Assembly: GCF_000217795.1 (NCBI RefSeq)
Contig: NC_015681.1
Coordinates: 1,603,244 to 1,667,243, forward strand
Source: Thermodesulfatator indicus DSM 15286
Lineage (GTDB): Bacteria; Desulfobacterota; Thermodesulfobacteria; Thermodesulfobacteriales; Thermodesulfatatoraceae
Length of the DNA: 64,000 nucleotides
Direction: 5' to 3'
Part shown: one piece after another, positions 1 to 64,000 of the stretch
How positions within the stretch are numbered: the stretch's first letter is position 1
Layout of the letters: each line of letters begins with the position of its first letter
Translations under genes and position numbers: made by a program
The notes under the pieces: generated by a model
What the model saw: the letters and a program-made list of their open reading frames with translations, nothing else
Told to the model about the DNA's origin: nothing
Database searches by the model: none

Positions 1-288
1 CTTCAAAGACCGACGTTAATTTTTGGATATAGGCAAGAGTTTTAGGATTAAAAATCCCTTTGGGGTTATGGAGTACTACCGCTATACCGTCATCTGCCCC
101 GAACTGTTCTCTAAATTTTTCGTAGTAATGCCACAAGCTATCTCTGGGAATAATGGCGTCAGTAGAGGTTACAACGGGAAGGTGAGCTACCTGCCAGCCA
201 CAAAAGATCATGAAGCCAAAGATTATGATTAGCCAGACTTTTTGGTATTGCCAGACAAATTTTTTATAGATTTCTTGCGCTTTCAAAG
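1..288 (-). CDS. RND-superfamily (MMPL-type) exporter, N-terminal fragment
   Basis: This is the first 96 codons of a gene that runs off the left edge. It reads from a TTG start at 288 preceded by a GGGACTCC-like ribosome site. The product opens with a basic stretch, then one hydrophobic helix (about residues 19-33, rich in Ile, Phe and Gly). A periplasmic segment follows, with STDAIIPRDSLWHYYEKF, AVVLHNP and FNPKTLAYIQKL. That layout is the start of predicted RND exporters (COG1033/MMPL family): TM1 followed by a porter-like periplasmic domain. It is the last visible gene of the minus-strand envelope operon and follows the beta-barrel gene by about 20 bases. Substrate unknown; lipid or hydrophobic cargo is inferred from the LolA-like neighbour. 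Most of the protein lies outside the window. Confidence 0.7.
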
Positions 289-307
289 GAGTCCCTTTTC
301 AAGAACT

Positions 308-1651
308 TTAAAAGACAATTTCTAAGCCAAGATAGACCTGATCATTGGCGTCGTAAACATCAAAAAAGGTACCTTTTGGGCCGTCTATCAAGTGCAATCC
401 TCCGAATATTTTTACATCATCGTTGATTTTGTAAGATATTTCCGGATTCAAGTAATAGCCTCTGGTTGTAATTCCGTAAGTGCCATCAAGACGAACCTCG
501 AGATAGTCTTCAAGATAGCTTTTAGATATCCTCATAAAGATATAGGAGTCAAGTTTGGGATCAAAAAGAATGTCTTCTGACCAGCCAAGTATTCTTTGCT
601 GTAAAAACTGTAAATTAATGTAAAGGCCGTTTTCAAAACTATAGTCCAGGCCTAATACATAGCGCCAGTAAGGTTTTCTTGTAGCCTCAAGGTTTTTCTT
701 AAGAAAAACCCGGTCAGTATGATAGGCAAATTCACCCCTTATGCCCACATCATTATAAGTGGTTTCAAAGGCAAATCCTAAAATATTATCTCGCGGAAAG
801 GATACATAGACCGTATCTCCAGTAATAGACAAATTTGATAGCTGGGCTTTTAAGTCTTCTATCGGGTTAGAGGGAGTGTTGAGGGTAAAACCTTTTATGG
901 GGAAAGATTTGACGTAATAATAAAAAGAACGGTCATGGGCGTAAAGATAAGAGACTTCCCAGTCTATATTACCGGTAGAGCCGCTTAAACGCAGACCCCA
1001 TTCGGAATTTCGCAAAGAAGGAGAGGGCTTATTTTTATCTATTTTTAATGAAAGACTGCTCAAAGTAGGGTCAGCTGCCAATCTTTTGCGTAAGTGATCA
1101 AAAACAGCCCAATCTGAACCAAAATCGTCCCGTTTGGGGTAAAGAGGCCAAAGAGTAAAGACCCCTTCTAATGTGAAAGTGTCTCCAAAATATTGGACCC
1201 TTAACCACGGCCATGGATGTTGCCTTTCTTCAATGGGAAGGGTGAAAAGTTCTCTAAGGTCCTGCCAGGTGAGATTGTCAAGAATGGTGAGTTCATCAAC
1301 TTTACCCCACCGAATAAGCTGGTTACCTAAAGTTACCTCCCAGGTGCTTTCTACAAACCGCAAATACGTTTCCCATAAAAAGATGTTGGTTTGTTCGCGA
1401 CCATCGCCATCGCCATAGGCTAGACGATCAAGCTCTACCGAAGCTTTTAGGTCAAGGTAATCCGTAGGGCTGTCTTTGGCTTCAAGACGTAGTTTTTCGT
1501 GGTCAATTCTTTGGTCTTCAAAAGGGTTTTCGTTATGCAAATCAATGGCTCCCCGGCCCCAAAGACGGCCACTAAATTCGATATCACTTGCGTAAGCTAA
1601 TTCACTAAAACAAAAACAGAGCAAAGCAAACAAGAGGATCTTTTTTACCAT
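308..1651 (-). CDS. DUF1302-like outer-membrane beta-barrel protein
   Basis: The 447-residue product has a cleavable signal peptide (MVKKILLFALLCFCFSELAYA, cut near AYA-SD). A long beta-rich body of alternating aromatic and polar strands follows, and the C-terminus is LGLEIVF with the terminal Phe typical of outer-membrane barrels. Features such as LGNQLIRWGKVDELTILDNL resemble the DUF1302/alginate-export-like family (I recognise the pattern, not a specific orthologue). The gene starts within the last codons of the LolA-like gene (ATG at 1651, upstream stop at 1645-1647), so the two are translationally coupled. Together with the downstream RND exporter it suggests a trans-envelope export path. 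Exact substrate is unknown. Confidence 0.72.
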   Translation of the reverse strand: MVKKILLFALLCFCFSELAYASDIEFSGRLWGRGAIDLHNENPFEDQRIDHEKLRLEAKDSPTDYLDLKASVELDRLAYGDGDGREQTNIFLWETYLRFVESTWEVTLGNQLIRWGKVDELTILDNLTWQDLRELFTLPIEERQHPWPWLRVQYFGDTFTLEGVFTLWPLYPKRDDFGSDWAVFDHLRKRLAADPTLSSLSLKIDKNKPSPSLRNSEWGLRLSGSTGNIDWEVSYLYAHDRSFYYYVKSFPIKGFTLNTPSNPIEDLKAQLSNLSITGDTVYVSFPRDNILGFAFETTYNDVGIRGEFAYHTDRVFLKKNLEATRKPYWRYVLGLDYSFENGLYINLQFLQQRILGWSEDILFDPKLDSYIFMRISKSYLEDYLEVRLDGTYGITTRGYYLNPEISYKINDDVKIFGGLHLIDGPKGTFFDVYDANDQVYLGLEIVF

Positions 1652-2403
1652 CTTTCCAGTCTCCTTTTGGTAAATATTTTAGGGTCAATACCTTGGTCAT
1701 AGATAATTTTATTGATTTTTATGATGGTTAGACGTTTTTTCTTTAGATTTTCCATTTGTGATTCAAGAATCGTCCAGTACCCTTGGATTTTTTCCCACTT
1801 TTGGGCGGAAAATCTTTTAAATAGCTTGCCTTTGCGGTCGTAGATATCTATACGGATAGGTAGATAGCCATCTTTAGTTATCCACTGCACCCAGTAACCG
1901 TAAGAAGAATACTTTTTCTTCTTGGGCGTAGTTTTAACTACATAACAAGGGGTTCCTTGTAATATTTCCTCTCTTAATAACTCGTGGCGATACTTAGGGG
2001 GATAACGCCTATCTAAATCTTCATAAAGAAACTCTGAGTTTACAAAACGGTGAAACTTAAAAGAACCAGCAATGCGACGGGTACGCTTAAGAGCCGGCAA
2101 ATATAAAAATTGTTCTTCTTTTCCGTTATGATAGGAAATAGAAAGAAAGGCCGTACCGGCAATATCTCTAGGGGAAAGAAATCGCATAAGGGTATAACGG
2201 GCCTTTTTGTCTTCACGGGTAAAAATTTTCATCTTGCGAGTTTTTTCTCTGCCCCGGGCTTTTTTAAGGATCATTACGCTTTCTGCTTGCGAATCTTTTC
2301 CTTGCGGGCGGTTGTAAACCTTCCAGGCGATTTCTTCGCCAGTAAGGGCCAAGGCCTTATTGGCCATTAACCAAAAAATTATAAAAACAATTGTTTTTCG
2401 CAT
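1645..2403 (-). CDS. Outer-membrane lipoprotein-sorting (LolA-like) periplasmic protein
   Basis: The 252-residue protein has a signal peptide (MRKTIVFIIFWLMANKALA). Its body matches the LolA_like/outer-membrane lipoprotein-sorting family: LTGEEIAWKVYNRPQGKDS at the start, RYTLMRFLSPRDIAGTAFL in the middle, and FLYLPALKRTRRIAGSFK followed by DLDRRYP. These are half-barrel proteins that bind lipid or acyl chains in the periplasm. Proteins of this subfamily are often encoded beside an RND exporter and a DUF1302 barrel, as here. A GGAGGGA ribosome site lies just upstream. The role as a lipid carrier between exporter and barrel is inference. Confidence 0.75.
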   Translation of the reverse strand: MRKTIVFIIFWLMANKALALTGEEIAWKVYNRPQGKDSQAESVMILKKARGREKTRKMKIFTREDKKARYTLMRFLSPRDIAGTAFLSISYHNGKEEQFLYLPALKRTRRIAGSFKFHRFVNSEFLYEDLDRRYPPKYRHELLREEILQGTPCYVVKTTPKKKKYSSYGYWVQWITKDGYLPIRIDIYDRKGKLFKRFSAQKWEKIQGYWTILESQMENLKKKRLTIIKINKIIYDQGIDPKIFTKRRLERW

Positions 2404-2439
2404 ATGAGTCCCTCCTTTTGTCTTATCGGAAAGATTTTT

Positions 2440-3099
2440 TTAAGGTAAAACGATGGCAGTTGATACCTCTTTTAGGTGAGAAGTTAAACCAGCTAAATGT
2501 CTCCACCCTCCTATGTGAACCAGTGGTTTCCTCTTGGCAAGTGTTTTAATTTTCTTAGCCATATAAGTTTCACGCAATTTATCGTAAGGATTCACTGGTG
2601 GCTGGTAAAGACCTTTTAGAAACAAATAAACCAGCCCTTTCTCTCTTTGTGGATTAAACGGCATGGTGGTTAATTTTTTTAAATTTTCAGGGGTGAGGGC
2701 TTGTTCTAGTTCTTTTAAGTATTTCCTGGCTGGAGCATTCAGGTCCACAGGTACTACTGGTGCTATATTTAATTCTCTGGCAATTTTATATTCATAAGGC
2801 ATTTCAAGAATTCTTCTGAAATTTTCAAGGGCTGGGGTAAGTGATAATTTTTCTTTAGCTAGGATCTCTAAAAAAGTTTTAAGCCAAATTTTTTCTTTTT
2901 TACGACGCAAAGATACGGAATAAGGACTAATCTCTACTGTTATAACGGCCGGCTTTATAAATAGCAAAAACTTTTTCAATATTTCTTGGTTTTCAGGTAG
3001 GCGGTGAATGGTTCCTAGAACAAATATTTCCTTTTGAGAAATAAATTGCCTTACCTTAGAATCACTGTCAAAATTAGCGTTAATTTTAAGTATAGCCAT
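2440..3099 (-). CDS. TraB/GumN-like family protein
   Basis: About 219 residues if translation starts at the ATG at 3099 (MAILKINANFD); an in-frame GTG lies three codons upstream at 3108 and neither has a good ribosome site. Family signatures of TraB/PrgY/GumN-type proteins are visible: VLGTIHRLPEN near the N-terminus, AVITVEISPYSV after it, RETYMAKKIKTLAKRKP, and HIGGWRHLAGL near the C-terminus. There is no obvious signal peptide or membrane helix. The family is proposed to be protease-like or regulatory, and its biochemical role in bacteria is not settled. It is divergent from pyrF and is the first gene of the minus-strand envelope operon, 36 bases ahead of the LolA-like gene. Confidence 0.6.
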   Translation of the reverse strand: MAILKINANFDSDSKVRQFISQKEIFVLGTIHRLPENQEILKKFLLFIKPAVITVEISPYSVSLRRKKEKIWLKTFLEILAKEKLSLTPALENFRRILEMPYEYKIARELNIAPVVPVDLNAPARKYLKELEQALTPENLKKLTTMPFNPQREKGLVYLFLKGLYQPPVNPYDKLRETYMAKKIKTLAKRKPLVHIGGWRHLAGLTSHLKEVSTAIVLP

Positions 3100-3126
3100 T
3101 TTAAACACTATTATATAGGAGGCCTT

Positions 3127-3852
3127 GTGGAAGTAAAACGTCGTTTAATCTTTCCTCTTGATGTCTCTTCTCTTAATGAGGCTCAAAAGTGGGTAAGCCA
3201 GCTTAAAGATAATGTTGGGGTTTTCAAAATAGGGCTTGAGCTTTTTGTGGCCCATGGTCCTGTAGCCATAGAAAAAGTAAGAGAAGCTGGGGCTGATGAT
3301 ATTTTTTTAGACTTAAAGCTCCACGATATTCCGGCCACCATGGAGCAAGCAGCTAGGGCTGCTAGCCGCCACGGGGTAGACATTCTTACGGTCCACATGC
3401 TGGCTGGACGCCAGGCAGTACGTCGCACTGTAGAAGCCGTTGAAGGGGGTACTAAAGTATTCGGGGTTACAGTCCTTACCTCTCACACCCGGGCTGAACT
3501 TATGGAGATAGGTTATGCCCCCGAACTTTCTCGCGACGTTAAAGAAGCTGTTTTAAGGTTAGCAAACCTTGCTTATCGCGCTGGTTGTCACGGCGTAGTT
3601 TGTTCTGGAAAAGAAGTCTCAGCGGTAAAAGAGGCCTATCGGCACTTGAAAACTATTGTCCCAGGGGTAAGGCCAGAGTGGGCAGCAGACCCACAGGATC
3701 AAGCCCGGGTGGTTACTCCAGCTGAAGCTATTCTCAATGGAGCAGATTATCTGGTTATCGGGAGGCCTATAAGACAGGCAGATGACCCTTGTGGGGCTGC
3801 TCAAAAGATTCTTGCTGAAATGAAAGAGGCTTTTGAAAAAAGAGGATTTTAA
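3127..3852 (+). CDS. pyrF: Orotidine 5'-phosphate decarboxylase
   Basis: PyrF removes CO2 from OMP to give UMP, the last step of de novo pyrimidine synthesis. The 241-residue protein has the family order: LIFPLDVSSLNEAQKWV, VFKIGLELFVAHGP, then the catalytic DLKLHDIP segment with the Lys and two Asp of the active site. GVTVLTSH and the phosphate-binding PGVRPEW and VIGRPIRQ follow. I chose the GTG at 3127 because a perfect AGGAGG (3117-3122) precedes it by four bases and the conserved region begins immediately afterwards. It abuts the DUF763 gene, whose ATG directly follows its stop. Confidence 0.95.
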   Translation: MEVKRRLIFPLDVSSLNEAQKWVSQLKDNVGVFKIGLELFVAHGPVAIEKVREAGADDIFLDLKLHDIPATMEQAARAASRHGVDILTVHMLAGRQAVRRTVEAVEGGTKVFGVTVLTSHTRAELMEIGYAPELSRDVKEAVLRLANLAYRAGCHGVVCSGKEVSAVKEAYRHLKTIVPGVRPEWAADPQDQARVVTPAEAILNGADYLVIGRPIRQADDPCGAAQKILAEMKEAFEKRGF

Positions 3853-4938
3853 ATGGCTAAAAGAACCGGACTGGCCGAGCTTCCTTTGCATGGAGGCCAT
3901 GCTCCACGGTGGCTTTTTAGCCGTATGGTTAGGCTTTCTAAAGCTCTGGTAGAAGTTATCGTTTACGAGTTTGGGCCTGAAGAGTTTTTGCGCCGCATGG
4001 CGGATCCTCATTGGTTTCAGGCTTTTGGTTGTGTGTTGGGGTTTGACTGGCATTCCTCCGGGCTTACCACTACGGTGTGTGGGGCCTTAAAAGAGGCCTT
4101 AACCCCTATGGCCAACGATCTTGGTATATTTGTTTGTGGAGGCAAAGCCAGGGCATCACGAAGGACTCCTCAGGAAATTGAAAGCTGGCTTGCAAAAAAG
4201 GGATTGCCATCTGATTACAAAGTTTTGGTGGATTATAGCCGTTTAGTGGCTAAAGTGGATAATACCGCTTTACAAGACGGCTATCAGCTTTATCACCATA
4301 CCTTCTTTTTTACCAAGAAGGGGGCCTGGTCAGTAGTACAACAGGGAATGAATCAGGAAACTGCTTATGCCAGGCGTTATCACTGGCTTGGTGAAGAAGT
4401 AAAAAGCTTTGTTAACGAACCTCACTCAGGTATTGCTTCTCAGCGCCGCGAAAAAAAAGTGCTAAACTTAGTGGCTAAAGATAGTTCAGAAGTTAGAAAG
4501 GTGTTGATAAATTTGCTTAAAGAGCCACCTGAAAAAATTTTAAAAGAGATAAACTCAGCTAAGAAGCTGGTTTTTCCTGCCCGTCACAGGTTGTCTGAAA
4601 AAGATCTTTCACCAAGAGGGCTTAATAAAGTCTTGCTAAAAACCTATGAAAGACAACCAAATTCTTTTGAAGACTTATTAAAAATAGAAGGGCTTGGCCC
4701 CAAAAGTTTAAGGGCTTTAACCTTGGTGTCAGAGTTGATTTATGATGTTTCTGCTTCTCGAGAGGATCCCGCCAAGTACTCCTTCGCTCATGGTGGTAAA
4801 GATGGTATCCCTTTCCCTGTTGATACAAAAATATACGATAAAACCATCAACTATATTGAGGAATTGTTAAAAACGGCTCGCATTGAATATTCTGAAAAAA
4901 ATAAAGCCTTTAAGAGGTTAAGAAAAATTTTCAATTGA
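3853..4938 (+). CDS. DUF763 family protein
   Basis: The 361-residue protein starts MAKRTGLAELPLHGGHAP, a highly characteristic DUF763 beginning, and keeps FGCVLGFDWHSSGLTTTVCGAL and GKARASRRTPQEI. Near residues 255-300 it has FEDLLKIEGLGPKSLRALTLV, a helix-hairpin-helix-like segment suggesting nucleic-acid contact. SFAHGGKDGIPFPVD follows. The family is mostly found in archaea and thermophilic bacteria and has no established function. Its ATG follows the pyrF stop with no gap, so the two genes are probably cotranscribed. Confidence 0.85.
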   Translation: MAKRTGLAELPLHGGHAPRWLFSRMVRLSKALVEVIVYEFGPEEFLRRMADPHWFQAFGCVLGFDWHSSGLTTTVCGALKEALTPMANDLGIFVCGGKARASRRTPQEIESWLAKKGLPSDYKVLVDYSRLVAKVDNTALQDGYQLYHHTFFFTKKGAWSVVQQGMNQETAYARRYHWLGEEVKSFVNEPHSGIASQRREKKVLNLVAKDSSEVRKVLINLLKEPPEKILKEINSAKKLVFPARHRLSEKDLSPRGLNKVLLKTYERQPNSFEDLLKIEGLGPKSLRALTLVSELIYDVSASREDPAKYSFAHGGKDGIPFPVDTKIYDKTINYIEELLKTARIEYSEKNKAFKRLRKIFN

Positions 4939-5032
4939 CCTTATTTGGTAAAATTTAGTTGTAAATGTTGTTTTTAGGGAAATGGCAAGAGTTTTTAAAA
5001 GGTCAATATGGTCAGGTGGTTATTTTTAACTC

Positions 5033-5061
5033 TTGACCAGAGAAGAAAAATTTTTTAAAAG
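5033..5061 (+). promoter_or_regulatory. Candidate sigma70-type promoter of the dsr operon
   Basis: TTGACC (5033-5038) and TAAAAG (5056-5061) are separated by 17 bases, about 30 bases before the RsbRD_N gene. The -35 TTGACC also forms an inverted repeat with GGTCAA near 5001-5006, which could be an operator or a hairpin. The -10 match is weak, so this is only a candidate. Confidence 0.35.
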
Positions 5062-5090
5062 CACAAGATAGCCTAACGAAGCGAGGAACC

Positions 5091-5624
5091 ATGGACAAGC
5101 TCAAGGAACTTATCAACGAAAATAGAGCAGATATAGAGACCAGGTGGTACGAATTAATACTTGAAACTTATCCACCAGAGGCAGCGGCTTTTTTCCGTAA
5201 AAACAAAGACCAGTTCGACAATCCTGTTGGTGCTAAAATTAGTGCTGGTGTTATAGGTATTTTGGAAGAGCTAGCTGGTAAAGGTGATGAAAAACGCATT
5301 GCGGAATGTATTGACGAAATAATAAGATTAAGGGCAGTCCAAGAATTTACCCCGTCTCAAGCTGTAAAAGTTTTCCCCTTGCTCAAGCGGGCAATAAGAG
5401 AAGTCCTTGAAGACGAATTAGAAGATAAAGGCCTTTTACAAGAGTTTTTGAAACTTGAAGAACAAATAGACGAGATAACCTTGAAAGGTTTTGAAATATA
5501 CCAGCAATGTAGGGAAAGATTGTATCATTTAAAGGTTGAAGAATGGAAGAGTCGTATGTATATGCTGCTAAGAAGGGCCAAGATGATTTATGACGAAAGA
5601 GAAGGAAGTTTGCCTCCGCAATAA
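5091..5624 (+). CDS. RsbRD N-terminal domain (RsbRD_N) protein preceding dsrMKJOP
   Basis: The 177-residue all-helical protein matches RsbRD_N, the N-terminal sensor domain of stressosome RsbR-type proteins: DIETRWYELILETYP near the start, and RLRAVQEFTPSQAVKVFPLLKRAI in the middle. No STAS domain is attached, so it is a stand-alone sensor-like domain. An acidic helical tail follows. The GAGGAACC before the ATG is a good ribosome site. In several sulfate reducers a gene of this type sits just before dsrM; this neighbourhood reproduces that. A regulatory or assembly role for the Dsr complex is inferred from position only. Confidence 0.75.
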   Translation: MDKLKELINENRADIETRWYELILETYPPEAAAFFRKNKDQFDNPVGAKISAGVIGILEELAGKGDEKRIAECIDEIIRLRAVQEFTPSQAVKVFPLLKRAIREVLEDELEDKGLLQEFLKLEEQIDEITLKGFEIYQQCRERLYHLKVEEWKSRMYMLLRRAKMIYDEREGSLPPQ

Positions 5625-5650
5625 TATGATAAGTTAAGAGAGGTATATAT

Positions 5651-6661
5651 ATGGGTGCTGTATTCGCATTACTTATCGCTTTAGGTTTAGTTGTCTTTGT
5701 TTGGCTTGGGGCTGGGGTTATTGGTTTTAAAGCTTTGTTCGCGGTGGTAATTCCTTACGCGGCGTTTTTGGTCTTTCTTGGGGGAATAATTTATAGGATT
5801 GTTGAGTGGGCTAAAGTGCCTGTGCCGTTTAGGATTGTTACCACCTGTGGTCAGCAAAAGTCTCTTAAGTGGGTCAAGCGCAGTCGTCTTGAGTCTCCGT
5901 TCAATAATTTTGAAGTAGCTATTAGAATGGCTTTGGAAGTCTTTGCCTTTCGTTCTCTTTTTAGGAACCTTAAGGCGGAGCTTAAGGGACCAAATCTTCT
6001 TTATGGTTCTAGTAAATGGCTTTGGCTGGGGGCGATAGCTTTTCATTATTGTTTTCTTATTATTTTGATTCGCCATCTGCGTTTCTTTACTTACCCTGTC
6101 CCTGGATTTATAGGAATTATCGAACAGGTTGACGCTTTTCTTCACATAGGTCTTCCTTTCTTCTACATTACAGACGGAGTCATTTTGGTGGCCTTGACAT
6201 ATCTCCTTTTACGTCGCTTGTCAGATCCGAAGCTTCGCTACATTTCTTTAGGCTCTGATTTTATGCCTCTTTTTCTTATATTAGGACTGGTTATTTCGGG
6301 TATCCTTATGCGTTACTTCTTTAGGGTGGATCTCTTTCAAGTTAAAGAATTCACCATGGGTCTTGTTCACTTCAGCCCGAAGGTACCAGATGTAGGAGTA
6401 ATTTTTTACATACACCTTACTTTCTTGTGTGCCTTGATGGCTTATTTCCCCTTTAGCAAACTAGTCCATATGGCGGGTGTTTTCTTTAGTCCTACAAGAA
6501 ACTTGGCCAATAACAGCCGCGCTAAGCGTCATGAGCCGGCGCCTTGGTGGCAGAAGCCCAAATTTAAAACTTATTGTGAATGGCAGGAAGAGTTTAAGGA
6601 ACAGCTTGAGCAGTCTGGTCAGCCTATAGATGAAGATTGTTATAAGAAGAAAGAAGCTTAA
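5651..6661 (+). CDS. dsrM: DsrM, membrane cytochrome b subunit of DsrMKJOP
   Basis: DsrM is the NarI-like di-haem b membrane subunit that exchanges electrons with menaquinone and passes them to DsrK. The 336-residue protein has about six hydrophobic helices. The first two are near residues 1-45 and the central NarI-like block spans about 120-275, with His residues in AIAFHYCFLIILIRHLRFF, DAFLHIGLP and GLVHFSP as likely haem ligands. It ends with a charged cytoplasmic tail. It opens the five-gene complex operon, 26 bases after the RsbRD_N gene and 30 before dsrK. In sulfate reducers the complex is thought to deliver electrons to DsrC/DsrAB, neither of which is in this window. Confidence 0.93.
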   Translation: MGAVFALLIALGLVVFVWLGAGVIGFKALFAVVIPYAAFLVFLGGIIYRIVEWAKVPVPFRIVTTCGQQKSLKWVKRSRLESPFNNFEVAIRMALEVFAFRSLFRNLKAELKGPNLLYGSSKWLWLGAIAFHYCFLIILIRHLRFFTYPVPGFIGIIEQVDAFLHIGLPFFYITDGVILVALTYLLLRRLSDPKLRYISLGSDFMPLFLILGLVISGILMRYFFRVDLFQVKEFTMGLVHFSPKVPDVGVIFYIHLTFLCALMAYFPFSKLVHMAGVFFSPTRNLANNSRAKRHEPAPWWQKPKFKTYCEWQEEFKEQLEQSGQPIDEDCYKKKEA

Positions 6662-6691
6662 GAATTGAAATAATAAACGGAGAGGTTAGCC

Positions 6692-8326
6692 ATGGCCAAG
6701 ATGCCTAAACCTGATGAATTACTTAAGACTCTAGATTGGACACCACCTGAGAAGGACTGGATGGACGATGTTCCTCCAGAGATTAAACCTGGGCGTTTTT
6801 GTTATCCAGCCAAAAAGAATATTCTAGAAGAGATAGGTTTTCCTAACCCGCGTGAGTGGTCTCCATTAGATGATGACTGGAAGCTACCGTCTAATAGCCG
6901 CGAGATTGTTGTAGAAGGTATTATTGATCGTCTTAAAAAGTATCGATCCTTTAAGCTTTTTATGGACATCTGCGTGCGTTGTGGTGCCTGTGCCGATAAG
7001 TGTCACTACTTTTTGGGATCTGGTGATCCTAAAAATATGCCTGTTTTAAGGGCAGAGCTTCTTCGCTCTGTTATTAAAGGTGAGCTTACTTGGCAAGGTA
7101 AGTTTTTTGGAAAGTTAGCGGGAGCTCGGAAATTAAACGAGGATATAATCAAGGAATGGTTTTATTACTTTTATCAGTGCAGTGAGTGCCGCCGTTGCTC
7201 TGTGTTTTGCCCCTACGGGATCGACACTTGTGAAGTTACCATGATGGGGCGTGAATTGCTCCATCTTGTTGGCTGTAATATTAACTGGATACTTGAGCCT
7301 GTTCGTAACTGTTTCAAGATTGGAAACCACTTGGGTCTCCAGCCGCATACGGTTAAAGAAAATATTGAGTTCCTGTGCTGGGACATAGAAGAAGTAACCG
7401 GCCTTAAAATGGAGGTGCCTTTCAATAAGAAAGGTGCTGAAGTACTTTTCGTAACTCCATCTGGTGACTATTTTGCTGATCCTGGTATTTACACCATGAT
7501 GGGTTACATAATGCTCTTCAATTATCTTGATATTGACTGGACCATGAGCACCTATGCCTCTGAGGGTGGCAACTTTGGTTTGTTCACCTCTCACGAGGCG
7601 ATGGCCAAGATTAATGCCAAGATCTATCACGAGGCCGAGCGCTTGGGTGTCCGATTTATTATTGGTGGTGAATGTGGTCATATGTGGCGTGTAAAACATC
7701 AGTACATGGATACCGCTACAGGTCCGGCCCCTAAGAACCTTGAAGTACCTCGTAGCCCGATTACCGGGACGGTTTTTGAGCATGCCAAATCTACCAAGAT
7801 GATCCACATTTGTGAATTTACAGCAGACCTCATTGCTCATGGTAAACTTGACTTAGATCCTTCACGCAATGATAAGTATGTGGTTACTTATCATGATTCT
7901 TGTAACCCATCTCGTGGTATGGGCTTTTTTGAAGAACCTAGGTTTATCCTTAAGAATGTATGTAACAATTTTTATGAAATGCCTGAAAACACTATTCGTG
8001 AAAAGACATTCTGTTGTGGTAGTGGTTCTGGTCTTAACACGGATGAATTTATGGACATGCGTATGCGAGGTGGCCTACCCAGGGCCAATGCTGTTAAGTA
8101 TGTCCATGAAAAATATGGTGTCAATATGTTAGCCTGTATTTGTGCCATTGACCGTGCGGCTCTGCCCACCCTTATGAATTACTGGGTGCCCGAAGTACAG
8201 GTTTGCGGGGTCCACGAATTAGTAGCTAACGCCTTGGTCTTTCCTCATGAGAAGAAAGGGGAAAGAGAGCGTGAACTTAACTTGCGTCAAGAACCTTTGA
8301 AGCCGGAGGGCGAAGAAAATGCATGA
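6692..8326 (+). CDS. dsrK: DsrK, HdrD-like iron-sulfur catalytic subunit
   Basis: DsrK is the cytoplasmic HdrD-like subunit proposed to reduce the DsrC trisulfide or heterodisulfide. The 544-residue protein has two CxxCxxCxxxC [4Fe-4S] motifs at C94/C97/C100/C104 and C163/C166/C169/C173. In the second half are CCG-type sequences: DSCNPSRGM, and CCGSGSGLN with C441-C442. These are the signature of the non-cubane catalytic cluster of HdrB/HdrD proteins. The gene follows dsrM and overlaps dsrJ by eight bases, which indicates translational coupling. A good GGAGAGG ribosome site precedes the ATG. Confidence 0.95.
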   Translation: MAKMPKPDELLKTLDWTPPEKDWMDDVPPEIKPGRFCYPAKKNILEEIGFPNPREWSPLDDDWKLPSNSREIVVEGIIDRLKKYRSFKLFMDICVRCGACADKCHYFLGSGDPKNMPVLRAELLRSVIKGELTWQGKFFGKLAGARKLNEDIIKEWFYYFYQCSECRRCSVFCPYGIDTCEVTMMGRELLHLVGCNINWILEPVRNCFKIGNHLGLQPHTVKENIEFLCWDIEEVTGLKMEVPFNKKGAEVLFVTPSGDYFADPGIYTMMGYIMLFNYLDIDWTMSTYASEGGNFGLFTSHEAMAKINAKIYHEAERLGVRFIIGGECGHMWRVKHQYMDTATGPAPKNLEVPRSPITGTVFEHAKSTKMIHICEFTADLIAHGKLDLDPSRNDKYVVTYHDSCNPSRGMGFFEEPRFILKNVCNNFYEMPENTIREKTFCCGSGSGLNTDEFMDMRMRGGLPRANAVKYVHEKYGVNMLACICAIDRAALPTLMNYWVPEVQVCGVHELVANALVFPHEKKGERERELNLRQEPLKPEGEENA

Positions 8327-8762
8327 TGCCGGCAAAGTTATCCCAGGAATTGTTGTATTGGTTGTGTTGGTGACGTTGCCATTTTGGTGGAATTTGGGAA
8401 AGGCTGCCCCCAGGATAGAACTGGAGTTGCCAAAGCAGTACAAAAATTGTGTGGAAGATAGAAAGTTTATGGCTCGTGATCACATGAAGCTTCTTAATGA
8501 ATGGCGTAATGAATTAGTTAGAAACGGACAGTTTGAATATGTTAATTCAAAAGGGCAGACTTTTCCTATAAAGTTTCAGGAAGGGTGTCTAAAATGTCAT
8601 CCTAGTCGTAGTAAGTTTTGTGATAGGTGTCATAATTTTGTAGAAGTAAAACCTTATTGTTGGAATTGTCACTATTCGCCGGAGGAGATGAAAGTATGGG
8701 CGACAAAAAACGTAAAATTAAAAGAAGAGGCTTTCTCAAAGCAGCCGGCTTCGCATCATTAG
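8319..8762 (+). CDS. dsrJ: DsrJ, periplasmic trihaem cytochrome c
   Basis: The 147-residue protein has an uncleaved N-terminal anchor (residues 8-25) and exactly three CxxCH motifs: C90-H94, C101-H105 and C114-H118. DsrJ of other organisms carries one haem with unusual His/Cys ligation; C44, outside the CxxCH motifs, is the candidate ligand here. It is the periplasmic cytochrome of DsrMKJOP, acting with DsrO and DsrP. The last 22 codons plus stop are also read in another frame as the start of dsrO, a 67-base overlap. The tail beyond the third haem is Lys/Glu rich and may simply be read-through into the dsrO start. Confidence 0.93.
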   Translation: MHDAGKVIPGIVVLVVLVTLPFWWNLGKAAPRIELELPKQYKNCVEDRKFMARDHMKLLNEWRNELVRNGQFEYVNSKGQTFPIKFQEGCLKCHPSRSKFCDRCHNFVEVKPYCWNCHYSPEEMKVWATKNVKLKEEAFSKQPASHH

Positions 8763-9493
8763 TTGGGGTTTGGGCTTCGGCTACAGCTGGCCTTTTATCC
8801 GGACAGAAAGTAAGGGCCCAAACATATAAGCCTGGCCCAAATTCTTTGGTGGCCGGTCGGTGGGCAATGGTTATTGATACCCGGATATGTACCGAACACC
8901 CTGAGTGTAGGGATTGTATAGAGGCGTGCCATAGTTGGCATAATGTGCCCAAGTTTCCTGATAAAAAACATGAAATAAAATGGATTTGGGATACGCACTT
9001 CCATAATGCGTTCCCGTACCAGTATAATGAATATGATGCGGACTATATAAAAGAAAAACGTATTATAGTTTTGTGTAACCATTGTGAAAGTCCTCCGTGT
9101 GTTAGGGTGTGTCCTACACAGGCTACTTTTAAACGAGAGGATGGCATTGTAATGATGGATATGCACCGTTGTATTGGCTGTCGTTTTTGTATGGGAGCAT
9201 GTCCTTTTGGAGCTCGTAATTTTAATTGGTTTGATCCTCGTCCTTATATTAACAAACCTAATTACGCCTATCCTACTAGGATGCGAGGCGTAGTAGAAAA
9301 ATGTATTTTTTGTTTTGATCAGTTACATGAAGGGAAGTTGCCAATATGTGTCAGAGCATGTAAGTATGGTGCTATAACCTTTGGAGATTTAGCTGATCCT
9401 AATTCTAAGGTTAATGAATTGCTCAGGAAGCATCATACAATACGTAGAAAAGTCAATTTAGGTACTGGTCCTTGTGTATTTTATATCATTTAA
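8696..9493 (+). CDS. dsrO: DsrO, Tat-exported ferredoxin-like iron-sulfur subunit
   Basis: The product (265 residues) begins MGDKKRKIKRRGFLKAAGF, a twin-arginine signal (RRGFLK) with a hydrophobic stretch, so it is exported folded to the periplasm. Cysteine clusters follow in NrfC/DmsB-like order: CTEHPECRDCIEAC, CNHCESPPCVRVCP, CIGCRFCMGACP and CIFCFDQLHEGKLPICVRAC, enough for about four [4Fe-4S] clusters. I chose the ATG at 8696 because GGAGGAG at 8681-8687 precedes it and because it puts the twin-arginine motif at the right distance. It shares 67 bases with the end of dsrJ. It partners DsrP in the membrane module. Confidence 0.93.
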   Translation: MGDKKRKIKRRGFLKAAGFASLVGVWASATAGLLSGQKVRAQTYKPGPNSLVAGRWAMVIDTRICTEHPECRDCIEACHSWHNVPKFPDKKHEIKWIWDTHFHNAFPYQYNEYDADYIKEKRIIVLCNHCESPPCVRVCPTQATFKREDGIVMMDMHRCIGCRFCMGACPFGARNFNWFDPRPYINKPNYAYPTRMRGVVEKCIFCFDQLHEGKLPICVRACKYGAITFGDLADPNSKVNELLRKHHTIRRKVNLGTGPCVFYII

Positions 9494-9506
9494 GTGAGGT
9501 GGACCT

Positions 9507-10667
9507 ATGTTTGAGAAGGCTTTAGTTGGAAGTAAAAAGTATTATGCTTTAGTATTTTTCTTAGCGTTTTTGTTTCTTATTGGACTTGCTTGTTTTATAT
9601 ATCAGATGCAAGTTGGTTTAGGTATTACTGGGATGAGTCGCGATGTTTCCTGGGGTCTCTATGTTTGTCAGTTTACTTACCTAGTGGGGATTGCAGCCTC
9701 GGGGGTTATGGTGGTCTTGCCTTATTATTTACATAACTATAAGGAATACGCTCGGTTAGTTATATTTGGTGAGTTCATGGCTATAGCCGCGGTTTTGATG
9801 TGTATTCTTTTTATTCTTGTTGATATTGGTCAAACTCATCGTGTTATGAACGTGGCTTTACATCCTACTCCTAATTCTGTCATGTTTTATGACATGATAG
9901 TTTTATGCGGTTATTTGATGCTTAATATTATTTGCGGATGGACCGCTCTTTCTGCCATGTATAAAGGTACTAAATATCCCAAGTGGGTTAAGCCTTTTAT
10001 TTATCTTTCTATTCCCTGGGCCTTTAGTATTCATACTGTTACGGCCTTTTTGTATGCTGGTATGCCTGATCGTCATCTTTGGCTTACCGCTGTAATGGCT
10101 CCTCGATTTCTTGCGTCAGCTTTTTGCTCTGGGCCGGCACTTCTTTTAATTTTACTTTATATTGTTAAAGCGTTTACGCGATTTGATCCAGGAGAAAAAG
10201 CTATAAAGGCGTTAGCTAAAACTATTACTTATGCTTTGATTGCTAATTTGTTTTTGTTTGGTTGTGAGCTTTTTACGGCCTTGTATAGTAATATTCCCAC
10301 CCACAAGCATCCATTACAGTATCTTTTCTTTGGCTTAGAAGGGCATTATAAATTAGTGCCTTGGATGTGGACTGCATATATTTCTATGGCAGTGGCCGCT
10401 ATACTATTAGTCATTCCTAAAGTTCGTAATAATTTACAAATTCTTCCTTTCCTTTGTGCACTAGTTGTTTTGGGAACCTGGATTGATAAGGGAATGGGAT
10501 TGGTTATAGGTGGTTTTATTCCTAATCCTCTAGAAGAAATTACCGAATATACCCCCACATTACCAGAAGTTATGATTGCTATAGGCATTTGGGCGTTTGG
10601 TTTTCTGGTCATTACTATCCTTTATAAAATGGTTATTTCTGTAATGGAAAGTAGAAGATTAATTTAA
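9507..10667 (+). CDS. dsrP: DsrP, NrfD-family membrane quinone-interacting subunit
   Basis: The 386-residue protein has about ten hydrophobic helices across its whole length and belongs to the NrfD/PsrC family. Family-like segments include DVSWGLYVCQFTYLVGIAASGV near residue 45 and the conserved WTAYISMA region late in the chain. It is the quinone-reactive partner of DsrO, giving DsrMKJOP a second membrane module. A strong intrinsic terminator follows 18 bases after the stop, which closes the dsrMKJOP transcript. Confidence 0.93.
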   Translation: MFEKALVGSKKYYALVFFLAFLFLIGLACFIYQMQVGLGITGMSRDVSWGLYVCQFTYLVGIAASGVMVVLPYYLHNYKEYARLVIFGEFMAIAAVLMCILFILVDIGQTHRVMNVALHPTPNSVMFYDMIVLCGYLMLNIICGWTALSAMYKGTKYPKWVKPFIYLSIPWAFSIHTVTAFLYAGMPDRHLWLTAVMAPRFLASAFCSGPALLLILLYIVKAFTRFDPGEKAIKALAKTITYALIANLFLFGCELFTALYSNIPTHKHPLQYLFFGLEGHYKLVPWMWTAYISMAVAAILLVIPKVRNNLQILPFLCALVVLGTWIDKGMGLVIGGFIPNPLEEITEYTPTLPEVMIAIGIWAFGFLVITILYKMVISVMESRRLI

Positions 10668-10685
10668 TTCTTACTGAGGACCAAT

Positions 10686-10716
10686 AAAGCCGGGCCCATG
10701 CCCGGCTTTATATTTT
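10686..10716 (+). terminator. Intrinsic terminator after dsrP
   Basis: AAAGCCGGGC (10686-10695) pairs perfectly with GCCCGGCTTT (10100-10109 + 600, that is 10700-10709) around a CCAT loop, followed by ATATTTTT. This is a ten-base-pair, GC-rich stem with a T-rich tail, between dsrP and dsrN. Confidence 0.9.
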
Positions 10717-10735
10717 TAACGAGGATTTATTGCGT

Positions 10736-12196
10736 ATGTCTTCTTTAATAAACTTTCCTCGTCTCTTGATTTCTGCACAAAAAGGAGGGGCAGGGAAGAC
10801 TTTAGTTTCTTTAGGTCTGGTTTCGGCTTTATCGTCTATTGGAAGTAATGTTATTCCCTTTAAAAAAGGCCCTGATTATATCGATGCTGGTTGGCTTGCC
10901 TTTGCTGCTAAGCGGCCTTGCTATAATCTCGACCCTTTTTTAATGTCTTCAGAAATCATTCTTTCTTCTTTTTTGTCTCATGCTGCCTCTGATGCTATTG
11001 CTATTATTGAAGGTAACCGTGGTCTTCTTGATGGAGTTGATGTTCAGGGAAGTTGTAGCAGTGCACAATTAGCCAGGATCCTCAAGACACCTGTTATTCT
11101 CGTCTTAGATTGTACTAAAGTTACGAGAACTTTGGCAGCTTTTGTTAAAGGTTGTCAGGTTCTTGAACCTGATTTGATTTTTGGTGGTGTTATTTTAAAT
11201 CAAATTGTTCGCCTTAGGCATGCTGATATTATTACTCGCTCTATAGAAACTTATACTGACCTTAATGTTTTAGGAGTGCTTCCTAGACTCAAGAACTTTT
11301 CCTTTCCTATGAGACATTTGGGATTACTTCCTTGGCAGGAACATGGAGAAGGCGAAGTTATTATTAAAATTTTAACAGAAAAGATTAAAGAAAATGTGGA
11401 CTTAGATAAAGTTTTAGAAGTAGCTCAAAATGCTCCCTCTTTTTCTTCAAGTGTGCCAATATTTTGGCCAAATAGAGAAAAAGATGTAAAAATTGGTGTT
11501 TTTCGAGATGAAGCCTTTCAATTTTATTATCCTGAAAATTTAGAAGCTTTAACTGCTCTTGGGGCAGAGCTTATTTTCTTAGATGCTTTAAGAGATTCAT
11601 CTCTTCCTAGTCTTGATGCTCTTTACATTGGTGGAGGGTTCCCTGAAACTCAGGCCGAATATTTAGAGGCCAATTCCTCTTTGAGAAAAGACATTAAAGA
11701 AGCTGCCCTAGCTGGCCTTCCAATTTATGCTGAGTGCGGTGGCTTAATGTATCTTGGACGTCGTATTTTATGGCAAAATAAAGCTTTTGATATGGTAGGA
11801 GCCTTACCCATTGATTTCGAGGTGGGAGAAAAGCCTCAAGGACACGGATACGTAAAGGCTAAAATTGTGGCTGAAAACCCCTTCTATCCTTTAAATATGG
11901 AATTATCGGGACATGAATTTCATTATTCAAAACCTATAAACTGGCAAAAGGGTGATTTTTCTTTAGTGATGAAACTTTCCAAAGGCCATGGTTTTTACCA
12001 AGGCTATGATGGAGTGGTGTATAAAAATATTTTTGGAGCCTATACCCATGTCCATGTTTTAGGTATACCGGTTTGGGCCGTAGGTTTAATAGAAGCGGCC
12101 AAAAAATGGAAAGAAGGTTTAACTTTTGATTTTAGAAATATTTGTCAGGATCAAACTTTGGTGTTAAATGGAATTAACAATTTTATTAAATCTTAA
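10736..12196 (+). CDS. dsrN: Cobyrinate a,c-diamide synthase family amidotransferase, DsrN-type
   Basis: This CbiA/CobB-family enzyme uses ATP and glutamine to amidate acetate side chains. Seen in the 486-residue product: the P-loop-like ISAQKGGAGKTLVSLGL, KKGPDYIDAGWL, the IIEGNRGLLDG segment, and a C-terminal class I glutaminase half with YIGGGFPE and the catalytic Cys in YAECGGLMYLG, then GHEFHYS. No cobalamin genes are nearby. Because it sits between dsrMKJOP and a ferredoxin, DsrN (siroheme amidation for dissimilatory sulfite reductase) is the better reading than cobalamin synthesis; this is inference from context. A TTG at 10730 is an alternative start, but the GAGGA at 10721 is close to it. 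Confidence 0.85.
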   Translation: MSSLINFPRLLISAQKGGAGKTLVSLGLVSALSSIGSNVIPFKKGPDYIDAGWLAFAAKRPCYNLDPFLMSSEIILSSFLSHAASDAIAIIEGNRGLLDGVDVQGSCSSAQLARILKTPVILVLDCTKVTRTLAAFVKGCQVLEPDLIFGGVILNQIVRLRHADIITRSIETYTDLNVLGVLPRLKNFSFPMRHLGLLPWQEHGEGEVIIKILTEKIKENVDLDKVLEVAQNAPSFSSSVPIFWPNREKDVKIGVFRDEAFQFYYPENLEALTALGAELIFLDALRDSSLPSLDALYIGGGFPETQAEYLEANSSLRKDIKEAALAGLPIYAECGGLMYLGRRILWQNKAFDMVGALPIDFEVGEKPQGHGYVKAKIVAENPFYPLNMELSGHEFHYSKPINWQKGDFSLVMKLSKGHGFYQGYDGVVYKNIFGAYTHVHVLGIPVWAVGLIEAAKKWKEGLTFDFRNICQDQTLVLNGINNFIKS

Positions 12197-12211
12197 AATA
12201 AGGAGGCGCGT

Positions 12212-12400
12212 ATGTTTGAAATTACCATCGATTACGACAAGTGTGCTGCAGACGGCGAATGCATTGATTCCTGCCCTGCTCAGGTCTTTGATGAAGGCGA
12301 AGATGGAAAGCCTGTGATTGCTCGCCCTGAAGATTGTCTTGGCTGTGAGACCTGTGTAGAAGTTTGCCCTGAGGGTGCTATCACTGTTACTGAAATGTAG
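12212..12400 (+). CDS. Small 2[4Fe-4S]-type ferredoxin with Asp in cluster I
   Basis: The 62-residue soluble ferredoxin carries two iron-sulfur motifs. Cluster II is canonical: C42, C45, C48 with C52-Pro. In cluster I the pattern is C11-x2-D14-x2-C17-x3-C21-Pro, so Asp14 replaces the second cysteine. The same C11/D14/C17 arrangement is known in Pyrococcus furiosus ferredoxin and Desulfovibrio africanus ferredoxin III, where cluster I interconverts between [3Fe-4S] and [4Fe-4S]. AGGAGG lies just before the ATG and the gene follows dsrN by 15 bases. It probably carries electrons for sulfite reduction or siroheme chemistry; the partner is not shown by the sequence. Confidence 0.93.
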   Translation: MFEITIDYDKCAADGECIDSCPAQVFDEGEDGKPVIARPEDCLGCETCVEVCPEGAITVTEM

Positions 12401-12403
12401 CTT

Positions 12404-12991
12404 TTAGAAGGGGGCTTGGCCCCCCTTCTTTAATTCTTCCTGAATTTTTTTAAATTCCTTTTCAAACTCTTCAAATTTTTCATATTTAATAAACTCTTCC
12501 AATAGCCTTATCTTTATTTGCCAATTGGGATCCTTTTTAATTTCGGAATGTAAAGTTAGAAATTTTTTCAATTTTTCTTGGGCTTTTATTTTTTGCCTTT
12601 TTCTTTCTTTGATAGCTTTTTCTTCGGCCTTTTTAGCCCATTCCAGAGATTTTTCTAAATAGAATTGAGTATAACGATAATTTTTTTCTTCAAGAGCTTT
12701 TTGGGCTTTCTGAAAGTAGTCCTGAGCCTTTTGCCACGGCTTGGGAGCAAATTTAGGAGCTCCCTCCCAAAAGGCCTTTTCAAGAGCTTTTTGGGTTTTT
12801 TCTAAAAGCTCGTTAGGGACTTTTTCCTTTTTTAAAACTTTATTAAGATAAGGTATCTGTTTTAACAGATTTTCTACTTTTTCTGGTAGGGTGAATCCTG
12901 TGGAAAAAAATAAGGTACCCAAAAGTAAAATATAAAGAAGGGCCTTTGAAGTTTGCCGAAAATTTACTATATGAAAGAAAAACATTCTCAT
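12404..12991 (-). CDS. Predicted exported helical protein, DUF4398-like
   Basis: This 195-residue protein has a hydrophobic segment at residues 17-33 (ALLYILLLGTLFFSTGF) that could be a signal peptide. Then comes a Lys/Glu-rich, entirely helical body. The centre, with KALEKAFWEGAPKFAPKPW followed by DYFQKAQKALEEKNY and FYLEKSLEWAKKAEEKA, resembles DUF4398 periplasmic helical-hairpin proteins. No catalytic residues are visible. Its last eleven codons run through the terminator hairpin of the facing ferredoxin gene. It is divergent from the M23 peptidase gene with about 30 bases between them. Confidence 0.6.
   Translation of the reverse strand: MRMFFFHIVNFRQTSKALLYILLLGTLFFSTGFTLPEKVENLLKQIPYLNKVLKKEKVPNELLEKTQKALEKAFWEGAPKFAPKPWQKAQDYFQKAQKALEEKNYRYTQFYLEKSLEWAKKAEEKAIKERKRQKIKAQEKLKKFLTLHSEIKKDPNWQIKIRLLEEFIKYEKFEEFEKEFKKIQEELKKGGQAPF
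12407..12436 (+). terminator. Intrinsic terminator after ferredoxin
   Basis: GAAGGGGG (12407-12414) pairs with CCCCCTTC (12421-12428), loop CTTGGC, followed by a T-rich tail. The same bases encode the C-terminus of the opposing gene, so the hairpin has a second, coding role. Confidence 0.85.
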
Positions 12992-13020
12992 GAAAGAATT
13001 ATAAAAATAAGGTGGGAAAA

Positions 13021-14373
13021 GTGAAGAAGATTTTATCCATTTTTTTATTGTTACTGCTTGTAGCCATTGTGGGTGTATTGTCTTTTTTGTTTTTCTTTAA
13101 ATTTGAAGGTAATCCTCCTGTAGTTGAAAAGCTTTCCCTGCCTAAAGCCTTAGGTAAAGAGGCTAGATTAGAATTAAAAGTAGCTGATAATCGTTCTGGT
13201 ATTCGAGAAATATCTATCTTTTTGGAACAAAATAAAAAGATTGAAAAGGTCTTTGAAAAAAAATATGAAGTAGATCCTATATGGGGCTCTTCAGTAAAAG
13301 AAGCCGATTTTGAGGTAACTTTTTCGCCTTTTAAATTGGGTTTTAAAGATGGCCAGGCTACTTTAATAATCAAGGTGGTAGATGCTTCTTGGCGCAATAA
13401 GTTAAAGGGAAACTGGATTGCCTATCAAAAGAAAGTTTTGCTTGATCTTACTTCGCCCCACATTGTGGTTAAATCCCCTATGCATTATTTTGTTCCAGGC
13501 GGCAGTAACTTGGTGGTCTATTCTATTTCAGAGCCAGTAGTTCGCCAGGGTATAATGGTAGATAATTTATTTTTTAAAGGTTATCCCGATCCTAAAAAAA
13601 CTAATCTTTATTATTGTCTAGTGGCCATACCTCTTAACAAAAAACGTGTACATCGTATGTATATAGAGGCTCAAGATGAAGCCGGGAATAAAGCTACTTT
13701 CCCCGTGGCCTTTTATTTAAAGTCTAAAAAATATCGTCGAGATGTAATCAATATTTCAGATCGATTTCTTGAACGAAAGATACCCGAATTTTGGGATCGG
13801 TATCCTCAAATTCCCAGAGATGACATGTTAAAAGCTTTTATTTATATCAATACAGAACTTCGTAAAGAAAACAATAAGAAAATATCAGAAATTGCCAAAA
13901 TTTCACAAATAAAAGAATTCTATGGCTATAAATTCTTTTTACAACTACCTAAATCAGCAACTAGGGCTTTATTTGGGGATTATCGTACCTATTACTACAA
14001 AGGCAAAAAAATAGGCAATGCTTATCATATGGGAATTGATCTTGCTTCAGTAGCAGGAGCTCCTGTTCCAGCTGCTGCTTCTGGAAAAGTTGTTTTCGCT
14101 GATTATTTAGGCATCTACGGAAATACCATTATTATAGACCATGGTTATGGTCTGTTTAGCCTTTATGCGCATCTTTCAGGTTTTACGGTGGCCAAGGGAG
14201 ATATGGTTAAAAGAGGGCAGTTAATAGGTTATACAGATACAACAGGACTAGCGGGAGGAGATCACCTTCACTTTTCGGTACTAGTCCAAGGCGTTTTTGT
14301 GGAACCGCTTGAGTGGTTTGATCCTAATTGGGTTAAAACCCGTATAGCCGAGAAATTGGAAAATAATCAGTAG
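13021..14373 (+). CDS. Membrane-anchored M23 (LytM) peptidoglycan endopeptidase
   Basis: The product has an N-terminal membrane anchor (KKILSIFLLLLLVAIVGVLSFLFFF), then Ig-like or beta-rich domains from about residues 30 to 230, with DNRSGIREISIF and AQDEAGNKATFPVAF. The C-terminal M23 domain (about 335-440) has the zinc ligands in YHMGIDLASVAGAP (HxxxD) and in GDHLHFSV (HxH), with GNTIIIDHGYGLFSLYAHLS between. It cleaves peptide cross-bridges in peptidoglycan, probably during growth or division. Start is either GTG at 13012 or GTG at 13021; I prefer 13021 because AAGGTGGG lies at the right distance upstream. Both genes at this locus are envelope proteins. Confidence 0.88.
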   Translation: MKKILSIFLLLLLVAIVGVLSFLFFFKFEGNPPVVEKLSLPKALGKEARLELKVADNRSGIREISIFLEQNKKIEKVFEKKYEVDPIWGSSVKEADFEVTFSPFKLGFKDGQATLIIKVVDASWRNKLKGNWIAYQKKVLLDLTSPHIVVKSPMHYFVPGGSNLVVYSISEPVVRQGIMVDNLFFKGYPDPKKTNLYYCLVAIPLNKKRVHRMYIEAQDEAGNKATFPVAFYLKSKKYRRDVINISDRFLERKIPEFWDRYPQIPRDDMLKAFIYINTELRKENNKKISEIAKISQIKEFYGYKFFLQLPKSATRALFGDYRTYYYKGKKIGNAYHMGIDLASVAGAPVPAAASGKVVFADYLGIYGNTIIIDHGYGLFSLYAHLSGFTVAKGDMVKRGQLIGYTDTTGLAGGDHLHFSVLVQGVFVEPLEWFDPNWVKTRIAEKLENNQ

Positions 14374-14523
14374 AGCCTTTGAATTTTAATAGAAATATGG
14401 CTTAGGCTCATTTATTTTGTCATTGTTAGCTAGCTCTTTTGGTTGGTGGCTCAAATCTTGAGACATGGGCCGGCGAGGTCTGGCGAAGTAGTCTCTTAAA
14501 TAAAAGATTTTGCAAAGGTCTCT

Positions 14524-15501
14524 TTAACGTAACAGGTAAGGTTTGGCTGGATAGGGTTTAATTTTTTCTGCCGTGAGCAGCTCTTTTAAGAGATTTAATT
14601 TCTTTTCAAGGTTTTTTTCTTTTTTGACTTGCCTAAAGTAATGAAGGCCAAATGGAAAGTTTTGTAAATACCAGAAAAGCCACAATTCAAAACGTTTTTC
14701 TTGAAGCTTTTTGGGTAGAAGCTTCTCTATCAAACTCCAATGTTTAGAGGGAGCATCGGTAGGAGAAGGCGGATTAATAATTTCTTTATTCTGGAAAAAT
14801 TTTTTGATATCACGGAAGATCCAGGGCCGCAAAAGAGCAGCCCTTCCAATCATTACACCCTGGCAACCAGTAGTTTCAAATAATTTTTGGGCATCTTCTG
14901 GAGAAAAAATATCTCCATTCCCTATTATCGGGATAGAAAGATTTTCTACCAAAAGCTTAATTTCTTCCCAACGAGCTGGTCTTTTGAAACCTTCCTCAGC
15001 AGTGCGAGGATGAAGAGTAATAAATTCAATGCCAGCGGCTACAATAGTTTGGGCAAAATGTAGGAGTTTATCTGGATTGTGTTCAAAACCACTTCTTATT
15101 TTGGCAGAAATTGGCTTTGTAGTAACTTCTTTTACGGCCGCAACTATTTCAGCGCATAAGCTCGGCTTTTTCATAAGAGAAACACCCCAGCCATAGCGTT
15201 GTATAGCTCCTCTAGCACAACCAAAATTTAAATCATATCCAGCAAAGAGGTTCAATTTTTCCAGATGTTTAACGGCTTTGCGAAATAAGGCCGGGTCTTT
15301 ACCTGCTAGCTGTGCTATTAAAGGTTTGTCTTTTTCAGCAGTTATTAAATAGGGATCTTTTTCCGGATTTTGATAAACAATAGCCCGAACATTTAGCATT
15401 TCTGTAAAAAAGAAATCGGGTTTACCATAAGAAGCTACTAATTCTCTAAAGGCGGCGTGGGTAAGGCCGGCCATAGGGGCGAGCAATAAAAGTTTTTTCA
15501 T
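14524..15501 (-). CDS. dus: tRNA-dihydrouridine synthase (Dus)
   Basis: Flavin enzyme reducing uridines in tRNA D-loops. The 325-residue protein has LLLAPMAGLTHAAFR at the N-terminus, QLAGKDPALFRKA, YDLNFGCARGAIQRYGWG (active-site Cys in the usual NxGCP position, here NFGCA), KIRSGFEHNP, FITLHPRTAEEGF, IIGNGDIFS and VMIGRAALLRPWIF for FMN binding. The Pro of the usual Cys-Pro is Ala, a small deviation. Which Dus subgroup it belongs to cannot be settled by eye. It lies 23 bases after the aldolase gene and could be the last gene of that minus-strand run. Confidence 0.9.
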   Translation of the reverse strand: MKKLLLLAPMAGLTHAAFRELVASYGKPDFFFTEMLNVRAIVYQNPEKDPYLITAEKDKPLIAQLAGKDPALFRKAVKHLEKLNLFAGYDLNFGCARGAIQRYGWGVSLMKKPSLCAEIVAAVKEVTTKPISAKIRSGFEHNPDKLLHFAQTIVAAGIEFITLHPRTAEEGFKRPARWEEIKLLVENLSIPIIGNGDIFSPEDAQKLFETTGCQGVMIGRAALLRPWIFRDIKKFFQNKEIINPPSPTDAPSKHWSLIEKLLPKKLQEKRFELWLFWYLQNFPFGLHYFRQVKKEKNLEKKLNLLKELLTAEKIKPYPAKPYLLR

Positions 15502-15524
15502 CGCTTTGTATAATTAGCAAGCTT

Positions 15525-16844
15525 TTACAAGGGCTTGTTAACTAATGTGGGTTTTACGTGTTGCGATACCACTTCTTTAGTGGCTGTTACTTTTAGTTTT
15601 TCGAACAAAAAAGTTAATTTTTCGGCTAAAGTGGCCATTATTTCTTTTTTGATTTTCGGGTCAAGATTCCACCACTCTTTTTTGAATGGTCCGAAGCCTC
15701 TTTTGCGTACTTTATAAATGAACTGGGCCTCGGTCATGCCTTCTTTCCATTCGTTTTTAAAGTTTTCTTTTAGGTAGGTGTAAATTTTCTGGCGGAATTC
15801 TTCTGGCAAAGCCGGGTGATCATAAATCAAATTTTGAAAACCAGTGGCTAAATGAATTTCACAGCACCTCACTTCAGGAAAGAGGTGAAACATTTCGTCT
15901 GGAAGAGTAGAAGCACCGTGCTGTACCGCCCCTGCCAAGCCAAATTCCTGACGAGCAATTTCGGAAAGTTTTTTTAAGGTGTCAAAGTCAACGGCCACTT
16001 TGGCCACTGAGCCGTCAGGCAATACCACTCCACCATGGGCTGTACCTGTTTGGACGCTTATCTTAGAGATCCCAGGTTTTCTTTTTAAATGGAATAAATA
16101 TTCTTCCATAAAAGCCCGCAGCTCTTCTGGAGTGCTATTTTTCCCGCCGATTTCGCCAATTTCACCACCTACAGTTACCGTAATGCCTTCGGGTTGGTGT
16201 TCCCTTATATAGTCGGTCATCTCTGCAGTTAGTAATGAATTATAGTGTTGCTGTTCGCGGAGAGTTGGTTTGTCAAGAACTACCAAAGTGGAGGCGTCAA
16301 TGTCTATTTGATAAAACTCGGCCTCAAGGGCTTCATCAATGAGTTTAATAATGTTTTGTTTTTCTTTTTCAGGGGCAGCAAAAAAGGCCTTGCGATTAAA
16401 TTGAAAATGATCTCCCTGGATAAAAACCGGCCCTGTGTAGCCTTCGCGAGCCGCTGCCGCTGTAACCACGCTGGCGTATTCCAACGGGCGTTGTTTGGTA
16501 TAACCCATTTCAGACCGGGCTATTTCAAAAATAACCGCTCCTACATTCTGGGCTATAGCTACCCTAAAAACAGTGCGGGCAAAGTCATAGGTGAGCCCGC
16601 GGATGTTTATAGCGGGTACGGTAAAACCCAAAAAATTTTGGGCCATGGCCTTATAAAGTTCAAAGATAGAAGCTGGTATGGCTCCAAGGGCCTTGGCTAT
16701 TTCTTTTACTAAAGTAAGTTGCCTTTCTTTGAGTTTTTTATCTTCAGTGAAGACGGCTTCATAAACCAAATTATCAAGGGCCTTTCTGGCGGCTTCTTCG
16801 TCAAGGATTTTTATGCCTTCTCTAGTAATTTCAAAACCTTTCAT
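15525..16844 (-). CDS. Class II fructose-bisphosphate aldolase family protein
   Basis: This 439-residue protein is a zinc-dependent class II aldolase-type TIM barrel. Visible are PVFIQGDHFQFN (zinc-binding His), QIDIDASTLVVLDKPTL, VTVGGEIGEIGGK, ISVQTGTAHGGVVLPDG (zinc His) and LAGAVQHGASTLPDEMF (zinc His), each in family order. It is about 100 residues longer than the usual enzyme, with an N-terminal helical extension of about 60 residues and a C-terminal one. It therefore belongs to a longer subgroup found in thermophiles; FBP is the likely substrate but a related ketose bisphosphate is possible. It begins two bases after the trmI stop. Confidence 0.82.
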   Translation of the reverse strand: MKGFEITREGIKILDEEAARKALDNLVYEAVFTEDKKLKERQLTLVKEIAKALGAIPASIFELYKAMAQNFLGFTVPAINIRGLTYDFARTVFRVAIAQNVGAVIFEIARSEMGYTKQRPLEYASVVTAAAAREGYTGPVFIQGDHFQFNRKAFFAAPEKEKQNIIKLIDEALEAEFYQIDIDASTLVVLDKPTLREQQHYNSLLTAEMTDYIREHQPEGITVTVGGEIGEIGGKNSTPEELRAFMEEYLFHLKRKPGISKISVQTGTAHGGVVLPDGSVAKVAVDFDTLKKLSEIARQEFGLAGAVQHGASTLPDEMFHLFPEVRCCEIHLATGFQNLIYDHPALPEEFRQKIYTYLKENFKNEWKEGMTEAQFIYKVRKRGFGPFKKEWWNLDPKIKKEIMATLAEKLTFLFEKLKVTATKEVVSQHVKPTLVNKPL

Positions 16845-16845
16845 T

Positions 16846-17613
16846 TCAGGCCTCCACTATTTTTCGGCTGAAAAGAAGATAGGCCGTATGGCCTATCATT
16901 CTATCTTCCGGGCGGAATCTTTCAGGGTTTGTTTTATAAAATCTTAACATTATTTCCAGCACTTCCGTACCAGCAAAAGGCAATTTTTCCATGGCCTTTA
17001 AAGTTTCGCTTACCTGGTTGGCTGTAGGAAGGAGGATCCCTAAAGGGCAGCCAGGTTTTAAGGCCTGCCAAGCGGCCTCAAGCAAGTCCCAGGGAGTTTT
17101 TAAATCAAGAAATACGGCATCAACCTCTTCTTTTTCGTCAAATTTTTCTTGAGCTTCCCCTTTAAAAACTACCCTCTCCGCCAGGCCAAAGCGGTTTAGG
17201 TTTTCTTTAGCTACATTTTGAAAGCGTTTTTCTTTTTCGTAGCTAATCACCCGCCCTTCAGGGCCTACGGCGTAAGAAAAGGCCATAAGAAGGCTGCCTG
17301 AGCCTGTGCCACATTCAAGAATTGTTTTGCCTGGCCCTACGTTTAGGCGTAATAAAATGTAGCCTATGTCTTTCGGATAAATTATTTGAGTTACTCGCTT
17401 TAGTTTCATCAAGAAATCATAGATAGTAGGTTTAAGGGCAAAGGCTCTAGAGCCCTTGGCACCCTCTAAAACACTGCCAAATGGCTTGCCAATCAGTCCT
17501 TCAAGGTCGAAATTATCCCGGTGCGTTTGAAAATTTTTCTTTGAAACTTCTACTAAATAAGTTCTTCCCTCTTCAGTACAAAGGAGAATAAGATCTTGAG
17601 GGTTAATCTTCAT
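16846..17613 (-). CDS. trmI: tRNA (adenine-N1)-methyltransferase, TrmI-like
   Basis: SAM-dependent enzyme making m1A58 in tRNA, a modification important in thermophiles. Seen: a small N-terminal beta domain (DLILLCTEEGRTYLVEV), the conserved AFALKPTIYDFLMKLKRVTQIIYPKDIGYIL, then the SAM-binding ECGTGSGSLLMAFS, VISYEKEKRF and the catalytic-region DAVFLDLKTPWD. The C-terminus keeps FRPEDRMIGHTAYLLFSRK. I prefer the ATG at 17613 (MKINPQDL); a GTG at 17646 is possible but would overlap the aminopeptidase by 44 bases rather than 11. Cotranscribed with the aldolase and the aminopeptidase. Confidence 0.88.
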   Translation of the reverse strand: MKINPQDLILLCTEEGRTYLVEVSKKNFQTHRDNFDLEGLIGKPFGSVLEGAKGSRAFALKPTIYDFLMKLKRVTQIIYPKDIGYILLRLNVGPGKTILECGTGSGSLLMAFSYAVGPEGRVISYEKEKRFQNVAKENLNRFGLAERVVFKGEAQEKFDEKEEVDAVFLDLKTPWDLLEAAWQALKPGCPLGILLPTANQVSETLKAMEKLPFAGTEVLEIMLRFYKTNPERFRPEDRMIGHTAYLLFSRKIVEA

Positions 17614-19015
17614 TTTCCCCGGCCTCATAAAAGGCTTTATAGGCACGAAAAGTCATATAAAGGTCTCCTTTGTGGATAATTTCAAAAGGAGAATGCATGG
17701 AAAGAAGGGGAGGGCCACAGTCAATAATGTCCAGGCCATGATAGGCAAGATATTTGGCTACCGTTCCTCCGCCGCCTTCGTCAACTTTACCAAAAGAGGC
17801 AGCCTGCCACACAACTCGTGCCCGATTAAGCACACGCCTGAGCCAGCCTACGTACTCGGCGTGGGCGTCGCTAGCGGCGTACTTGCCTCCGTGGCCTGTG
17901 TACTTGGTAACCACTACACCATGGCCGATTTTGGCGTCATTTAATTTTTCGTGGACTTCTATGTAGAAGGGATCAATCCCTGCGGTGACATCAGCAGAAA
18001 TAGCCCTAGTTTTGAAAAGAGTATCAAGCACAATATCAGCAGCTGGGCTAATTCCCTGGAGTTTAAGAAGCTCGTAATAAATCTTTTCAAGAAGGCGGCT
18101 TTTGGCCCCGGTGTTTCCATCTGAACCTATTTCTTCTTTATCAAGGAAAAGGGCTACCGAGGTATAAAGGGGGGCTTCAAGGTTTAAGATAGCCGCTAGA
18201 GAAGCAAAGGCAGAGCTTCGGTCATCGTGGCCGTAGGCACCGATAAAGGCGCGGTCAAGCCCTACGTCCCGAGCCTCACCAGCCGGTACTATTTCAAGTT
18301 CTGCACTTATAAAGTCTTCTTCAACTAAGCCGTAACGTTCATTTAGAAGTTTTAAAATACCCAACTTAACTCGTTCTTTTTCTTCAGAATCGGGTAAAGG
18401 GATACCGCCAAAAAGAATATTTAATTTTTCACCCGGGATGGCCTCTGAGAGTTTTTTGTCTCCCTGAACTTTGCGGGCTAGATGTGGAAGAAGGTCGCAA
18501 ATGGTAAAGACCGGGTCTTTTGGGTCTTCCCCAATTTTTATTTGGATTTTTTCGCCATCAGCTTTTATTACTACACCGTGCAGGGCAAGGGGCATGGCTA
18601 CCCAGTGATACTTTTTAATACCACCATAATAATGTGTTTTAAGGTAGGCCATTTCAAATTCTTCAAAAAGGGGATGGAGCTTGAGGTCAAGCCTCGGGCA
18701 ATCAATGTGGCTGGCAATAAGCCTGACGCCTTCGGTCACGGGTTTACGACCAGCTACCACCGCAACCACTACTTTGTCGCGAAACACGTGATACCATCTG
18801 GTGCTGCTGGTCGGGCTAAAACCCCTTTTTTCCAGTAGTTTTACAGTTTCAGCAGCACATTCTCTTTCGGTTTTGGCGGCATTCAAAAAACTTTTGTAGT
18901 CTTCTGATAAGGTTTCAATGGCCTTTTTTTCGTCTTCATCAAGCTTGTCCCATACGTGGTGAGACTTATAGGCCAGTTTTTCTTTCAATTCTTTAAGTTT
19001 GTTTTTTTCAGTCAT
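17603..19015 (-). CDS. M18-family zinc aminopeptidase
   Basis: The 470-residue enzyme has the M18 metal-binding pattern: LIASHIDCPRLDLK (first His and Asp), FLDKEEIGSDGNTGA (Glu pair), IGAYGHDDRSSAFASLAA (Asp) and VTKYTGHGGKYAA with a late His. The size and the SHxDxPRLD motif fit aspartyl or broad-specificity aminopeptidase I. It is cytosolic with no signal sequence. AGGAGG lies just before the ATG. It sits between the Clp-fold protease gene (upstream, 9-base gap) and trmI (11-base overlap). Confidence 0.92.
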   Translation of the reverse strand: MTEKNKLKELKEKLAYKSHHVWDKLDEDEKKAIETLSEDYKSFLNAAKTERECAAETVKLLEKRGFSPTSSTRWYHVFRDKVVVAVVAGRKPVTEGVRLIASHIDCPRLDLKLHPLFEEFEMAYLKTHYYGGIKKYHWVAMPLALHGVVIKADGEKIQIKIGEDPKDPVFTICDLLPHLARKVQGDKKLSEAIPGEKLNILFGGIPLPDSEEKERVKLGILKLLNERYGLVEEDFISAELEIVPAGEARDVGLDRAFIGAYGHDDRSSAFASLAAILNLEAPLYTSVALFLDKEEIGSDGNTGAKSRLLEKIYYELLKLQGISPAADIVLDTLFKTRAISADVTAGIDPFYIEVHEKLNDAKIGHGVVVTKYTGHGGKYAASDAHAEYVGWLRRVLNRARVVWQAASFGKVDEGGGGTVAKYLAYHGLDIIDCGPPLLSMHSPFEIIHKGDLYMTFRAYKAFYEAGENED

Positions 19016-19024
19016 GTTATCCTC

Positions 19025-19876
19025 CTAGATTAAACTTTTCCCATTACCCCTTGGCGGAGTGCGTCTGGGTGATGGGGCAAATTCTACTGAGGGTTGCTGA
19101 CGCATGGGCTGTGGAAAAAGGCTCATGAGTTCGTATATTTCTTCAGGCATATTGTTGCTTACCGGAAGTCCCAGGGCTTTGGCTTCGTCAAAGGTTATAG
19201 GGTAATCGTGGGTCCAGCGCCCTTGAGACAAAAGTTTGGCCAGTTCTTTAACTTTTTCTTCAGGAAAGCGGCCGTTAAGGAGTTCTTCAAGGTTATATTC
19301 CATCTGGTTTAAGGCCTTTTCGGCCACATCGGCTAGAATCAGAGTTTCGTCGTCTATTTTGTCAAGAGGCTTGGTCTGGCGTACTTTTACCAGGGAAGCC
19401 GCCGGGAACTGCCCAACCTGAGGGTCCACAGGGCCTAAGACGGCGTGTTCATCCATGACGATTTCGTCAGCCGCCAGGGCTATTAGGGTACCACCACTCA
19501 TGGCGTAGTGAGGAACAAAGGCGGTGGTTTTGGCTTTGTGGCGCTTTAAGGCTTTGGCAATTTGCAACGAGGCGAGAACTAATCCTCCTGGAGTATGAAG
19601 GATAATGTCTATGGGAACATCAGGGTCAGTCATGTGGATAGCACGGATGACTTGTTCCGAATCATTTACATCTATAAAGCGCATAATGGGGAAACCTAAG
19701 AGGCTCATGGTTTCCTGGCGATGTACTAGAAGAATTACGCGAGACTTGCGTTTTTGTTCTAGTTTACGGATCATCCTTTGGCGAGCAGCTTCTAAAAACT
19801 TTTGGCGCAAAATAGGCTGCATCATCATGATCATAAAAATTAGCCAGAAAATATCAAAGCCTGATACTCCAGACAT
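19025..19876 (-). CDS. Membrane-anchored Clp-fold serine protease (SDH_sah family)
   Basis: The 283-residue protein starts with a hydrophobic segment (GFDIFWLIFMIMMMQPIL). Then comes a ClpP/SppA-like fold: DIILHTPGGLVLASLQIA, AFVPHYAMSGGTLIALAADEIVMD with the candidate nucleophilic Ser in MSGG, and AVLGPVDPQVGQ. This is the pattern of the SDH_sah (serine dehydrogenase proteinase) group of membrane-bound Clp-class proteases. The C-terminal tail is Pro/Arg rich. The rhomboid gene immediately upstream and the aminopeptidase downstream make a three-gene proteolysis group; a joint role in membrane-protein turnover is inferred. Confidence 0.85.
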   Translation of the reverse strand: MSGVSGFDIFWLIFMIMMMQPILRQKFLEAARQRMIRKLEQKRKSRVILLVHRQETMSLLGFPIMRFIDVNDSEQVIRAIHMTDPDVPIDIILHTPGGLVLASLQIAKALKRHKAKTTAFVPHYAMSGGTLIALAADEIVMDEHAVLGPVDPQVGQFPAASLVKVRQTKPLDKIDDETLILADVAEKALNQMEYNLEELLNGRFPEEKVKELAKLLSQGRWTHDYPITFDEAKALGLPVSNNMPEEIYELMSLFPQPMRQQPSVEFAPSPRRTPPRGNGKSLI

Positions 19877-19885
19877 AGGCTTCTC

Positions 19886-20626
19886 CTAACGATTTATTTT
19901 TTCACCTAAATTATAAGACACACCCCAGGGGCGTACTTCATCTGGGAAACAATTTTCCCCCACACAAAACAGGCGATGTAATAAAAGCCCCACTACAAAG
20001 CCACCTACGTGGGCCCACCAGGCCACTCCACCTACAATTTTTCCGTGAAGAATGGAAAGGGTACCTGAAAAGAGCTGTAGTAGATACCACCAGCCGATAT
20101 AAAGTACCGCTGGCATTTCGAAAAAGAAAGGAAAAAAGAAGATAGGGATCATGACGATGACTCTAGCCAAAGGGAAAAGTCCATAATAAGCGCCTAGAAC
20201 ACCAGAAATAGCTCCTGAGGCCCCGATCATAGGAATAGTGGAATCCGGGTGTAACCAAACGTGGACCAGGGTAGCAGCTATGCCGCACAATAGATAAAAA
20301 ACAAGGAAGCGCCTGTGCCCCATGCGGTCTTCTACGTTGTCTCCAAAAATCCAAAGTGTCCACATGTTTCCAAAAAGATGAATCCAGCCGCCGTGTAAAA
20401 ACATAGCGGTAAAGAGGGAGATTACATTTTGAAGAGCCACGCCAGCGTCTCCCAGCCCAAATTGAGTGATACGGGCTGGTACCACGCCAAAATTGATCAC
20501 TATGGCTTCGCGAACTTGAGCGGGTAAATTAAGCATAAGAATGAATATTAAACTGTTTAAAGCGATGAGGCTTACCGTGACTATTGGGAAGGTCTTTCTT
20601 GGGACTATGTCTTGTATGGGGATCAT
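19886..20626 (-). CDS. Rhomboid-family intramembrane serine protease
   Basis: The 246-residue protein has six hydrophobic helices. The rhomboid marks are WIHLFGNMWTLWIFGDNVED in the L1/TM2 region, the catalytic Ser in IGASGAISGVLGAYYGLFP, and the catalytic His in WWAHVGGFVVGLLLH. Rhomboids cut transmembrane substrates within the bilayer. The last bases of the HAD gene overlap its start (ATGA-type, 20623-20626), so they are translationally coupled. Substrate unknown. Confidence 0.92.
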   Translation of the reverse strand: MIPIQDIVPRKTFPIVTVSLIALNSLIFILMLNLPAQVREAIVINFGVVPARITQFGLGDAGVALQNVISLFTAMFLHGGWIHLFGNMWTLWIFGDNVEDRMGHRRFLVFYLLCGIAATLVHVWLHPDSTIPMIGASGAISGVLGAYYGLFPLARVIVMIPIFFFPFFFEMPAVLYIGWWYLLQLFSGTLSILHGKIVGGVAWWAHVGGFVVGLLLHRLFCVGENCFPDEVRPWGVSYNLGEKINR

Positions 20627-21675
20627 CCTAAAGCTCCTACAGCTTCTCCTCTAACATTTTTACGGAAACTTTCACTTTTAGAAACCAGAGCTTCAAAGTC
20701 TTCTTGGTTGATCAAGCCAAACTCAAAATCTTTTGCCCAATCCTTTAGAGATTTCGGTAATTTATGACAAATTTTGAAATTTTTCTGACTAGCCTGTTGG
20801 ACTAAAGCCTCACGTCCTCCTTCAGAAAAAATTATTCCCAAACAGGAGTGAAAAGCTGCCTGAGGAGCCAGGGCATAAAATTCAGCGGCCCGCAAGGCGT
20901 AACGGTTACCGTTAAAGGAGACGGCTCCGCCTTTTTCTTTTACCAATTCAAAGACCTGGACGTCGGTGATGCTATCCCCAATGTAAAGGATTTCTTCTAA
21001 GGAAAGTCCGGTAACAGAGAGGCTCTTTTTTACGGCTTTGGCCTTTTCCGTGCCTCCTATGGGATTTACTTCGTTTAGAAAATACCCGGCGTTTGTTTCA
21101 GGAATAATTTTCCAGAATATTTCATCTAGTTTAAGAATTACCTTTTGGCTTTCAGGAGGAAGATCAGTCAAGCCCTGAGCCTCGTGGGGAATTTCAATCA
21201 TGGGAAGGTTGGCTATCTCTTGAGCAAGTTTTTGTAGAAGTTTCTTTTCTTCAGGAAGTAGTTTTACCTGTTCTAAATCTACCCAGGTGCAAAATATATT
21301 TTCCATAGGAAAACCAGAAACTTCGCTTAGGGCTTCTAAATAAGGCCGATAACTGGTGCTGATAATAAAGGTCGGCCAGGTATCTTTAGCAAAACGCAAA
21401 AATGGTAGGGCTTCTGGGAGCACTTTTAGTGTCTTTTTCGAAAATTCACGCATTAAATCGTTGGTAACATCGTAGGCCTTTAAAAAGGGTAAAATCAATT
21501 TTAGAGTATCACCAGCTTTATAGCCAGAGCGCTTTTCAACATCCGCTAGGAAATCGTCGTATTTAGAAATAAGAGCGAAAAATTTATCCCCGTTGGGGAT
21601 AAAAGCCTCACAAAGTTCAAAGGCATTGTCGTTCAAAGTCAGTGGGCCTTCACAGTCCAAATTCAACTGCGGCAT
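20623..21675 (-). CDS. HAD-family protein, EhaR-like
   Basis: The 350-residue protein begins MPQLNLDCEGPLTLNDNAFEL, where the usual HAD DxD is DCE. It continues with FIISTSYRPYLEAL (motif II Thr/Ser) and ILYIGDSITDVQVFEL (motif IV Asp pair). This start is characteristic of the archaeal group annotated as energy-converting hydrogenase A subunit R, a name based on neighbourhood in methanogens, not on a shown hydrogenase role. No hydrogenase genes are nearby here. A phosphatase-type activity is likely from the fold; the substrate is unknown. Confidence 0.72.
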   Translation of the reverse strand: MPQLNLDCEGPLTLNDNAFELCEAFIPNGDKFFALISKYDDFLADVEKRSGYKAGDTLKLILPFLKAYDVTNDLMREFSKKTLKVLPEALPFLRFAKDTWPTFIISTSYRPYLEALSEVSGFPMENIFCTWVDLEQVKLLPEEKKLLQKLAQEIANLPMIEIPHEAQGLTDLPPESQKVILKLDEIFWKIIPETNAGYFLNEVNPIGGTEKAKAVKKSLSVTGLSLEEILYIGDSITDVQVFELVKEKGGAVSFNGNRYALRAAEFYALAPQAAFHSCLGIIFSEGGREALVQQASQKNFKICHKLPKSLKDWAKDFEFGLINQEDFEALVSKSESFRKNVRGEAVGALG

Positions 21676-21750
21676 ACTTACACCTCCTTTTGCTCTTTTC
21701 TAATAAATTTTTCTAGGATAATCTAGCCATAAAAGAGAAAGGGAAGGGGA

Positions 21751-22236
21751 ATGACAAAACCAAGAAGGTCCTGGCTGGATATTCTTTTCCAGGAGCAGTT
21801 TTTAAAGGTAGAAAGATTTTTGTATATCTTGGTGGCTGTCTTAATTTTGATAGCGTCAGCCGTGGTTATCGGGGATGGAGCTCTCGCTCTTTATCACCTA
21901 CTGGTAGATGCTCACGATTTTACCCACGGTATTCTCAAGGTGATGGACCGGTTTCTTCTGGCCCTCATGTTTCTTGAAATCCTCCATACAGTACAAATTA
22001 TCTTTGGTGAGGAACATCATCTGGCCTGTGTAGAACCTTTTATTATGGTAGCTATTATAGCTTCGGTAAGGCGTCTTTTGATCCTATCCTTTGAAATCTC
22101 TCATGCTGGTCAAATTCCTCTTGAAAGGCTTAAGTTTTACCTGATGGAAATGCTCATAATAGGCTTTTTGATTATCTGTTTAGTAACGGCGGTTATTTTC
22201 CTCCGCCGTTCTAGAGAAAGAAGGAGGCAAGGTTAA
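21751..22236 (+). CDS. PsiE-family membrane protein
   Basis: A 161-residue membrane protein with four hydrophobic helices. The PsiE-like pattern [42 protein letters not shown] covers the second and third helices, here described at about residues 66-108. The family is named for phosphate starvation induction in E. coli but has no defined biochemical role. Its TAA shares one base with the guaA ATG (22236), so they are coupled. A GGGAAGGGG ribosome site precedes the ATG. Confidence 0.75.
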
Positions 22237-23783
22237 TGGAACAAGGAGATCGTATTTTAGTGCTGGATTTTGGCTCGCAAACTACCCAGCTCATTGCCAG
22301 GCGGGTAAGGGAGCTTCACGTCTACAGTGAAATTAAACCATGTGTCGCTTCTATTGAAGAAATTAAGGCCTTTTCTCCGAGAGGTATAATCCTTTCAGGC
22401 GGGCCAGCCAGTGTCTATGATGAACATGCCCCTAAAATTCCCAAAGAGATTTTTTCTTTAGGGGTGCCAGTTCTTGGTATTTGCTACGGTATGCAACTCA
22501 TGACCCACCTTTTGGGGGGAAAGGTTGAAGCCAGTGCTAAAAGAGAATTTGGTCCAGCTGAATTAAAAATACTTGATAATAGCGATCTTTTTTACGGCCT
22601 GTCTCTTGATAGAAGTTACCGTGTTTGGATGAGCCACGGTGACAGAGTAGAAGCCCTCCCTCAAGGCTTTGAAGCCATTGCTGAAAGTGAACATTCTCCT
22701 TATGCGGCCATAAAAAATTCTGAAACTCGCTTATACGGAGTTCAGTTTCATCCTGAAGTAGCTCATACCGAAATAGGCCGAGAGGTGCTTTCTAATTTTG
22801 TTTTACGCATTTGTGGCTGTAAACCTACCTGGACCATGAAATCTTTTATTGAAAGAGTGGTAGAAGAAATTCGCCAAAAAGTTGGCCCGGAAGAGAAAGT
22901 CATCTGTGCCCTTTCAGGGGGTATTGATTCTACGGTTACGGCGGTTTTGGTTCATCGGGCCATAGGGGAGAGATTAGTTTGTATCTTTGTCAATAACGGC
23001 CTTTTGCGCAAAGGCGAAGTGGAAAGTGTCTTAAATCTTATGGCCTCTCTTGGCCTTAATCTGCGTTATGTGGATGCTTCCGAGCGTTTTCTTGAACGCC
23101 TGAAAGGGGTTACTGACCCTGAGAAGAAAAGGCAAATTATTGGTCATACTTTTATTGAAATTTTTGAAGAAGAAGCCAAGAAAGTGGGCGATGTAACTTA
23201 CCTGGCCCAAGGAACTCTTTATCCTGACGTAATAGAAAGTGTTTCTTTTAAAGGCCCTTCGGCTACCATAAAGACTCATCATAATGTTGGAGCCCTACCT
23301 GAACGCATGAAACTTAAACTGATTGAGCCGTTGCGCGAGCTTTTCAAGGATGAAGTACGCGAGATTGCCCGTGAATTAGGGCTTCCTGAAGACATTATCT
23401 ATCGTCAGCCTTTCCCTGGCCCAGGGCTTGCCATTCGTATTTTAGGTGAAGTTACAAAAGATAGGCTTGAAATCTTGAGAGAAGCTGATGCTATCGTGCT
23501 TGAAGAGATTAAAAAAAGCGGCTGGTATCGTAAGGTCTGGCAGAGTTTTGCCGTGCTTTTGCCTATTAGAACCGTAGGTGTTATGGGGGACTACCGTACC
23601 TACGAACACGTTATAGCCATTCGTTGTGTGGATAGTGTGGACGCCATGACGGCTGACTGGACCAGGCTCCCTTATGACCTTTTAGCCCGTCTTTCTAACC
23701 GCATTATCAACGAAGTGCGTGGCGTCAACCGCGTGGTCTACGATATTTCTTCAAAACCGCCAGCTACTATTGAGTGGGAATAA
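22236..23783 (+). CDS. guaA: GMP synthase (glutamine-hydrolysing)
   Basis: GuaA converts XMP to GMP using ATP and glutamine. The 515-residue protein shows the class I glutaminase domain first ([17 protein letters not shown], catalytic Cys in [11 protein letters not shown], His in [12 protein letters not shown]). The ATP-pyrophosphatase domain follows, with the P-loop [16 protein letters not shown], and then the dimerisation domain with [14 protein letters not shown] and the C-terminal [10 protein letters not shown]. Length and domain order match the family. A strong terminator follows directly. Confidence 0.97.
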
Positions 23784-23784
23784 T

Positions 23785-23816
23785 TTGAATGGGGGGCGTT
23801 AGCCCCCTCAATTTTT
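23785..23816. terminator. Intrinsic terminator between guaA and rubrerythrin
   Basis: GGGGGC (23792-23797) pairs with GCCCCC (23802-23807) around GTTA. An outer TTGA/TCAA pairing and five Ts on the guaA side complete it. It lies in the convergent gap and probably serves both genes, though the T-tract is better for guaA. Confidence 0.88.
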
Positions 23817-24387
23817 ACCAGGGTTCTACGTAAAGTTCGAAGTAAGCCCGGGCGTGAGCACAAGCCGGGCATTCTTCAGGGGCTTCAAGGCCTTCGTGAA
23901 TATAACCACAGTTGCGGCAGCGCCATTTTACTTCCATTTCTCGCTTAAAAACTCGTCCTTCTTCAATTAAACGGGCAAAGGCCTCGTAGCGACGCTCATG
24001 ATATTTTTCAGCCACCGCAATACGTTCAAAAATACCGGCAATTTCAGGAAAGCCTTCCTGACGAGCAATTTCGGCAAATTCTGGATACATTTCTTTCCAT
24101 TCGTAATTTTCTCCGGCGGCGGCGTGCTTTAAGTTTTCCAAAGTGGTGCCTATTTTACCCGCCGGGAAAGAAGCACATATTTCGAGATCTCCTCCTTCTA
24201 AAAGCTTAAAAAGCCTTTTGGCGTGCTCTTTTTCGTGATTGGCGGTTTCTTCAAAAATATGGGCAATCTGCACAAAACCTTCCTTTTTGGCCACCGAAGC
24301 AAAGTAAGTGTAGCGGTTTCGGGCTTGAGACTCCCCCGCAAAGGCCTTAAGTAGATTTTTTTCCGTCTTCGTGCCTTTAATCTTCAT
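23815..24387 (-). CDS. rbr: Rubrerythrin
   Basis: Rubrerythrin is a non-haem diiron peroxidase that removes hydrogen peroxide in anaerobes. The 190-residue protein has the ferritin-like diiron domain ([20 protein letters not shown], then [19 protein letters not shown] with the ExxH motif, and [17 protein letters not shown] as second ExxH) and a C-terminal rubredoxin-like domain with CRNC and CPAC cysteine pairs. Full length; no membrane anchor. Ribosome site GGAGGT before the ATG. Consistent with an obligate anaerobe. Confidence 0.96.
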
Positions 24388-24470
24388 CTTTACCTCCTGG
24401 TTTTATCTAGTTTTTTATTTGTTCACTAGGATTTTAACTTATAAAAAAATTTGTCAATAATAATTCTAAA

Positions 24471-25481
24471 TTAGATAGCAAAATCAAATTCTTTTTTTAG
24501 CTCGCGTGATAGTAGAGCCAGGACCATGTCCTGCGGGCTCTTGTTTTGATAAAGCACCTGATAAACCGCGTCACAAATAGGTGTTTCTACTTTTACCTGC
24601 TCAGAAAGCTTTTTTACGGAAGAGGTAGTGCGCACACCTTCAGCCACTTGCGTAAGGTCAGCCAGAATGTCTTCTAGTTTTTCTCCCCGGCCAAGGCGTA
24701 AACCGACGGTGCGGTTACGAGAAAGTGAACCTGTGCAGGTTAAAACCAGGTCTCCCATGCCCGCCAGGCCTGAAAAAGTAAGGGGATTAGCCCCCAGTTT
24801 TACTCCCAGGCGTGATATTTCCGCAAGGCCTCTGGTAATAAGGGCGGCTCTGGCGTTTAAACCCAATTCAAGGCCGTCAGATATACCTACGGCTATGGCG
24901 ATAACGTTTTTTAGGGCCCCTGCCAGCTCAACACCAATAACATCAAAGCTACGATAAGTGCGAAAATATTGGCTGGCAAAGGTTTTTTGCACAAAAGAGC
25001 AAATATCTTCTTCGTAGCCAGCAATGGTTACCGCGGTGGGAAGCCTTTTGGCAACCTCTTCAGCAAAGCTTGGACCCGATAATACCGTATAAAAGCTATG
25101 CCAAGCAGGAGTTAAAACCTCATTTACCACCTGGCTCATAGTAGAAAGACTTTTTTCTTCAATGCCTTTTATGGTGGAAACTAGAGGTACTGGCTTTTCT
25201 GGTAGGTCTTTACTTAGGGCTTTTAATGTTTCGCGTAAGGCGTGAGAGGGAACGGCGAAAACAATGAGTTCAGCTTTTTTGAGAACTTTAGGTTCTAAAG
25301 CGGCTTTTAGATTATGGGGTAGTTTGATTTTAGGTAAGTAAAATGGATTTTCGTGCCGCTCATTTATACTATCACAAACTTCTTTACGCCTGGCCAGCAG
25401 CCAAACTTGATTTTCTTTTTCAGCTAAAAGCTTTCCCAGGGCCGTGCCCCAACTTCCTGCGCCGATGATAACGACCTTCAT
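24471..25481 (-). CDS. gpsA: NAD(P)-dependent glycerol-3-phosphate dehydrogenase
   Basis: GpsA makes sn-glycerol 3-phosphate from DHAP for phospholipids. The protein begins MKVVIIGAGSWGTALGKLL with the dinucleotide-binding motif. It contains KGIEEKSLSTMSQVV, VLSGPSFAEEVA, the catalytic Lys in GVELAGALKNVIAIAVGI, and FSGLAGMGDLVLTC. I prefer the ATG at 25481; a TTG at 25490 is in frame but no clear ribosome site supports either. Full length. Confidence 0.95.
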   Translation of the reverse strand: MKVVIIGAGSWGTALGKLLAEKENQVWLLARRKEVCDSINERHENPFYLPKIKLPHNLKAALEPKVLKKAELIVFAVPSHALRETLKALSKDLPEKPVPLVSTIKGIEEKSLSTMSQVVNEVLTPAWHSFYTVLSGPSFAEEVAKRLPTAVTIAGYEEDICSFVQKTFASQYFRTYRSFDVIGVELAGALKNVIAIAVGISDGLELGLNARAALITRGLAEISRLGVKLGANPLTFSGLAGMGDLVLTCTGSLSRNRTVGLRLGRGEKLEDILADLTQVAEGVRTTSSVKKLSEQVKVETPICDAVYQVLYQNKSPQDMVLALLSRELKKEFDFAI

Positions 25482-25557
25482 GAAATACAATTTAAATATC
25501 TATTTGGTTAAAAATAAACCATTAGCCGGAAAAATTTAAAAATTTATTTTAACGAGC

Positions 25558-25967
25558 TCAATTAAATAGTTTAAATAGACGACAAATGGCATTGTCATTG
25601 TGAACAAAGCAATCCTTGTCTTTTGCCGTTTTCAATAAAAGATCTATAACCGCCAAATGGATACTATCATAGGCCTTCAGAGCAAAAGCTTTCGCAAAGT
25701 CACTCGCTCGCTCTAAAAGACTTTGGTTAAGGCCAATTTTCATATAGTGAGGCCAATCTTTTTTAAAATCTTCCTGGATGTTTTCTAAAATTTCTTCAGA
25801 AATAACGCCTTCACGAAATAGACGGGCAAAGGCTGCCTGAACCTCTACATAAGCGATTAAATGTGTAGCGACAATCTCTGCCTCAAAGACAGCCTGTTCA
25901 ACGGTTAAGCTATGTTCTTCTTTTACATAGAGCTTTACTAAGCAGAAGTATCTAAATAGAGAATCAC
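25558..25967 (-). pseudogene. vapC: VapC-like PIN-domain toxin gene, frameshifted
   Basis: The gene starts with GTG at 25967, overlapping the antitoxin TGA in a GTGA junction, and reads VILYLDTSA, the canonical start of VapC PIN toxins, then stops at TAG (25938-25940). One base back, the reading frame continues LVKLYVKEEHS and on to a normal PIN end. So a single base is missing near 25940/25941. The rest holds the expected acidic residues: first Asp in LYLDTS, Glu in YVEVQAAF, Asp in YDSIHLAVID and Asp in VHNDNAI. Either a real loss-of-function mutation, a sequencing error, or recoding. The site (TCTGCTTAG) is not a classic slippery heptamer. Confidence 0.75.
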
Positions 25968-26224
25968 CGGCGGTCCTCCAAGATCCGCTCGGCCATTCTT
26001 TTACCGAATATTTTTGGTCGAGCCCGTCCACCTTTGGGCTTCCCACCATCCCAGCTGACCAATCCTTTGGCAATCAAGGCCTCGATTCCGGTTTTATGTT
26101 CTCCGGCGGGACAAAGCTTGGCTATCAGCCGGCGATGGCGTGTGATTTCAATAATTTTCCCCTGTTTGACCTCTTTTAAATAACGAGACAGATTGCTTTT
26201 AAGCTCTCTCACCGAAACTTGCAT
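25964..26224 (-). CDS. Phd/YefM-type antitoxin
   Basis: The 86-residue protein starts MQVSVRELKSNLSRYLKEV and continues GKIIEITRHRRLIAKLCPA, a classic Phd/YefM DNA-binding domain. The C-terminal tail (KPKGGRARPKIFGKRMAERILEDRR) is basic and likely wraps the toxin. I chose the ATG at 26224 because AGAGGT lies just before it. It is the first gene of a toxin-antitoxin pair, and its partner toxin gene carries a frameshift. The unit sits at the edge of the defence island. Autoregulation is likely by family. Confidence 0.85.
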   Translation of the reverse strand: MQVSVRELKSNLSRYLKEVKQGKIIEITRHRRLIAKLCPAGEHKTGIEALIAKGLVSWDGGKPKGGRARPKIFGKRMAERILEDRR

Positions 26225-26347
26225 AATACCTCTTCTGGCATAATTGTGGCCATATTTTAACACATGAGGCTACATTTGGTATCTAGCACATTTTTATACA
26301 CGACTCATCCGATAGCCGCCAGCTCCCAGGTCTTGCGCCATACGTAT

Positions 26348-29300
26348 CTACTCTACAACCTCCCCGCCCAGAACTTCGGCCTGTTTGAGCACCGTCTGCG
26401 TGGCCTCTTCCTGTTTGTCCGGCGGGTAACCATATTTACGAAGGGTGCGTTTCACCAGAACCCTCAAATAAGCCCTTACATTTTCGCGCTGGGCCCAATC
26501 CACGGTGACATTTTCTCGTACCAGGCGCACCAGCTCCTGGGCGATCTTTCGCAAAGTTTTATCTCCCAAGACTTCCACCGCGCTCTCGTTGGCCGCAAGC
26601 GCATCGTAAAAGGCCACCTCTTCCTCGCTTAAACCCAATTCTTCCCCTCTTCGGTCGGACTTACGCATCTCGCGGGCAAGCGCAATCAGCTCTTCAATGA
26701 CCTGGGCGGCTTCAATGGCGCGGTTCTGATAGCGACGGAGAGCGCGCTCAAGCATCTCAGAAAAACGCCGGGCCTGAACCACATTTTTGCGCCGCCGGGT
26801 GCGGATTTCTCCCTGCAAAAGTTTACGCAAAAGTTCCACCGCTAGATTCTTTTGAGGCATATCCTGGATTTCGGCTAGAAATTCTTCTGAAAGAATAGAA
26901 ATATCTGGTTTTTTAAGACCTGCAGCCGCAAAGATATCCACTACTCCTTCAGGGTCCACGGCCCGATCCACCAACTGGCGAAGGGCGTAATCCAATTCTT
27001 CTTGGGGACGGGCGTCAAGAGGCGCGCGTTTCACCAGGGCGGAGCGTACGGCCTGAAAAAAGGCCACGTCGTCACGGATGCGTAGGGCCTCTTCATGAGG
27101 AACGGCCAGGGCAAAGGCCTTGGAAAGTTCGAGCACCGCCTTGACGAAACGGTCTTTCCCATCCGGCTGGGCCAAAATATGTTCCTGTGCAGCGGGAAGG
27201 AGGGCCAGACGTTCTTCAGGTGTTCCGGTTTTCCAGGCCGACCAGTCGAAGCCGTGAAAGAGATCACAACAAATTTCGTATTTTTCCTGCATGACCGCCA
27301 CCGCTTCTTCCTGATCAAGGGCCGTGCGGCCCTTACCTCCGCTTTCGGTATAAACCGCAAGCGCCTGTTTTAATTCGCGGGCCAGACCAATATAGTCCAC
27401 CACCAGCCCTCCGGGTTTATCGCGGAAGACGCGGTTCACCCGGGCGATGGCCTGCATGAGCCCGTGGCCGCGCATGGGTTTGTCGATGTACATGGTATGA
27501 AGGCTCGGACAATCGAAGCCCGTAAGCCACATGTCGCGCACGATTACCAGCTTCAAGGGATCATTTGGATCACGAAAACGCCGGGCCAGGAACTCCCGTC
27601 TTTCTTTGTTACGGATGTGGGGCTGCCATTCTGGAGGATCCGACGCCGAACCGGTCATCACCACTTTGATTACGCCTTTATCGTCATCTTCGTGGTGCCA
27701 ATCAGGACGCAGGTGAATGATCTGGTTATAAAGATCGACGCATATCCGGCGGCTCATGCAAACGATCATGCCCTTTCCATCGAGGGCTTCCAGACGACGC
27801 TCAAAATGCTTCACTATATCTTTAGCGATCATGCGGAGGCGTGGTTCCGCCCCCACAATGGCTTCAAGTTGTGCCCATTTGGTTTTGAGCTTCTCCTTAC
27901 GCTCGACCTCTTCTCTTTCGGTGACTTCCTCGAATTCTTCGTCGATTTTGGGCTTTAGCTCTTTGGGTAGCGCAAGCTTTGCCAGCCGGCTTTCGTAGTA
28001 GATGGGCACCGTCGCACCGTCTTCTACGGCTCGCTGGATATCGTAAATGGAGATGTAGTCGCCAAAGACGGCTCGCGTGTTGCGATCCTCAAGCTCAATC
28101 GGTGTTCCCGTGAAAGCAATAAAAGAGGCATTGGGTAAGGCATCCCGAATATGGCGGGCAAAACCGTCAATGAAATCGTACTGGCTTCGATGAGCTTCAT
28201 CGGCAATTACCACAATGTTGCGCCGTGAAGAAAGTAGCGGATGCTGGTCGCCCTTTTCGTCAGGAAAGAACTTTTGAATGGTGGTAAAGATGATACCTCC
28301 GGCTTCTCGTGAAAGAAGCTCCCGAAGATGAGCCCGGCTTTTGGCCTGAACAGGCTCCTGGCGTAGAAGTTCCTGACAGCGGGAAAAAACTCCAAACAGT
28401 TGATCATCCAGATCGTTTCGGTCGGTGAGCACCACCACCGTAGGATTTTGCATGGCCGGCTCACGAATGATGCGTCCAGCATAGAAGACCATGGTCAAGC
28501 TTTTGCCGGAGCCCTGCGTATGCCATACTACCCCGATACGCCGGTCGCCAGGCCGCCCACCTTGGCCCCGCACTTCATAACGGCCTATTTCTTCTCTCAC
28601 GCGCAAGCCTTCGTCTTTGGCGAGCGCAGCTGCCCTCAGGGTCTCCCGCACCGCTACTCGCACGGCATGGAATTGGTGGTATCCAGCCACTTTTTTGGAA
28701 AGCCTTCCGCCGTCGTCTTCGTACACCATAAAATCTCGGATCAGTTCCAAAAACCGCTCCAGGTCGAAAACACCCTTAAGAAGGACTTCAAGCTGGAGGA
28801 CGCCTTCGTCCTCCACTCGCTCGCCTGAGATCGTGCGCCAGGGTTTGAACCATTCCCGCCCGGCGGTCAAGGTACCCATCCTGGCTTCCAGCCCGTCCGA
28901 AATGACTAAAAGTTCATTGAAGGCAAAGAGAGTGGGAAGTTCCGCTTTGTAAGTCTGAAGTTGCTGATAAGCGGTCCAGATGGTGGCTTCTTCGTCCGCC
29001 GGATTTTTCAATTCGATGATGACTAGCGGAAGCCCATTTACAAAAAGCACGATGTCCGGCCGGCGGGTATGGCGACCTTCGGTAACGGTAAACTGGTTGA
29101 CGGCCAGAAAGTCGTTATTTTCGGAATCGTCAAAGTCTATTACGCGCGCCTGGGCACCGGCTATGGAGCCATCCTCCCGGCGATATTCTACCGTCACTCC
29201 GTCCACGAGCATTCGGTGGAAGGCCCGGTTACGAGCCTCTACGGTGGCGCCGGGAGGATTTACGAGCTTTCGGAAAGCCTCATCTAGGGCCTCGATAGGA

Positions 29301-29494
29301 AGTTCCGGGTTTAGCCGGGCCAGAGCATCCTTCAGGCGTTGTGGGAGAATTACCTCCTGATAATCGTCCCGCTCGGCGAAAGGCTCCCCGGGAGCGATCT
29401 CCGGCCCGTGCTTTATTTGCCAGCCTAGGGATTCGAGCCAGGCCAGCGCCGCCGATTCAACTTCGGATTCAGCCATTTTATAAGGATTACTCAC
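26348..29494 (-). CDS. hsdR: Type I restriction enzyme R subunit (HsdR)
   Basis: The 1048-residue protein has an N-terminal PD-(D/E)xK nuclease domain ([21 protein letters not shown], with Asp, Glu and Lys). Two RecA-like motor domains follow: P-loop [29 protein letters not shown] (DEAH), FTGTPIEL, and later [22 protein letters not shown] and IARVNRVF. A helical C-terminus binds the methylase core. Start GTG at 29494 with AAGGA before it; an ATG lies at 29476. GC content looks distinctly higher than housekeeping neighbours, like hsdM and yhcG, suggesting a shared foreign origin. It is the last gene of the island operon. Confidence 0.95.
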
Positions 29495-29499
29495 GATTG

Positions 29500-30186
29500 T
29501 TATTCCTTGTTCAATTCTATAAATGCCTGGAGATAACTTTCATAGGCTCTTGGATCTAAATAAAAAAGCACCTCGCTAGGCCTATATTCCAAAATATCGC
29601 CCAAGACATTTATACGAACGTATTCGCCATTTTCCTCATCTACGTATTCATTAAATACAGAGTTATCTTCGTATTCCAACGGTTTTTCCGGCTCAGAGAA
29701 AGGGAACCGATGGACTGTAAAAAGGAAATGTACAATGGTGTCTACAGTCCTAGCAACAATAACGGCATGGACCTTATCAAGACCTTGAAAGTCTGGCCCC
29801 TTGCCATGAGATGCGAAACCATAAGTATTCCTTAACTCAACTATACTTTGAACAACAGTTTGAAGGCTCCCGTTTAACTTACGTATCGATTCGTTTGCTT
29901 TTTCTTCTCTAATTACATGACTTGGTACGAGTTGGAGAGCATCAAGAGAGGTTTTAAAAAGTTTGGGAAGCTCCCATTTTTCTTCGTATGGAATACCTCT
30001 CTCAGAAAGAATGGCTTTGCATACACTCTCGAGGAGAGTTCTAGCCAAGTCAAACACCAGGCCTGGGTTAGCCTTATTCAAAGCATCTTCAAGAGCTTCA
30101 ATTTGTTCGTGAATATGAGTAAAACCGGATTCACTTGCTTCTCTGGCTCCATACATTACAAATTTAGTAAAGTCTCTATTGTTCAC
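29500..30186 (-). CDS. Abi_C-type abortive infection family protein
   Basis: The 228-residue protein resembles the abortive-infection C-terminal (Abi_C) family. The helical core has [18 protein letters not shown] and [21 protein letters not shown], then FASHGKG, the RN...HG signature of this family. Whether it is a HEPN-type RNase is not clear, because the spacing between Arg and His is seven rather than four to six. GTG start at 30186 with GAGGAAA upstream. It lies five bases before hsdR. AT content is higher than in hsdR, as for the next gene upstream. Function as an infection-aborting factor is inferred from family and context. Confidence 0.65.
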
Positions 30187-30294
30187 AAGGCTTTCCTCTT
30201 CGAGGAGATTCTCCTATTTTTGTTCGGGCTTTTCTGTACATGTCTTTAAGTTAGGATGGATTATACTCGTATATTATTCATTTCAAATAGCTAG

Positions 30295-31908
30295 CTAACA
30301 CTCTTCTTCTGCGACCAACTGAAGAGCAACTTTATATCCCATTCCTTGCAAAAACCTTGCATTTTGCATAAGATTTAATTGACTAAAAAATGGAAGTAAA
30401 GATGTTACATCGCTTCCGATTTTCTTGCTAATAATTACATAAGTAACCTCATAACTCGAAGGATTTGGTCTTTGTGAAGCATCAGGAATCAATTCTAAAA
30501 ACCTCTCTCCGTTATCCATAGTTGCTATTTTTTCACGTATTTTCTCACGAACAGAACTATCTTGTAAAAACACTCTCGCAGATACTGTTCCTTGAGCAAA
30601 TAAATGACTTAAAGTAGCGGATCTTGTTTTCTTTTTAACGTGAATAATCTGCTTTTTATCGGATAACAAATCGCAAAATTCTATAGAAGATACAGCATCT
30701 GTAGGCTTAACAAGAATTTTATCTAAACAGATAAAACTATCATCTTCTTGAGCTACACGTAGATTATATTCAGATTCTCGCTCTCCAGTTCTAGCAGTAG
30801 GTAAATTATAAACTGGAGGAGGTATTGACTGGACAAAACTTTTTACGCGTTCGGCAAAGCTACTGTCAATTTCGAACCATTTTCCCTCGATTAAAACATA
30901 TAAGCGACCTTCATGTATTATTTCCCACACAATGCAATTGAAAAGTGACCACTTATCCTGAAATTGTTCATTATTAATCCATCGGACTGAAACTCTATAG
31001 CTTTTTAATTTTTCAACTGTTAGGTTGTTTGTCTTGTCTCCAAGTACATTTAGATATTCTTCAATATCAAGATCGTCGTACTCTTGTTGTCTTGTTCCGG
31101 TAATACGGAATTTATCTATGGATTGCCAATCAACAACTTCAGGTGGAGCTAAGTGAAGTTTTTCTATATTTTTGTTTTTTATTGCCTCCTCTAATTTAGA
31201 GTTTAGGAACTTAATTAGACTTGGATCTCTTACTTCGTTTAAATAGTCTACCCAGCCGAAATATTGTTTATATCGATTATCATAGTAAGCCTCTAAAATT
31301 TGCTTGCACTTTTCTCCAAGCTGATCAATTGTGATTTGTGCAGTAAAAGTCAGAGCATCAGCCCCAGTTAATCGCTTTGCAAAAGCTTCATCTTCAGGCT
31401 CTCCTGTTACAGCCCGAAGTAAATCTCTCGAAACATCCAAACCAAAAACTCCTAAATCTGCTCCTCGACTTGTTTGTTTTCGGGTAGCAAGCATCATGTC
31501 TTCATAAGTTCTCAAATCTAAGCTGCGCAATCTATTCGGATGAATTCGATTTAGAACTACTTTTAGACCAAAATTAAGCTCATAACAATCTGGCTTTAAA
31601 AGATTACGGCCATAACCAAAGGTAAACGCAAAAATCCTTTTTTCAGTTTTTATAAAAAGTACACCTGAAGCATTTGAAACACTTATCTCATTAAGATCCA
31701 AATCTAATGAGGGTTGAATAAACTCGATCCATTTAGGAGGTCTACTTAACGAAGTTGAATACCAAAACTCTCCTTCAAAAGGAAGTTCCGACCTAAGAGG
31801 AATTCTCTTAAGTGCATCAGGATTTCGTAATGCGTCCTGAAAAGAACTTATGTTATCTTTCAGCAGCAAGACCGTTAGCTTTTGTGTTTTTTTCTTAGTT
31901 GAGCTCAC
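30295..31908 (-). CDS. TIGR04141 / DUF6119 sporadically distributed defence-island protein
   Basis: The ~537-residue protein starts (GTG at 31908) VSSTKKKTQKLTVLLLKDN, characteristic of the TIGR04141 family. It also has FAFTFGYGRNLL, VLNRIHPNRLRSLDLRTYED and TRKQTSRGADLGVFGLDVS. These proteins are found irregularly next to restriction-modification genes; no biochemical activity is established. I chose the GTG at 31908 because GGGG precedes it and the family start follows at once; an upstream start would read through hsdS. It overlaps the end of hsdS by 14 bases. AT-rich relative to hsdR/hsdM. It is probably a defence accessory; the mechanism is unknown. Confidence 0.75.
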   Translation of the reverse strand: MSSTKKKTQKLTVLLLKDNISSFQDALRNPDALKRIPLRSELPFEGEFWYSTSLSRPPKWIEFIQPSLDLDLNEISVSNASGVLFIKTEKRIFAFTFGYGRNLLKPDCYELNFGLKVVLNRIHPNRLRSLDLRTYEDMMLATRKQTSRGADLGVFGLDVSRDLLRAVTGEPEDEAFAKRLTGADALTFTAQITIDQLGEKCKQILEAYYDNRYKQYFGWVDYLNEVRDPSLIKFLNSKLEEAIKNKNIEKLHLAPPEVVDWQSIDKFRITGTRQQEYDDLDIEEYLNVLGDKTNNLTVEKLKSYRVSVRWINNEQFQDKWSLFNCIVWEIIHEGRLYVLIEGKWFEIDSSFAERVKSFVQSIPPPVYNLPTARTGERESEYNLRVAQEDDSFICLDKILVKPTDAVSSIEFCDLLSDKKQIIHVKKKTRSATLSHLFAQGTVSARVFLQDSSVREKIREKIATMDNGERFLELIPDASQRPNPSSYEVTYVIISKKIGSDVTSLLPFFSQLNLMQNARFLQGMGYKVALQLVAEEEC

Positions 31909-33277
31909 AAAATTTCCCCACAAACTTTTCCGCATCTTTGATGCGGATTTGTCCGGAAATGAGTTTGGGAAGAAGGGTGTCGCGTATATTAGCAAGGTTT
32001 AATATTTCTTTTTCGTTGTTCAATATAGATAAAAATAAAGAAGCAATATGTTTATGAAATATTTCTATAAGATTATTGGTCGGCATTAAAATATTAAGAT
32101 TTTTAAATCTTGATTTGCTCAAGTTTGTAAAAACAGAACCGCCAGATCCGATTTGCATAATTTCTTTTCCTAAAATTTTTAAAGTCAAAAATGCAAAAAA
32201 GGGACTAATTTCTTTATATGGTATTACACTATTAATTTGTTGGTTAGTTTGAGAAATCTCGCTTGTCATAACTACTAAACCAGGAGTAGCAATACAACTT
32301 ACACAAATTGAATACGGTGGTAAATATTTATTGCTTTGCAAATCGGCTCCTTTCTTGGATAGATATTTAGTTGTTTGGACAACGAATACCTTTCCATGCA
32401 TATCAGGAATAGTGATAAAAGGAACTTCTTTGCCATAATTTGTTTTATCTTTTGTAGGTGGTGTCTTTCCGCAAACTACTTTACCTAAATCAGATACTCG
32501 CTTAACCCTCCACCCTCTTGGTATCGGTCCAAGAGGCGAATCCTCAAAGGAATCAGGGAAGAGGCGGGCAATTTCTGGAGAAAGTTTGGGGAGGTTGGAA
32601 TCTTCTTTTTCGAGTTTTTCAAGGATGGCACGGCGGCGGGCGGCCTTTTCCGCCAGGGCGTCAGGGATGGGGTTTCCGGCCTTGAGAGCATTATCAATCA
32701 CAGGGTCAAAGTCCACAAACCAGGACTTAAAGATGGCCTTCGCCATCTCCTCCAGCGTCTCATTCATCCGCCGATTAAGCTCTATCTTGTCATCCAACGT
32801 GCCGAGGATGTGGGCGATGGCTTTCTGTTCGGGGAGGGTAAAAAAAGGCAAACAAAATCGGCTTACATGTTCCCATTTTGCGCGAGGCATTCTAGTACCT
32901 TCAGATCCTTGAGATGCAAACTTAACAAATGCTTGGGATGCCATACAGTAAAATAAAAATTTCTGATCAAATCCGGACTTTGCTCGGACAACCCATATAT
33001 CGGTAGAACATACTCCATCAAAAGGTGCTATAATTACTTTTCGAAAATAAGGTCGTAATTTGCCAAACAAAATATCACCTTTGCAAAATTTGAATTTTGT
33101 ACTGATTGTATCTTCGGCTTTCCCCACGCCTTTAAGATGAAGTTCACCTTCTTGTATATGTTCTAATCCAATATAAGGTAAACCTTCTGCATCTTCAGGA
33201 TTTATTGTTTCTCTTACTAAAGCTGCCATATCACCAAAAGCGATTTGTCTAACTTTTGTTCTTTTATCGCTTTTCAT
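31895..33277 (-). CDS. hsdS: Type I restriction specificity subunit (HsdS)
   Basis: The 460-residue protein has two target recognition domains. TRD1 is about residues 5-150 (KVRQIAFGDMAALV to LPFFTLPEQKAIAHIL); a central conserved helical spacer follows (DDKIELNRRMNETLEEMAKAI and EKAARRRAIL). TRD2 starts at LGPIPRGWRVKRVSDLG and ends near NLIEIFHKHI, followed by the second helical spacer NIRDTLLPKLISGQIRI. Such proteins give the DNA sequence specificity to HsdM and HsdR. By eye the central spacer and the very end are GC rich like hsdM, while both TRDs are AT rich, so the TRDs look exchanged. It lies five bases after ietS. Confidence 0.93.
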   Translation of the reverse strand: MKSDKRTKVRQIAFGDMAALVRETINPEDAEGLPYIGLEHIQEGELHLKGVGKAEDTISTKFKFCKGDILFGKLRPYFRKVIIAPFDGVCSTDIWVVRAKSGFDQKFLFYCMASQAFVKFASQGSEGTRMPRAKWEHVSRFCLPFFTLPEQKAIAHILGTLDDKIELNRRMNETLEEMAKAIFKSWFVDFDPVIDNALKAGNPIPDALAEKAARRRAILEKLEKEDSNLPKLSPEIARLFPDSFEDSPLGPIPRGWRVKRVSDLGKVVCGKTPPTKDKTNYGKEVPFITIPDMHGKVFVVQTTKYLSKKGADLQSNKYLPPYSICVSCIATPGLVVMTSEISQTNQQINSVIPYKEISPFFAFLTLKILGKEIMQIGSGGSVFTNLSKSRFKNLNILMPTNNLIEIFHKHIASLFLSILNNEKEILNLANIRDTLLPKLISGQIRIKDAEKFVGKFCELN

Positions 33278-33281
33278 ATTT

Positions 33282-35621
33282 TTATACCCTCACCCTTACT
33301 CTCTCCTCAATCCTTTCTCTGATCTGCGAATACAATCTGGCGTTAAGATTTTGGGGATCGCGTATGCGGACTACTAAAGCGTAAGGTTCTTCTTCTGCAG
33401 AGATAGCCTCTCCCCAGGGAAAATCATTACGCGTAACTACCACAAATAGTTTCTTTCTTCTCAAAATGGAATTTGTGTTAATCTGTCTCCAAGTCCAAGT
33501 TGCCTTCTGAACAGTGCCTTTACTTCGGTCTGTAAGAGTTGGATAAGCTCCTCTCAGTTCACCGATCTTTTCTAATTCTTCTTTTGAAGTTGCAGCATTA
33601 AACTCTTTGCAAACTTGCTCTAAACTTTCTGCCGCCACCAGGCGAAATTCCATGCGTGTAGCTTTATAAGAAATACGAGTAGTTCTTACCGCTGCAGTAT
33701 AAGCAAGAGCGACCCGGATTTCTCGTATACGTCTGCCCGGAGAAAGGAAGTCCTCGGGGAGAGGAATTTCATAGAAGTGATGCCGTTTATTTGGTATGCG
33801 ATCTTCGGCAATTAAAGTAACATCGTTTTCTGAAGAGTTGATTAACGCTTCCAGATCAACCAAACCATACCCACAGACTTTAAGAATATCTTTTTCTTCT
33901 TCGAATAAGTCTTTCCACTCCTCAAGTGTGTCTGCATGAGCAATTAAAAGAGCACGAAGCAGATTATGACTGGCTTCGGAATATTCCGAAAGGATTAAGC
34001 CTGCCAGATGGGTAACATGCGGAGCAGAAAAACTTGTCCCTGAATTTTCGGCAAAAGGTCCATTAGTAGAAAAATCTTTGTTAAAGGATAATTCGCCTAA
34101 CCCTTGGCTTTTATTTAACACATTAAAAGATCCAGCCCGAACATTGATTGCCCAATTTCCCCCGTAAGCCACAAGCTCCGGTTTAATAGCCCCGCCTATA
34201 GAGGGACCGTGCCTGGTAAAGGGAGAGGGTTGATTGCGCCTGGCGATAGGGATTTCTGCCGGATCATGTCGATACCGCTGACTGTTGTAAGTTTGATCCC
34301 ATCGGGCAATGCTTCCTACTGTAATAGCATTTAACGCCGGAGCCGGGTCCAGTATAGCCCACTCATCATTGAATAAATAATGTGGATAATTTTCTTTCCA
34401 AGAACGCCCATCATGTTGAGATGGCAAAACATTTCCGGTGGAAACAATAAATAGCACACCAAGTTCTCTAGCCAATTTATCTAAAGTATAAGCTAGCCCT
34501 CGAAGATGACCGCCCAGGTAAGGTTTTCGGCGATCTCCTAAAGATAGGTTGAAAATCCTACAGCCATAGTGTTCATAAAAGTATCGGACAGCTTCTTCTA
34601 TGTGCTTCTCTAGAAAGCCCGTTCTATTTTCGTTTTTATCATCCAATATCCGGCCACTAACGATCCAAAAAACCGGAATAAATTGACGATTACGCAACTT
34701 TTCTTCTACATCACCATAAAGAGCTATCCCTGCTACCAGCGTGCCATGTCCGGTGCCATCTTGTGGGGGATAATCTGGCAGGAAACTCTGCACATCTCCT
34801 ACAGCAGATTTTAATAAATTATGAGTAGAAACGATACCACTGTCGAGGATCCCTATTACTGGAGCAGTATCAGGAGGAGGTGGTGGGTCTGGAATTTCTT
34901 GAATATCTATATAAAGCAAGGTTCTTTCTAATCCATATTTAGGCGGCAAATCTACAAGGCGCACATCTCGATATCGTAAGAGCTCTTCCGCTTGTGCTAA
35001 AGAAACTTGGACTCGGAAAAGAGGAGGATCTCGCACCCAATCGAGGATTTCTATCCCCTGCTGGTGACACCAATTTTTAAAAGCTTCCTGTTGGAGCTCT
35101 CTTTCTCTTGAACTTTCCAGGGGCCACAATTCCACATCTAAGATGAAAGGCTCGGTTTTAGGAAATCCTTCGTTTCTAAGTGCCCAACCTTTGCGATGTT
35201 CCGGCGTCCAGGCGCCTATGTCTTGCAAGGCATAGATCAACTGCAGGTATTGAGGCCTGCCTCCCTCGGCTAAAGTGGCTAAACGAGCCTCAAATTCTGC
35301 GAGGGCTTCTTCGCTGGCGAAGGCCAGAACGATGTTTTTACCCTCCTGGCTAACGAATTCTACATTTGGTCCTAATTGTCCAAGTCTTTCTATAGGAAAG
35401 GCTTCTTGAATCTCTAAACGGATTAAAAGTCTTTCATCATAACCTTTAATGTCTTTCTTGGCTTCATGAGTAGCTTGTACTATAGACTTTTTGAGGAAAC
35501 GGGCGTGCTGTATAAGATCATCTGGTTTTCGTACTCTTGGAGCCCCTTTAGGCCTTCTTTCCGTGATTGGTTCTTCCCGAATTAATTTTAGATGGCAATA
35601 TTTTTCTTTTTGTTCCTCCAT
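33282..35621 (-). CDS. ietS: IetS-like subtilisin (S8) protease of an IetAS defence pair
   Basis: The 779-residue protein has a 230-residue N-terminal helical/beta region, then an S8 subtilisin domain with the triad in PVIGILDSGIVSTH (Asp), GHGTLVAGIALYG (His) and NSGTSFSAPHVTHLAGL (Ser). A C-terminal beta-rich region of about 180 residues follows (from HHFYEIPLPEDFLS). There is no signal peptide, so it is cytosolic. It follows an AAA+ ATPase gene with two bases between the stop and its ATG. This pairing is the known IetA-IetS arrangement, a two-gene system shown to protect against phage and linked earlier to plasmid incompatibility in Agrobacterium. The naming is by architecture. Confidence 0.85.
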   Translation of the reverse strand: MEEQKEKYCHLKLIREEPITERRPKGAPRVRKPDDLIQHARFLKKSIVQATHEAKKDIKGYDERLLIRLEIQEAFPIERLGQLGPNVEFVSQEGKNIVLAFASEEALAEFEARLATLAEGGRPQYLQLIYALQDIGAWTPEHRKGWALRNEGFPKTEPFILDVELWPLESSRERELQQEAFKNWCHQQGIEILDWVRDPPLFRVQVSLAQAEELLRYRDVRLVDLPPKYGLERTLLYIDIQEIPDPPPPPDTAPVIGILDSGIVSTHNLLKSAVGDVQSFLPDYPPQDGTGHGTLVAGIALYGDVEEKLRNRQFIPVFWIVSGRILDDKNENRTGFLEKHIEEAVRYFYEHYGCRIFNLSLGDRRKPYLGGHLRGLAYTLDKLARELGVLFIVSTGNVLPSQHDGRSWKENYPHYLFNDEWAILDPAPALNAITVGSIARWDQTYNSQRYRHDPAEIPIARRNQPSPFTRHGPSIGGAIKPELVAYGGNWAINVRAGSFNVLNKSQGLGELSFNKDFSTNGPFAENSGTSFSAPHVTHLAGLILSEYSEASHNLLRALLIAHADTLEEWKDLFEEEKDILKVCGYGLVDLEALINSSENDVTLIAEDRIPNKRHHFYEIPLPEDFLSPGRRIREIRVALAYTAAVRTTRISYKATRMEFRLVAAESLEQVCKEFNAATSKEELEKIGELRGAYPTLTDRSKGTVQKATWTWRQINTNSILRRKKLFVVVTRNDFPWGEAISAEEEPYALVVRIRDPQNLNARLYSQIRERIEERVRVRV

Positions 35622-35624
35622 CCC

Positions 35625-36608
35625 TTAACCCTGCTTAATTCGTTTTTGGCGCGCTTCCTCCCTCTGGAGAGCGGCTATAAGATGGCGCTCCTTCAAAAAT
35701 TCTTCTCCACTAAGAATCATTTGTTTAACTGCTCTTCGCAATATCCTTTCAATATCCGCATGACTTAACCCTTTAAATTTGTAAACAATATTTGTGTCCG
35801 AAATATCGAAGTCTCTCCGTACACCACGTAATTTAATTTCGAGTAAACGTCGAATCTGTTCAATATTAGGACGATCAAATACCAGCACTTCTTCAAAACG
35901 TCGCCAGATGGCGATATCAAGAATCATCTCATGATTGGTAGCAGCAATAAGCAGACTGCGCCCACGATAATCATCCAACATCTGTAAAGTGGCATTGACT
36001 ACCCGCTTAATCTCTCCATGTTCTGTTTGGTCTGCTCGTTCTTTGGCTAAAGCATCGAATTCGTCAAAAAGTACTACCATCGGAATATTAGAGATGTAAT
36101 CAAAAATTTTACGAAGATTAGCCGCCGTTTCTCCCAAAAGGGAAGACACTACACTATCAATCCGAACAATCCCAAAAGGACGGCCAAGTTCTGAAGCTAT
36201 AACTTCAGCCGTTAAAGTTTTGCCACATCCCGGCGGCCCACAAAAGAGAAGGCGATTTGTTGGAACAAGGCCATAGCTACGAAGTCGTTCTTCGTAGTGA
36301 TATTCCTTGAGGATTTCTTCTATAATGGAAAAGTTTTCATCAGAAAGAACTACATCTTCGAGGCGTCTTGTTGCTTGTAAAATGTGAATTAAGGGTAAAC
36401 CACGATCTTTATCTTTTGGAGGCTGAAGATAATTCCGAGGGAGATTTTGAGGTCTTCCATAAAGAATCTTTTCCAGATCATTTGCTAAGAGATGGTGATG
36501 TTTTCTTCGTTCTTCGCGAATAATCTCTTCCGAGACTTGCCTAAAAGCTTCAATGTTTCCTTCTATACCTGTTTTAATCAACTGGCGCAAAAGTTTGCCA
36601 CTAGCCAC
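35625..36608 (-). CDS. ietA: IetA-like AAA+ ATPase
   Basis: The 327-residue protein has a short helical N-terminus, then an AAA+ module: Walker A in FCGPPGCGKTLTAEVIA, Walker B in VVLFDEFDALAKERAD, sensor 1 in LLIAATNHEM, arginine finger region in IAIWRRFEEVLVF, and a C-terminal lid helical domain (KFKGLSHADIERILRRAVKQM). The closest type is the FtsH/Cdc48-like AAA. GTG start at 36608 with TAGGAGA at the right distance. It is directly followed by the subtilisin gene, with which it forms the IetAS pair; the ATPase presumably unfolds or delivers substrates to the protease. Confidence 0.85.
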   Translation of the reverse strand: MASGKLLRQLIKTGIEGNIEAFRQVSEEIIREERRKHHHLLANDLEKILYGRPQNLPRNYLQPPKDKDRGLPLIHILQATRRLEDVVLSDENFSIIEEILKEYHYEERLRSYGLVPTNRLLFCGPPGCGKTLTAEVIASELGRPFGIVRIDSVVSSLLGETAANLRKIFDYISNIPMVVLFDEFDALAKERADQTEHGEIKRVVNATLQMLDDYRGRSLLIAATNHEMILDIAIWRRFEEVLVFDRPNIEQIRRLLEIKLRGVRRDFDISDTNIVYKFKGLSHADIERILRRAVKQMILSGEEFLKERHLIAALQREEARQKRIKQG

Positions 36609-36680
36609 TTTTGTCTCCTAAAGTTGACTTATTTTTTTGAGACCTTTGCAAAATTTCTAGAAAATTCTCTTTCTCATGCT

Positions 36681-36752
36681 AAAATGAACCAAAACAACAT
36701 GTTGTTATTTTTATAAAACAATGTTCATTTTGAATTGAACAATGTTCATTTT
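36681..36752. promoter_or_regulatory. Operator-like array of palindromes and 21-bp phased repeats
   Basis: The gap before ietA holds several ordered elements. ACAATGTTCATTTT occurs exactly twice, at 36718-36731 and 36739-36752, 21 bases apart (two helical turns). TGAACAATGTTCA (36736-36748) is a perfect odd palindrome, AACAACATGTTGTT (36693-36706) is a perfect 14-base palindrome, and AAAATGAAC (36681-36689) is an inverted half-site. On the minus strand TATAAA lies between them (near 36711-36716) as a possible -10 region for ietA. This looks like the binding region of a dimeric repressor; no regulator gene is obvious nearby. Confidence 0.6.
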
Positions 36753-37747
36753 TTCAGCTCCCTCTCCAATTCCTCCACACTCGGCAGACTACTCTTAATC
36801 TCCTCCGGAAGAGCACGGGTCAGACGATAAGAAGAAACGCCAATCGGCTTTGTAGTATCTCTCAGAGCATACTCTACGATTACTTTGTTTTTGGACTTGC
36901 AAAGAATGATGCCTATAGAAGGCCTATCATCCGGGTGGCGGAGTAAATCGTCCACTGCCGAAAGGTAAAAGTTCATCTTGCCGGCGTATTCCGGCTTGAA
37001 TTCGCCAGTCTTGAGTTCTATTACCACATAGCAGCGCAGTTTCAGGTGATAAAAGAGGAGATCCAGGTAAAAGTCTTCTCCCCCGACTTCCAGGTGAACC
37101 TGACTCCCCACAAAGGCAAAGCCAACTCCTAATTCAAGGAGAAAATCTCGGATGCGGGCTATGAGCTGCTTTTCAAGCTCACGCTCGCGGATGTCTTCCG
37201 TCAATCCCAGAAAATCAAAAACATAGGGATCTTTCAGCATTTCTTGGGCAAGGTCCGATTGAGGAGCAGGTAAAGTCCGGTCGAAATTGGTAATGGCCTT
37301 TCCCTTGCGATGATAAAGCCCGCTTTCTATCTGATGGACCAAGACGTTTCGGCTCCAGCCATGCTCAATGGTTTGCTGGATGTACCATATACGCTCAGTA
37401 GGATCTTTGACTTTCTCAAGAAGTGTAATGTTGTGATACCAGGTAATTTGTGCAAGCACCTCTTGCACAAATTTTTTATCAGGATAAGCCTCGGCAAAGG
37501 CCCGCATATATTTCAAATTCCGGGCGGAAAACCCCTTCAGGTCTGGAAACTCTCGCCTCAGGTCCTGCGCCAGACGGTCAATCACCTTCGAGCCCCAGCC
37601 TTCTTTTCTCTGACGTTCCAAAATCATCCGGCCGATTTCCCAGTAGAGCAGAATAAGCTCACGGTTGACGGAAAGGGCGGCCTTGACCCGCGCCCTCCGA
37701 ATGCGCTCCTTTAAATCCGCTAAAAATTCGGCATAGCCCGTAGGCAA
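36746..37747 (-). CDS. YhcG-like PD-(D/E)xK nuclease (DUF1016)
   Basis: The protein has the DUF1016 N-terminal half (YAEFLADLKERIRRARVKA, ELILLYWEIGRMILERQ, NLKYMRAFAEAYPD, TWYHNITLLEKVKD). The C-terminal PD-(D/E)xK nuclease half includes FYLDLLFYHLKLRCYVVIELKTGEFKPEYAGKMNFYL (described residues; Asp, Glu and Lys are the putative catalytic set) and IGIILCKSKNKVIVEYAL. Such proteins are common beside type I restriction genes. There is no ATG; I chose TTG at 37747, with GGAG six bases upstream; TTG at 37765 and 37759 are alternatives overlapping the hsdM end. GC rich like hsdM and hsdR. The role in the type I system is unproven. Confidence 0.82.
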   Translation of the reverse strand: MPTGYAEFLADLKERIRRARVKAALSVNRELILLYWEIGRMILERQRKEGWGSKVIDRLAQDLRREFPDLKGFSARNLKYMRAFAEAYPDKKFVQEVLAQITWYHNITLLEKVKDPTERIWYIQQTIEHGWSRNVLVHQIESGLYHRKGKAITNFDRTLPAPQSDLAQEMLKDPYVFDFLGLTEDIRERELEKQLIARIRDFLLELGVGFAFVGSQVHLEVGGEDFYLDLLFYHLKLRCYVVIELKTGEFKPEYAGKMNFYLSAVDDLLRHPDDRPSIGIILCKSKNKVIVEYALRDTTKPIGVSSYRLTRALPEEIKSSLPSVEELERELKK

Positions 37748-37748
37748 T

Positions 37749-39437
37749 CTATTCTCCAAACCCAAGCTCCCTTAAATTACGTTTAATGGCCTCTTCAAGT
37801 TTTGCCCCTTCGGAAAACTGGGCCTCAAGCTCCGCCACCAGGCGCTTCATCTTCTCCTCAAAAATTTCGTCGTCTTCTTCCTGAATCTCTACACCCACAT
37901 AGCGGCCCGGGGTGAGTATGTAGTCGTGCTCCCTGCGGATTTTCTCTATAGTCGCACTTATGCAGAATCCAGGGATGTCTTTATACTCACCAGCACCATC
38001 TTCAGCGCGCCAGGCGTGGTATGTCCGGGCAATTTTCTCGATTTCTTCATCTGTAAGTTCTCTATGGACGCGATCCACCATGACTCCCATCTTGCGGGCG
38101 TCAATGAAAAGGACTTCTCCACGGCGGTCACGAAGACGCTTCTTCTGCCCGGCAGGCGGGCGACCGCTCTTGTCCCTGGTCAGAAACCACAGGCAGGCCG
38201 GGATCTGGGTGGTGTAAAAAAGTTTATCAGGCAGGGCCACGATGCAGTCCACCAGGTCGGCTTCCACGATATTCTTGCGAATCTCTCCTTCGTTTGACTG
38301 ATTGGAAGAAAGCGAGCCGTTGGCGAGCACCACCCCGGCGTAACCTACTGGTGATAGATGATGGATCATGTGCTGTAGCCAGGCAAAGTTGGCGTTTCTC
38401 GCCGGCGGAAGCCCATATTTCCAGCGTTTGTCGTGGCGGAGTTGTTCTGCGCCCCAGTTTTTCATATTGAAAGGTGGATTGGCCAGGATGTAATCGGCTT
38501 TGAGATCAGGGAACCGGTCATTCAAAAAGGTGTCGCCTTGTTCGATCTTTCCCTCTATGCCACGGATGGCGAGATTCATTTTACAGAGACGCCAGGTAGT
38601 GTAATTAAGTTCCTGGCCGTAGATGCTGATGCGGGCGCGGGCCCGGCCGCCGTTACCGTTGCCCGTGGCGTGGGCCTCCACAAAACGCACCGACTGCACA
38701 AACATGCCGCCAGAGCCACAGCAAGGGTCGTAAACCCGGCCCTCAAAAGGCTCAAGCATCTCCACAAGAAGCTTTACCACCGAAGCCGGAGTGTAAAATT
38801 CACCCCCTTTGCGGCCTTCGGCGCTGGCAAACTGGCCAAGAAAATATTCGTAAACCCGCCCCAGAACGTCCTTTCCCCGCGCTTCTTCGCCCTCTAACCG
38901 GATATTCGTAATCAGATCTATGAGTTGACCAAGGCGCTGTTTATCCAGGGCCGGGCGAGCATAATCTTTAGGAAGCACTCCTTTTAGGGAAGGATTCTCG
39001 CGCTCTAAGGCCTCCATGGCCTCGTCCACTATCTGGCCGATCTCTGGCCGACGGGCGTTTTGCTTGAGACGCTCCCAGCGGGCCTCTGGCGGCACCCAGA
39101 AGACGTTGGCCGCCCGATACTCGTCGGGATCTTCAGGATCGGCGTAAGGTTCCTGTTCAAGTCGTTTGCGATGTTCCTCGAAAGCGTCCGAGATGTACTT
39201 GAGGAAGATCAGCCCTAGGACCACGTGTTTGTACTCGGCGGCGTCCATACTTCCCCGCAGGGCGTTGGCTGCCTCCCAGAGCTTGGCTTCAAAACCGAGA
39301 AGTGCCCTGTCGTTTACCTCGACCTTTTGGGTACGACGAGAACGTCTTTGGGGTTTTTGTTTTCCTTGAGATTGGCTGTTTAACTCAAGACCAAGATCTT
39401 CTTGGAGGAATTTGTCGATAGGATTCTTGTTTGGCAT
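37749..39437 (-). CDS. hsdM: Type I restriction-modification methylase (HsdM)
   Basis: N6-adenine methyltransferase subunit. The protein (562 residues from ATG 39437) shows an N-terminal helical domain ([33 protein letters not shown] in pieces), the SAM-binding [15 protein letters not shown], and the catalytic NPPF in [16 protein letters not shown]-terminal helical region ([16 protein letters not shown]) follows. GAGG precedes the ATG; a TTG at 39443 is in frame but less likely. This is the first clear gene of the island operon. GC content is high for the window. Confidence 0.94.
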
Positions 39438-39484
39438 AAGCAAACCTCGATTAGTATTTTATAGTTTTGATATGCTTTATCTTT

Positions 39485-39652
39485 CTATTTCTCGAGCTCT
39501 TCTTCGAATTCTTTTACAAATATTTTTTTAGCAAGCTGATTAAATTCTGGAAATTCTTTTACGAAAAGCTTAAACAACTCCCTTGCGCAGTAAACACATC
39601 CTCCATCAGCCTGCTTTAAAATATTTAAGATTTTATCTTCTTCTTTGGTCAT
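39485..39652 (-). CDS. Small CxxC protein upstream of hsdM
   Basis: A 55-residue open frame that is not part of a longer gene: MTKEEDKILNILKQADGG, then CVYC, ARELFKLFVKEFPEF, and an acidic helical end. GGAAG precedes the ATG. The CxxC pair in a helix-turn-like setting suggests a small metal- or DNA-binding domain. It ends 48 bases before hsdM on the same strand and may head the operon. I recognise no family firmly; coding is supported by the well-formed start and helical pattern. Confidence 0.45.
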   Translation of the reverse strand: MTKEEDKILNILKQADGGCVYCARELFKLFVKEFPEFNQLAKKIFVKEFEEELEK

Positions 39653-39809
39653 TTTCTTCCAAGTTAAAACTATTTATTCGAGAAATTATTTCGGACTTAA
39701 GGGTAAATTTGTGAAAGATTGCTTTAGGGCCTGGGTAGGATTGAACATCCTGCACCAAAAAAGTCTGGTTTCTTACTTTTACTATCTGGCCGGGTTCTGG
39801 AATTATCAT
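39633..39809 (-). pseudogene. Possible N-terminal remnant of a DrmD/SNF2-type helicase
   Basis: A 58-codon frame reads MIIPEPGQIVKVRNQTFLV, then QDVQSYPGPKAIF, a pattern like the N-terminus of SNF2-family helicases such as DISARM DrmD (PGQ.VRVR....LVEDV). After about 35 residues the resemblance ends and the frame soon stops. There is no ribosome site. It overlaps the start of the small CxxC ORF by 20 bases. The simplest reading is a leftover of an older defence gene at this site; a short independent protein cannot be excluded. Confidence 0.35.
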
Positions 39810-39972
39810 TTGTTTTGGACGGCTACTTATCCCTCTATCTTTTTCACCATAACAAAAAAAGACTTTATAGAAAAGAAATTTAATCTTTCCACAAAAATTT
39901 TAGAAAACCTTATGAAGTTCAACCGATAAAGGCGGGAAGAGGCGAAACTAAGGTAGTTATTGGGCTAAAAAA

Positions 39973-40050
39973 TGGGGTGACCGGTGGGATTTGAACCCAC
40001 GACCTCCGGGGCCACAACCCGGCGCTCTGACCACCTGAGCTACGGTCACC
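39973..40050 (-). tRNA. tRNA-His (GTG)
   Basis: Reads GGTGACCGTAGCTCAGG at the 5' end with the extra G-1 pairing C73, which is diagnostic of tRNA-His. The anticodon loop is TTGTGGC with anticodon GTG. The T-arm is GTGGG-TTCAAAT-CCCAC, and CCA is encoded at the 3' end (39973-39975). All four stems close. Confidence 0.95.
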
Positions 40051-40112
40051 TCCAACAAAAACCTATTTAAATTTAAACTTATTTTTACTCTGCTTCAAGA
40101 GAACATAAAAAA

Positions 40113-40187
40113 TGGCTGGGGGACTAGGATTCGAACCTAGACCGGCGGGTCCAGAGCCCGCTGTCCTGCCGATTAGACGATCCCCCA
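40113..40187 (-). tRNA. tRNA-Gln (CTG)
   Basis: The acceptor stem TGGGGGA pairs with TCCCCCA. The anticodon stem GCGGG/CCCGC surrounds loop CTCTGGA, giving anticodon CTG. The T-arm is CTAGG-TTCGAAT-CCTAG. The 3' CCA is encoded (40113-40115). It lies about 60 bases upstream (in transcription) of tRNA-His, so they form a two-tRNA unit next to the defence island. Confidence 0.95.
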
Positions 40188-40384
40188 GCGCTTAACCAAA
40201 TGATTATCAAATTTATGCCTCGTGTCAAGGAGGCACCCTACTTTCTTATCTATTTCTCTATTAAGGCTCTAGATTAAATCCAGGTGTTTTTACTGACTGG
40301 GTATTTTTATGTTCCCCAAATTTTAGCTGTTACTACTGGATGCCGAAAAAGAGATTAGCGGAAAACTTAAAGGGAGGTTTGGAA

Positions 40385-40645
40385 ATGTCGGGCAGAGAAA
40401 TTTTAGAACAACTAATGGCTATAAACAAAAACTGTCGAGAGGCTTTAGCTGAAAATGACTTCCAAAAGTTACAGGCCATTCTTGATCTCAAAAAGGAACT
40501 TATGAAGTTTCTTAAAAGCTGTAATTTTTCTGAAGAAGATATTCCTGAGATAGAGCAAGTTTTACATGATGAAGAAGACTTGGCGAAATTAGTAATTATG
40601 AAAAAAAAATCTTTAGTCGAGTTTTTGAACGTAAAATTTTATTAG
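40385..40645 (+). CDS. FliT/FlgN-like small helical protein
   Basis: An 86-residue helical protein (MSGREILEQLMAINKNC, then REALAENDFQKLQAILDLKKEL) with the spacing typical of flagellar export chaperones of the FliT type. The ATG at 40385 follows GGGAGG; an upstream in-frame ATG at 40340 lacks a ribosome site. It precedes the FlaG gene by ten bases, which supports a flagellar role. Family assignment is tentative, as these chaperones are poorly conserved. Confidence 0.55.
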   Translation: MSGREILEQLMAINKNCREALAENDFQKLQAILDLKKELMKFLKSCNFSEEDIPEIEQVLHDEEDLAKLVIMKKKSLVEFLNVKFY

Positions 40646-40655
40646 GAGGAAGGCC

Positions 40656-41018
40656 ATGCAAATATCTCGTCTTTCCACTCATAATATAGAGGCTATCAGC
40701 CAGTCTCAACAACCAGATAAAGATTTTCCTCGGTCAGCTTCTAATGAAGTTTTTAAAGAAAAGATAGAAAATAAAATGCCTGAAGACCAAAAAAGGCCAG
40801 AGAGTTATGAAAATATAGTAAAAACTATCCAGAAAGAACTTGAACAGCTAAATGTAAGGTTGGTAATCAGTGTGGACAAAGATACTAAAGATTTTGTAGT
40901 TAAAGTAATTGATCCTCAAACAGATGAGATTATTAGGCAAATTCCGCCACAGGAACTTTTAGAAATTAGAAAAAAGCTCGATGAATTGGTGGGTATCCTT
41001 TTTGACGCACGGGTTTAG
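40656..41018 (+). CDS. flaG: FlaG-family flagellar protein
   Basis: The 120-residue protein has a disordered N-terminal half (Gln, Ser, Lys rich). The FlaG domain occupies residues 50-118, with VRLVISVDKDTKDFVVKVID and EIIRQIPPQELLEIRKKL, then GILFDARV. FlaG modulates flagellar filament length in other bacteria. AGGAGG precedes the ATG. Only this gene and its FliT-like neighbour represent the flagellum in the window; response regulators follow directly. Confidence 0.85.
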   Translation: MQISRLSTHNIEAISQSQQPDKDFPRSASNEVFKEKIENKMPEDQKRPESYENIVKTIQKELEQLNVRLVISVDKDTKDFVVKVIDPQTDEIIRQIPPQELLEIRKKLDELVGILFDARV

Positions 41019-41020
41019 AG

Positions 41021-41608
41021 GTGGAAGCAAAAGACGATGTTGTAAAAATTCTCATTGCTGAAGATGAAAAATTTTTTCGTATTCTACTTTTTGAGGAGCT
41101 TCAGGACCAAAAACGTCAGGTAAAAGTGGCTTCAAATGGTGCAGAAGCCCTGGATCTCCTCAAAAGGGAGAATTTTGATCTACTTATTACCGATTTAAAA
41201 ATGCCAGGTCTAGAAGGAATTGAACTTTTGAAAGAAGCCAAAAAAATAAATCCTCGCATTTTGGTAATAGTGATAACCGGTTATGCTTCTTTAGACTCAG
41301 CTATCGAAGCCTTAAAAGAAGGGGCTTATGATTATATTCGTAAGCCTTTCAGTCTCGAAGAATTAAAAGTGAGCGTGAACAATGCTTGTACCTTAATATT
41401 GCTTGAACGCGAGAACAAAAGGCTACTTGAAGATTTGCGCCAAGTCTACAATCGTTTTAAAGAAAGTCTTGAAGAGCGTACTCCTTCCCCTAGATCTCTA
41501 CTTGATGAACTGGAAAGATTAGCGAGACTCCGCCAGGAAGGCTTTCTTGAGGAAGAAGAGTTTGAAGCTATAAAAAAGATTTTAATTCAAAGGTCAAATT
41601 ATGAATAA
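41021..41608 (+). CDS. Response regulator with C-terminal SHOCT-like segment
   Basis: The 195-residue protein (GTG start at 41021) has a CheY-like receiver (VKILIAEDEKFFRILLFEEL, phosphorylatable Asp in DLLITDLKMPGLEG, Thr in VIVITGYASL, Lys in YIRKPFS) over residues 7-125. A coiled linker follows, and then LLDELERLARLRQEGFLEEE, a SHOCT-like short helical module. No DNA-binding domain is present. It starts two bases after flaG and overlaps the next regulator by eight bases. Confidence 0.85.
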   Translation: MEAKDDVVKILIAEDEKFFRILLFEELQDQKRQVKVASNGAEALDLLKRENFDLLITDLKMPGLEGIELLKEAKKINPRILVIVITGYASLDSAIEALKEGAYDYIRKPFSLEELKVSVNNACTLILLERENKRLLEDLRQVYNRFKESLEERTPSPRSLLDELERLARLRQEGFLEEEEFEAIKKILIQRSNYE

Positions 41609-43070
41609 ACCCCGATACTTAGTAGTAGATGACGAAAAGCTTTTGCGGGAAAACTTAGCCCTCTTAATTTCTTCTGCAGAAGACTGTGACGTTTATCAGG
41701 CGGAAAATGCTTATGAGGCCCTTGAAATATTAGGCAAATACCCTATTGATATGGCTTTTGTAGATATAAATATGCCTGGGCTTTCAGGGATTGAGCTGCT
41801 TAAATTAATTCGTAGAGATGGCCATAAAATACCTGTTATTCTTATGACGGGTTATCCTTCTCTTGAACTCACGGTTGAAGCTTTAAGAGAAGGGGCCAGT
41901 GACTTTTTGATAAAGCCTTTTACCTCCCAACAGCTTTTCGAAATAATTAATCGCTTTAAACAAAAGAAAGACACTCCAAAAGCAGAATATAATGATATTC
42001 TTGAGCTCTTAAAACAAAAAACCAGAGAACAAACTCTTCTTTTTACTATTAGTGACCGTCTTACCAGCTGCAATAGCTTATCAAAATTGTACTATGAAAT
42101 TGTAAAACTCAATCAAGAATTTATTTCTTCTGAAGAAGCTGTTTTTTATCTCTTTGATCAAGAAAGAGGCATGCTTGTGCCAACTAGCTGGGTAGGTTTA
42201 AAGGAGGAACCTCAGAGTCTTTCTATAGAGGAAGCAAATCCCATAACCAAAAGCGTTCGCGAAGGACTTCCTTATTTAATCCCTCAAAAAGATACTGAAA
42301 AAGCTGCTCTTGTAGTTCCTTTTCGTATGAAAGAAGAAATTTTCGGGGCCCTTGTTTTGTGTCGAAAAGAAAATTTTTCTAAAGAAGACCTCTTTCTTGC
42401 CACTATCATATTGGAAAGAAGTGCTCCTTTAGTGGAAAATTTTATTTTATATGAAAGTATCGTTCTCAACTTACACGATGCTTTGAAGGCCCTAGTTAAA
42501 GTGCTTGAGGCTAAGGATCCCTATACAAAAGAACATTCTGAACGAGTTACCCGTTACGCTGTACTTTTGGCCAAAGAAATAGGGCTTTCCGTTGAGGAAA
42601 TTGAATGCTTAAGAGTAGCAGGACACCTTCATGACATAGGAAAAGTGGGTATTCCTGACGCTATATTGTTAAAACCTGGCCGCCTGACCCCAGATGAATT
42701 TGAGGTTATAAAAGCCCATCCTCTTATTGGAGCAGAAATTGTAGGCCATATAGGCCTCCTTGCAGAAGAAGCAGAAATTATAAAATATCATCACGAACGC
42801 TGGGATGGAAACGGTTATCCTACTGGTTTAGCCGGCCAAGATATCCCACTTCTTTCACGGATTCTTGCCGTAGCTGATGCTTTTGATGCTATGACCAGCA
42901 AACGCCCTTATCGCCCGGCTATGAGTTTTGTCCAAGCTCTTAAGGAAATTAAAAATGGCAAAGGTAGTCAATTTGATCCGGAAATAGTGCAAATTTTTGT
43001 TTCCGTATTTAAGAATTTTTTGGAGGAAAGGAATAATGAACAAAGAGATATTTCATCAGTTACTGCCTAA
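41601..43070 (+). CDS. Response regulator with GAF-like and HD-GYP domains
   Basis: The 489-residue protein has three parts. A receiver domain covers residues 1-120 (YLVVDDEKLLRENLALL, Asp in DMAFVDINMPGLSG, VILMTGYPSL, FLIKPFT). A GAF-like sensor spans about 150-285. An HD-GYP phosphodiesterase follows (EAKDPYTKEHSERVTRYAVLL, HLHDIGKVGIPDAILLKPG, then the HHERWDGNGYP and RILAVADAFDAMTS signatures). All metal-binding residues of HD-GYP appear present, so it likely degrades cyclic-di-GMP. Adjacent flaG suggests a motility link. Confidence 0.92.
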   Translation: MNKPRYLVVDDEKLLRENLALLISSAEDCDVYQAENAYEALEILGKYPIDMAFVDINMPGLSGIELLKLIRRDGHKIPVILMTGYPSLELTVEALREGASDFLIKPFTSQQLFEIINRFKQKKDTPKAEYNDILELLKQKTREQTLLFTISDRLTSCNSLSKLYYEIVKLNQEFISSEEAVFYLFDQERGMLVPTSWVGLKEEPQSLSIEEANPITKSVREGLPYLIPQKDTEKAALVVPFRMKEEIFGALVLCRKENFSKEDLFLATIILERSAPLVENFILYESIVLNLHDALKALVKVLEAKDPYTKEHSERVTRYAVLLAKEIGLSVEEIECLRVAGHLHDIGKVGIPDAILLKPGRLTPDEFEVIKAHPLIGAEIVGHIGLLAEEAEIIKYHHERWDGNGYPTGLAGQDIPLLSRILAVADAFDAMTSKRPYRPAMSFVQALKEIKNGKGSQFDPEIVQIFVSVFKNFLEERNNEQRDISSVTA

Positions 43071-43665
43071 AGCGGCCTGCGGTCACCTGATACAGGGATT
43101 AATTCATAATTTTAGTGGTCCTTTGCAAATTATTTCTATGCAACTAGAGATGCTCAAGTTTTCTTTGTCTAAAGAACCTGAAAATGAGCTTTCTAAAACC
43201 TTGAGAGAGCGACTTTCCCAAATGGAAGAGCAGATTGTTAGGCTCAAAGACCTTTTAGACGCTGCTTGTGTTTTGACTCAAAATAGCCCAACTCCCATTA
43301 ACATTAACGATGTGTTAAAAAGAATGCTGATATTTTGGGAGGCAGACCTAAAATTCAAGCACGATATCCCTAAAAACTTATTTTTTTCTCAAGATGAGCT
43401 CATGATAATAGCGCCACCTGCCCAGGTTTATCAGGGTTTTTGTGCCCTTTTCTGGGCAATAGTACCTTTTCTCGTTAAAAATAAATTCCCCCTTACGGTG
43501 AAAACTCAGCACGAAAATGTACCAGTAATAGATATCGAAATTAATGGATCTGAAAGTTTACCTGAAGATGACCCTTTTTTTGTTTTCGCCAGAGAAACCC
43601 TTTCTCCGTTTTTCAACTTCGAAGTATCTAAAAATAGATTAAGGCTTGTTTTTAATCCTTCCTAA
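43036..43665 (+). CDS. Histidine-kinase-like protein lacking an evident ATP-binding core
   Basis: A 209-residue protein with a HisKA-like start: ACGHLIQGLIHNFSGPLQIIS with an H-box-like His, and long helices LRERLSQMEEQIVRLKDLLD. The C-terminal half lacks clear N, G1 and G2 boxes of HATPase_c, so it may be a degenerate kinase or phosphotransfer protein. I chose the ATG at 43036 (GGAGGAAAGG before it), giving a 35-base overlap with the HD-GYP regulator. It ends in the ATG of dprA. It is probably the partner of the two receivers. Confidence 0.6.
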   Translation: MNKEIFHQLLPKAACGHLIQGLIHNFSGPLQIISMQLEMLKFSLSKEPENELSKTLRERLSQMEEQIVRLKDLLDAACVLTQNSPTPININDVLKRMLIFWEADLKFKHDIPKNLFFSQDELMIIAPPAQVYQGFCALFWAIVPFLVKNKFPLTVKTQHENVPVIDIEINGSESLPEDDPFFVFARETLSPFFNFEVSKNRLRLVFNPS

Positions 43666-44726
43666 TGATCTCTGATAATTTGACTTGGTCCTTAGCTTTG
43701 TGGTTAGTCCCCAAAATGGGACCTCGGCGTTTTTTTAAGCTTTTAAATTTTGTACAAAATCCAGAAGAAGTTTTTTCTCTCCCTAAATCAAGAATTAAAG
43801 AACTTGGCTTAGAGTTACCGGAAAAAGAAAAGGCCTTAGCCAAGGCCAAAAATGAATTCGCTCTTGTTAATAAGCTAGGTGGAAAGGTAATAAGCTTTTT
43901 CGATGAGGATTACCCTCCTCTTTTAAGAGAAATATCCGATCCTCCGCCCATTTTATATGTTTTAGGAAACTTGCCTCAAAAAACAGGGCTGGCGGTGGTG
44001 GGTTCAAGAAGGGCTACTTCTTACGGCCGGGAAGTATGTCGTAAGTGGGTTTCGGTTTTAGCCCGAGCCGGAATCCCTATTGTAAGTGGGCTGGCTTTGG
44101 GAATTGATAGTATGGCCCACGAGGCGGCGGTAAAGGAAAATGCCCCTACCTATGCGGTTTTAGGTTGCGGGCTTGACGTAAATTATCCAGCTAGTAATTC
44201 CTGGTTGCGCCGGGAGATAATCGCCAAAGGTGGAGGTTTAATCACTGAGTTCCCTTTAGGGACTAAGCCTAGACCAGGAAATTTTCCTATTAGGAATCGC
44301 CTAATAAGCGGTCTTAGTGCGGCAGTTTTAGTGATAGAGGCAGATCTTAAAAGCGGTTCTTTAATTACCGCGAGACTTGCGGCCGAACAGGGAAGGGAAG
44401 TATTAGCCGTTCCAGGGCCGGTTTATTCTTCGCAAAGCCGGGGTACACACGCTTTAATACGAGATGGCGCCCTTTTGGTAGATCATCCTGAGCAGGTGCT
44501 AGAAATTTTTTCGTTATCTTTTTTAAACGAACGAGAAGAGTTGACACTTAGTGAAGAAGAGGCCAAAGTTTTAAATTGTTTTGAAGGCGAGCCCCTTGAA
44601 TTTGATGAATTGATTTTAAAAACGGGTTTGGAAGTCGATAAATTATTACAAATTCTTACCAATTTAGAATTAGAAGGTTTGATTGTTAAACAATCTGGGA
44701 ATGCTTATTTAAAGGTGTCGTTATGA
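43665..44726 (+). CDS. dprA: DNA-processing protein DprA/Smf
   Basis: DprA loads RecA on incoming single-stranded DNA in natural transformation. The 353-residue protein has an N-terminal SAM/HhH-like part (WSLALWLVPKMGPRRFFKLL). The Rossmann-like core follows (LAVVGSRRATSYGREVC, GIPIVSGLALGIDSMAHEAAV, YAVLGCGLDVNYPASN, GGGLITEFPLGTKPRPGNFPIRNRLISGLS in pieces, SGSLITARLAAEQGREVLAVPG). A C-terminal winged-helix-like part ends it. It overlaps topA by four bases (ATGA). Confidence 0.95.
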   Translation: MISDNLTWSLALWLVPKMGPRRFFKLLNFVQNPEEVFSLPKSRIKELGLELPEKEKALAKAKNEFALVNKLGGKVISFFDEDYPPLLREISDPPPILYVLGNLPQKTGLAVVGSRRATSYGREVCRKWVSVLARAGIPIVSGLALGIDSMAHEAAVKENAPTYAVLGCGLDVNYPASNSWLRREIIAKGGGLITEFPLGTKPRPGNFPIRNRLISGLSAAVLVIEADLKSGSLITARLAAEQGREVLAVPGPVYSSQSRGTHALIRDGALLVDHPEQVLEIFSLSFLNEREELTLSEEEAKVLNCFEGEPLEFDELILKTGLEVDKLLQILTNLELEGLIVKQSGNAYLKVSL

Positions 44727-46936
44727 AAAAGGGTTTAATTATCGTTGAGTCCCCTACCAAAGTGCGGACTATAAAAAAAATCGTAGGCAAAGACTTTGAG
44801 GTAGCGGCCTCTGTTGGGCATATCAAAGACTTGCCTAAAAGTCGTCTAGGAGTGAATGTTGATAACGGCTTTGAGCCTGAGTACGTAACCATTCGTGGCA
44901 AAAAGGAAGTTATCAAAAAATTGAAAAATGCCGCTAAAAAGGCCGAAGAGATTTATCTTGGCCCGGACCCTGACCGCGAAGGTGAAGCCATTGCCTGGCA
45001 CATTGCCGAAGAACTAAAAAGCCTTAAAAAACCTATAAAACGTCTTTTGCTGTATGAGCTTACGGAAAAAGGCATAAAAGAGGCCCTTAAAAACCCCGGT
45101 GAGCTTGATCCTAACAAGTTTGAATCGCAAAAGGCCCGGCGCATACTTGACCGCCTGGTAGGTTATAATCTCTCGCCGCTTCTCTGGGAAAAGGTAAAAC
45201 GAGGCCTTTCGGCTGGAAGGGTTCAGTCCGTGGCCTTACGCCTCATCTGTGAGCGGGAGCGTGAACGTGAAGCCTTTGAACCTGAAGAATATTGGACTAT
45301 TGAGCTTCTTTTTGAAACTGAAGAAGGCCCTCTTTGTGCCAAGCTCAAGCGTTACAAAGGCAAAGCCGTAAAGCCTAAGAGCGAGACTGAAGCTAAGGCC
45401 ATAGTGGAAGACCTTTTAAAGCAAGAATTTTTAGTTTCCAAAGTTGAAAAGAAGGAAGTAAAGCGAAAACCTCCGGCTCCATTTATTACCAGTACTCTTC
45501 AGCAGGAGGCCTGGAGGAGGCTAAGGTTTTCCGCTAAAAAGACTATGCTTCTTGCCCAGCGCCTTTATGAAGGTATTGAGCTTGGCGAAGAAGGCGCCGT
45601 GGGTTTGATAACTTATATGCGTACAGACTCGGTGCGCGTGGCCAAAGAGGCCCAGGAAGAAGCCAGGGCTTTTATAAAACAACAATTTGGACCTGATTTT
45701 CTGCCTAAAAAACCACACGCTTTTAAAAGCCGCAAAAGCGCTCAAGAGGCCCACGAGGCCATAAGGCCCACTTCACTACTTAGGACTCCTGAAAGTCTCA
45801 AACCTTATCTTTCGCGCGAAGAACTTGCCCTTTATGACTTAATTTTCAGACGCTTTGTGGCTTCCCAGATGGCTGAAGCTCGCTTTGAGCGCACGGAAAT
45901 TCACATTGTTGGTGGAGATTACGAACTCTTGGCTAGTGGCCAGCGCCTGGTGCATCCAGGGTTTCTTGTTCTTTATCGTACTGATGAGGAAGAAGAGGCC
46001 AATTTGCCTCAGGTGGAAGCTGGCAAGAGCCTTAAACTGAAAGAAATTGACCCGAAACAGCATTTTACGCAGCCTCCACCCCGTTACACTGAGGCGAGCC
46101 TTATAAGGACGCTAGAAGAAAAGGGCATAGGTCGTCCGTCAACCTACGCGCAGATAGTTTCAACTATAAAAGACCGCGGCTATGTGGAAACAGAAAAAGG
46201 CTATTTAAAGCCTACCGAACTTGGTTTGCTGGTGAATGATCTCCTGGTAGCCCATTTCCCAAATATTATTGAAACAGGGTTTACTGCGAGACTTGAAGAA
46301 GCTCTTGACGAAATAGAAGAGGGCAAAAAAGAACGGGTAGAGCTTTTGCGTTCCTTTTATAAAACCTTTGAAGAAGTCTTGAGGAGAGCCGAAGATGAAA
46401 TGGCCTCCCTTAAAGCGGGAGTGCCTTCGGGTATAAAGTGTCCGGCCTGCGGAGAAGAGATGATTATTCGCGTGGGGCGGGCTGGGGCCTTTTTGGCCTG
46501 CAGTCGCTATCCAGAGTGTAAAGAAACCAGAGATTATGAGCGCAATGAAAAAGGAGTTATCAAGATCGTAGAAAAGAACCGCGAAACCGGTGAGGTTTGT
46601 GAAAAGTGCGGCCGACCCATGGTGATAAAAAGAGGGCGTTTTGGCGAATTCATGGCCTGTTCTGGTTACCCTGAGTGTAAAAACACCAAGCCCATAAGCA
46701 CTGGTATCCCGTGTCTTAAAGAAAACTGCCAGGGCACCTTAATTAAAAGGCGGGCACGCACTGGAAAGATTTACTATCGCTGTAGCGAAAAAGATTGTGA
46801 TTTTATCCTCTGGCAGGAGCCTATTAAAGAAAAATGCCCAGAGTGTGGAGCTCCTTTTATGGTTCGTAAAAAAGAGCGCCGCAAAGAATATAAAGTTTGC
46901 CCAAAGTGTCAGTATAAAGAGGCCTTAGATGAGTAA
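44723..46936 (+). CDS. topA: DNA topoisomerase I
   Basis: The 737-residue type IA topoisomerase has the TOPRIM domain (LIIVESPTKVRTIKKIVG, GPDPDREGEAIAWHIAEEL), and the catalytic Tyr in VGLITYMRTDSVRVA. The RPSTYAQIV segment follows, then three to four zinc-ribbon units at the C-terminus (CPACGEEMI, CEKCGRPMV, CLKENCQGTL, CPECGAPFM and CPKCQY). It relaxes negative supercoils. Domain order and length are usual for bacteria. The end overlaps the start of the next small gene by eight bases. Confidence 0.97.
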   Translation: MKKGLIIVESPTKVRTIKKIVGKDFEVAASVGHIKDLPKSRLGVNVDNGFEPEYVTIRGKKEVIKKLKNAAKKAEEIYLGPDPDREGEAIAWHIAEELKSLKKPIKRLLLYELTEKGIKEALKNPGELDPNKFESQKARRILDRLVGYNLSPLLWEKVKRGLSAGRVQSVALRLICEREREREAFEPEEYWTIELLFETEEGPLCAKLKRYKGKAVKPKSETEAKAIVEDLLKQEFLVSKVEKKEVKRKPPAPFITSTLQQEAWRRLRFSAKKTMLLAQRLYEGIELGEEGAVGLITYMRTDSVRVAKEAQEEARAFIKQQFGPDFLPKKPHAFKSRKSAQEAHEAIRPTSLLRTPESLKPYLSREELALYDLIFRRFVASQMAEARFERTEIHIVGGDYELLASGQRLVHPGFLVLYRTDEEEEANLPQVEAGKSLKLKEIDPKQHFTQPPPRYTEASLIRTLEEKGIGRPSTYAQIVSTIKDRGYVETEKGYLKPTELGLLVNDLLVAHFPNIIETGFTARLEEALDEIEEGKKERVELLRSFYKTFEEVLRRAEDEMASLKAGVPSGIKCPACGEEMIIRVGRAGAFLACSRYPECKETRDYERNEKGVIKIVEKNRETGEVCEKCGRPMVIKRGRFGEFMACSGYPECKNTKPISTGIPCLKENCQGTLIKRRARTGKIYYRCSEKDCDFILWQEPIKEKCPECGAPFMVRKKERRKEYKVCPKCQYKEALDE

Positions 46937-47141
46937 AAACAGCCCAGAAGCCGAACTTAAGTGCCGTTATTGTGGTGGGCCAGCTATCATAGTGGGTAAC
47001 TGAGCGCGAGCCCGGGTGAGGTGTCTCACCTGCGGAATAGAGCGTCCTGCCAGGGAATACGCCGATGAGATTGAAGCTTTTAAAGAAAAGCTCTGTGAGA
47101 TAGCGGCGGGTGAAAATGCCAAGACCGATTCCGAACTTTAA
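46929..47141 (+). CDS. Small zinc-ribbon protein with an in-frame TGA (Sec candidate or nonsense)
   Basis: The frame starts at ATG 46929 within the topA end. It reads MSKNSPEAELKCRYCGG, then PAIIVGN, and meets TGA at 47001-47003 (codon 25). It then continues in frame as ARARVRCLTCGIERPAREY, then ADEIEAFKEKLCEI, to TAA at 47139-47141. CRYC before and CLTC after the TGA would make one zinc ribbon, so both halves belong to one gene of 70 codons. TGG to TGA (Trp to stop) or sequencing error is the simplest cause. A hairpin GGTGAG-GTGT-CTCACC lies 12 bases after the TGA, with its loop beginning 17 bases after it, the spacing of bacterial SECIS elements, so selenocysteine is possible. Confidence 0.5.
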
Positions 47142-47778
47142 ATCGCCGCCTTCGGTAATTCTTGCTTTTACTAAGCCTGATTGTGAGCTTATAAAAAGAG
47201 AACTGGCCCTTAAAAAAGTTTCTTCCTTCTTTTTAGCAAATTTCTGGCGTCAAGGGGATATGGCCCTTTGCGGGCCGGTTTTGGGAGCCCCTCAAGCAGC
47301 TATCGTACTTGAACACCTAAAATCCGCAGGGGCCCAAAGGATATTAGCTTACGGCTGGGCTGGAGCTTTAAATGAAAATATCCCCCTGGGTTCTCTTTTT
47401 TTACCTAACGAAGCCTTATCCCTTGAAGGTACTTCTCAGTTTTACGGAGATTATTTTTTCCCTTCAAAAGATCTGTTTGGGTGGCTTTATCATGAATTTG
47501 TCACACAGGGAATTTTTTTGGGAGAGGGAAGAGTAGTTTCTACAGATGCTCTTTATAAAGAAAACAAAGAATTTTGCGACAAGTATTCTGATATAGCTCA
47601 GGTGGTTGATATGGAAACTTCAGCCATTTTTTGCGTGGGTAAGGCTTTGGGGCTTTCAGTGGTTTCTTTGCTTTTAGTATCTGATCGAGTTTGTCCTGAT
47701 TTTCAAAAGTATCCCTTTAAAAAATTACTAAAGGTAACCCAAAATCTAATTCCTATTTTTAGGAGTTTCTTCTTCTAA
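47116..47778 (+). CDS. Nucleoside phosphorylase superfamily protein
   Basis: About 220 residues; PNP/UDP-phosphorylase-like. Signs: LCGPVLGAPQAAIVLEHLKSAGAQRILAYGWAGAL in two parts, IPLGSLFLPNEAL, and the substrate-binding VVDMETSAIFCVGKALGL (VDMET with Glu contacting ribose), then LLLVSDRV. It resembles uridine or purine nucleoside phosphorylases; exact substrate unclear. Start ATG 47116; a GTG at 47110 is in frame. It begins inside the end of the zinc-ribbon gene. Confidence 0.75.
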   Translation: MPRPIPNFKSPPSVILAFTKPDCELIKRELALKKVSSFFLANFWRQGDMALCGPVLGAPQAAIVLEHLKSAGAQRILAYGWAGALNENIPLGSLFLPNEALSLEGTSQFYGDYFFPSKDLFGWLYHEFVTQGIFLGEGRVVSTDALYKENKEFCDKYSDIAQVVDMETSAIFCVGKALGLSVVSLLLVSDRVCPDFQKYPFKKLLKVTQNLIPIFRSFFF

Positions 47779-47846
47779 TTTCTTTTAAGCTTGCGAAAAT
47801 TATTAGGGCAGGATAGGTTCAAGATACTGATACTTAGGAGGAGACT

Positions 47847-48020
47847 ATGTTTGGATTAGGTGTACCAGAACTCATTATAATTTTTCTTATCATCGTTGTT
47901 CTTTTTGGGGCTAGTCGCCTTCCTCAAATTGGTGAAGGTTTAGGTAAAGGGATTAAGAACTTTCGCAAAGCTATAAACGAGGAAGCAAAGGAGAAAAAAG
48001 AAGACGATGTTCAAAAATAA
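47847..48020 (+). CDS. tatA: Twin-arginine translocase subunit TatA/E
   Basis: A 57-residue protein too short to stand out in a plain scan. It reads [20 protein letters not shown], then [22 protein letters not shown], exactly a TatA/E layout: one membrane helix, the LP hinge, and an amphipathic helix, then an acidic tail. AGGAGGA precedes the ATG. It overlaps the resB start by 14 bases. It makes the Tat pore, needed here for DsrO among others. TatBC are not in the window. Confidence 0.95.
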
Positions 48021-49338
48021 ACTTATAAATTTTTTGGCTTCTATAAAACTTGCTATTTTTCTTCTTCTAACTTTGGCGGGAACGTCCGTTATAGGTACTA
48101 TCCTTCCCCAAGGGCAACCTATAGCCTTTTATTTCCAACGTTATGGAGAAACGTTAGGCCAGATCATAAAGTTTTTACAGCTTTATGATACTTATCATTC
48201 CTGGTGGTTTGTAACTCTTCTGGTATTATTCAGCATAAATTTGATCCTTTGTTCGCTTAAACGCTTGCCGTTTTCTCTTGAACTTTACCGCCGGGATCCT
48301 TTGGCCGTTGATCCTAAAAGGCTTCTTAGGATGCCTGCGGCCAAAAAAGTTTCTTTAAACAAAGATATATCCTCTGCTAAAAAACAAATTAAGAAACTTA
48401 TTGAGAAAAAACTTGGTCGAGTTAAGGAAGTTGAGTTCGAGGACGGTGTTTTATTTTTAAAAGATAAGTTTCGTTTCAGCTATTTTTCTGTATATCTGGT
48501 TCACTTTTCTATTTTGGTGGTAATAGTTGGTGCTATCATTGGGGCTGTCTGGGGATTTAGAGGAAGTATGACTCTCCTTGAAGGAGAAAGTTCCAATCAA
48601 GTTATTTTGTTTGGTCTTGAGCGTCGTGTCCACCCCCTTGATTTTTCAATTCGCTGTGACAAGTTTGAAATAGAGTTTTATCCCAATGGAATGCCCAAAG
48701 AATATCGATCCGAAGTTACTATCATTGAAAACGGAAAAGAGGTGCTTAAAGCCCCTATAGAAGTCAATGCTCCTTTAACTTACAAAGGAGTTACTTTTTA
48801 TCAGGCCAGCTATAATACATTTGCTCAGGTAACTTTACGATTAATGAAAGGGCCTCGTCAGAAAATTCTGGTTATTAAACCCTTTAGTCAAGTTGAGTGG
48901 CCTGAGGAAGGTTTAAGAATCGGGTTGCTCAATTTTCAAGAGGCTCATGGCTTAATTGCTGTGCAACTTTGGGTTAGTGAGAAGGATTCTCCTCCTATTT
49001 CTTTTTGGGTGCTACAGCGTCATCCCAGGCGTATAGAACTACCTAAAGGTGGTTCTATTATTGTAGATATTGCGGATATAAGGCCTGTTTATGCCACAGG
49101 ATTGCAGGTAAAAAAAGATCCAGGGGTTTGGGTAGTATGGCTAGGTTTCTTAGGAATTATTATAGGAATTTTTGCCGCCTTTTTCTTTGCCCATCAGCGC
49201 TACTGGGTGGCTATTATCCCTGATAAGAATTCTACCAAGGTTATTTTGGCGGGATATTCTCCCAAGGCTCGCCATAAAGTGGAAAAGCTTATAGAAGAAC
49301 TGTCCGAAGAGGTAGAGAACCTTAATAAGGCTTCTTGA
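48007..49338 (+). CDS. resB: ResB/Ccs1-family cytochrome c biogenesis protein
   Basis: The 443-residue protein has hydrophobic helices at about residues 10-30, 64-84, 160-185 and 365-385. ResB signatures are [28 protein letters not shown] in part, [37 protein letters not shown] and [11 protein letters not shown]. With CcsA (not here) it forms the system II haem lyase for cytochromes c such as DsrJ. It overlaps tatA by 14 bases. Its stop lies within the promoter region of tRNA-Val. Confidence 0.92.
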
Positions 49339-49363
49339 CAAAAAATTTGAAGGTTGTTAGAAA
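49335..49363 (+). promoter_or_regulatory. Promoter of tRNA-Val
   Basis: TTGACA (49335-49340, perfect -35) and TAGAAA (49358-49363) are 17 bases apart, and tRNA-Val begins 14 bases after the -10. The -35 overlaps the resB stop codon. Confidence 0.6.
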
Positions 49364-49377
49364 TTTTCAAAAAGGAA

Positions 49378-49452
49378 AGGCGCGTAGCTCAGTGGGAGAG
49401 CGCTTGCTTGACGCGCAAGAGGTCGGCGGTTCGATCCCGCCCGCGCCTACCA
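49378..49452 (+). tRNA. tRNA-Val (GAC)
   Basis: Acceptor AGGCGCG pairs with CGCGCCT. The anticodon stem CTTGC/GCAAG surrounds TTGACGC, giving anticodon GAC. The T-arm is GGCGG-TTCGATC-CCGCC, discriminator A, and CCA is encoded (49450-49452). Cloverleaf complete. Confidence 0.95.
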
Positions 49453-49459
49453 CGCACAT

Positions 49460-49500
49460 AAAGGCATCTTTTGGGGCTATCCCAAAGATGCCTTTTCTTT
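49460..49500 (+). terminator. Terminator after tRNA-Val
   Basis: AAAGGCATCTTT (49460-49471) pairs with AAAGATGCCTTT (49484-49495), extended by GGG/CCC around a short loop, and followed by TCTTT. It terminates the tRNA transcript before hicB. Confidence 0.85.
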
Positions 49501-49521
49501 ATGTTTTAAAAGGGGAGAGGT

Positions 49522-49749
49522 ATGAAATATCAGTTTACAGTTTTAATAGAAAAAGATGAAGACGGCTTTTATGTAGCGGAAGTTCCTGAATTGAAGAGTT
49601 GTTATGCCCAGGCCAAAACACTTGAGGAAGTGCTTAAACGCATAAAAGAAGTTGTTGAATTGTGTATTGAAGAACAAGGGCTTCCGGAGATCCAGAAACA
49701 GTTTGTAGGTCTACATCAGGTTGAAGTAGAAATAAGTGATAATGTCTAG
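49522..49749 (+). CDS. hicB: HicB-like antitoxin (short form)
   Basis: The 75-residue protein is a HicB fold: FTVLIEKDEDGFYVAEVPELKSC, then AKTLEEVLKRIKEVVELC. It ends before any DNA-binding domain, so it is the short form; family-wise HicB neutralises HicA. GGGGAGAGG precedes the ATG. It overlaps hicA by eight bases. The order is antitoxin first, the reverse of the classic hicAB. Confidence 0.88.
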   Translation: MKYQFTVLIEKDEDGFYVAEVPELKSCYAQAKTLEEVLKRIKEVVELCIEEQGLPEIQKQFVGLHQVEVEISDNV

Positions 49750-49987
49750 ATTGTCTCCTGTAAAACCTGAATTGTTAATCAAGTTTTTAGAAAGTTTGGG
49801 TTTTGTAAAGGCAAGACAAAAAGGCAGTCACATATTTTTTAGGCATAAAGACGGCCGTACAGCTACCATCCCTTTTCACAAAGGTGAAGAAATAGGTAGG
49901 GGGTTATTGTTAAAAATTTTAAGAGATGTAGAAGTTAGCAAGAAGGATTTTATTAAATGGCTAAGCGGGAATAAAAAGGGGAATTAA
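49742..49987 (+). CDS. hicA: HicA-like mRNA interferase toxin
   Basis: The 81-residue protein has the HicA dsRBD-like fold, with LLIKFLESLGFVKARQKGSHIFFRH (catalytic His in GSHIFF) and TIPFHKGEEIGRGLLLKILR. HicA cleaves mRNA. It starts at ATG 49742 within the end of hicB. It abuts thrS by one base, so it may be transcribed with the translation operon. Confidence 0.88.
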   Translation: MSRLSPVKPELLIKFLESLGFVKARQKGSHIFFRHKDGRTATIPFHKGEEIGRGLLLKILRDVEVSKKDFIKWLSGNKKGN

Positions 49988-49988
49988 A

Positions 49989-51902
49989 GTGGAGCTAAAA
50001 ATCGTTTTACCAGATGGTTCAGAAAAGGCTGTTAAAAAGGGCGTTAAAGTACGAGAGGTACTTGAAAGTTTTCTCACTAAGGAAACTCTAGGGGCCAAAT
50101 TTAACGGCCAAATATTTGATCTAGAGACCCCTATCACCGAAGAAGGCACTTTTGAAAAGCTTCTTACTCCTGAAGACCCTGAGTCTCTTGAACTTTTGCG
50201 CCACACCGCGGCTCATGTTATGGCCCAGGCGGTAAAAGAGCTTTTCCCGGAGGCCAAACTCGGTATTGGCCCTACCATAGAAAACGGTTTTTATTATGAT
50301 TTTGATTACGAGCGCTCCTTCACCCCTGAGGACTTGAAACAAATAGAAAAGCGCATGAAAAAAATCATAAAGAAGCGCTATCCCCTGGTGCGTGAAGAAA
50401 TCTCCAAAGAAGAAGCCAAGAAACTTTTTTCAGACTTAAACGAACCATATAAGCTTGAACTTATAGAGGAAATCCCAGGAGATACCGTTAGCATTTATCG
50501 CCAGGGTGAATTTGTTGACCTGTGTGCTGGGCCTCATCTTCCGCACACTGGGTGGGTCAAGGCCTTTAAACTCCTTTCTGTGGCTGGTGCTTACTGGCGG
50601 GGCGACGAAAATAATCCCATGCTCTGGCGTATTTACGGCGCGGCCTTTTTCAAAAAAGAAGAACTTGAGGCTTATCTTGAAAAACTTGAGGAAGCTAAAA
50701 GGCGTGATCATCGCCGTCTTGGTAAAGAACTTGAGTTATTCAGCATTGAAGAAGAAGTGGGCCCAGGGCTCATACTCTGGCACCCCAAAGGGGCTTTAGT
50801 GCGCAAAATCATTGAAGATTTCTGGCGGGAAGAACACTTAAAGCGCGGTTATGAGCTAGTAGTCACCCCTCACATTGCCAGGAGGCATCTCTGGCAGATC
50901 TCAGGGCACCTTGATTTTTACGCGGAAAACATGTTTGCCCCCATGAAAATAGACGAAATAGAATACCAGTTAAAACCCATGAACTGCCCTTTCCACATCT
51001 TGATTTACAAGAGCCGTCGTCGCAGCTACCGGGAACTTCCCATAAGGTGGTGCGAGCTTGGTACGGTCTATCGCTACGAAAGAAGCGGCGTGCTCCACGG
51101 GCTTATGCGGGTAAGGGGCTTCACCCAAGATGACGCCCACATCTTTTGCCGAGAAGATCAGCTTGAAGAAGAAATTTTTAGATGCCTTGATCTTACGGTC
51201 TTTTTCTTGAGCACTTTCGGTTTTAAAGAGTATCAAATTTTTCTTTCCACCAGGCCTGAAAAGTATGTTGGCGATGAGGCCATCTGGGAGAAGGCTGAAG
51301 GGGCGCTTCGCAAAGCCTTGGAAGATAAAGGCCTGCCCTACGAAATTGACCCGGGTGAAGGGGTTTTTTATGGCCCTAAGATTGACATCAAAATAAAAGA
51401 TGTCCTTGGCCGTTTCTGGCAGTGTTCAACTATTCAGGTGGACTTTAATATTCCTGAACGTTTTAATCTGACATATATTGGCGAAGACAATCAGCGTCAT
51501 CGTCCTATTATGATTCACCGAGCGCTTCTTGGTTCTCTTGAGCGCTTTTTGGGCGTGCTTATTGAGCATTATGCCGGGGCTTTTCCTGTGTGGTTGGCGC
51601 CGGTGCAAGCTATTATTATTACCGTGGCTGACAGGCACATTCCTTTTGCCGAGCAAGTCCTTGAACACCTTAAAGGAGCGGGTATCAGAGTTAAACCAGA
51701 TTTTCGTAACGAAAAGCTTGGCTTTAAAATACGTGAGGCCCAGCTGCAAAAGATTCCTTATATGATTATTATAGGTGACAAAGAACTTGAAAATAAGGCC
51801 TTGACTATTAGAACGAGAAAAGGTGAAAATTTACCTCTAATGAGCACCGAAGACTTTGTGGCTAAAGTGCAGGAAGAAGTTTCTGCTAAAACATTAAATT
51901 AG
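49989..51902 (+). CDS. thrS: Threonyl-tRNA synthetase
   Basis: The 637-residue class II synthetase starts at GTG 49989. It shows the TGS domain (IVLPDGSEKAVKKGVKVREVL), the editing domain with HTAAHVMAQAVKELFP and the ENGFYYDFDY segment, and the catalytic core (KPMNCPFHILIYKS, YRYERSGVLHGLMRVRGFTQDDAHIFC in pieces, STRPEKYVG). An anticodon-binding domain lies at the end (PVWLAPVQAIIITVADRH). It heads the classic thrS-infC-rpmI-rplT-pheST cluster. Confidence 0.97.
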   Translation: MELKIVLPDGSEKAVKKGVKVREVLESFLTKETLGAKFNGQIFDLETPITEEGTFEKLLTPEDPESLELLRHTAAHVMAQAVKELFPEAKLGIGPTIENGFYYDFDYERSFTPEDLKQIEKRMKKIIKKRYPLVREEISKEEAKKLFSDLNEPYKLELIEEIPGDTVSIYRQGEFVDLCAGPHLPHTGWVKAFKLLSVAGAYWRGDENNPMLWRIYGAAFFKKEELEAYLEKLEEAKRRDHRRLGKELELFSIEEEVGPGLILWHPKGALVRKIIEDFWREEHLKRGYELVVTPHIARRHLWQISGHLDFYAENMFAPMKIDEIEYQLKPMNCPFHILIYKSRRRSYRELPIRWCELGTVYRYERSGVLHGLMRVRGFTQDDAHIFCREDQLEEEIFRCLDLTVFFLSTFGFKEYQIFLSTRPEKYVGDEAIWEKAEGALRKALEDKGLPYEIDPGEGVFYGPKIDIKIKDVLGRFWQCSTIQVDFNIPERFNLTYIGEDNQRHRPIMIHRALLGSLERFLGVLIEHYAGAFPVWLAPVQAIIITVADRHIPFAEQVLEHLKGAGIRVKPDFRNEKLGFKIREAQLQKIPYMIIIGDKELENKALTIRTRKGENLPLMSTEDFVAKVQEEVSAKTLN

Positions 51903-51910
51903 GAGAAAAG

Positions 51911-52435
51911 GTGGCCAAAATAGATAAAAAGAAATACAGGGTTAACGAACGAATAAGAGTTCCCAAAGTAAGGCTTATTGACGCTGATGGTAAACAAGTA
52001 GGTATAGTTTCAAGGGAAGAGGCCTTAAGGCTTGCCGAAGAACAGGGTTTAGACCTGGTAGAGATAGCGCCGCAGGCCGATCCACCCGTTTGCCGGATTA
52101 TGGATTATGGCCAGTTTCTTTATCAGCAGGCCAAAAAGGCCAAAGAGGCCAAAAAGAAACAGGCCGTTGTAGAGGTAAAAGAAATAAAAGTTCGGCCGAA
52201 AACCGACACCCATGACCTTGAAACTAAAATTAGACACATAAAACGCTTTCTAAAAGACAAAAATAAGGTTAAAATTCGAGTCTTCTTTAGGGGGCGTGAG
52301 ATAACTAAACCTGAGCTTGGCATGGAAGTGCTTAAAAAGATTCTTGAGGCCGTGGAAAACGAAGCCCAGGTAGAGATGAGACCCCGCATGGAAGGCCGGC
52401 AGATGATAATGATTTTAGGGCCTAAAAAGAATTAA
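51911..52435 (+). CDS. infC: Translation initiation factor IF-3
   Basis: The 174-residue protein starts with GTG at 51911 after AGGAG. It has both IF-3 domains: VNERIRVPKVRLIDADGKQVGIVSREEAL and GLDLVEIAPQADPPVCRIMDYGQFLYQ, a Lys-rich linker, then VKEIKVRPKTDTHDLETKIRH and VKIRVFFRGREITKPELGMEVL. It prevents subunit joining and checks the start codon. infC commonly uses a rare start codon; here GTG, not ATT. Confidence 0.97.
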   Translation: MAKIDKKKYRVNERIRVPKVRLIDADGKQVGIVSREEALRLAEEQGLDLVEIAPQADPPVCRIMDYGQFLYQQAKKAKEAKKKQAVVEVKEIKVRPKTDTHDLETKIRHIKRFLKDKNKVKIRVFFRGREITKPELGMEVLKKILEAVENEAQVEMRPRMEGRQMIMILGPKKN

Positions 52436-52466
52436 CTCTTAGATAAATATCAAGGAAGGTGAAAAC

Positions 52467-52673
52467 ATGGGAAAGATCAAGATGAAGACCAATCGTTCAG
52501 CGGCTAAACGCTTTAAAGTGACGGCCAGGGGGAAAGTGCTTCATTTTAAGGCCGGAAAGAGCCATCTTTTGCGCAAGAAAACTCGTAAGCGTAAACGGCA
52601 TCTCAAAAAGCCGACGATTCTTTCAGCGGCTAATCTTTCAGCGGTAAAACGCTTAATTCCCTATAAGTTTTAA
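52467..52673 (+). CDS. rpmI: Ribosomal protein bL35
   Basis: A 68-residue, very basic protein: MGKIKMKTNRSAAKRFKVTA, then SHLLRKKTRKRKRHL and a C-terminal KRLIPYKF. This is a complete bL35. AAGGAAGG precedes the ATG. It lies between infC and rplT as usual. No obvious L20-type leader hairpin was seen in the 31-base gap. Confidence 0.97.
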   Translation: MGKIKMKTNRSAAKRFKVTARGKVLHFKAGKSHLLRKKTRKRKRHLKKPTILSAANLSAVKRLIPYKF

Positions 52674-52688
52674 AGGAGGAAATAGAAA

Positions 52689-53045
52689 ATGCCTAGAGCC
52701 AAAGGTGGACCGAAGACCAGAAGAAGGCATAAAAAATATATAAAAATGGCCAAAGGTTACTGGGGTCGGAGAAAGAACTGTTTTCGTCGGGTGCGCGAAA
52801 CAGTAGAAAGGGCTCTTGTCTATGCTTATCGTGACCGCCGTCAACGCAAGCGCGACTTTAGAAGACTTTGGCAGGTTAGAATAAATGCGGCGGCGAGACT
52901 CCACGGCCTTAATTACAGCCGTTTTATGGGTGGCCTTAAAAAAGCCGGTGTTGGGCTTGACCGTAAAGTTCTTGCCAATCTTGCGGTTACCGAACCTGAG
53001 GACTTCAAAAAGCTGGTAGAGCTAGCAGCTTCTAAGTGGCAATAA
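52689..53045 (+). CDS. rplT: Ribosomal protein bL20
   Basis: A 118-residue basic protein, [20 protein letters not shown], then [17 protein letters not shown] and [16 protein letters not shown] and [14 protein letters not shown]. Complete bL20. It binds 23S rRNA and starts large-subunit assembly. AAGGAGG lies before the ATG. One base separates its stop from pheS. Confidence 0.97.
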
Positions 53046-53046
53046 C

Positions 53047-54057
53047 ATGGACGAAAAAGAGCTAAAGAGCTTACGCGATAAGGCTTTAGCTGAGATTAAA
53101 AGCATACGAGACGAAAAGGCCCTTGAAGCTACGCGGGTTAAATTCTTAGGGCGTAAGGGGGAGCTTACCCAAGTTCTTAAATCTATTGCCAAGCTCCCCC
53201 CAGAACTTAAACCAGTTATAGGCAGGCTGGCCAACCAAATCAAAAAAGAACTTGAAGAAGCTTTAAAAGAGGCTCAGGAGGCCTTAAAAGCCCGCAAAGA
53301 AAAGGTCATTCCCGGGGTTGATTTAACTTTACCGGGGAGGCCCTATTCTCTTGGCAAGCTTCATCCCATCACCCAAGTAATGGAAGAACTTTGCGAAATC
53401 TTTTTGCGCATGGGTTTTTCCATTGCCACTGGCCCTGAGATTGAGCTTGATTATTACAACTTTGAGGCCCTAAATATTCCCGAAGACCACCCGGCGCGGG
53501 ACATGCAGGCCACTTTTTACTTGGAAAACGGCCTTCTATTGCGCACACATACATCACCAATTCAAATTCGCACTATGGAGCGTGAAAAGCCGCCTTTGCG
53601 GATTATTGCTCCAGGCAAGGTCTATCGTTGTGACTCTGATGTCACCCACACGCCCATGTTCCACCAGATAGAAGGCCTCATGGTTGACAAAGATGTCTCT
53701 TTTGCGGACTTGAAGGGCATACTGACGATTTTTGCCCAGGAGACCTTTGGCGAAGCGACGCGTGTAAGATTTCGTCCCAGCTATTTCCCGTTTACCGAGC
53801 CCAGTGTGGAGATGGATATAAGCTGCGTTATTTGTGGTGGTGATGGCTGCCGGGTATGTGGTCAGACCGGCTGGCTTGAGATCCTTGGCGCGGGGATGGT
53901 TCATCCCAATGTCTTCCGGGCAGTGGGTTACGATCCCGATGAATGGGTGGGCTTTGCCTTTGGCCTGGGGGTGGAACGTATTACCATGCTTAAATACGGT
54001 ATAAATGATATTCGTCTTTTCTACGAAAATCACCTTCGTTTTCTGGAGCAGTTCTGA
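53047..54057 (+). CDS. pheS: Phenylalanyl-tRNA synthetase alpha subunit
   Basis: The 336-residue subunit has the N-terminal coiled coil, [19 protein letters not shown]-like sequence (here [19 protein letters not shown]), [32 protein letters not shown], the [20 protein letters not shown] motif 2 and [18 protein letters not shown] motif 3. [16 protein letters not shown] is a metal-binding-like insertion. It shares one base with pheT. Confidence 0.97.
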
Positions 54058-56459
54058 TGTTGGTACCTTATAACTGGCTTAAGGAGTGGGTGAATATATC
54101 CCTTTCACCTGAGGACCTGGCTGACCGTCTCACTATGACCGGCCTTGAGGTTGAGGGTGTTTATAACGCCTACGAAGACCTTGAAGACGTAAAAGTAGTA
54201 AAGATTGTGGCAGTTAGTGCTCATCCTCAGGCGGATAAGCTTGCTGTGTGTCAGGTCTCAGACGGTGAACAGGAATATCAGGTAGTTTGTGGAGCACCAA
54301 ATGTAAAGGTAGGGCTTAAAACGGCCTTTGCCCCGCCAGGCGTCATTCTTTTTACCGGTAATAAAGTTTCGCCCGTAGAAATTAGAGGCGTGCGTTCCGA
54401 GGGTGTGCTTTGTTCGCCTTATGAACTGGGAATAAGTAGTGATCATTCTGGCATTATTGAGATTCCAGAGAAGGCTTCTCTTGGCCAGTCGGTTGTGAAG
54501 TTTTTGGGATTAAACGAGCCCATACTTGAAGTAGCCATAACGCCCAATAGAGGAGATTGCCTGTCTATTTATGGCCTTGCGCGGGAAGTAGCGGCCGTGT
54601 GCGATATCGCTCTTAAAATTCCTGAACTTCCAAAGCTTCCGCTTGGGGAAGAAATATTTTCTGAAACAAGCGTTGTTATAGAAATCCCTGAGCTTTGTTA
54701 TCGCTATGCCGGCCGTCTTATCAAAAATGTTACGGTTAAAGACAGCCCCTTTGAAATTCAGAAAAAGCTCTGGCTATGTGGTCTAAGGCCTATCAATAAT
54801 GTGGTTGATGTTACTAATTATGTTCTTTTAGAGCGTGGCCAGCCCCTTCACGCTTTTGATTTTGACCTGCTTGAAGGTCGAAGGATTATCGTACGCCTGG
54901 CCCGAGAGGGAGAAAAGATTCTTACCCTTGACGGAGTTGAGCGCGAGCTTGACGAAAAGACTATGGTGATAGCTGATGCGGTAAGGCCGGTGGCTATTGC
55001 GGGTATCATGGGAGGGGAAGAGACGGCGGTTACGGAAAAGACAAAAAATGTCTTTCTTGAGAGTGCCTGGTTTAATCCTTCAAGTATTAGGCTTACCAGC
55101 CAGCGTTTAAGGCTTTCTTCTGATAGCTCTTATCGCTTTGAAAGAGGCATTGATCCTGAAGGTGTTATTTTCGGGCTTGAACAGGCGGCCCGGATGATAA
55201 AAGAGCTTGCTGGGGGAGATATAATTCCTGGTCGCATAGACGAATATCCAACGCCTTATGTGCTTAGGGAAATAAAGCTTTCTCCTAAAAAACTTAGTCT
55301 TTATTTGAAAATTGACTTTGAGCCCGAAGAGATAAGCCACTTTTTAGAGAGAGTTCAGGTGAAAGTTGTAAAAGGCATAGATGAATATATTTGTACTCCA
55401 CCTTCTTTTCGTCATGACCTAGTTCTTCCTGAAGACCTTATAGAAGAAGTGGCCAGGCTTTACGGTTATGATCGTCTGCCGGTCAGCGTTCCCAAGGCGG
55501 AAATTGCCGGAAAGCCACCTACCAAGTTCGAAAAAGTATTGGGTAAGGCCAGGTCTCTTATGACGGCCCTTGGCCTTTACGAGGTCATTAACTACAGCTT
55601 TATTTCGCCAAAGCTTTTAGAGCTTTTGGGTTTTGCTCCTGAGGACCCGCGGGCTAACCCCTTAAATTTAGCCAATCCTCTTTCTGAAGAGCAGTCCGTT
55701 ATGCGGACAACTTTGATCCCGGGCCTTTTGCAAACGGCCCAGGTAAATATTTTTAGAGAGCATCCCACGGTAAAGGTTTTTGAGATCGGCCGGGTATTTT
55801 TCCCGAAAGAAGGATCTACGCTACCAGACGAAAAACATCTCCTGGCAGGGCTTTTAACCGGTGAGGCTTTATCTCTTTCCTGTTTCCGTTCCGAGCGGAA
55901 GTTTGATATTTTTGACGTGAAAGGAATTCTTGAAAGTTTTTTCAAAGAATTAGGAGTAAGGGGTATATTGTTTGAGCCAGGGGCTCAAGAGCCTCACCTT
56001 TTACCAGCCCTTAGTTTGACCGTTAAACTTGCAGGAGAAAATATTGGCTATTTAGGGGCCCTTCGTCCGAGTCTCCTTGAGAAATTAGACATCTCTCAAG
56101 AAGTTTTTGTCTTTGAGCTTGACTTTGAAAAACTTGTAGAAATTGTCTCCTTTAAGAAGAAATTTGTTCCTTTGCCTAAGTTTCCCGCTACGAGTAGGGA
56201 CCTGGCTTTGCTCTTGTCTGATGAGGTTCAAGCTTCTGAGATACTTACCTTTGTGGGTGATATGGAGCTTCCTTATCTTGAAAAGGTCTTCGTCATAGAT
56301 GTTTACAAAGGCAAAGGTATTCCTGAGGGCAAAAAGAGTCTTACTCTTAGGTTTATTTATCGCGCTCCTGAGCGTACCCTTACCGACGAAGAAGTAAACG
56401 AAATTCAGGAGAAAATAACTCAGGAAATTTTAAAGAAATTTGAAGCGAGTTTGAGATGA
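54057..56459 (+). CDS. pheT: Phenylalanyl-tRNA synthetase beta subunit
   Basis: The 800-residue subunit shows [20 protein letters not shown], a tRNA-binding OB domain (KVVKIVAVSAHPQADKLAVCQV and VVCGAPNVKVGLKTAFAPPG), the B3/B4 editing region, and the B5 domain. The FDX-ACB domain is at the end (RDLALLLSDEVQASEI). Normal size and order. Together with PheS it makes the alpha2beta2 enzyme. Its TGA overlaps the start of the HU/IHF gene by four bases. Confidence 0.97.
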   Translation: MLVPYNWLKEWVNISLSPEDLADRLTMTGLEVEGVYNAYEDLEDVKVVKIVAVSAHPQADKLAVCQVSDGEQEYQVVCGAPNVKVGLKTAFAPPGVILFTGNKVSPVEIRGVRSEGVLCSPYELGISSDHSGIIEIPEKASLGQSVVKFLGLNEPILEVAITPNRGDCLSIYGLAREVAAVCDIALKIPELPKLPLGEEIFSETSVVIEIPELCYRYAGRLIKNVTVKDSPFEIQKKLWLCGLRPINNVVDVTNYVLLERGQPLHAFDFDLLEGRRIIVRLAREGEKILTLDGVERELDEKTMVIADAVRPVAIAGIMGGEETAVTEKTKNVFLESAWFNPSSIRLTSQRLRLSSDSSYRFERGIDPEGVIFGLEQAARMIKELAGGDIIPGRIDEYPTPYVLREIKLSPKKLSLYLKIDFEPEEISHFLERVQVKVVKGIDEYICTPPSFRHDLVLPEDLIEEVARLYGYDRLPVSVPKAEIAGKPPTKFEKVLGKARSLMTALGLYEVINYSFISPKLLELLGFAPEDPRANPLNLANPLSEEQSVMRTTLIPGLLQTAQVNIFREHPTVKVFEIGRVFFPKEGSTLPDEKHLLAGLLTGEALSLSCFRSERKFDIFDVKGILESFFKELGVRGILFEPGAQEPHLLPALSLTVKLAGENIGYLGALRPSLLEKLDISQEVFVFELDFEKLVEIVSFKKKFVPLPKFPATSRDLALLLSDEVQASEILTFVGDMELPYLEKVFVIDVYKGKGIPEGKKSLTLRFIYRAPERTLTDEEVNEIQEKITQEILKKFEASLR

Positions 56460-56740
56460 CCGTTACCAAGAAAGATTTGGCTTTATATCTTCACGAAAAC
56501 TTGGGGTTTTCCGTACGCAGTATGAAGCAGGTGGTGGACAATATCTTTGAACAGATGAAACTGGCTCTTGAACGTGGAGAAAAAGTAAAAATTGTAAGAT
56601 TTGGTTTTTTTACACCGTATAGACGGCCTACTCGCAAAGGGGTGAATCCTAAAGATGGATCACCTATAATTATTGAGGGTAAAAAGACCGTGATTTTTCA
56701 TCCCAGTAATACCCTCAAAAATTTTATAAATGAAGAATGA
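56456..56740 (+). CDS. Integration host factor-like DNA-binding protein (HU/IHF family)
   Basis: The 94-residue protein starts MTVTKKDLALYLHENLGFS, contains VKIVRFGFFTPYRRPTRKG, then NPKDGSPIIIEGKKTVIFHPS, the HU/IHF beta-arm pattern. Placement after pheT is the usual position of ihfA. The usual Pro-Arg tip is present in an altered form. Start is coupled to pheT (ATGA). Confidence 0.9.
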   Translation: MTVTKKDLALYLHENLGFSVRSMKQVVDNIFEQMKLALERGEKVKIVRFGFFTPYRRPTRKGVNPKDGSPIIIEGKKTVIFHPSNTLKNFINEE

Positions 56741-57068
56741 AAAAACTAACAAAAGTAAACGTTATTATACTATTGGTGAGGTAGCTAAGCTATTAGAACT
56801 TGAACCACATGTCTTACGCTTCTGGGAAAAAGAATTCAAACGCTACATTAAGCCCCTACGTTTATCCGGCCGTCGTCTTTATCCTTCTGAGCAGATAGAA
56901 GTCTTCAAAAAAATTAAAACTTTGCTTTACGAAGAAGGCTATACAATCGCCGGGGCTAAAAAGAAACTTTCTACATTTCAGCAAGAATCTTCTTATGATT
57001 TTAAAAAGATATTGATTGAAATAAGAGATGATTTATTGAAATTATATCGAATTTTAAATAAAAATTGA
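56730..57068 (+). CDS. MerR-family transcriptional regulator
   Basis: The 112-residue protein has a MerR winged helix-turn-helix: YYTIGEVAKLLELEPHVLRFWEKEFK, then RLSGRRLYPSEQIEVFKKIKTLLYEEGYTIAGAKK. A short helical dimerisation tail follows; no effector domain. A MerR gene after ihfA is the common arrangement in many Gram-negative bacteria. Target unknown. It starts within the end of the preceding gene. Confidence 0.92.
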   Translation: MKNEKTNKSKRYYTIGEVAKLLELEPHVLRFWEKEFKRYIKPLRLSGRRLYPSEQIEVFKKIKTLLYEEGYTIAGAKKKLSTFQQESSYDFKKILIEIRDDLLKLYRILNKN

Positions 57069-57077
57069 TTTTTATTT

Positions 57078-57878
57078 ATGATTTCTCAATCTTTAGTAAA
57101 TTTTCGTCTCAAATATCCTTTGAAAAGACTGTCTATAAACCAAACGAAATGGGAATATCTAGTCTTAGGAAATGGAAGAGAGACTGTTCTTTTCTTACAC
57201 GGGATGATGGGAGCCTATGATGTTTGGTGGCAACAAATAACTGCTTTGCTTGATCAATATAAAATTATAAGCCTTACTTATCCTACTGTAGATACCCTTG
57301 AAGGACTTAGCCAAGGAATTTTGGCAATACTTCAGTCAGAAAAAGTTAGTCGAGTTAAAATAGTTGGTACTTCTATGGGAGGCTATTTAGCTCAGTATTT
57401 AATGCTTAAATATCCAGAAATAATTTCTTGTGTTGTTCTCGGAAATACTTTTCCTCCTAATGACTTGCTTCGTAGAAAAATTTTAATTTTATTAAAAGTG
57501 CTTCCTTTTTTACCTCAAAGCTTGATTATAAAACTTTTGAAAAGAAATATTGTTAAAAAAATTTACCCGGCTTCTCAATATTGTGATGTTACTTTAAACT
57601 ACTTATTAGAGTTCTTATTAAAAAGAATTAATAAAAAACAAATTATTTCAAGAGTTAAAGTTATTATGGAAAATTTTGAACTATCTGATATCAAAACATT
57701 AAAAATTCCTATTCAGATTATAGAATCTGATAATGATCCTTTAGTTGAGGAAATTTTGAGGGAGAGACTTAAAAGTATATATTCTTCAGCCCAAATATAT
57801 ACTTTTTCATCAGCTGGACATTTTCCTTATATTAATAGAGCAGAACACTATACAAATTTGCTTAAAAAATTTTTTTAG
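57078..57878 (+). CDS. Alpha/beta-fold hydrolase
   Basis: The 266-residue protein has FLHGMMGAYDVWWQQ (oxyanion region), the nucleophile elbow GTSMGGYLAQYLMLKYP with Ser, the acid in IESDNDPLVEE and the His in SSAGHFPYINRAEH. The substrate cannot be told. It is distinctly AT-rich, starting the AT-rich patch, and has no strong ribosome site. The next genes face it on the minus strand. Confidence 0.82.
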   Translation: MISQSLVNFRLKYPLKRLSINQTKWEYLVLGNGRETVLFLHGMMGAYDVWWQQITALLDQYKIISLTYPTVDTLEGLSQGILAILQSEKVSRVKIVGTSMGGYLAQYLMLKYPEIISCVVLGNTFPPNDLLRRKILILLKVLPFLPQSLIIKLLKRNIVKKIYPASQYCDVTLNYLLEFLLKRINKKQIISRVKVIMENFELSDIKTLKIPIQIIESDNDPLVEEILRERLKSIYSSAQIYTFSSAGHFPYINRAEHYTNLLKKFF

Positions 57879-57899
57879 TTAAAAACCAAAAAAACTTGT

Positions 57900-59039
57900 T
57901 TATATAATTTTTATAGTCTGGCCAGAACTTTTTGATATTAATAATTCGTCGTACAAATCTATTAATTTATTAAAAGTTTTTTCCCATGAAAAAAGTTCTT
58001 TTGTTTTTTGATGTAATTCAATGCTTAATTCTTTCGAAATACAATTGCTAGCCTTGATTATTGCTTCAGCGAGAGCTGTGCTGCTTATTTCTTTAACTAG
58101 AAAATCCTTTTTAAATTGTGTTTGTAGTCCCAAGTCAAATGCAACTAGTGGTAGTCCGCAACTTTGGGCTTCTAAAAATGTTAAAGCAAATGTTTCGTAG
58201 TGAGATGCACTTACAAAAATATCAGCATTATTATATATTTGTGCTAGGAGGATTTCATCTTCTATATGTCCAATATATGTTAAATTCTTTGTCTTATTAG
58301 CTTTTATTTTGAGCCAAGAGCTTAATGGCCCTGATCCTACTATTATCAAATGGAACTTTTCTTCATCCAGATTTTTTAGTGTCTTTATAAGTAGTTTTAT
58401 ATTTTTATCAATAGCAATTCTTCCAACATATAATAATTTAATTTTGTTATTATTTATCCCAAATTTTTCCCAGAAATTTGTTGTTTTTTTCATGGGTTTA
58501 AAAATATTGGTGTCAATACCTAATTCAATAGTTTTAACATTTTGAATCCCCATATCTTCAAGGATTTTTCTATATTTTTGTGAAGGCGTGATGATAATAT
58601 CACTTTTTTTAAGAACATTTTCTATTATATATCCCAAAAATAGCTCTTTTAGGTGTTTAGGAGCTGGAAATAGATTTGTATCATTTATTAAGTCTGAATG
58701 ATAAAATATTGAGCAAATTTGATTTTTATTTTGAATTAAAGGAATAAGTGTGTAGCATCCTCCAAATTCAATTATATCTGGATTTTCATTTTCAATAATC
58801 TTGTTTACTGTTTTTATACTTTTAAAAAATCTATATCCTCCTGTTCCAGGTATTGGTATAGAATTTATTTCATAAATAGTTGATTTGCTTTTTATATATT
58901 TTTTGTTTCCTTTTCCAGGAATAATAACTATATGTTTTATATCTCTATATTTTTCTAAAATTTCTACCTTTTTATCTATATATTTCTTTATACCTCCACT
59001 TTTTTTGTGATAGTATATGGTGATATCTAATATTTTCAT
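57900..59039 (-). CDS. Glycosyltransferase family 4
   Basis: The 379-residue protein is a GT-B fold GT4: SGGIKKYIDKKVEIL at the N-terminus, then a nucleotide-sugar half with KLLYVGRIAIDKNIKLLIKTLK, LIIVGSGPL, YIGHIEDEILLAQIYNNADIFVSAS and HYETFALTFLEAQSCGLPLV (E-x7-E motif). It likely makes a surface polysaccharide or glycolipid. GGGAG precedes the ATG. It overlaps the end of the PHP-GT gene by 68 bases. AT-rich. Confidence 0.88.
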   Translation of the reverse strand: MKILDITIYYHKKSGGIKKYIDKKVEILEKYRDIKHIVIIPGKGNKKYIKSKSTIYEINSIPIPGTGGYRFFKSIKTVNKIIENENPDIIEFGGCYTLIPLIQNKNQICSIFYHSDLINDTNLFPAPKHLKELFLGYIIENVLKKSDIIITPSQKYRKILEDMGIQNVKTIELGIDTNIFKPMKKTTNFWEKFGINNNKIKLLYVGRIAIDKNIKLLIKTLKNLDEEKFHLIIVGSGPLSSWLKIKANKTKNLTYIGHIEDEILLAQIYNNADIFVSASHYETFALTFLEAQSCGLPLVAFDLGLQTQFKKDFLVKEISSTALAEAIIKASNCISKELSIELHQKTKELFSWEKTFNKLIDLYDELLISKSSGQTIKII

Positions 59040-61272
59040 TCTTTTTCTCCCTATTAAAGAATATTTCGTTTATATAATGTAAATATGTTTCTTCCAGGTT
59101 TAAATTTTGAGCAGTATAATAAGCCTTTTTTGATAGATTGTCTTTTATTTTATCGTTAGTTAGTAGTAAAGCTATATATTTAAGATAGTCATCTTCTTTT
59201 TGTGCAATGAATCCATTTTCCCCGTGTCTAATATGTTCATGGGCCGCTCCTTTGTTGCTAACAATGACTGGAAGTCCACTAGCCATAGCTTCTAAAACTA
59301 CTAGTCCATATGTTTCTGTTTCTGAGGGGAATAGAAATATATCTGAATTACTATAAGCTTTAGCTAGTTTTTCGCCTTTTAAATATCCGGTAATAAATAC
59401 ATTCTTTGGTTTAATTTTTTCTATATGATTTTTATATGGACCATCTCCTACTATAATAAATATTTGATCCGGTAGTGATTTGGCTATTTTTATAAATGTA
59501 TCTAGATTTTTTTCTTTGGATATTCGTCCAACATAAAGTATTTTTGTTTTGTTCTCTATTTCTATGTTTAGTTCTTTTTTCCAAAAATCTTTTTCTTTTT
59601 TATTTGGATTAAATAGATTAGTATCAACTCCTCTAATAAATGTTCTGACTTTGTGGCTTTCTACTCCATGAAATATTAATTTTTCAGCGTATACTTTTGA
59701 TGGAACTAAAATTTTGTCGCATTGGTTACAAAACCATGATAATAATTGCCAGCTTAATTCATAGTTTTTGGGATTTTCTGTGTATTTTAGTATGTATTGT
59801 GGAACGTCAGTATGAAATGTGAAGCTTATTGGTAACTTGAATATTTTCCCTGCTAAGAAAAATAATATCCCCAGAGGTGCTGGAGTTGCTATATGAATGT
59901 GAGAATATTCTCTCTCTTTTATTAAGTCAAAAATGTCTATTATTGAGGGAATTCTTAAGCGAAATTCGTTATAAAATGGAGTAGGCAAATCTATATAGGT
60001 ATTTAAATTAATGCATTCTTCATCATTTAATGAACTGTGGCTCATTGTAATAATATCTATTGGTAAATTGTGTTTTATTTTTAAGTTTTTTATTATTTGT
60101 GCTGTTCTAGATACTCCATTTATTTCGTAATATGTATCTGTTATATATGCAAGTCTATTGTGTTCTTTTATATCTATCTTTAATTTTTTGGCAATATTTT
60201 TTGTGTGGTTTTCTTCTTCTTTTTGTAGATATAATATTATTATTGGTAATAGCTGAGATAGTGTCGCTAATAAAAGCTCTCCTAAGTTTTGACAATTAAA
60301 CTCTTTTTTTGTTTTTTCAAAAGTCCAAAATGGAGCTCTTTTAAGGATTTCTTTTAGTAGTAATTCTCTATTGCCGTTAATATTTGTAAAATTTTTTATT
60401 AAATAATCTACAAAATTATTTTCTTTAAATAAAAAGATATGATCTCCGACTTCTTTTATTTCTTTTGGTACTTTGTTCTTTTCTTCAAAATATTTGTAGG
60501 TTATTCTTAAAACGGTATTTATTAATCTTTCTTCGCCTAGTTTTTCTGTTTTGGCCATTGTTTCACCTTTATTGATTGCTTCCAAAAAATCTTCTATTGT
60601 CTTAGCTTTTGCTTCGGTCCAGGTTCTACCTGCATCCATTCCTCCATGATCATCTGATCCTCCAGTAAAAGTAATTTCTGCTCTCGTTCTTCTAGAGCGA
60701 ATATTATATTTTTCTTCTAATCTTCTAATTTTTTCAAAACCTTGATATTTTGCTATTATCGATTTTTCAATAGTTTGTGTTTTTTGACTTCGAGTTCCAT
60801 TGATTATTTCCCAATTATCAAATAGTAAGATAAACTTTTCTACTATAGAAATACTTAATGGTTTTCGGTTTACCGGATATAGTGGATGTGCTAAGGTATG
60901 AGCAATATTTTTTTCTTTTATGTAATCTATAAAATCATATACATTTTCTCTTAATTCGTTTAGTATTTTGTGCTCATTTTCATCAATTCCATAACATAGT
61001 ACATGTATGTCGTATTTTTCTTCTGGAAATTTAACTGTGTACTCGCAGCCAATAAATACTTCTGGTTTGTCTGCAATTTCTAATACACCATTAATAGTGT
61101 TATGATCAGTGATAGTAATAAATGTCATTCCTCTTTCTTTTAATCTTTTGTATAATTCTTTAGGTTCTGTATAGCTTTCTGGACAGTTAAATATACTTGA
61201 TAACCATCCAGCGGGACTGTTAGATGCTTTTGAGTGTACATGTAGATCAGCTTTCGCCATAAAGTTCTTCAT
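58972..61272 (-). CDS. PHP domain fused to GT4 glycosyltransferase
   Basis: The 766-residue protein combines a PHP-type domain (about residues 5-235), a helical linker (about 235-385), and a GT4 glycosyltransferase (about 390-745). The PHP domain has ADLHVHSKASNSPAGWL, FITITDHNTINGV, HTLAHPLYPV and GGSDDHGGMDAGRTW for metals. The GT4 has VSRTAQIIKNLKIKHN, FTFHTDVPQYILKY, ILYVGRISKEKNLDTFI, IVGDGPYKNHIEK and ETYGLVVLEAMASGLPVIVSN. Both catalytic centres look intact. ATG 61272 has AGGAGG 11 bases upstream; ATG 61260 is possible. Confidence 0.88.
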   Translation of the reverse strand: MKNFMAKADLHVHSKASNSPAGWLSSIFNCPESYTEPKELYKRLKERGMTFITITDHNTINGVLEIADKPEVFIGCEYTVKFPEEKYDIHVLCYGIDENEHKILNELRENVYDFIDYIKEKNIAHTLAHPLYPVNRKPLSISIVEKFILLFDNWEIINGTRSQKTQTIEKSIIAKYQGFEKIRRLEEKYNIRSRRTRAEITFTGGSDDHGGMDAGRTWTEAKAKTIEDFLEAINKGETMAKTEKLGEERLINTVLRITYKYFEEKNKVPKEIKEVGDHIFLFKENNFVDYLIKNFTNINGNRELLLKEILKRAPFWTFEKTKKEFNCQNLGELLLATLSQLLPIIILYLQKEEENHTKNIAKKLKIDIKEHNRLAYITDTYYEINGVSRTAQIIKNLKIKHNLPIDIITMSHSSLNDEECINLNTYIDLPTPFYNEFRLRIPSIIDIFDLIKEREYSHIHIATPAPLGILFFLAGKIFKLPISFTFHTDVPQYILKYTENPKNYELSWQLLSWFCNQCDKILVPSKVYAEKLIFHGVESHKVRTFIRGVDTNLFNPNKKEKDFWKKELNIEIENKTKILYVGRISKEKNLDTFIKIAKSLPDQIFIIVGDGPYKNHIEKIKPKNVFITGYLKGEKLAKAYSNSDIFLFPSETETYGLVVLEAMASGLPVIVSNKGAAHEHIRHGENGFIAQKEDDYLKYIALLLTNDKIKDNLSKKAYYTAQNLNLEETYLHYINEIFFNREKKNENIRYHHILSQKKWRYKEIYR

Positions 61273-61939
61273 AATTAAGAGTCCTCCTGTTTTTAGCTTT
61301 TTTTATTAGTTTTTTCCATAGTTTAACTTTTTCGTTATCATGAAAATCTCTCATATGAATCGCAAATCTTATAGTTGGGAACTTAGAAAATAGTTGAAAT
61401 AATATTTCTGATGACCATTTACTAATTTCGGATAATAGATAGCGGTTACTAAATGTAATTGTTGGAGTAAAAATTTTTTTCTTTGAAAAAAAATTAATTT
61501 TTTCTCTATAGCTTATACCTTTGAAATCGTGTTTTATTAGGGCACTTTCTAAGAACTTGTTTGATATCCATGCTGGTGGTACAAAATATGAGGTTTTTAA
61601 TTCTAATTTTTTAAATATTTTCTTCCCTTCTATTATTCGCTTAAATGTTTCTTTTTTGTTTAGTTTGTTGAATTCTCCTTCTCCATTTGTTGCCCAAAAA
61701 TATTTTAGTGAATTTTCTCCTGTATGTTCGTATCCATGTAAAATTATTTCTTGTTTACATGCTTTAATAAGATTTGTGAATTTTACGTGTTGTTCTATGT
61801 TGTATTTGTTTTTATAGTTTGGAATTAATAGAATACAATATTTATTTATTTCCTCTTCAAATATTAATTTTAAAGCTTCAAAAAATTCATTTTTATAAAA
61901 AGGGCTAACATCATGTAATTCTATTATTATTTTTTTCAT
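61247..61939 (-). CDS. Polysaccharide deacetylase-like protein (DUF2334)
   Basis: The 230-residue protein has the start IIIELHDVSPFYKNEFFE (Asp-containing motif 1), EIILHGYEHTG (metal His pair in the HGYEH motif), SYFVPPAWISN and FAIHMRDFHD (late His). This is the DUF2334 carbohydrate esterase type. It overlaps the start of the PHP-GT gene by 26 bases. Substrate probably the polysaccharide made by these genes. AT-rich. Confidence 0.82.
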   Translation of the reverse strand: MKKIIIELHDVSPFYKNEFFEALKLIFEEEINKYCILLIPNYKNKYNIEQHVKFTNLIKACKQEIILHGYEHTGENSLKYFWATNGEGEFNKLNKKETFKRIIEGKKIFKKLELKTSYFVPPAWISNKFLESALIKHDFKGISYREKINFFSKKKIFTPTITFSNRYLLSEISKWSSEILFQLFSKFPTIRFAIHMRDFHDNEKVKLWKKLIKKAKNRRTLNYEELYGES

Positions 61940-62144
61940 TTTTTATTAATATGCTTCTATTCTTTCTTTTGTCACTGTATAAGTGTGCAAATTTTGCTAA
62001 CATCTAATTACAATTTTATGTCAAATGTTTTACTGTTTTTTAAACTAAAATTTACATTTATGAATTTGTGATATAGGAAAGTAATGGTCGATCCCTCTTG
62101 AGATTTCTTTTTTATTTCTTATTTTCAACTTTAAGGAGGTGCTT

Positions 62145-62426
62145 ATGGGGATTGAGCCTGAAGACATTATAAAAAAAGAAGTAGTTACTGGTTTATCAGT
62201 AGGTTTAGGACTAGCTTATGTATTACCCAAATTACTACCTGTTTTTGGTCAAGCTGCCAAACCTATTATTAAAGGTATGATGAAAGGTTCTATTATTGCC
62301 TATGAAAAAGGTAGAGAAACTTTGGCAGAACTGACTGAGACTTTAGAAGACTTATGGGCAGAAACAAAAGCTGAGCTAGAAGAAGAAATTGCGTCTCAAA
62401 GCGGAGGAAAAAAGGATGCCGAGTAA
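62145..62426 (+). CDS. DUF5132 family small protein
   Basis: The 93-residue protein starts MGIEPEDIIKKEVVTG at ATG 62145, right after AAGGAGG. A Gly/Ala-rich hydrophobic segment (LSVGLGLAYVLPKLLPVFG) could insert in a membrane; KPIIKGMMKGSIIAYEKGRE and an acidic helix follow. This is the DUF5132 pattern. The family occurs near HMA_2 proteins and metal-ATPase genes. Function unknown. It overlaps the HMA_2 gene by 11 bases. Confidence 0.7.
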   Translation: MGIEPEDIIKKEVVTGLSVGLGLAYVLPKLLPVFGQAAKPIIKGMMKGSIIAYEKGRETLAELTETLEDLWAETKAELEEEIASQSGGKKDAE

Positions 62427-62871
62427 GCCTGAGGCCTTTGTTGTTCATAGTCTTAAAGGACGGGTCAGGCTTAAAGCCCCAGCTCTTAAAAATCGCCCAA
62501 AAGAATTAGATCATATTATTTCAACCATTGATAGTCTTGAAAACGTTAAAAAGGTATCAGGTAATCCCCAAACCGGAAGTATCCTTTTGGAATACGAAGG
62601 AAGCCCTCAAGTTTTTTGGAATAAACTTCGTGAGCTCGATGTTTTGGACATAAAAAAGGCCGAAGAAGTGGCGGTGAAGTCACAGTTACAAACCGTCTTC
62701 AAGAAAGCAGACGAAGCTATAAAAGAAAGTTCCCATTATCGTTTAGATTTAGGAACATCAGTTGGACTTGCTTGTGTAGCGGTAGGCCTTTATCAGCTTT
62801 TAAGGGGGAGAACGAATCTTCCCTCTTGGTATACGGCTTTTTGGTACTCCCTTCATTTTTTTAAAAAATAA
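62416..62871 (+). CDS. HMA_2-domain protein with C-terminal membrane segment
   Basis: The 151-residue protein begins with an HMA_2-like domain: VVHSLKGRVRLKAPALKNR, VKKVSGNPQTGSILLEYEG. A charged helix and a hydrophobic helix (LDLGTSVGLACVAVGLYQLL) follow. The CxxC of copper-binding HMA domains is absent, so metal binding by Cys is not expected. The GRVRLKAP motif recurs as GRVRFRAP in the ATPase at the right edge. ATG 62416 chosen for the aaaagg ribosome site and coupling to the DUF5132 gene. Confidence 0.75.
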   Translation: MPSKPEAFVVHSLKGRVRLKAPALKNRPKELDHIISTIDSLENVKKVSGNPQTGSILLEYEGSPQVFWNKLRELDVLDIKKAEEVAVKSQLQTVFKKADEAIKESSHYRLDLGTSVGLACVAVGLYQLLRGRTNLPSWYTAFWYSLHFFKK

Positions 62872-62885
62872 TAAGGAGGTAAGTT

Positions 62886-63641
62886 ATGGCTGAAGAAAAA
62901 AAAGAAATACTGGAAGCGTCTCAGTCCTCTACGGGTTTAAATATTCCAAACCCTTTTTCTCTTCTTGGAACTGCAGGTCGAGCCGTAAAAGATGGAATTG
63001 TTAGTAGCCTTAAAGGCTTACAAGAGATTGAAGCCGAAATTATTACTCTTACCCGCAACACTATAATCGATGTTTTGAGAGCCGCAGGAGATGTCACCAA
63101 AGAGGGAATAAATGTTATTGCAGATACCATGAAAGGGGCTATCCAGGCCACCGAAGAAGTTGGCACTGGGGCTATAATGAGTGTTAAAAGTGTGGCAAAA
63201 GGATTGATCCTGGGTGTCCACGAAGTAGGTGGCGATGTTGTTAAAGCCGCTTCTGAAATTGCCAGAGATGCCGTAAAAAATGCCGCTGCTGTGGGAGCGG
63301 ATGTAGCCGAAGTAGCTCGTCGTACTGTAGAAGGAATAATTGAAGCTACCCGCGAAATAGGTGGAAATGTTGAGGAAGTGGCTAAAGCAGCGGTAACTGG
63401 AGCAGTAGAAGGTGCCAGTGAAATCAGCAAAACAGCTACCACTTCTGTTAAAGAAGTACTTGTCGGAGTAGTAGGTAGCACTAAAGAAGTGTTAAGCACT
63501 GCTTTGCCAAAAGGGGCCAAGTCAACTCAAGAAAAAGAACCAGAAATTATTGAAGTTAAGGCTTCGACTCCTAAGTCAGAGAATACCGAAACTAAAGAAA
63601 CGAAGAAAGAAACTAAGTCTAAAGGCAATAAAAAGTCTTAG
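62886..63641 (+). CDS. Protein with seven 22-residue amphipathic helical repeats
   Basis: The 251-residue protein has a short N-terminus and a C-terminal Lys/Glu-rich tail. Between residues 47 and 200 are seven contiguous 22-residue units: 47-68, 69-90, 91-112, 113-134, 135-156, 157-178 and 179-200. Position 2 is nearly always Val or Ile, position 1 mostly Glu, and position 16 mostly Gly (Asp in two units). Units start EVGTG, EVGGD, AVGAD, EIGGN and EISKT. The 22-residue period is that of surface-seeking amphipathic helices in apolipoproteins. AAGGAGG precedes the ATG. No known family is recognised. A coat or scaffold on a membrane or particle is inferred. Confidence 0.75.
   Translation: MAEEKKEILEASQSSTGLNIPNPFSLLGTAGRAVKDGIVSSLKGLQEIEAEIITLTRNTIIDVLRAAGDVTKEGINVIADTMKGAIQATEEVGTGAIMSVKSVAKGLILGVHEVGGDVVKAASEIARDAVKNAAAVGADVAEVARRTVEGIIEATREIGGNVEEVAKAAVTGAVEGASEISKTATTSVKEVLVGVVGSTKEVLSTALPKGAKSTQEKEPEIIEVKASTPKSENTETKETKKETKSKGNKKS
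63024..63485 (+). repeat. Coding region of the seven 66-base (22-codon) units
   Basis: The DNA encodes seven tandem 22-codon units with no spacers. Similarity is clear at protein level (Glu-Val/Ile-Gly starts, Gly at position 16) but the DNA copies have diverged, so the repeat is old and kept by selection on the protein. Confidence 0.65.
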
Positions 63642-63649
63642 TTATTGCC

Positions 63650-64000
63650 AATGGCCTCACTAGAACTTCAAAAGATTCATGAGCTCAGGGGCCGCGTGCG
63701 TTTTAGGGCCCCTGTGCTTTATCGGGCGTTTCACTTAAAGGATTATCTTGAAGGAGTCCTTTCCAGGAACGGTCACATAAAAAAAGTTAAGGTTAATCCT
63801 TTAACGGCTACTATTTTGCTTGTTTTCAAACCTGATATACCAATTGAAAAGATAGAGGCTGAACTTAAATCCTACCTTGAAAAACTGCCAAGTCCTTCTG
63901 AGGTGAAAAAACTAAAAAGTGAAGCTAAGCCGGTAGTTGCATCTTTAAAAGAAGACGGCCCCCCGTGGCATACTATGCCGGTTGAAGAAGTTTTAAAGCT
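63650..64000 (+). CDS. P-type ATPase with N-terminal HMA_2-like domain, 5' part
   Basis: Starts at ATG 63650 and runs off the right edge (117 codons seen). The first 75 residues form an HMA_2-like domain: IHELRGRVRFRAPVLYRAF, then VKVNPLTATILLVF. After a linker, PPWHTMPVEEVLK matches the start of the cation-ATPase N-terminal domain. The rest, including catalytic Asp, is outside the window. The related GRVR motif in the neighbouring HMA_2 protein suggests a shared docking role. Ion unknown; heavy metal or iron inferred from relatives. Confidence 0.7.

Follow-up and report, generated by a model that had tools for sequence, protein, structure and literature searches.

A predicted HEPN-fold RNase and a separate DUF6119 accessory in the hsdS–hsdR interval of a type I restriction-modification operon of Thermodesulfatator indicus

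Two adjacent AT-rich genes lie between hsdS and hsdR in a type I restriction-modification (R-M) operon of Thermodesulfatator indicus DSM 15286, which raises the question of whether they form a single abortive unit or are separate accessories, and of what either would do beside a restriction complex. In the window (the whole 64,000-nucleotide stretch that was analysed), all genes of the operon are on the minus strand, in the order hsdM, DUF1016/YhcG, IetA, IetS, hsdS, TIGR04141/DUF6119, Abi_C, and hsdR. The gene of the type I methyltransferase subunit, hsdM (37749..39443; N6_Mtase, E = 3.4e-108; HsdM_N, E = 9.9e-31), is followed by a further operon accessory encoding a DUF1016/YhcG PD-(D/E)XK protein (36746..37765; PF06250, E = 2.8e-69; PF17761, E = 5.2e-50), and then by IetA (35625–36608; PADLOC IetA, E = 5.6e-97) and IetS (33282–35621; PADLOC IetS, E = 1.2e-255), a known defence pair set within the operon (33282..36608) and adjoining hsdS. 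The gene of the specificity subunit, hsdS (31895..33277; PF01420 Methylase_S, E = 3.5e-35), is overlapped by 14 nt by the gene of the TIGR04141/DUF6119 protein, which has 537 amino acids when read from the GTG at 31908 (30295..31908; PF19614, E = 1e-167; TIGR04141, E = 2.6e-155); a longer open reading frame with a TTG start extends to 31995. Next comes the gene of a 228-amino-acid predicted HEPN protein of the Abi_C/AbiJ family with a GTG start (29500..30186; PF14355), whose residues 169–228, with the stop codon, make up a C-terminal module (29500..29682), and only 5 nt separate its end from the start of hsdR, the gene of the restriction subunit (26348..29494; TIGR00348 hsdR, E = 5.6e-186; HSDR_N, E = 3.3e-52). 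The sequence-only reading had placed both genes correctly between hsdS and hsdR, at these coordinates, and had named their families (PF14355 and PF19614/TIGR04141) correctly. On the 3′ side of hsdR, two overlapping minus-strand reading frames (25558–26263) resemble, by eye, a PIN-domain toxin and a Phd-type antitoxin.

The same reading had taken the pair for one AT-rich insertion next to a GC-rich hsdR. The compositions themselves are as described (GC content of 0.354 for DUF6119, 0.396 for Abi_C, and 0.547 for hsdR), but hsdS, at 0.385, is AT-rich to almost the same degree, and the whole window averages 0.413, so base composition does not set the pair apart as a single insertion; each gene also occurs alone in the hsdS–hsdR slot elsewhere, and the idea of one insertion was rejected. 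The GC outliers of the locus are hsdM (0.539) and hsdR, not the two AT-rich accessories.

Whether the two genes belong together was then a matter of their neighbours in other genomes. Neighbour counts, based on a search of all open reading frames, were made at 94 DUF6119 loci, comprising 80 from the genome collection (the best 80 of 399 confirmed relatives), ten from plasmids, and four further genome loci. An Abi_C gene was found nearby at only two of them. In Thermosulfurimonas dismutans S95, it lies on the same strand, 109 nt past DUF6119, and in the other locus (L029), an AbiJ_NTD3–Abi_C gene is on the strand opposite to DUF6119; co-oriented adjacency was thus seen at 1 of 94 loci, and there in a near-copy of the operon in the window. 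Across DUF6119, Abi_C, and hsdR, the two operons share 95.7% DNA identity, with 91% for hsdM and 89% for DUF1016, and the T. dismutans hsdS matches that of the window only in part. The T. dismutans operon contained no match to IetA or IetS and no DNA match to the IetAS stretch, and the operon flanks of the two genomes had no DNA match to each other. The high identity between unmatched flanks suggests that the operon was recently exchanged between families within one order, and because the T. dismutans operon is a near-copy, the adjacent pair is known from one lineage only. Cassettes seem to enter and leave this operon, with IetAS present here and none matched in T. dismutans. In the latter, three small open reading frames lie between hsdM and DUF1016.

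Beyond this lineage, each gene uses the hsdS–hsdR slot without the other. After the exclusion of 28 short duplicate or partial loci, 29 hsdS–hsdR intervals contained DUF6119 only (11), an Abi_C or module protein only (11), both (1, T. dismutans), or neither (6); these counts are not frequencies because the loci were collected by searches for one gene or the other. DUF6119 was found in 1 of the 10 family genomes and 6 of the 395 phylum genomes, and Abi_C in 23 of the latter; three of the 395 carry both, in one case (G318) on separate contigs. These figures speak against the proposal that the pair is one abortive module, in which TIGR04141 would sense or neutralise and Abi_C would kill, the two acting jointly when restriction fails. 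The genes are indeed same-strand neighbours in both the window and T. dismutans, where they have been kept together with hsdR despite the unmatched flanks, but with the arrangement confined to a single lineage, we regard a joint module as very unlikely. What survives of the proposal is a response to restriction failure by the Abi_C protein alone, which is plausible in view of its HEPN-like fold, its constant place in the hsdS–hsdR interval, and its prrC-like gene order.

The DUF6119 protein is a typical member of its family, with full-length profile matches far over the cut-offs (517.8 bits against 35 and 559.4 bits against 27), and its gene also comes after hsdS in other genomes that have no Abi_C gene there. 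Its neighbours are mixed; the highest Pfam tally was 2 of 38, and an alignment of neighbours used 38 of 53. No sequence match to solved structures was obtained, and no match was found in the viral contigs. In the open-licence literature, searches for TIGR04141 or "sporadically distributed protein" returned no paper, and those for DUF6119 returned one unrelated paper. Structure prediction, which had been proposed for TIGR04141, gave a confident model (pLDDT 87.4), whose likeness to known folds is weak. The C-terminal domain (residues 356–537) was closest to EndoMS (Z 7.0, rmsd 2.9, 101 aligned residues), followed by HamA (Z 6.4, 4.5, 149), SfsA (Z 6.4, 3.4, 108), and SduA (Z 5.5), all with Z below 8, and the ten best VIA rows were for what we take to be PD-(D/E)XK-fold proteins. 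In an alignment of 57 of 69 suitable relatives from the 80 loci, all 58 rows had E378, D396, E410, D413, and Q439, and 57 of them had K425. Compared with the PD-(D/E)XK nucleases Hachiman HamA, Shedu SduA, and EndoMS, the protein has different N-terminal domains, and H423-V-K425 takes the place of (D/E)-x-K, with H in all 58 rows and K in 57.

In our reading, DUF6119 is a separate accessory and probably a PD-(D/E)XK-type DNA-acting protein, likely a nuclease or DNA-binding accessory, and a joint role with Abi_C is not indicated. Alternatively, the locus could have DUF6119 as its effector, in the form of a PD-(D/E)XK nuclease backing up hsdR, with Abi_C secondary. The invariant residues and the structural matches agree with such a function, as does the presence of an hsd gene within 6 kb on the DUF6119 strand at 18 of 80 loci, where the other strand has one at 3 of 80. 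Nevertheless, 62 of the 80 loci have no same-strand hsd gene within that distance, the Z-scores are low, and the H-x-K motif departs from the usual one, so we consider this role for DUF6119 unlikely. Two further features of the family were observed. Residues 9–214 of the model weakly resemble RdgC (PDB 2owl, Z 4.9, rmsd 4.3, 169 aligned), and a comparison of the model with the viral library returned rows for phage RdgC together with a single row for a phage exonuclease (E = 4e-5). At six loci, mostly alphaproteobacterial, a protein family of 446–464 amino acids is encoded with a 4 nt overlap with the DUF6119 start (L002:7643-8983, L080:7655-8995, L084:6914-8254, L088:7610-8995, L093:156-1550, and L095:7601-8995); the L002 member had no Pfam match, and this protein may be a genuine DUF6119 partner at those six loci.

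The partner gene does belong to an abortive infection family, as had been claimed: the Pfam Abi_C match (PF14355) reaches 75 bits against a curated cut-off of 24, and PADLOC also assigns the protein to AbiJ (E = 2e-11). Its AlphaFold model is good over most of residues 10–160 and has low pLDDT at residues 164–211. The best PDB matches of residues 19–162 were HEPN proteins, namely 3o10 (Z 11.0, rmsd 3.0, 124 aligned), 1o3u (Z 10.8, 3.3, 115), and 2hsb (Z 10.6, 3.2, 118), and most of the top 20 structural rows were HEPN or HEPN-toxin entries; the Z-scores, around 11, are below the value of about 13 that the tool advises for helical bundles. Foldseek returned no PDB match at E ≤ 0.001, and a search of solved structures by sequence gave nothing useful. 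Pfam found only Abi_C in the 228 amino acids, with no NTPase match. Among viral contigs, a single-protein scan yielded pattern matches and no relative, and an alignment-based scan found four loci; a phage search produced one partial match only. The DNA of the Abi_C gene from Paraburkholderia FT54 had no match in E. coli genomes.

Five residues of this protein (R119, N120, S126, H127, and G128) are invariant in all seven aligned rows. The spacing is R-x7-H, one residue above the range of Rx4-6H, with a polar residue after R, given for HEPN RNases in the available part of a survey of the superfamily (PMC3710099). This difference from the catalytic motif, together with the slot position and a conserved module that would suit a subunit, would fit a protein whose HEPN fold is inactive and which regulates the Hsd complex or helps to assemble it. 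However, R, N, and H are retained in relatives of about 40% identity, and R-N-x4-H is kept in two other module carriers, as expected for catalysis, which makes an inactive regulator decidedly unlikely.

The C-terminus of the Abi_C protein forms a module of its own. The full-length relatives share there some 60 residues in which Y, D, FN, D, S..LF, and AY are conserved (alignment A7), and no Pfam family covers this stretch in the Abi_C proteins. When a profile of this module was run on the open reading frames of 164 loci, with repeated fetches not counted, 12 places outside the window scored E < 1e-4, and all 13 carriers, the window included, lie in the hsdS–hsdR interval. They represent approximately eight lineages (the window and T. 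dismutans; L131–L133; L110 and L134; L151 and L152; L126; L153; L155; and L162). The full-length relatives in Paraburkholderia FT54 (L110), four viral contigs (L131–L134), and G392, G461, G463, and G592 all occupy the slot without DUF6119, in reading frames that mostly overlap or nearly touch. Conversely, the slot holds none of the 26 Abi_C proteins without the module, drawn from 20 fetched regions and six earlier loci (L112, L113, and L127–L130); one of them (L184) is encoded next to hsdM and hsdS. A Pfam table lists 25 of 106 families, and a single restriction gene could sit in the remainder. The module-free set leaves out G035, G249, G154, G510:C3, G420, L029, L111, L164, and some plasmid matches. 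Both sets of proteins were selected by sequence and not by position. The contrast of 13/13 with 0/26 is the strongest evidence tying the module to the restriction complex. A weak match in a methyltransferase-like protein encoded at a distance from hsd genes (L163; E = 0.0066, 22 of 63 positions) is outside the 13, as is a seemingly decayed Abi_C/module gene that follows hsdS beside a shortened hsdR (G621; L154:9047-12534), where the sequence suggests loss of the whole system.

Two carriers have the module without an Abi_C domain. In L155, it is N-terminal in a protein of 348 amino acids with the motif RNGFMH, and in L162, which is counted as a carrier by its module E-value of 4e-6 only, it is C-terminal in a protein of 215 amino acids with the motif RNEQYH; both genes lie exactly between hsdS and hsdR. 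Neither protein had an Abi_C match or any Pfam or PADLOC family, except for two chance-level Pfam rows for L155. The motifs lead us to infer that their effector parts are HEPN domains, and the occurrence of R-N-x4-H without Abi_C suggests that the module may dock interchangeable RNases. A general function as a type I restriction docking element, by which such RNases would be plugged into the Hsd complex, is possible and is put forward tentatively.

A competing explanation is that the hsdS–hsdR junction is a tolerant, co-transcribed hotspot for defence genes, which could house the Abi_C gene without any physical coupling, and in which neither Abi_C nor DUF6119 would respond to the condition of the Hsd complex. 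Reports of DarTG2 and a two-gene pair between hsdS and hsdR in the accessible text of PMC12255303 make this a known slot for defence genes. Many unrelated genes occupy it, including HrgA in L011 and extra genes in L040, L058, and L153, and IetAS adjoins hsdS in the window. A mere hotspot nevertheless leaves unexplained why the module occurs in this slot alone and in company with different effector parts, and we find it a doubtful account, though one that carries some weight. In L126, a gene pair of an M78-peptidase and DUF4411 lies between hsdM and hsdS (L126:10034-11682), and the genes between Abi_C and hsdR in L153 (L153:7385-9036) are equal in length to that pair.

PrrC is the textbook example of an RNase that guards a restriction enzyme. 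In the portion of PMC3014915 that was available, the gene order is hsdM–hsdS–prrC–hsdR and PrrC, an anticodon nuclease, is silenced by the type Ic R-M system EcoprrI; its HEPN assignment comes from the HEPN survey (PMC3710099, in part). The Abi_C gene resembles prrC in being a predicted HEPN-class RNase gene in the order hsdM–hsdS–X–hsdR. PrrC differs in having an ABC-type NTPase part, which regulates it, and in its length of about 396 amino acids, whereas the Abi_C protein combines a predicted AbiJ-type HEPN domain with the module in 228 residues. Because the NTPase part is absent, the protein is PrrC-like in the model proposed here but is not a PrrC. It has in common with the solo AbiJ proteins an R-M operon setting and a predicted Abi_C/AbiJ HEPN domain that lacks the N-terminal domain of AbiJ. 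The available part of the 2013 survey states that AbiJ proteins without N-terminal domains are more often found in R-M operons, and predicts guardian roles for R-M-linked HEPN families, including solo AbiJ (PMC3710099). The protein in the window differs from these in its slot-specific C-terminal module and in a spacing of R-x7-H, where R-x6-H is found in the five aligned relatives that have no module. It agrees with the guardian role that the survey predicted, to which it adds a putative docking element.

We therefore favour, with a probability of about 0.58, the reading in which Abi_C is a predicted HEPN-fold RNase that guards the Hsd complex and DUF6119 is a separate accessory. The operon would have taken up the two accessory genes separately in the hsdS–hsdR interval, and the slot-specific module would attach the predicted AbiJ-family RNase to the Hsd complex, keeping it silent. 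A phage that blocked or dismantled the complex would release the RNase, which would then cut RNA (tRNA or mRNA) and stop the infected cell; parts of PMC12707154 and PMC3874165 are cited beside this proposed mode of action. PrrC operates in this way with EcoprrI, masked by the Hsd complex and freed by an anti-restriction factor. The analysis itself shows which genes are present and in what order, that the two genes are independent, that the module goes with the slot, and that the model is HEPN-like. For the Abi_C protein, we infer the RNase activity, the silencing, the docking, and the trigger, and docking is a guess from genomic position because the module was modelled at low confidence. Against the guard model stand the R-x7-H spacing outside Rx4-6H, the absence of the NTPase part by which PrrC is regulated, the HEPN Z-scores below 13 and the lack of a Foldseek match, the small number of lineages (about eight) that carry the module, and the general use of the slot by defence genes.

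For the biology of these families, the first consequence is that TIGR04141 and Abi_C are not a recurrent pair, which removes a false lead. The guardian role of solo AbiJ was already predicted in the available part of the survey (PMC3710099), and the new part is the slot-specific module, which was absent from the open-licence literature found, including that portion of the survey. If it is indeed a docking element, Abi_C-type and other HEPN-like effectors would share a common socket whose coding sequence lies between those of HsdS and HsdR, and the guarding of restriction in the manner of PrrC would be a modular class and not a single case. A module that keeps to one slot in several lineages, and with more than one type of effector, would then be a simple handle for finding further guards.

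Follow-up and report, generated by a model that had tools for sequence, protein, structure and literature searches.

The right end of the window (the whole stretch of 64,000 nucleotides analyzed here, from the single 2,322,224-base contig of Thermodesulfatator indicus DSM 15286) carries the first genes of a conserved operon, which, read past the window edge, encodes in order a DUF5132 protein, an HMA_2 protein, a 22-residue helical-repeat protein, a P-type ATPase, and a metK-like protein (MetK2). Our preferred explanation, to which we assign a probability of about 0.4, is that the five products form a membrane-bound ion-pump assembly that couples the movement of divalent cations to the acquisition of phosphate and includes a MetK turned to a new use. 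The gene set, its order, the protein families, their residue patterns, and the association with pst/phoU and corA seen in relatives are the observations from which we infer this function. If the link holds, the operon would represent a dedicated bacterial system for calcium-phosphate homeostasis and provide first handles on DUF5132 and HMA_2, families without known function.

Operon layout and distribution

Genes to the right of 64 kb, which the initial annotation had proposed to read, were examined in locus L002 (genome positions 1664000-1680000; L002 position equals window position minus 60756). They comprise the complete ATPase gene and MetK2; beyond these, the opposite strand carries one more HMA_2 gene and a gene for a Zn-ribbon protein (Table 1). 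The operon genes overlap or stand at most 15 bases apart, and the ATPase may start at 63645 (TTG) or 63651 (ATG). The 4 features named in the initial annotation, namely DUF5132, HMA_2, the 22-residue repeat, and the P-type ATPase, are all present, as judged from Pfam matches and sequence periodicity.

Table 1. Coordinates of the operon genes and adjacent features (window positions unless prefixed L002).
Feature	Position	Strand	Remarks
Divergent intergenic region upstream of operon	61940..62144		between DUF2334 gene (- strand) and DUF5132
DUF5132 protein, 93 aa	62145..62426	+	PF17195, E 1.7e-11
HMA_2 protein, 151 aa	62416..62871	+	PF19991, E 1.1e-21
22-residue helical-repeat protein, 251 aa	62886..63641	+	lag-22 periodicity; AlphaFold2
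P2A-type ATPase (by sequence), 5' part with N-terminal HMA_2 domain	63645..64000	+	gene cut by window end
Complete ATPase, 1001 aa	L002:2889-5894; ends ~66650 in extrapolated window coordinates	+	
MetK2	L002:5891-7081 (extrapolated 66647-67837)	+	divergent metK; TIGR01034, 359 bits
Downstream HMA_2 gene	L002:7116-7487	-	
Downstream Zn-ribbon gene	L002:7429-7821	-	overlaps HMA_2 gene
PHA_gran_rgn gene	L002:7906-8178	+	

Using the repeat protein as bait, we scanned 84,980 species genomes and recovered 50 loci, which come from Thermodesulfobacteriota, Nitrospirota, Desulfuromonas/Geobacteraceae, Methylomirabilis, and Brocadia; the scan reaches loci that carry the bait, the frequency of the other genes without it lying outside its scope. 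Searches with hidden Markov models built from at most 4 seed sequences found all five genes in each of the 32 loci with enough flanking sequence. The linkage claimed in the initial annotation is thus strongly supported across several phyla and is not a product of chance. In L076 (L076:1-4433), the order is permuted to ATPase-MetK2-DUF5132-HMA_2-repeat, yet the complement is complete, indicating that the gene set survives rearrangement.

Among 60 relatives, strong matches to the repeat protein are found in 6 (G000, G004, G007, G008, G022, and G047), to which DUF5132 is also confined; MetK2 (708-778 bits) is present in 5 of these and in no other relative, the matches in the remaining genomes being partial copies or a canonical metK scoring at most 412 bits. 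In G007, the contig stops inside the ATPase gene, and the rest of that assembly yielded no MetK2; the ATPase open reading frame is broken near the contig end (L023:424-2523 / L032:5702-8224). The nearest named operon-bearing relative is Thermodesulfatator autotrophicus, with a repeat protein of 91% identity. Comparison of L002 with L024 revealed a strong purifying pattern in all genes (dN 0.10-0.25, dS >1 or saturated). Relatives of the repeat protein were not found in a search of plasmids. No paper on DUF5132 or the five-gene combination was found in the literature searched, which covers few subscription journals; within it, the set appears undescribed.

Several genes around the operon also deserve mention. 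The Zn-ribbon is an IS1/IS1595-type zinc domain without a transposase, and its pair with HMA_2 (L002:7116-7821, - strand) recurs near many operons, on either side. Upstream, positions 57900-61939 (- strand) hold a DUF2334 deacetylase-like gene, a gene fusing a PHP domain to a glycosyltransferase, and another glycosyltransferase gene. These three, which border the operon in G000, G004, G007, G008, and a Caldimicrobium MAG (L027/L079), may form a linked glycolipid or glycan module. G049 carries an orphan relative of the repeat protein (L028:8976-9824, 282 aa), unaccompanied by the other operon genes.

The ATPase and its membrane partners

Judged by its sequence, the ATPase belongs to the P2A calcium-type pumps and not to the P1B heavy-metal pumps: it scores 575 bits against TIGR01522 versus 245 bits against the P1B model, and its nearest solved structures are LMCA1, SPCA1, and SERCA. 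The P2A hallmarks, including DKTGT, PEGL in TM4, and the acidic and amide calcium ligands of TM5 (N-x-S-E) and TM6 (N-x-x-[ST]-D), are invariant across 42 homologues. We take the TM4, TM5, and TM6 residues to be equivalent to SERCA Glu309, Asn768/Glu771, and Asn796/Thr799/Asp800, respectively. In LMCA1, a pump that moves a single calcium ion, site I is occupied by Arg795 (PMC11977196). All 42 sequences align an arginine with this residue, and for this reason the ATPase likely moves only one Ca2+ in each cycle, not two, although Mn2+ is possibly transported instead. The protein thus shares the whole ATPase core, the calcium-site residues, and the Arg795-equivalent arginine with LMCA1 (lmo0841) and the SERCA/SPCA pumps, but differs from them in its N-terminal HMA_2 fusion and in its fixed place within a five-gene operon.

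HMA_2 domains occur in 2 separate proteins and at the ATPase N-terminus. The upstream HMA_2 protein is modeled as a ferredoxin-like domain with a GRxR loop followed by three C-terminal helices, of which the last two are hydrophobic (AlphaFold2 pLDDT 88); in Foldseek searches, matches to true HMA domains were weak throughout. The CxxC metal site is absent from all sequences examined (0/49 HMA2a, 0/33 HMA2b, and 0/42 ATPase N-termini). An xRxR motif is found in 49/49 homologues of the upstream protein and G-R-x-R in all 42 N-terminal domains of the ATPase, an arginine-rich loop that may bind an anion, either lipid or phosphate.

These features bear on the initial suggestion of a ferrosome-like iron compartment. 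Ferrosome (fez) clusters likewise combine a P-type ATPase with small membrane proteins, but their FezB is a P1B-6-type ATPase, and both pump class and linked genes differ: calcium pumps are the closest structures here, and the recurrent neighbors are pst, phoU, and corA rather than iron genes. Given the pump class and the missing metal sites, we reject the ferrosome reading as highly improbable. The initial annotation would itself have abandoned this idea for a plain Ca/Mg pump whose neighboring genes are unlinked in related genomes; the pump does fall in the calcium clade, but the other genes are very strongly linked in relatives.

DUF5132 consists of a hydrophobic N-terminal half and a charged Glu/Ala-rich helix, with invariant K/E positions in an alignment of 29 homologues. 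This layout resembles that of PacL1, the DUF1490 protein of the Mycobacterium tuberculosis PacL1-CtpC system, a small membrane protein with a Glu/Ala-rich cytosolic part encoded beside a P1B-type ATPase (PMC9374683). The operon could accordingly encode a PacL/CtpC-effluxosome-like platform for calcium or manganese export, in which small partner genes accompany the ATPase and MetK2 is an unimportant or regulatory passenger. We regard this as unlikely: the ATPase belongs to another class, the DUF5132 alignment contains no conserved His/Asp cluster that would form a C-terminal metal-binding motif, the operon adds HMA_2, the repeat protein, and MetK2, and the supposed passenger equals the other genes in tightness of linkage (32/32) and surpasses the pump in conservation (62% versus 47% identity between G000 and G047). 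Homology of DUF5132 to PacL was considered and dropped, as Pfam provides no sequence link; DUF1490 was not among the matches of the 29 members scanned at E<=10.

The repeat protein lacks a transmembrane segment and has a charged, disordered tail. Compared with itself at a lag of 22 residues, the sequence gives a similarity of 0.99, a value reached by none of 2000 shuffles, and it comprises six 22-residue units, with lags 22 and 44 dominating over 54 homologues. AlphaFold2 (pLDDT 76) predicts an array of helices starting at residues 72, 94, 118, 140, 162, and 182. The protein, described earlier as an apolipoprotein-like coat candidate, is real, but the family label is weak, since the Pfam matches (Phasin_2 and Senescence only) are below threshold. 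Assignment to the apolipoproteins, phasins, or another coat family was rejected for the same reason and for want of a natural PDB match, the likenesses found being designed helical repeats only.

MetK2, a divergent member of the methionine adenosyltransferase family

MetK2 passes the TIGR01034 cut-off, and the genome encodes a canonical metK elsewhere, which scores 595 bits with the same model and adjoins an adenosylhomocysteinase gene (C1:2288830-2289957). MetK2 sequences form one clade (support 100/100), separated from canonical MetK by a long branch, and each of the 5 relatives with MetK2 carries a normal metK as well. Residues are given in human MAT numbering, mapped by conserved motifs and in agreement with the residue names in PMC6850014. 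The triphosphate- and metal-site residues His29, Asp31, Lys265, Lys285, and Asp291 are kept in 39/39 MetK2 proteins, and Lys181 and Arg264 in 38/39. By contrast, the contacts to the methionine amino group, Glu70 and Asp258, are gone: Asp258 is replaced by His in 39/39 sequences, and Glu70 by Arg in 34/39, with Glu in 0/39. Lys289 is Arg in 39/39, Gln113 and Ser114 are lost in 37/39, and Asp134 is Asn in 29/39.

In MAT, methionine is contacted by Glu70, Gln113, and Asp258, and the Ser114Ala variant is nearly inactive in SAM formation; tripolyphosphate hydrolysis is independent of SAM formation, and neither the mutants tested nor Asp258Gly, a variant from a patient that lowers SAM, showed a change in phosphatase activity (PMC6850014). 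The replaced methionine contacts and the kept triphosphate residues lead us to infer that MetK2 does not work as an ordinary SAM synthetase, and the exchange of two acidic residues for mostly basic ones suggests an anionic rather than an ammonium-bearing substrate. It may instead be a local SAM synthetase isoenzyme with an altered methionine pocket, as the retained catalytic His, Asp, Lys, and Arg and the TIGR01034 score would allow; the loss of Glu70, Asp258, and Ser114, the Lys289-to-Arg exchange, the human Asp258Gly phenotype (PMC6850014), and the normal metK in the same genomes make this improbable. MetK2 thus shares with MetK/MAT the fold family and the triphosphate and Mg/K-site residues but differs in its methionine-amino contacts, its separate clade, and the company of a normal metK. 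Its interest lies in this combination, in which residues for phosphate chemistry are kept and those for the amino-acid substrate are lost, in a protein fixed together with a putative calcium pump across several phyla.

Phosphate and CorA linkage and the proposed function

Genes of the pst/phoU group lie within ~6.5 kb of the operon in 16 of the 50 loci (L026, L036-L039, L043, L045, L048, L050, L053, L054, L057, L063, L065, L077, and L079), a count to be read in light of the many other contigs too short to judge. Twelve of the 16, mostly from Nitrospirota, contain several pst-phoU cluster genes; L026 (G047) has PstS and a permease beside the operon, and single genes are found in L036 (Nitrospira), L038, and L079 (the Caldimicrobium MAG; PstS, 397 bits with TIGR00975). 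By a rough estimate, such adjacency would arise by chance at a rate of a few per cent, phylogenetic dependence making an exact p-value meaningless; because most pst-linked loci are from Nitrospirota, it may have few independent origins. L034 and L068 were not accepted as pst loci, as their PstB-like matches are 27-28% identical and neighbor molybdate-type, efflux, and B12/siderophore-type transporters. In 8/50 loci, corA starts at most 8 bases from the end of MetK2. Together with MetK2, these neighbors shift the theme of the operon from transition metal to divalent cation and phosphate.

In the genome of T. indicus itself, PhoU is encoded ~0.3 Mb from the operon. The best PhoB-like tandem site upstream of the operon, TTGACATAAAATTGTAAT, agrees at 12/14 positions; across 42 loci, such sites (E. 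coli consensus) are in slight excess over shuffles only, and a de novo period-11 search upstream of the operons yielded nothing above random windows from the same loci. No Pho box could thus be demonstrated, and this, like the distant PhoU, counts against our preferred explanation.

In the assembly that we favor, the P2A ATPase would export Ca2+, or possibly Mn2+, from the cytosol, held in a platform by DUF5132, the HMA_2 protein, and its own HMA_2 domain. The basic GRxR faces of this platform would have phosphate or anionic lipid, not metal, as their ligand, and the helical-repeat protein may serve as a cytosolic scaffold or coat upon it. MetK2, as a former SAM synthetase no longer binding methionine normally, could now work on the triphosphate end of ATP, tripolyphosphate, or another anionic substrate. 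Such a system would balance cytosolic Ca2+ and phosphate while phosphate import is high.

The same genes could alternatively build an acidocalcisome- or volutin-like calcium-phosphate store, with the pump loading Ca2+ into a vesicle, the repeat protein coating it, and MetK2 processing short-chain polyphosphate. A calcium-type pump linked to phosphate uptake genes and CorA, an amphipathic repeat protein with weak Phasin_2/Senescence similarity, a triphosphate site retained in MetK2 with Arg and His gained, and a PHA_gran_rgn gene (putative polyhydroxyalkanoate system) near the operon in 5 loci (L002, L035, L040, L046, and L069) are consistent with such a store. Acidocalcisomes and volutin granules share the calcium pump and phosphate theme, but the T. 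indicus genome has neither PPK1 nor PPK2, which counts against an ordinary polyphosphate granule. PPK1 is present in only 3/25 cluster-bearing genomes, but also in just 1/60 relatives, so that its absence is typical of these lineages rather than operon-specific. Because, in addition, neither a proton pump nor a pyrophosphatase turned up among the recurrent neighbors, we consider a store of this kind rather doubtful. A broader version, in which many anaerobes and Nitrospirota without PPK1 possess a calcium-phosphate organelle or membrane platform with a MAT turned (tri)polyphosphate enzyme, is a long shot.

Two further gene types recur near the operon. LMWPc/ArsC-like genes, another phosphate/arsenate theme, lie nearby in L039, L045, L064, L065, and L072, and 14 loci, among them L026 (L026:6011-6241), encode a small DUF3562 protein, often immediately behind MetK2 or CorA.
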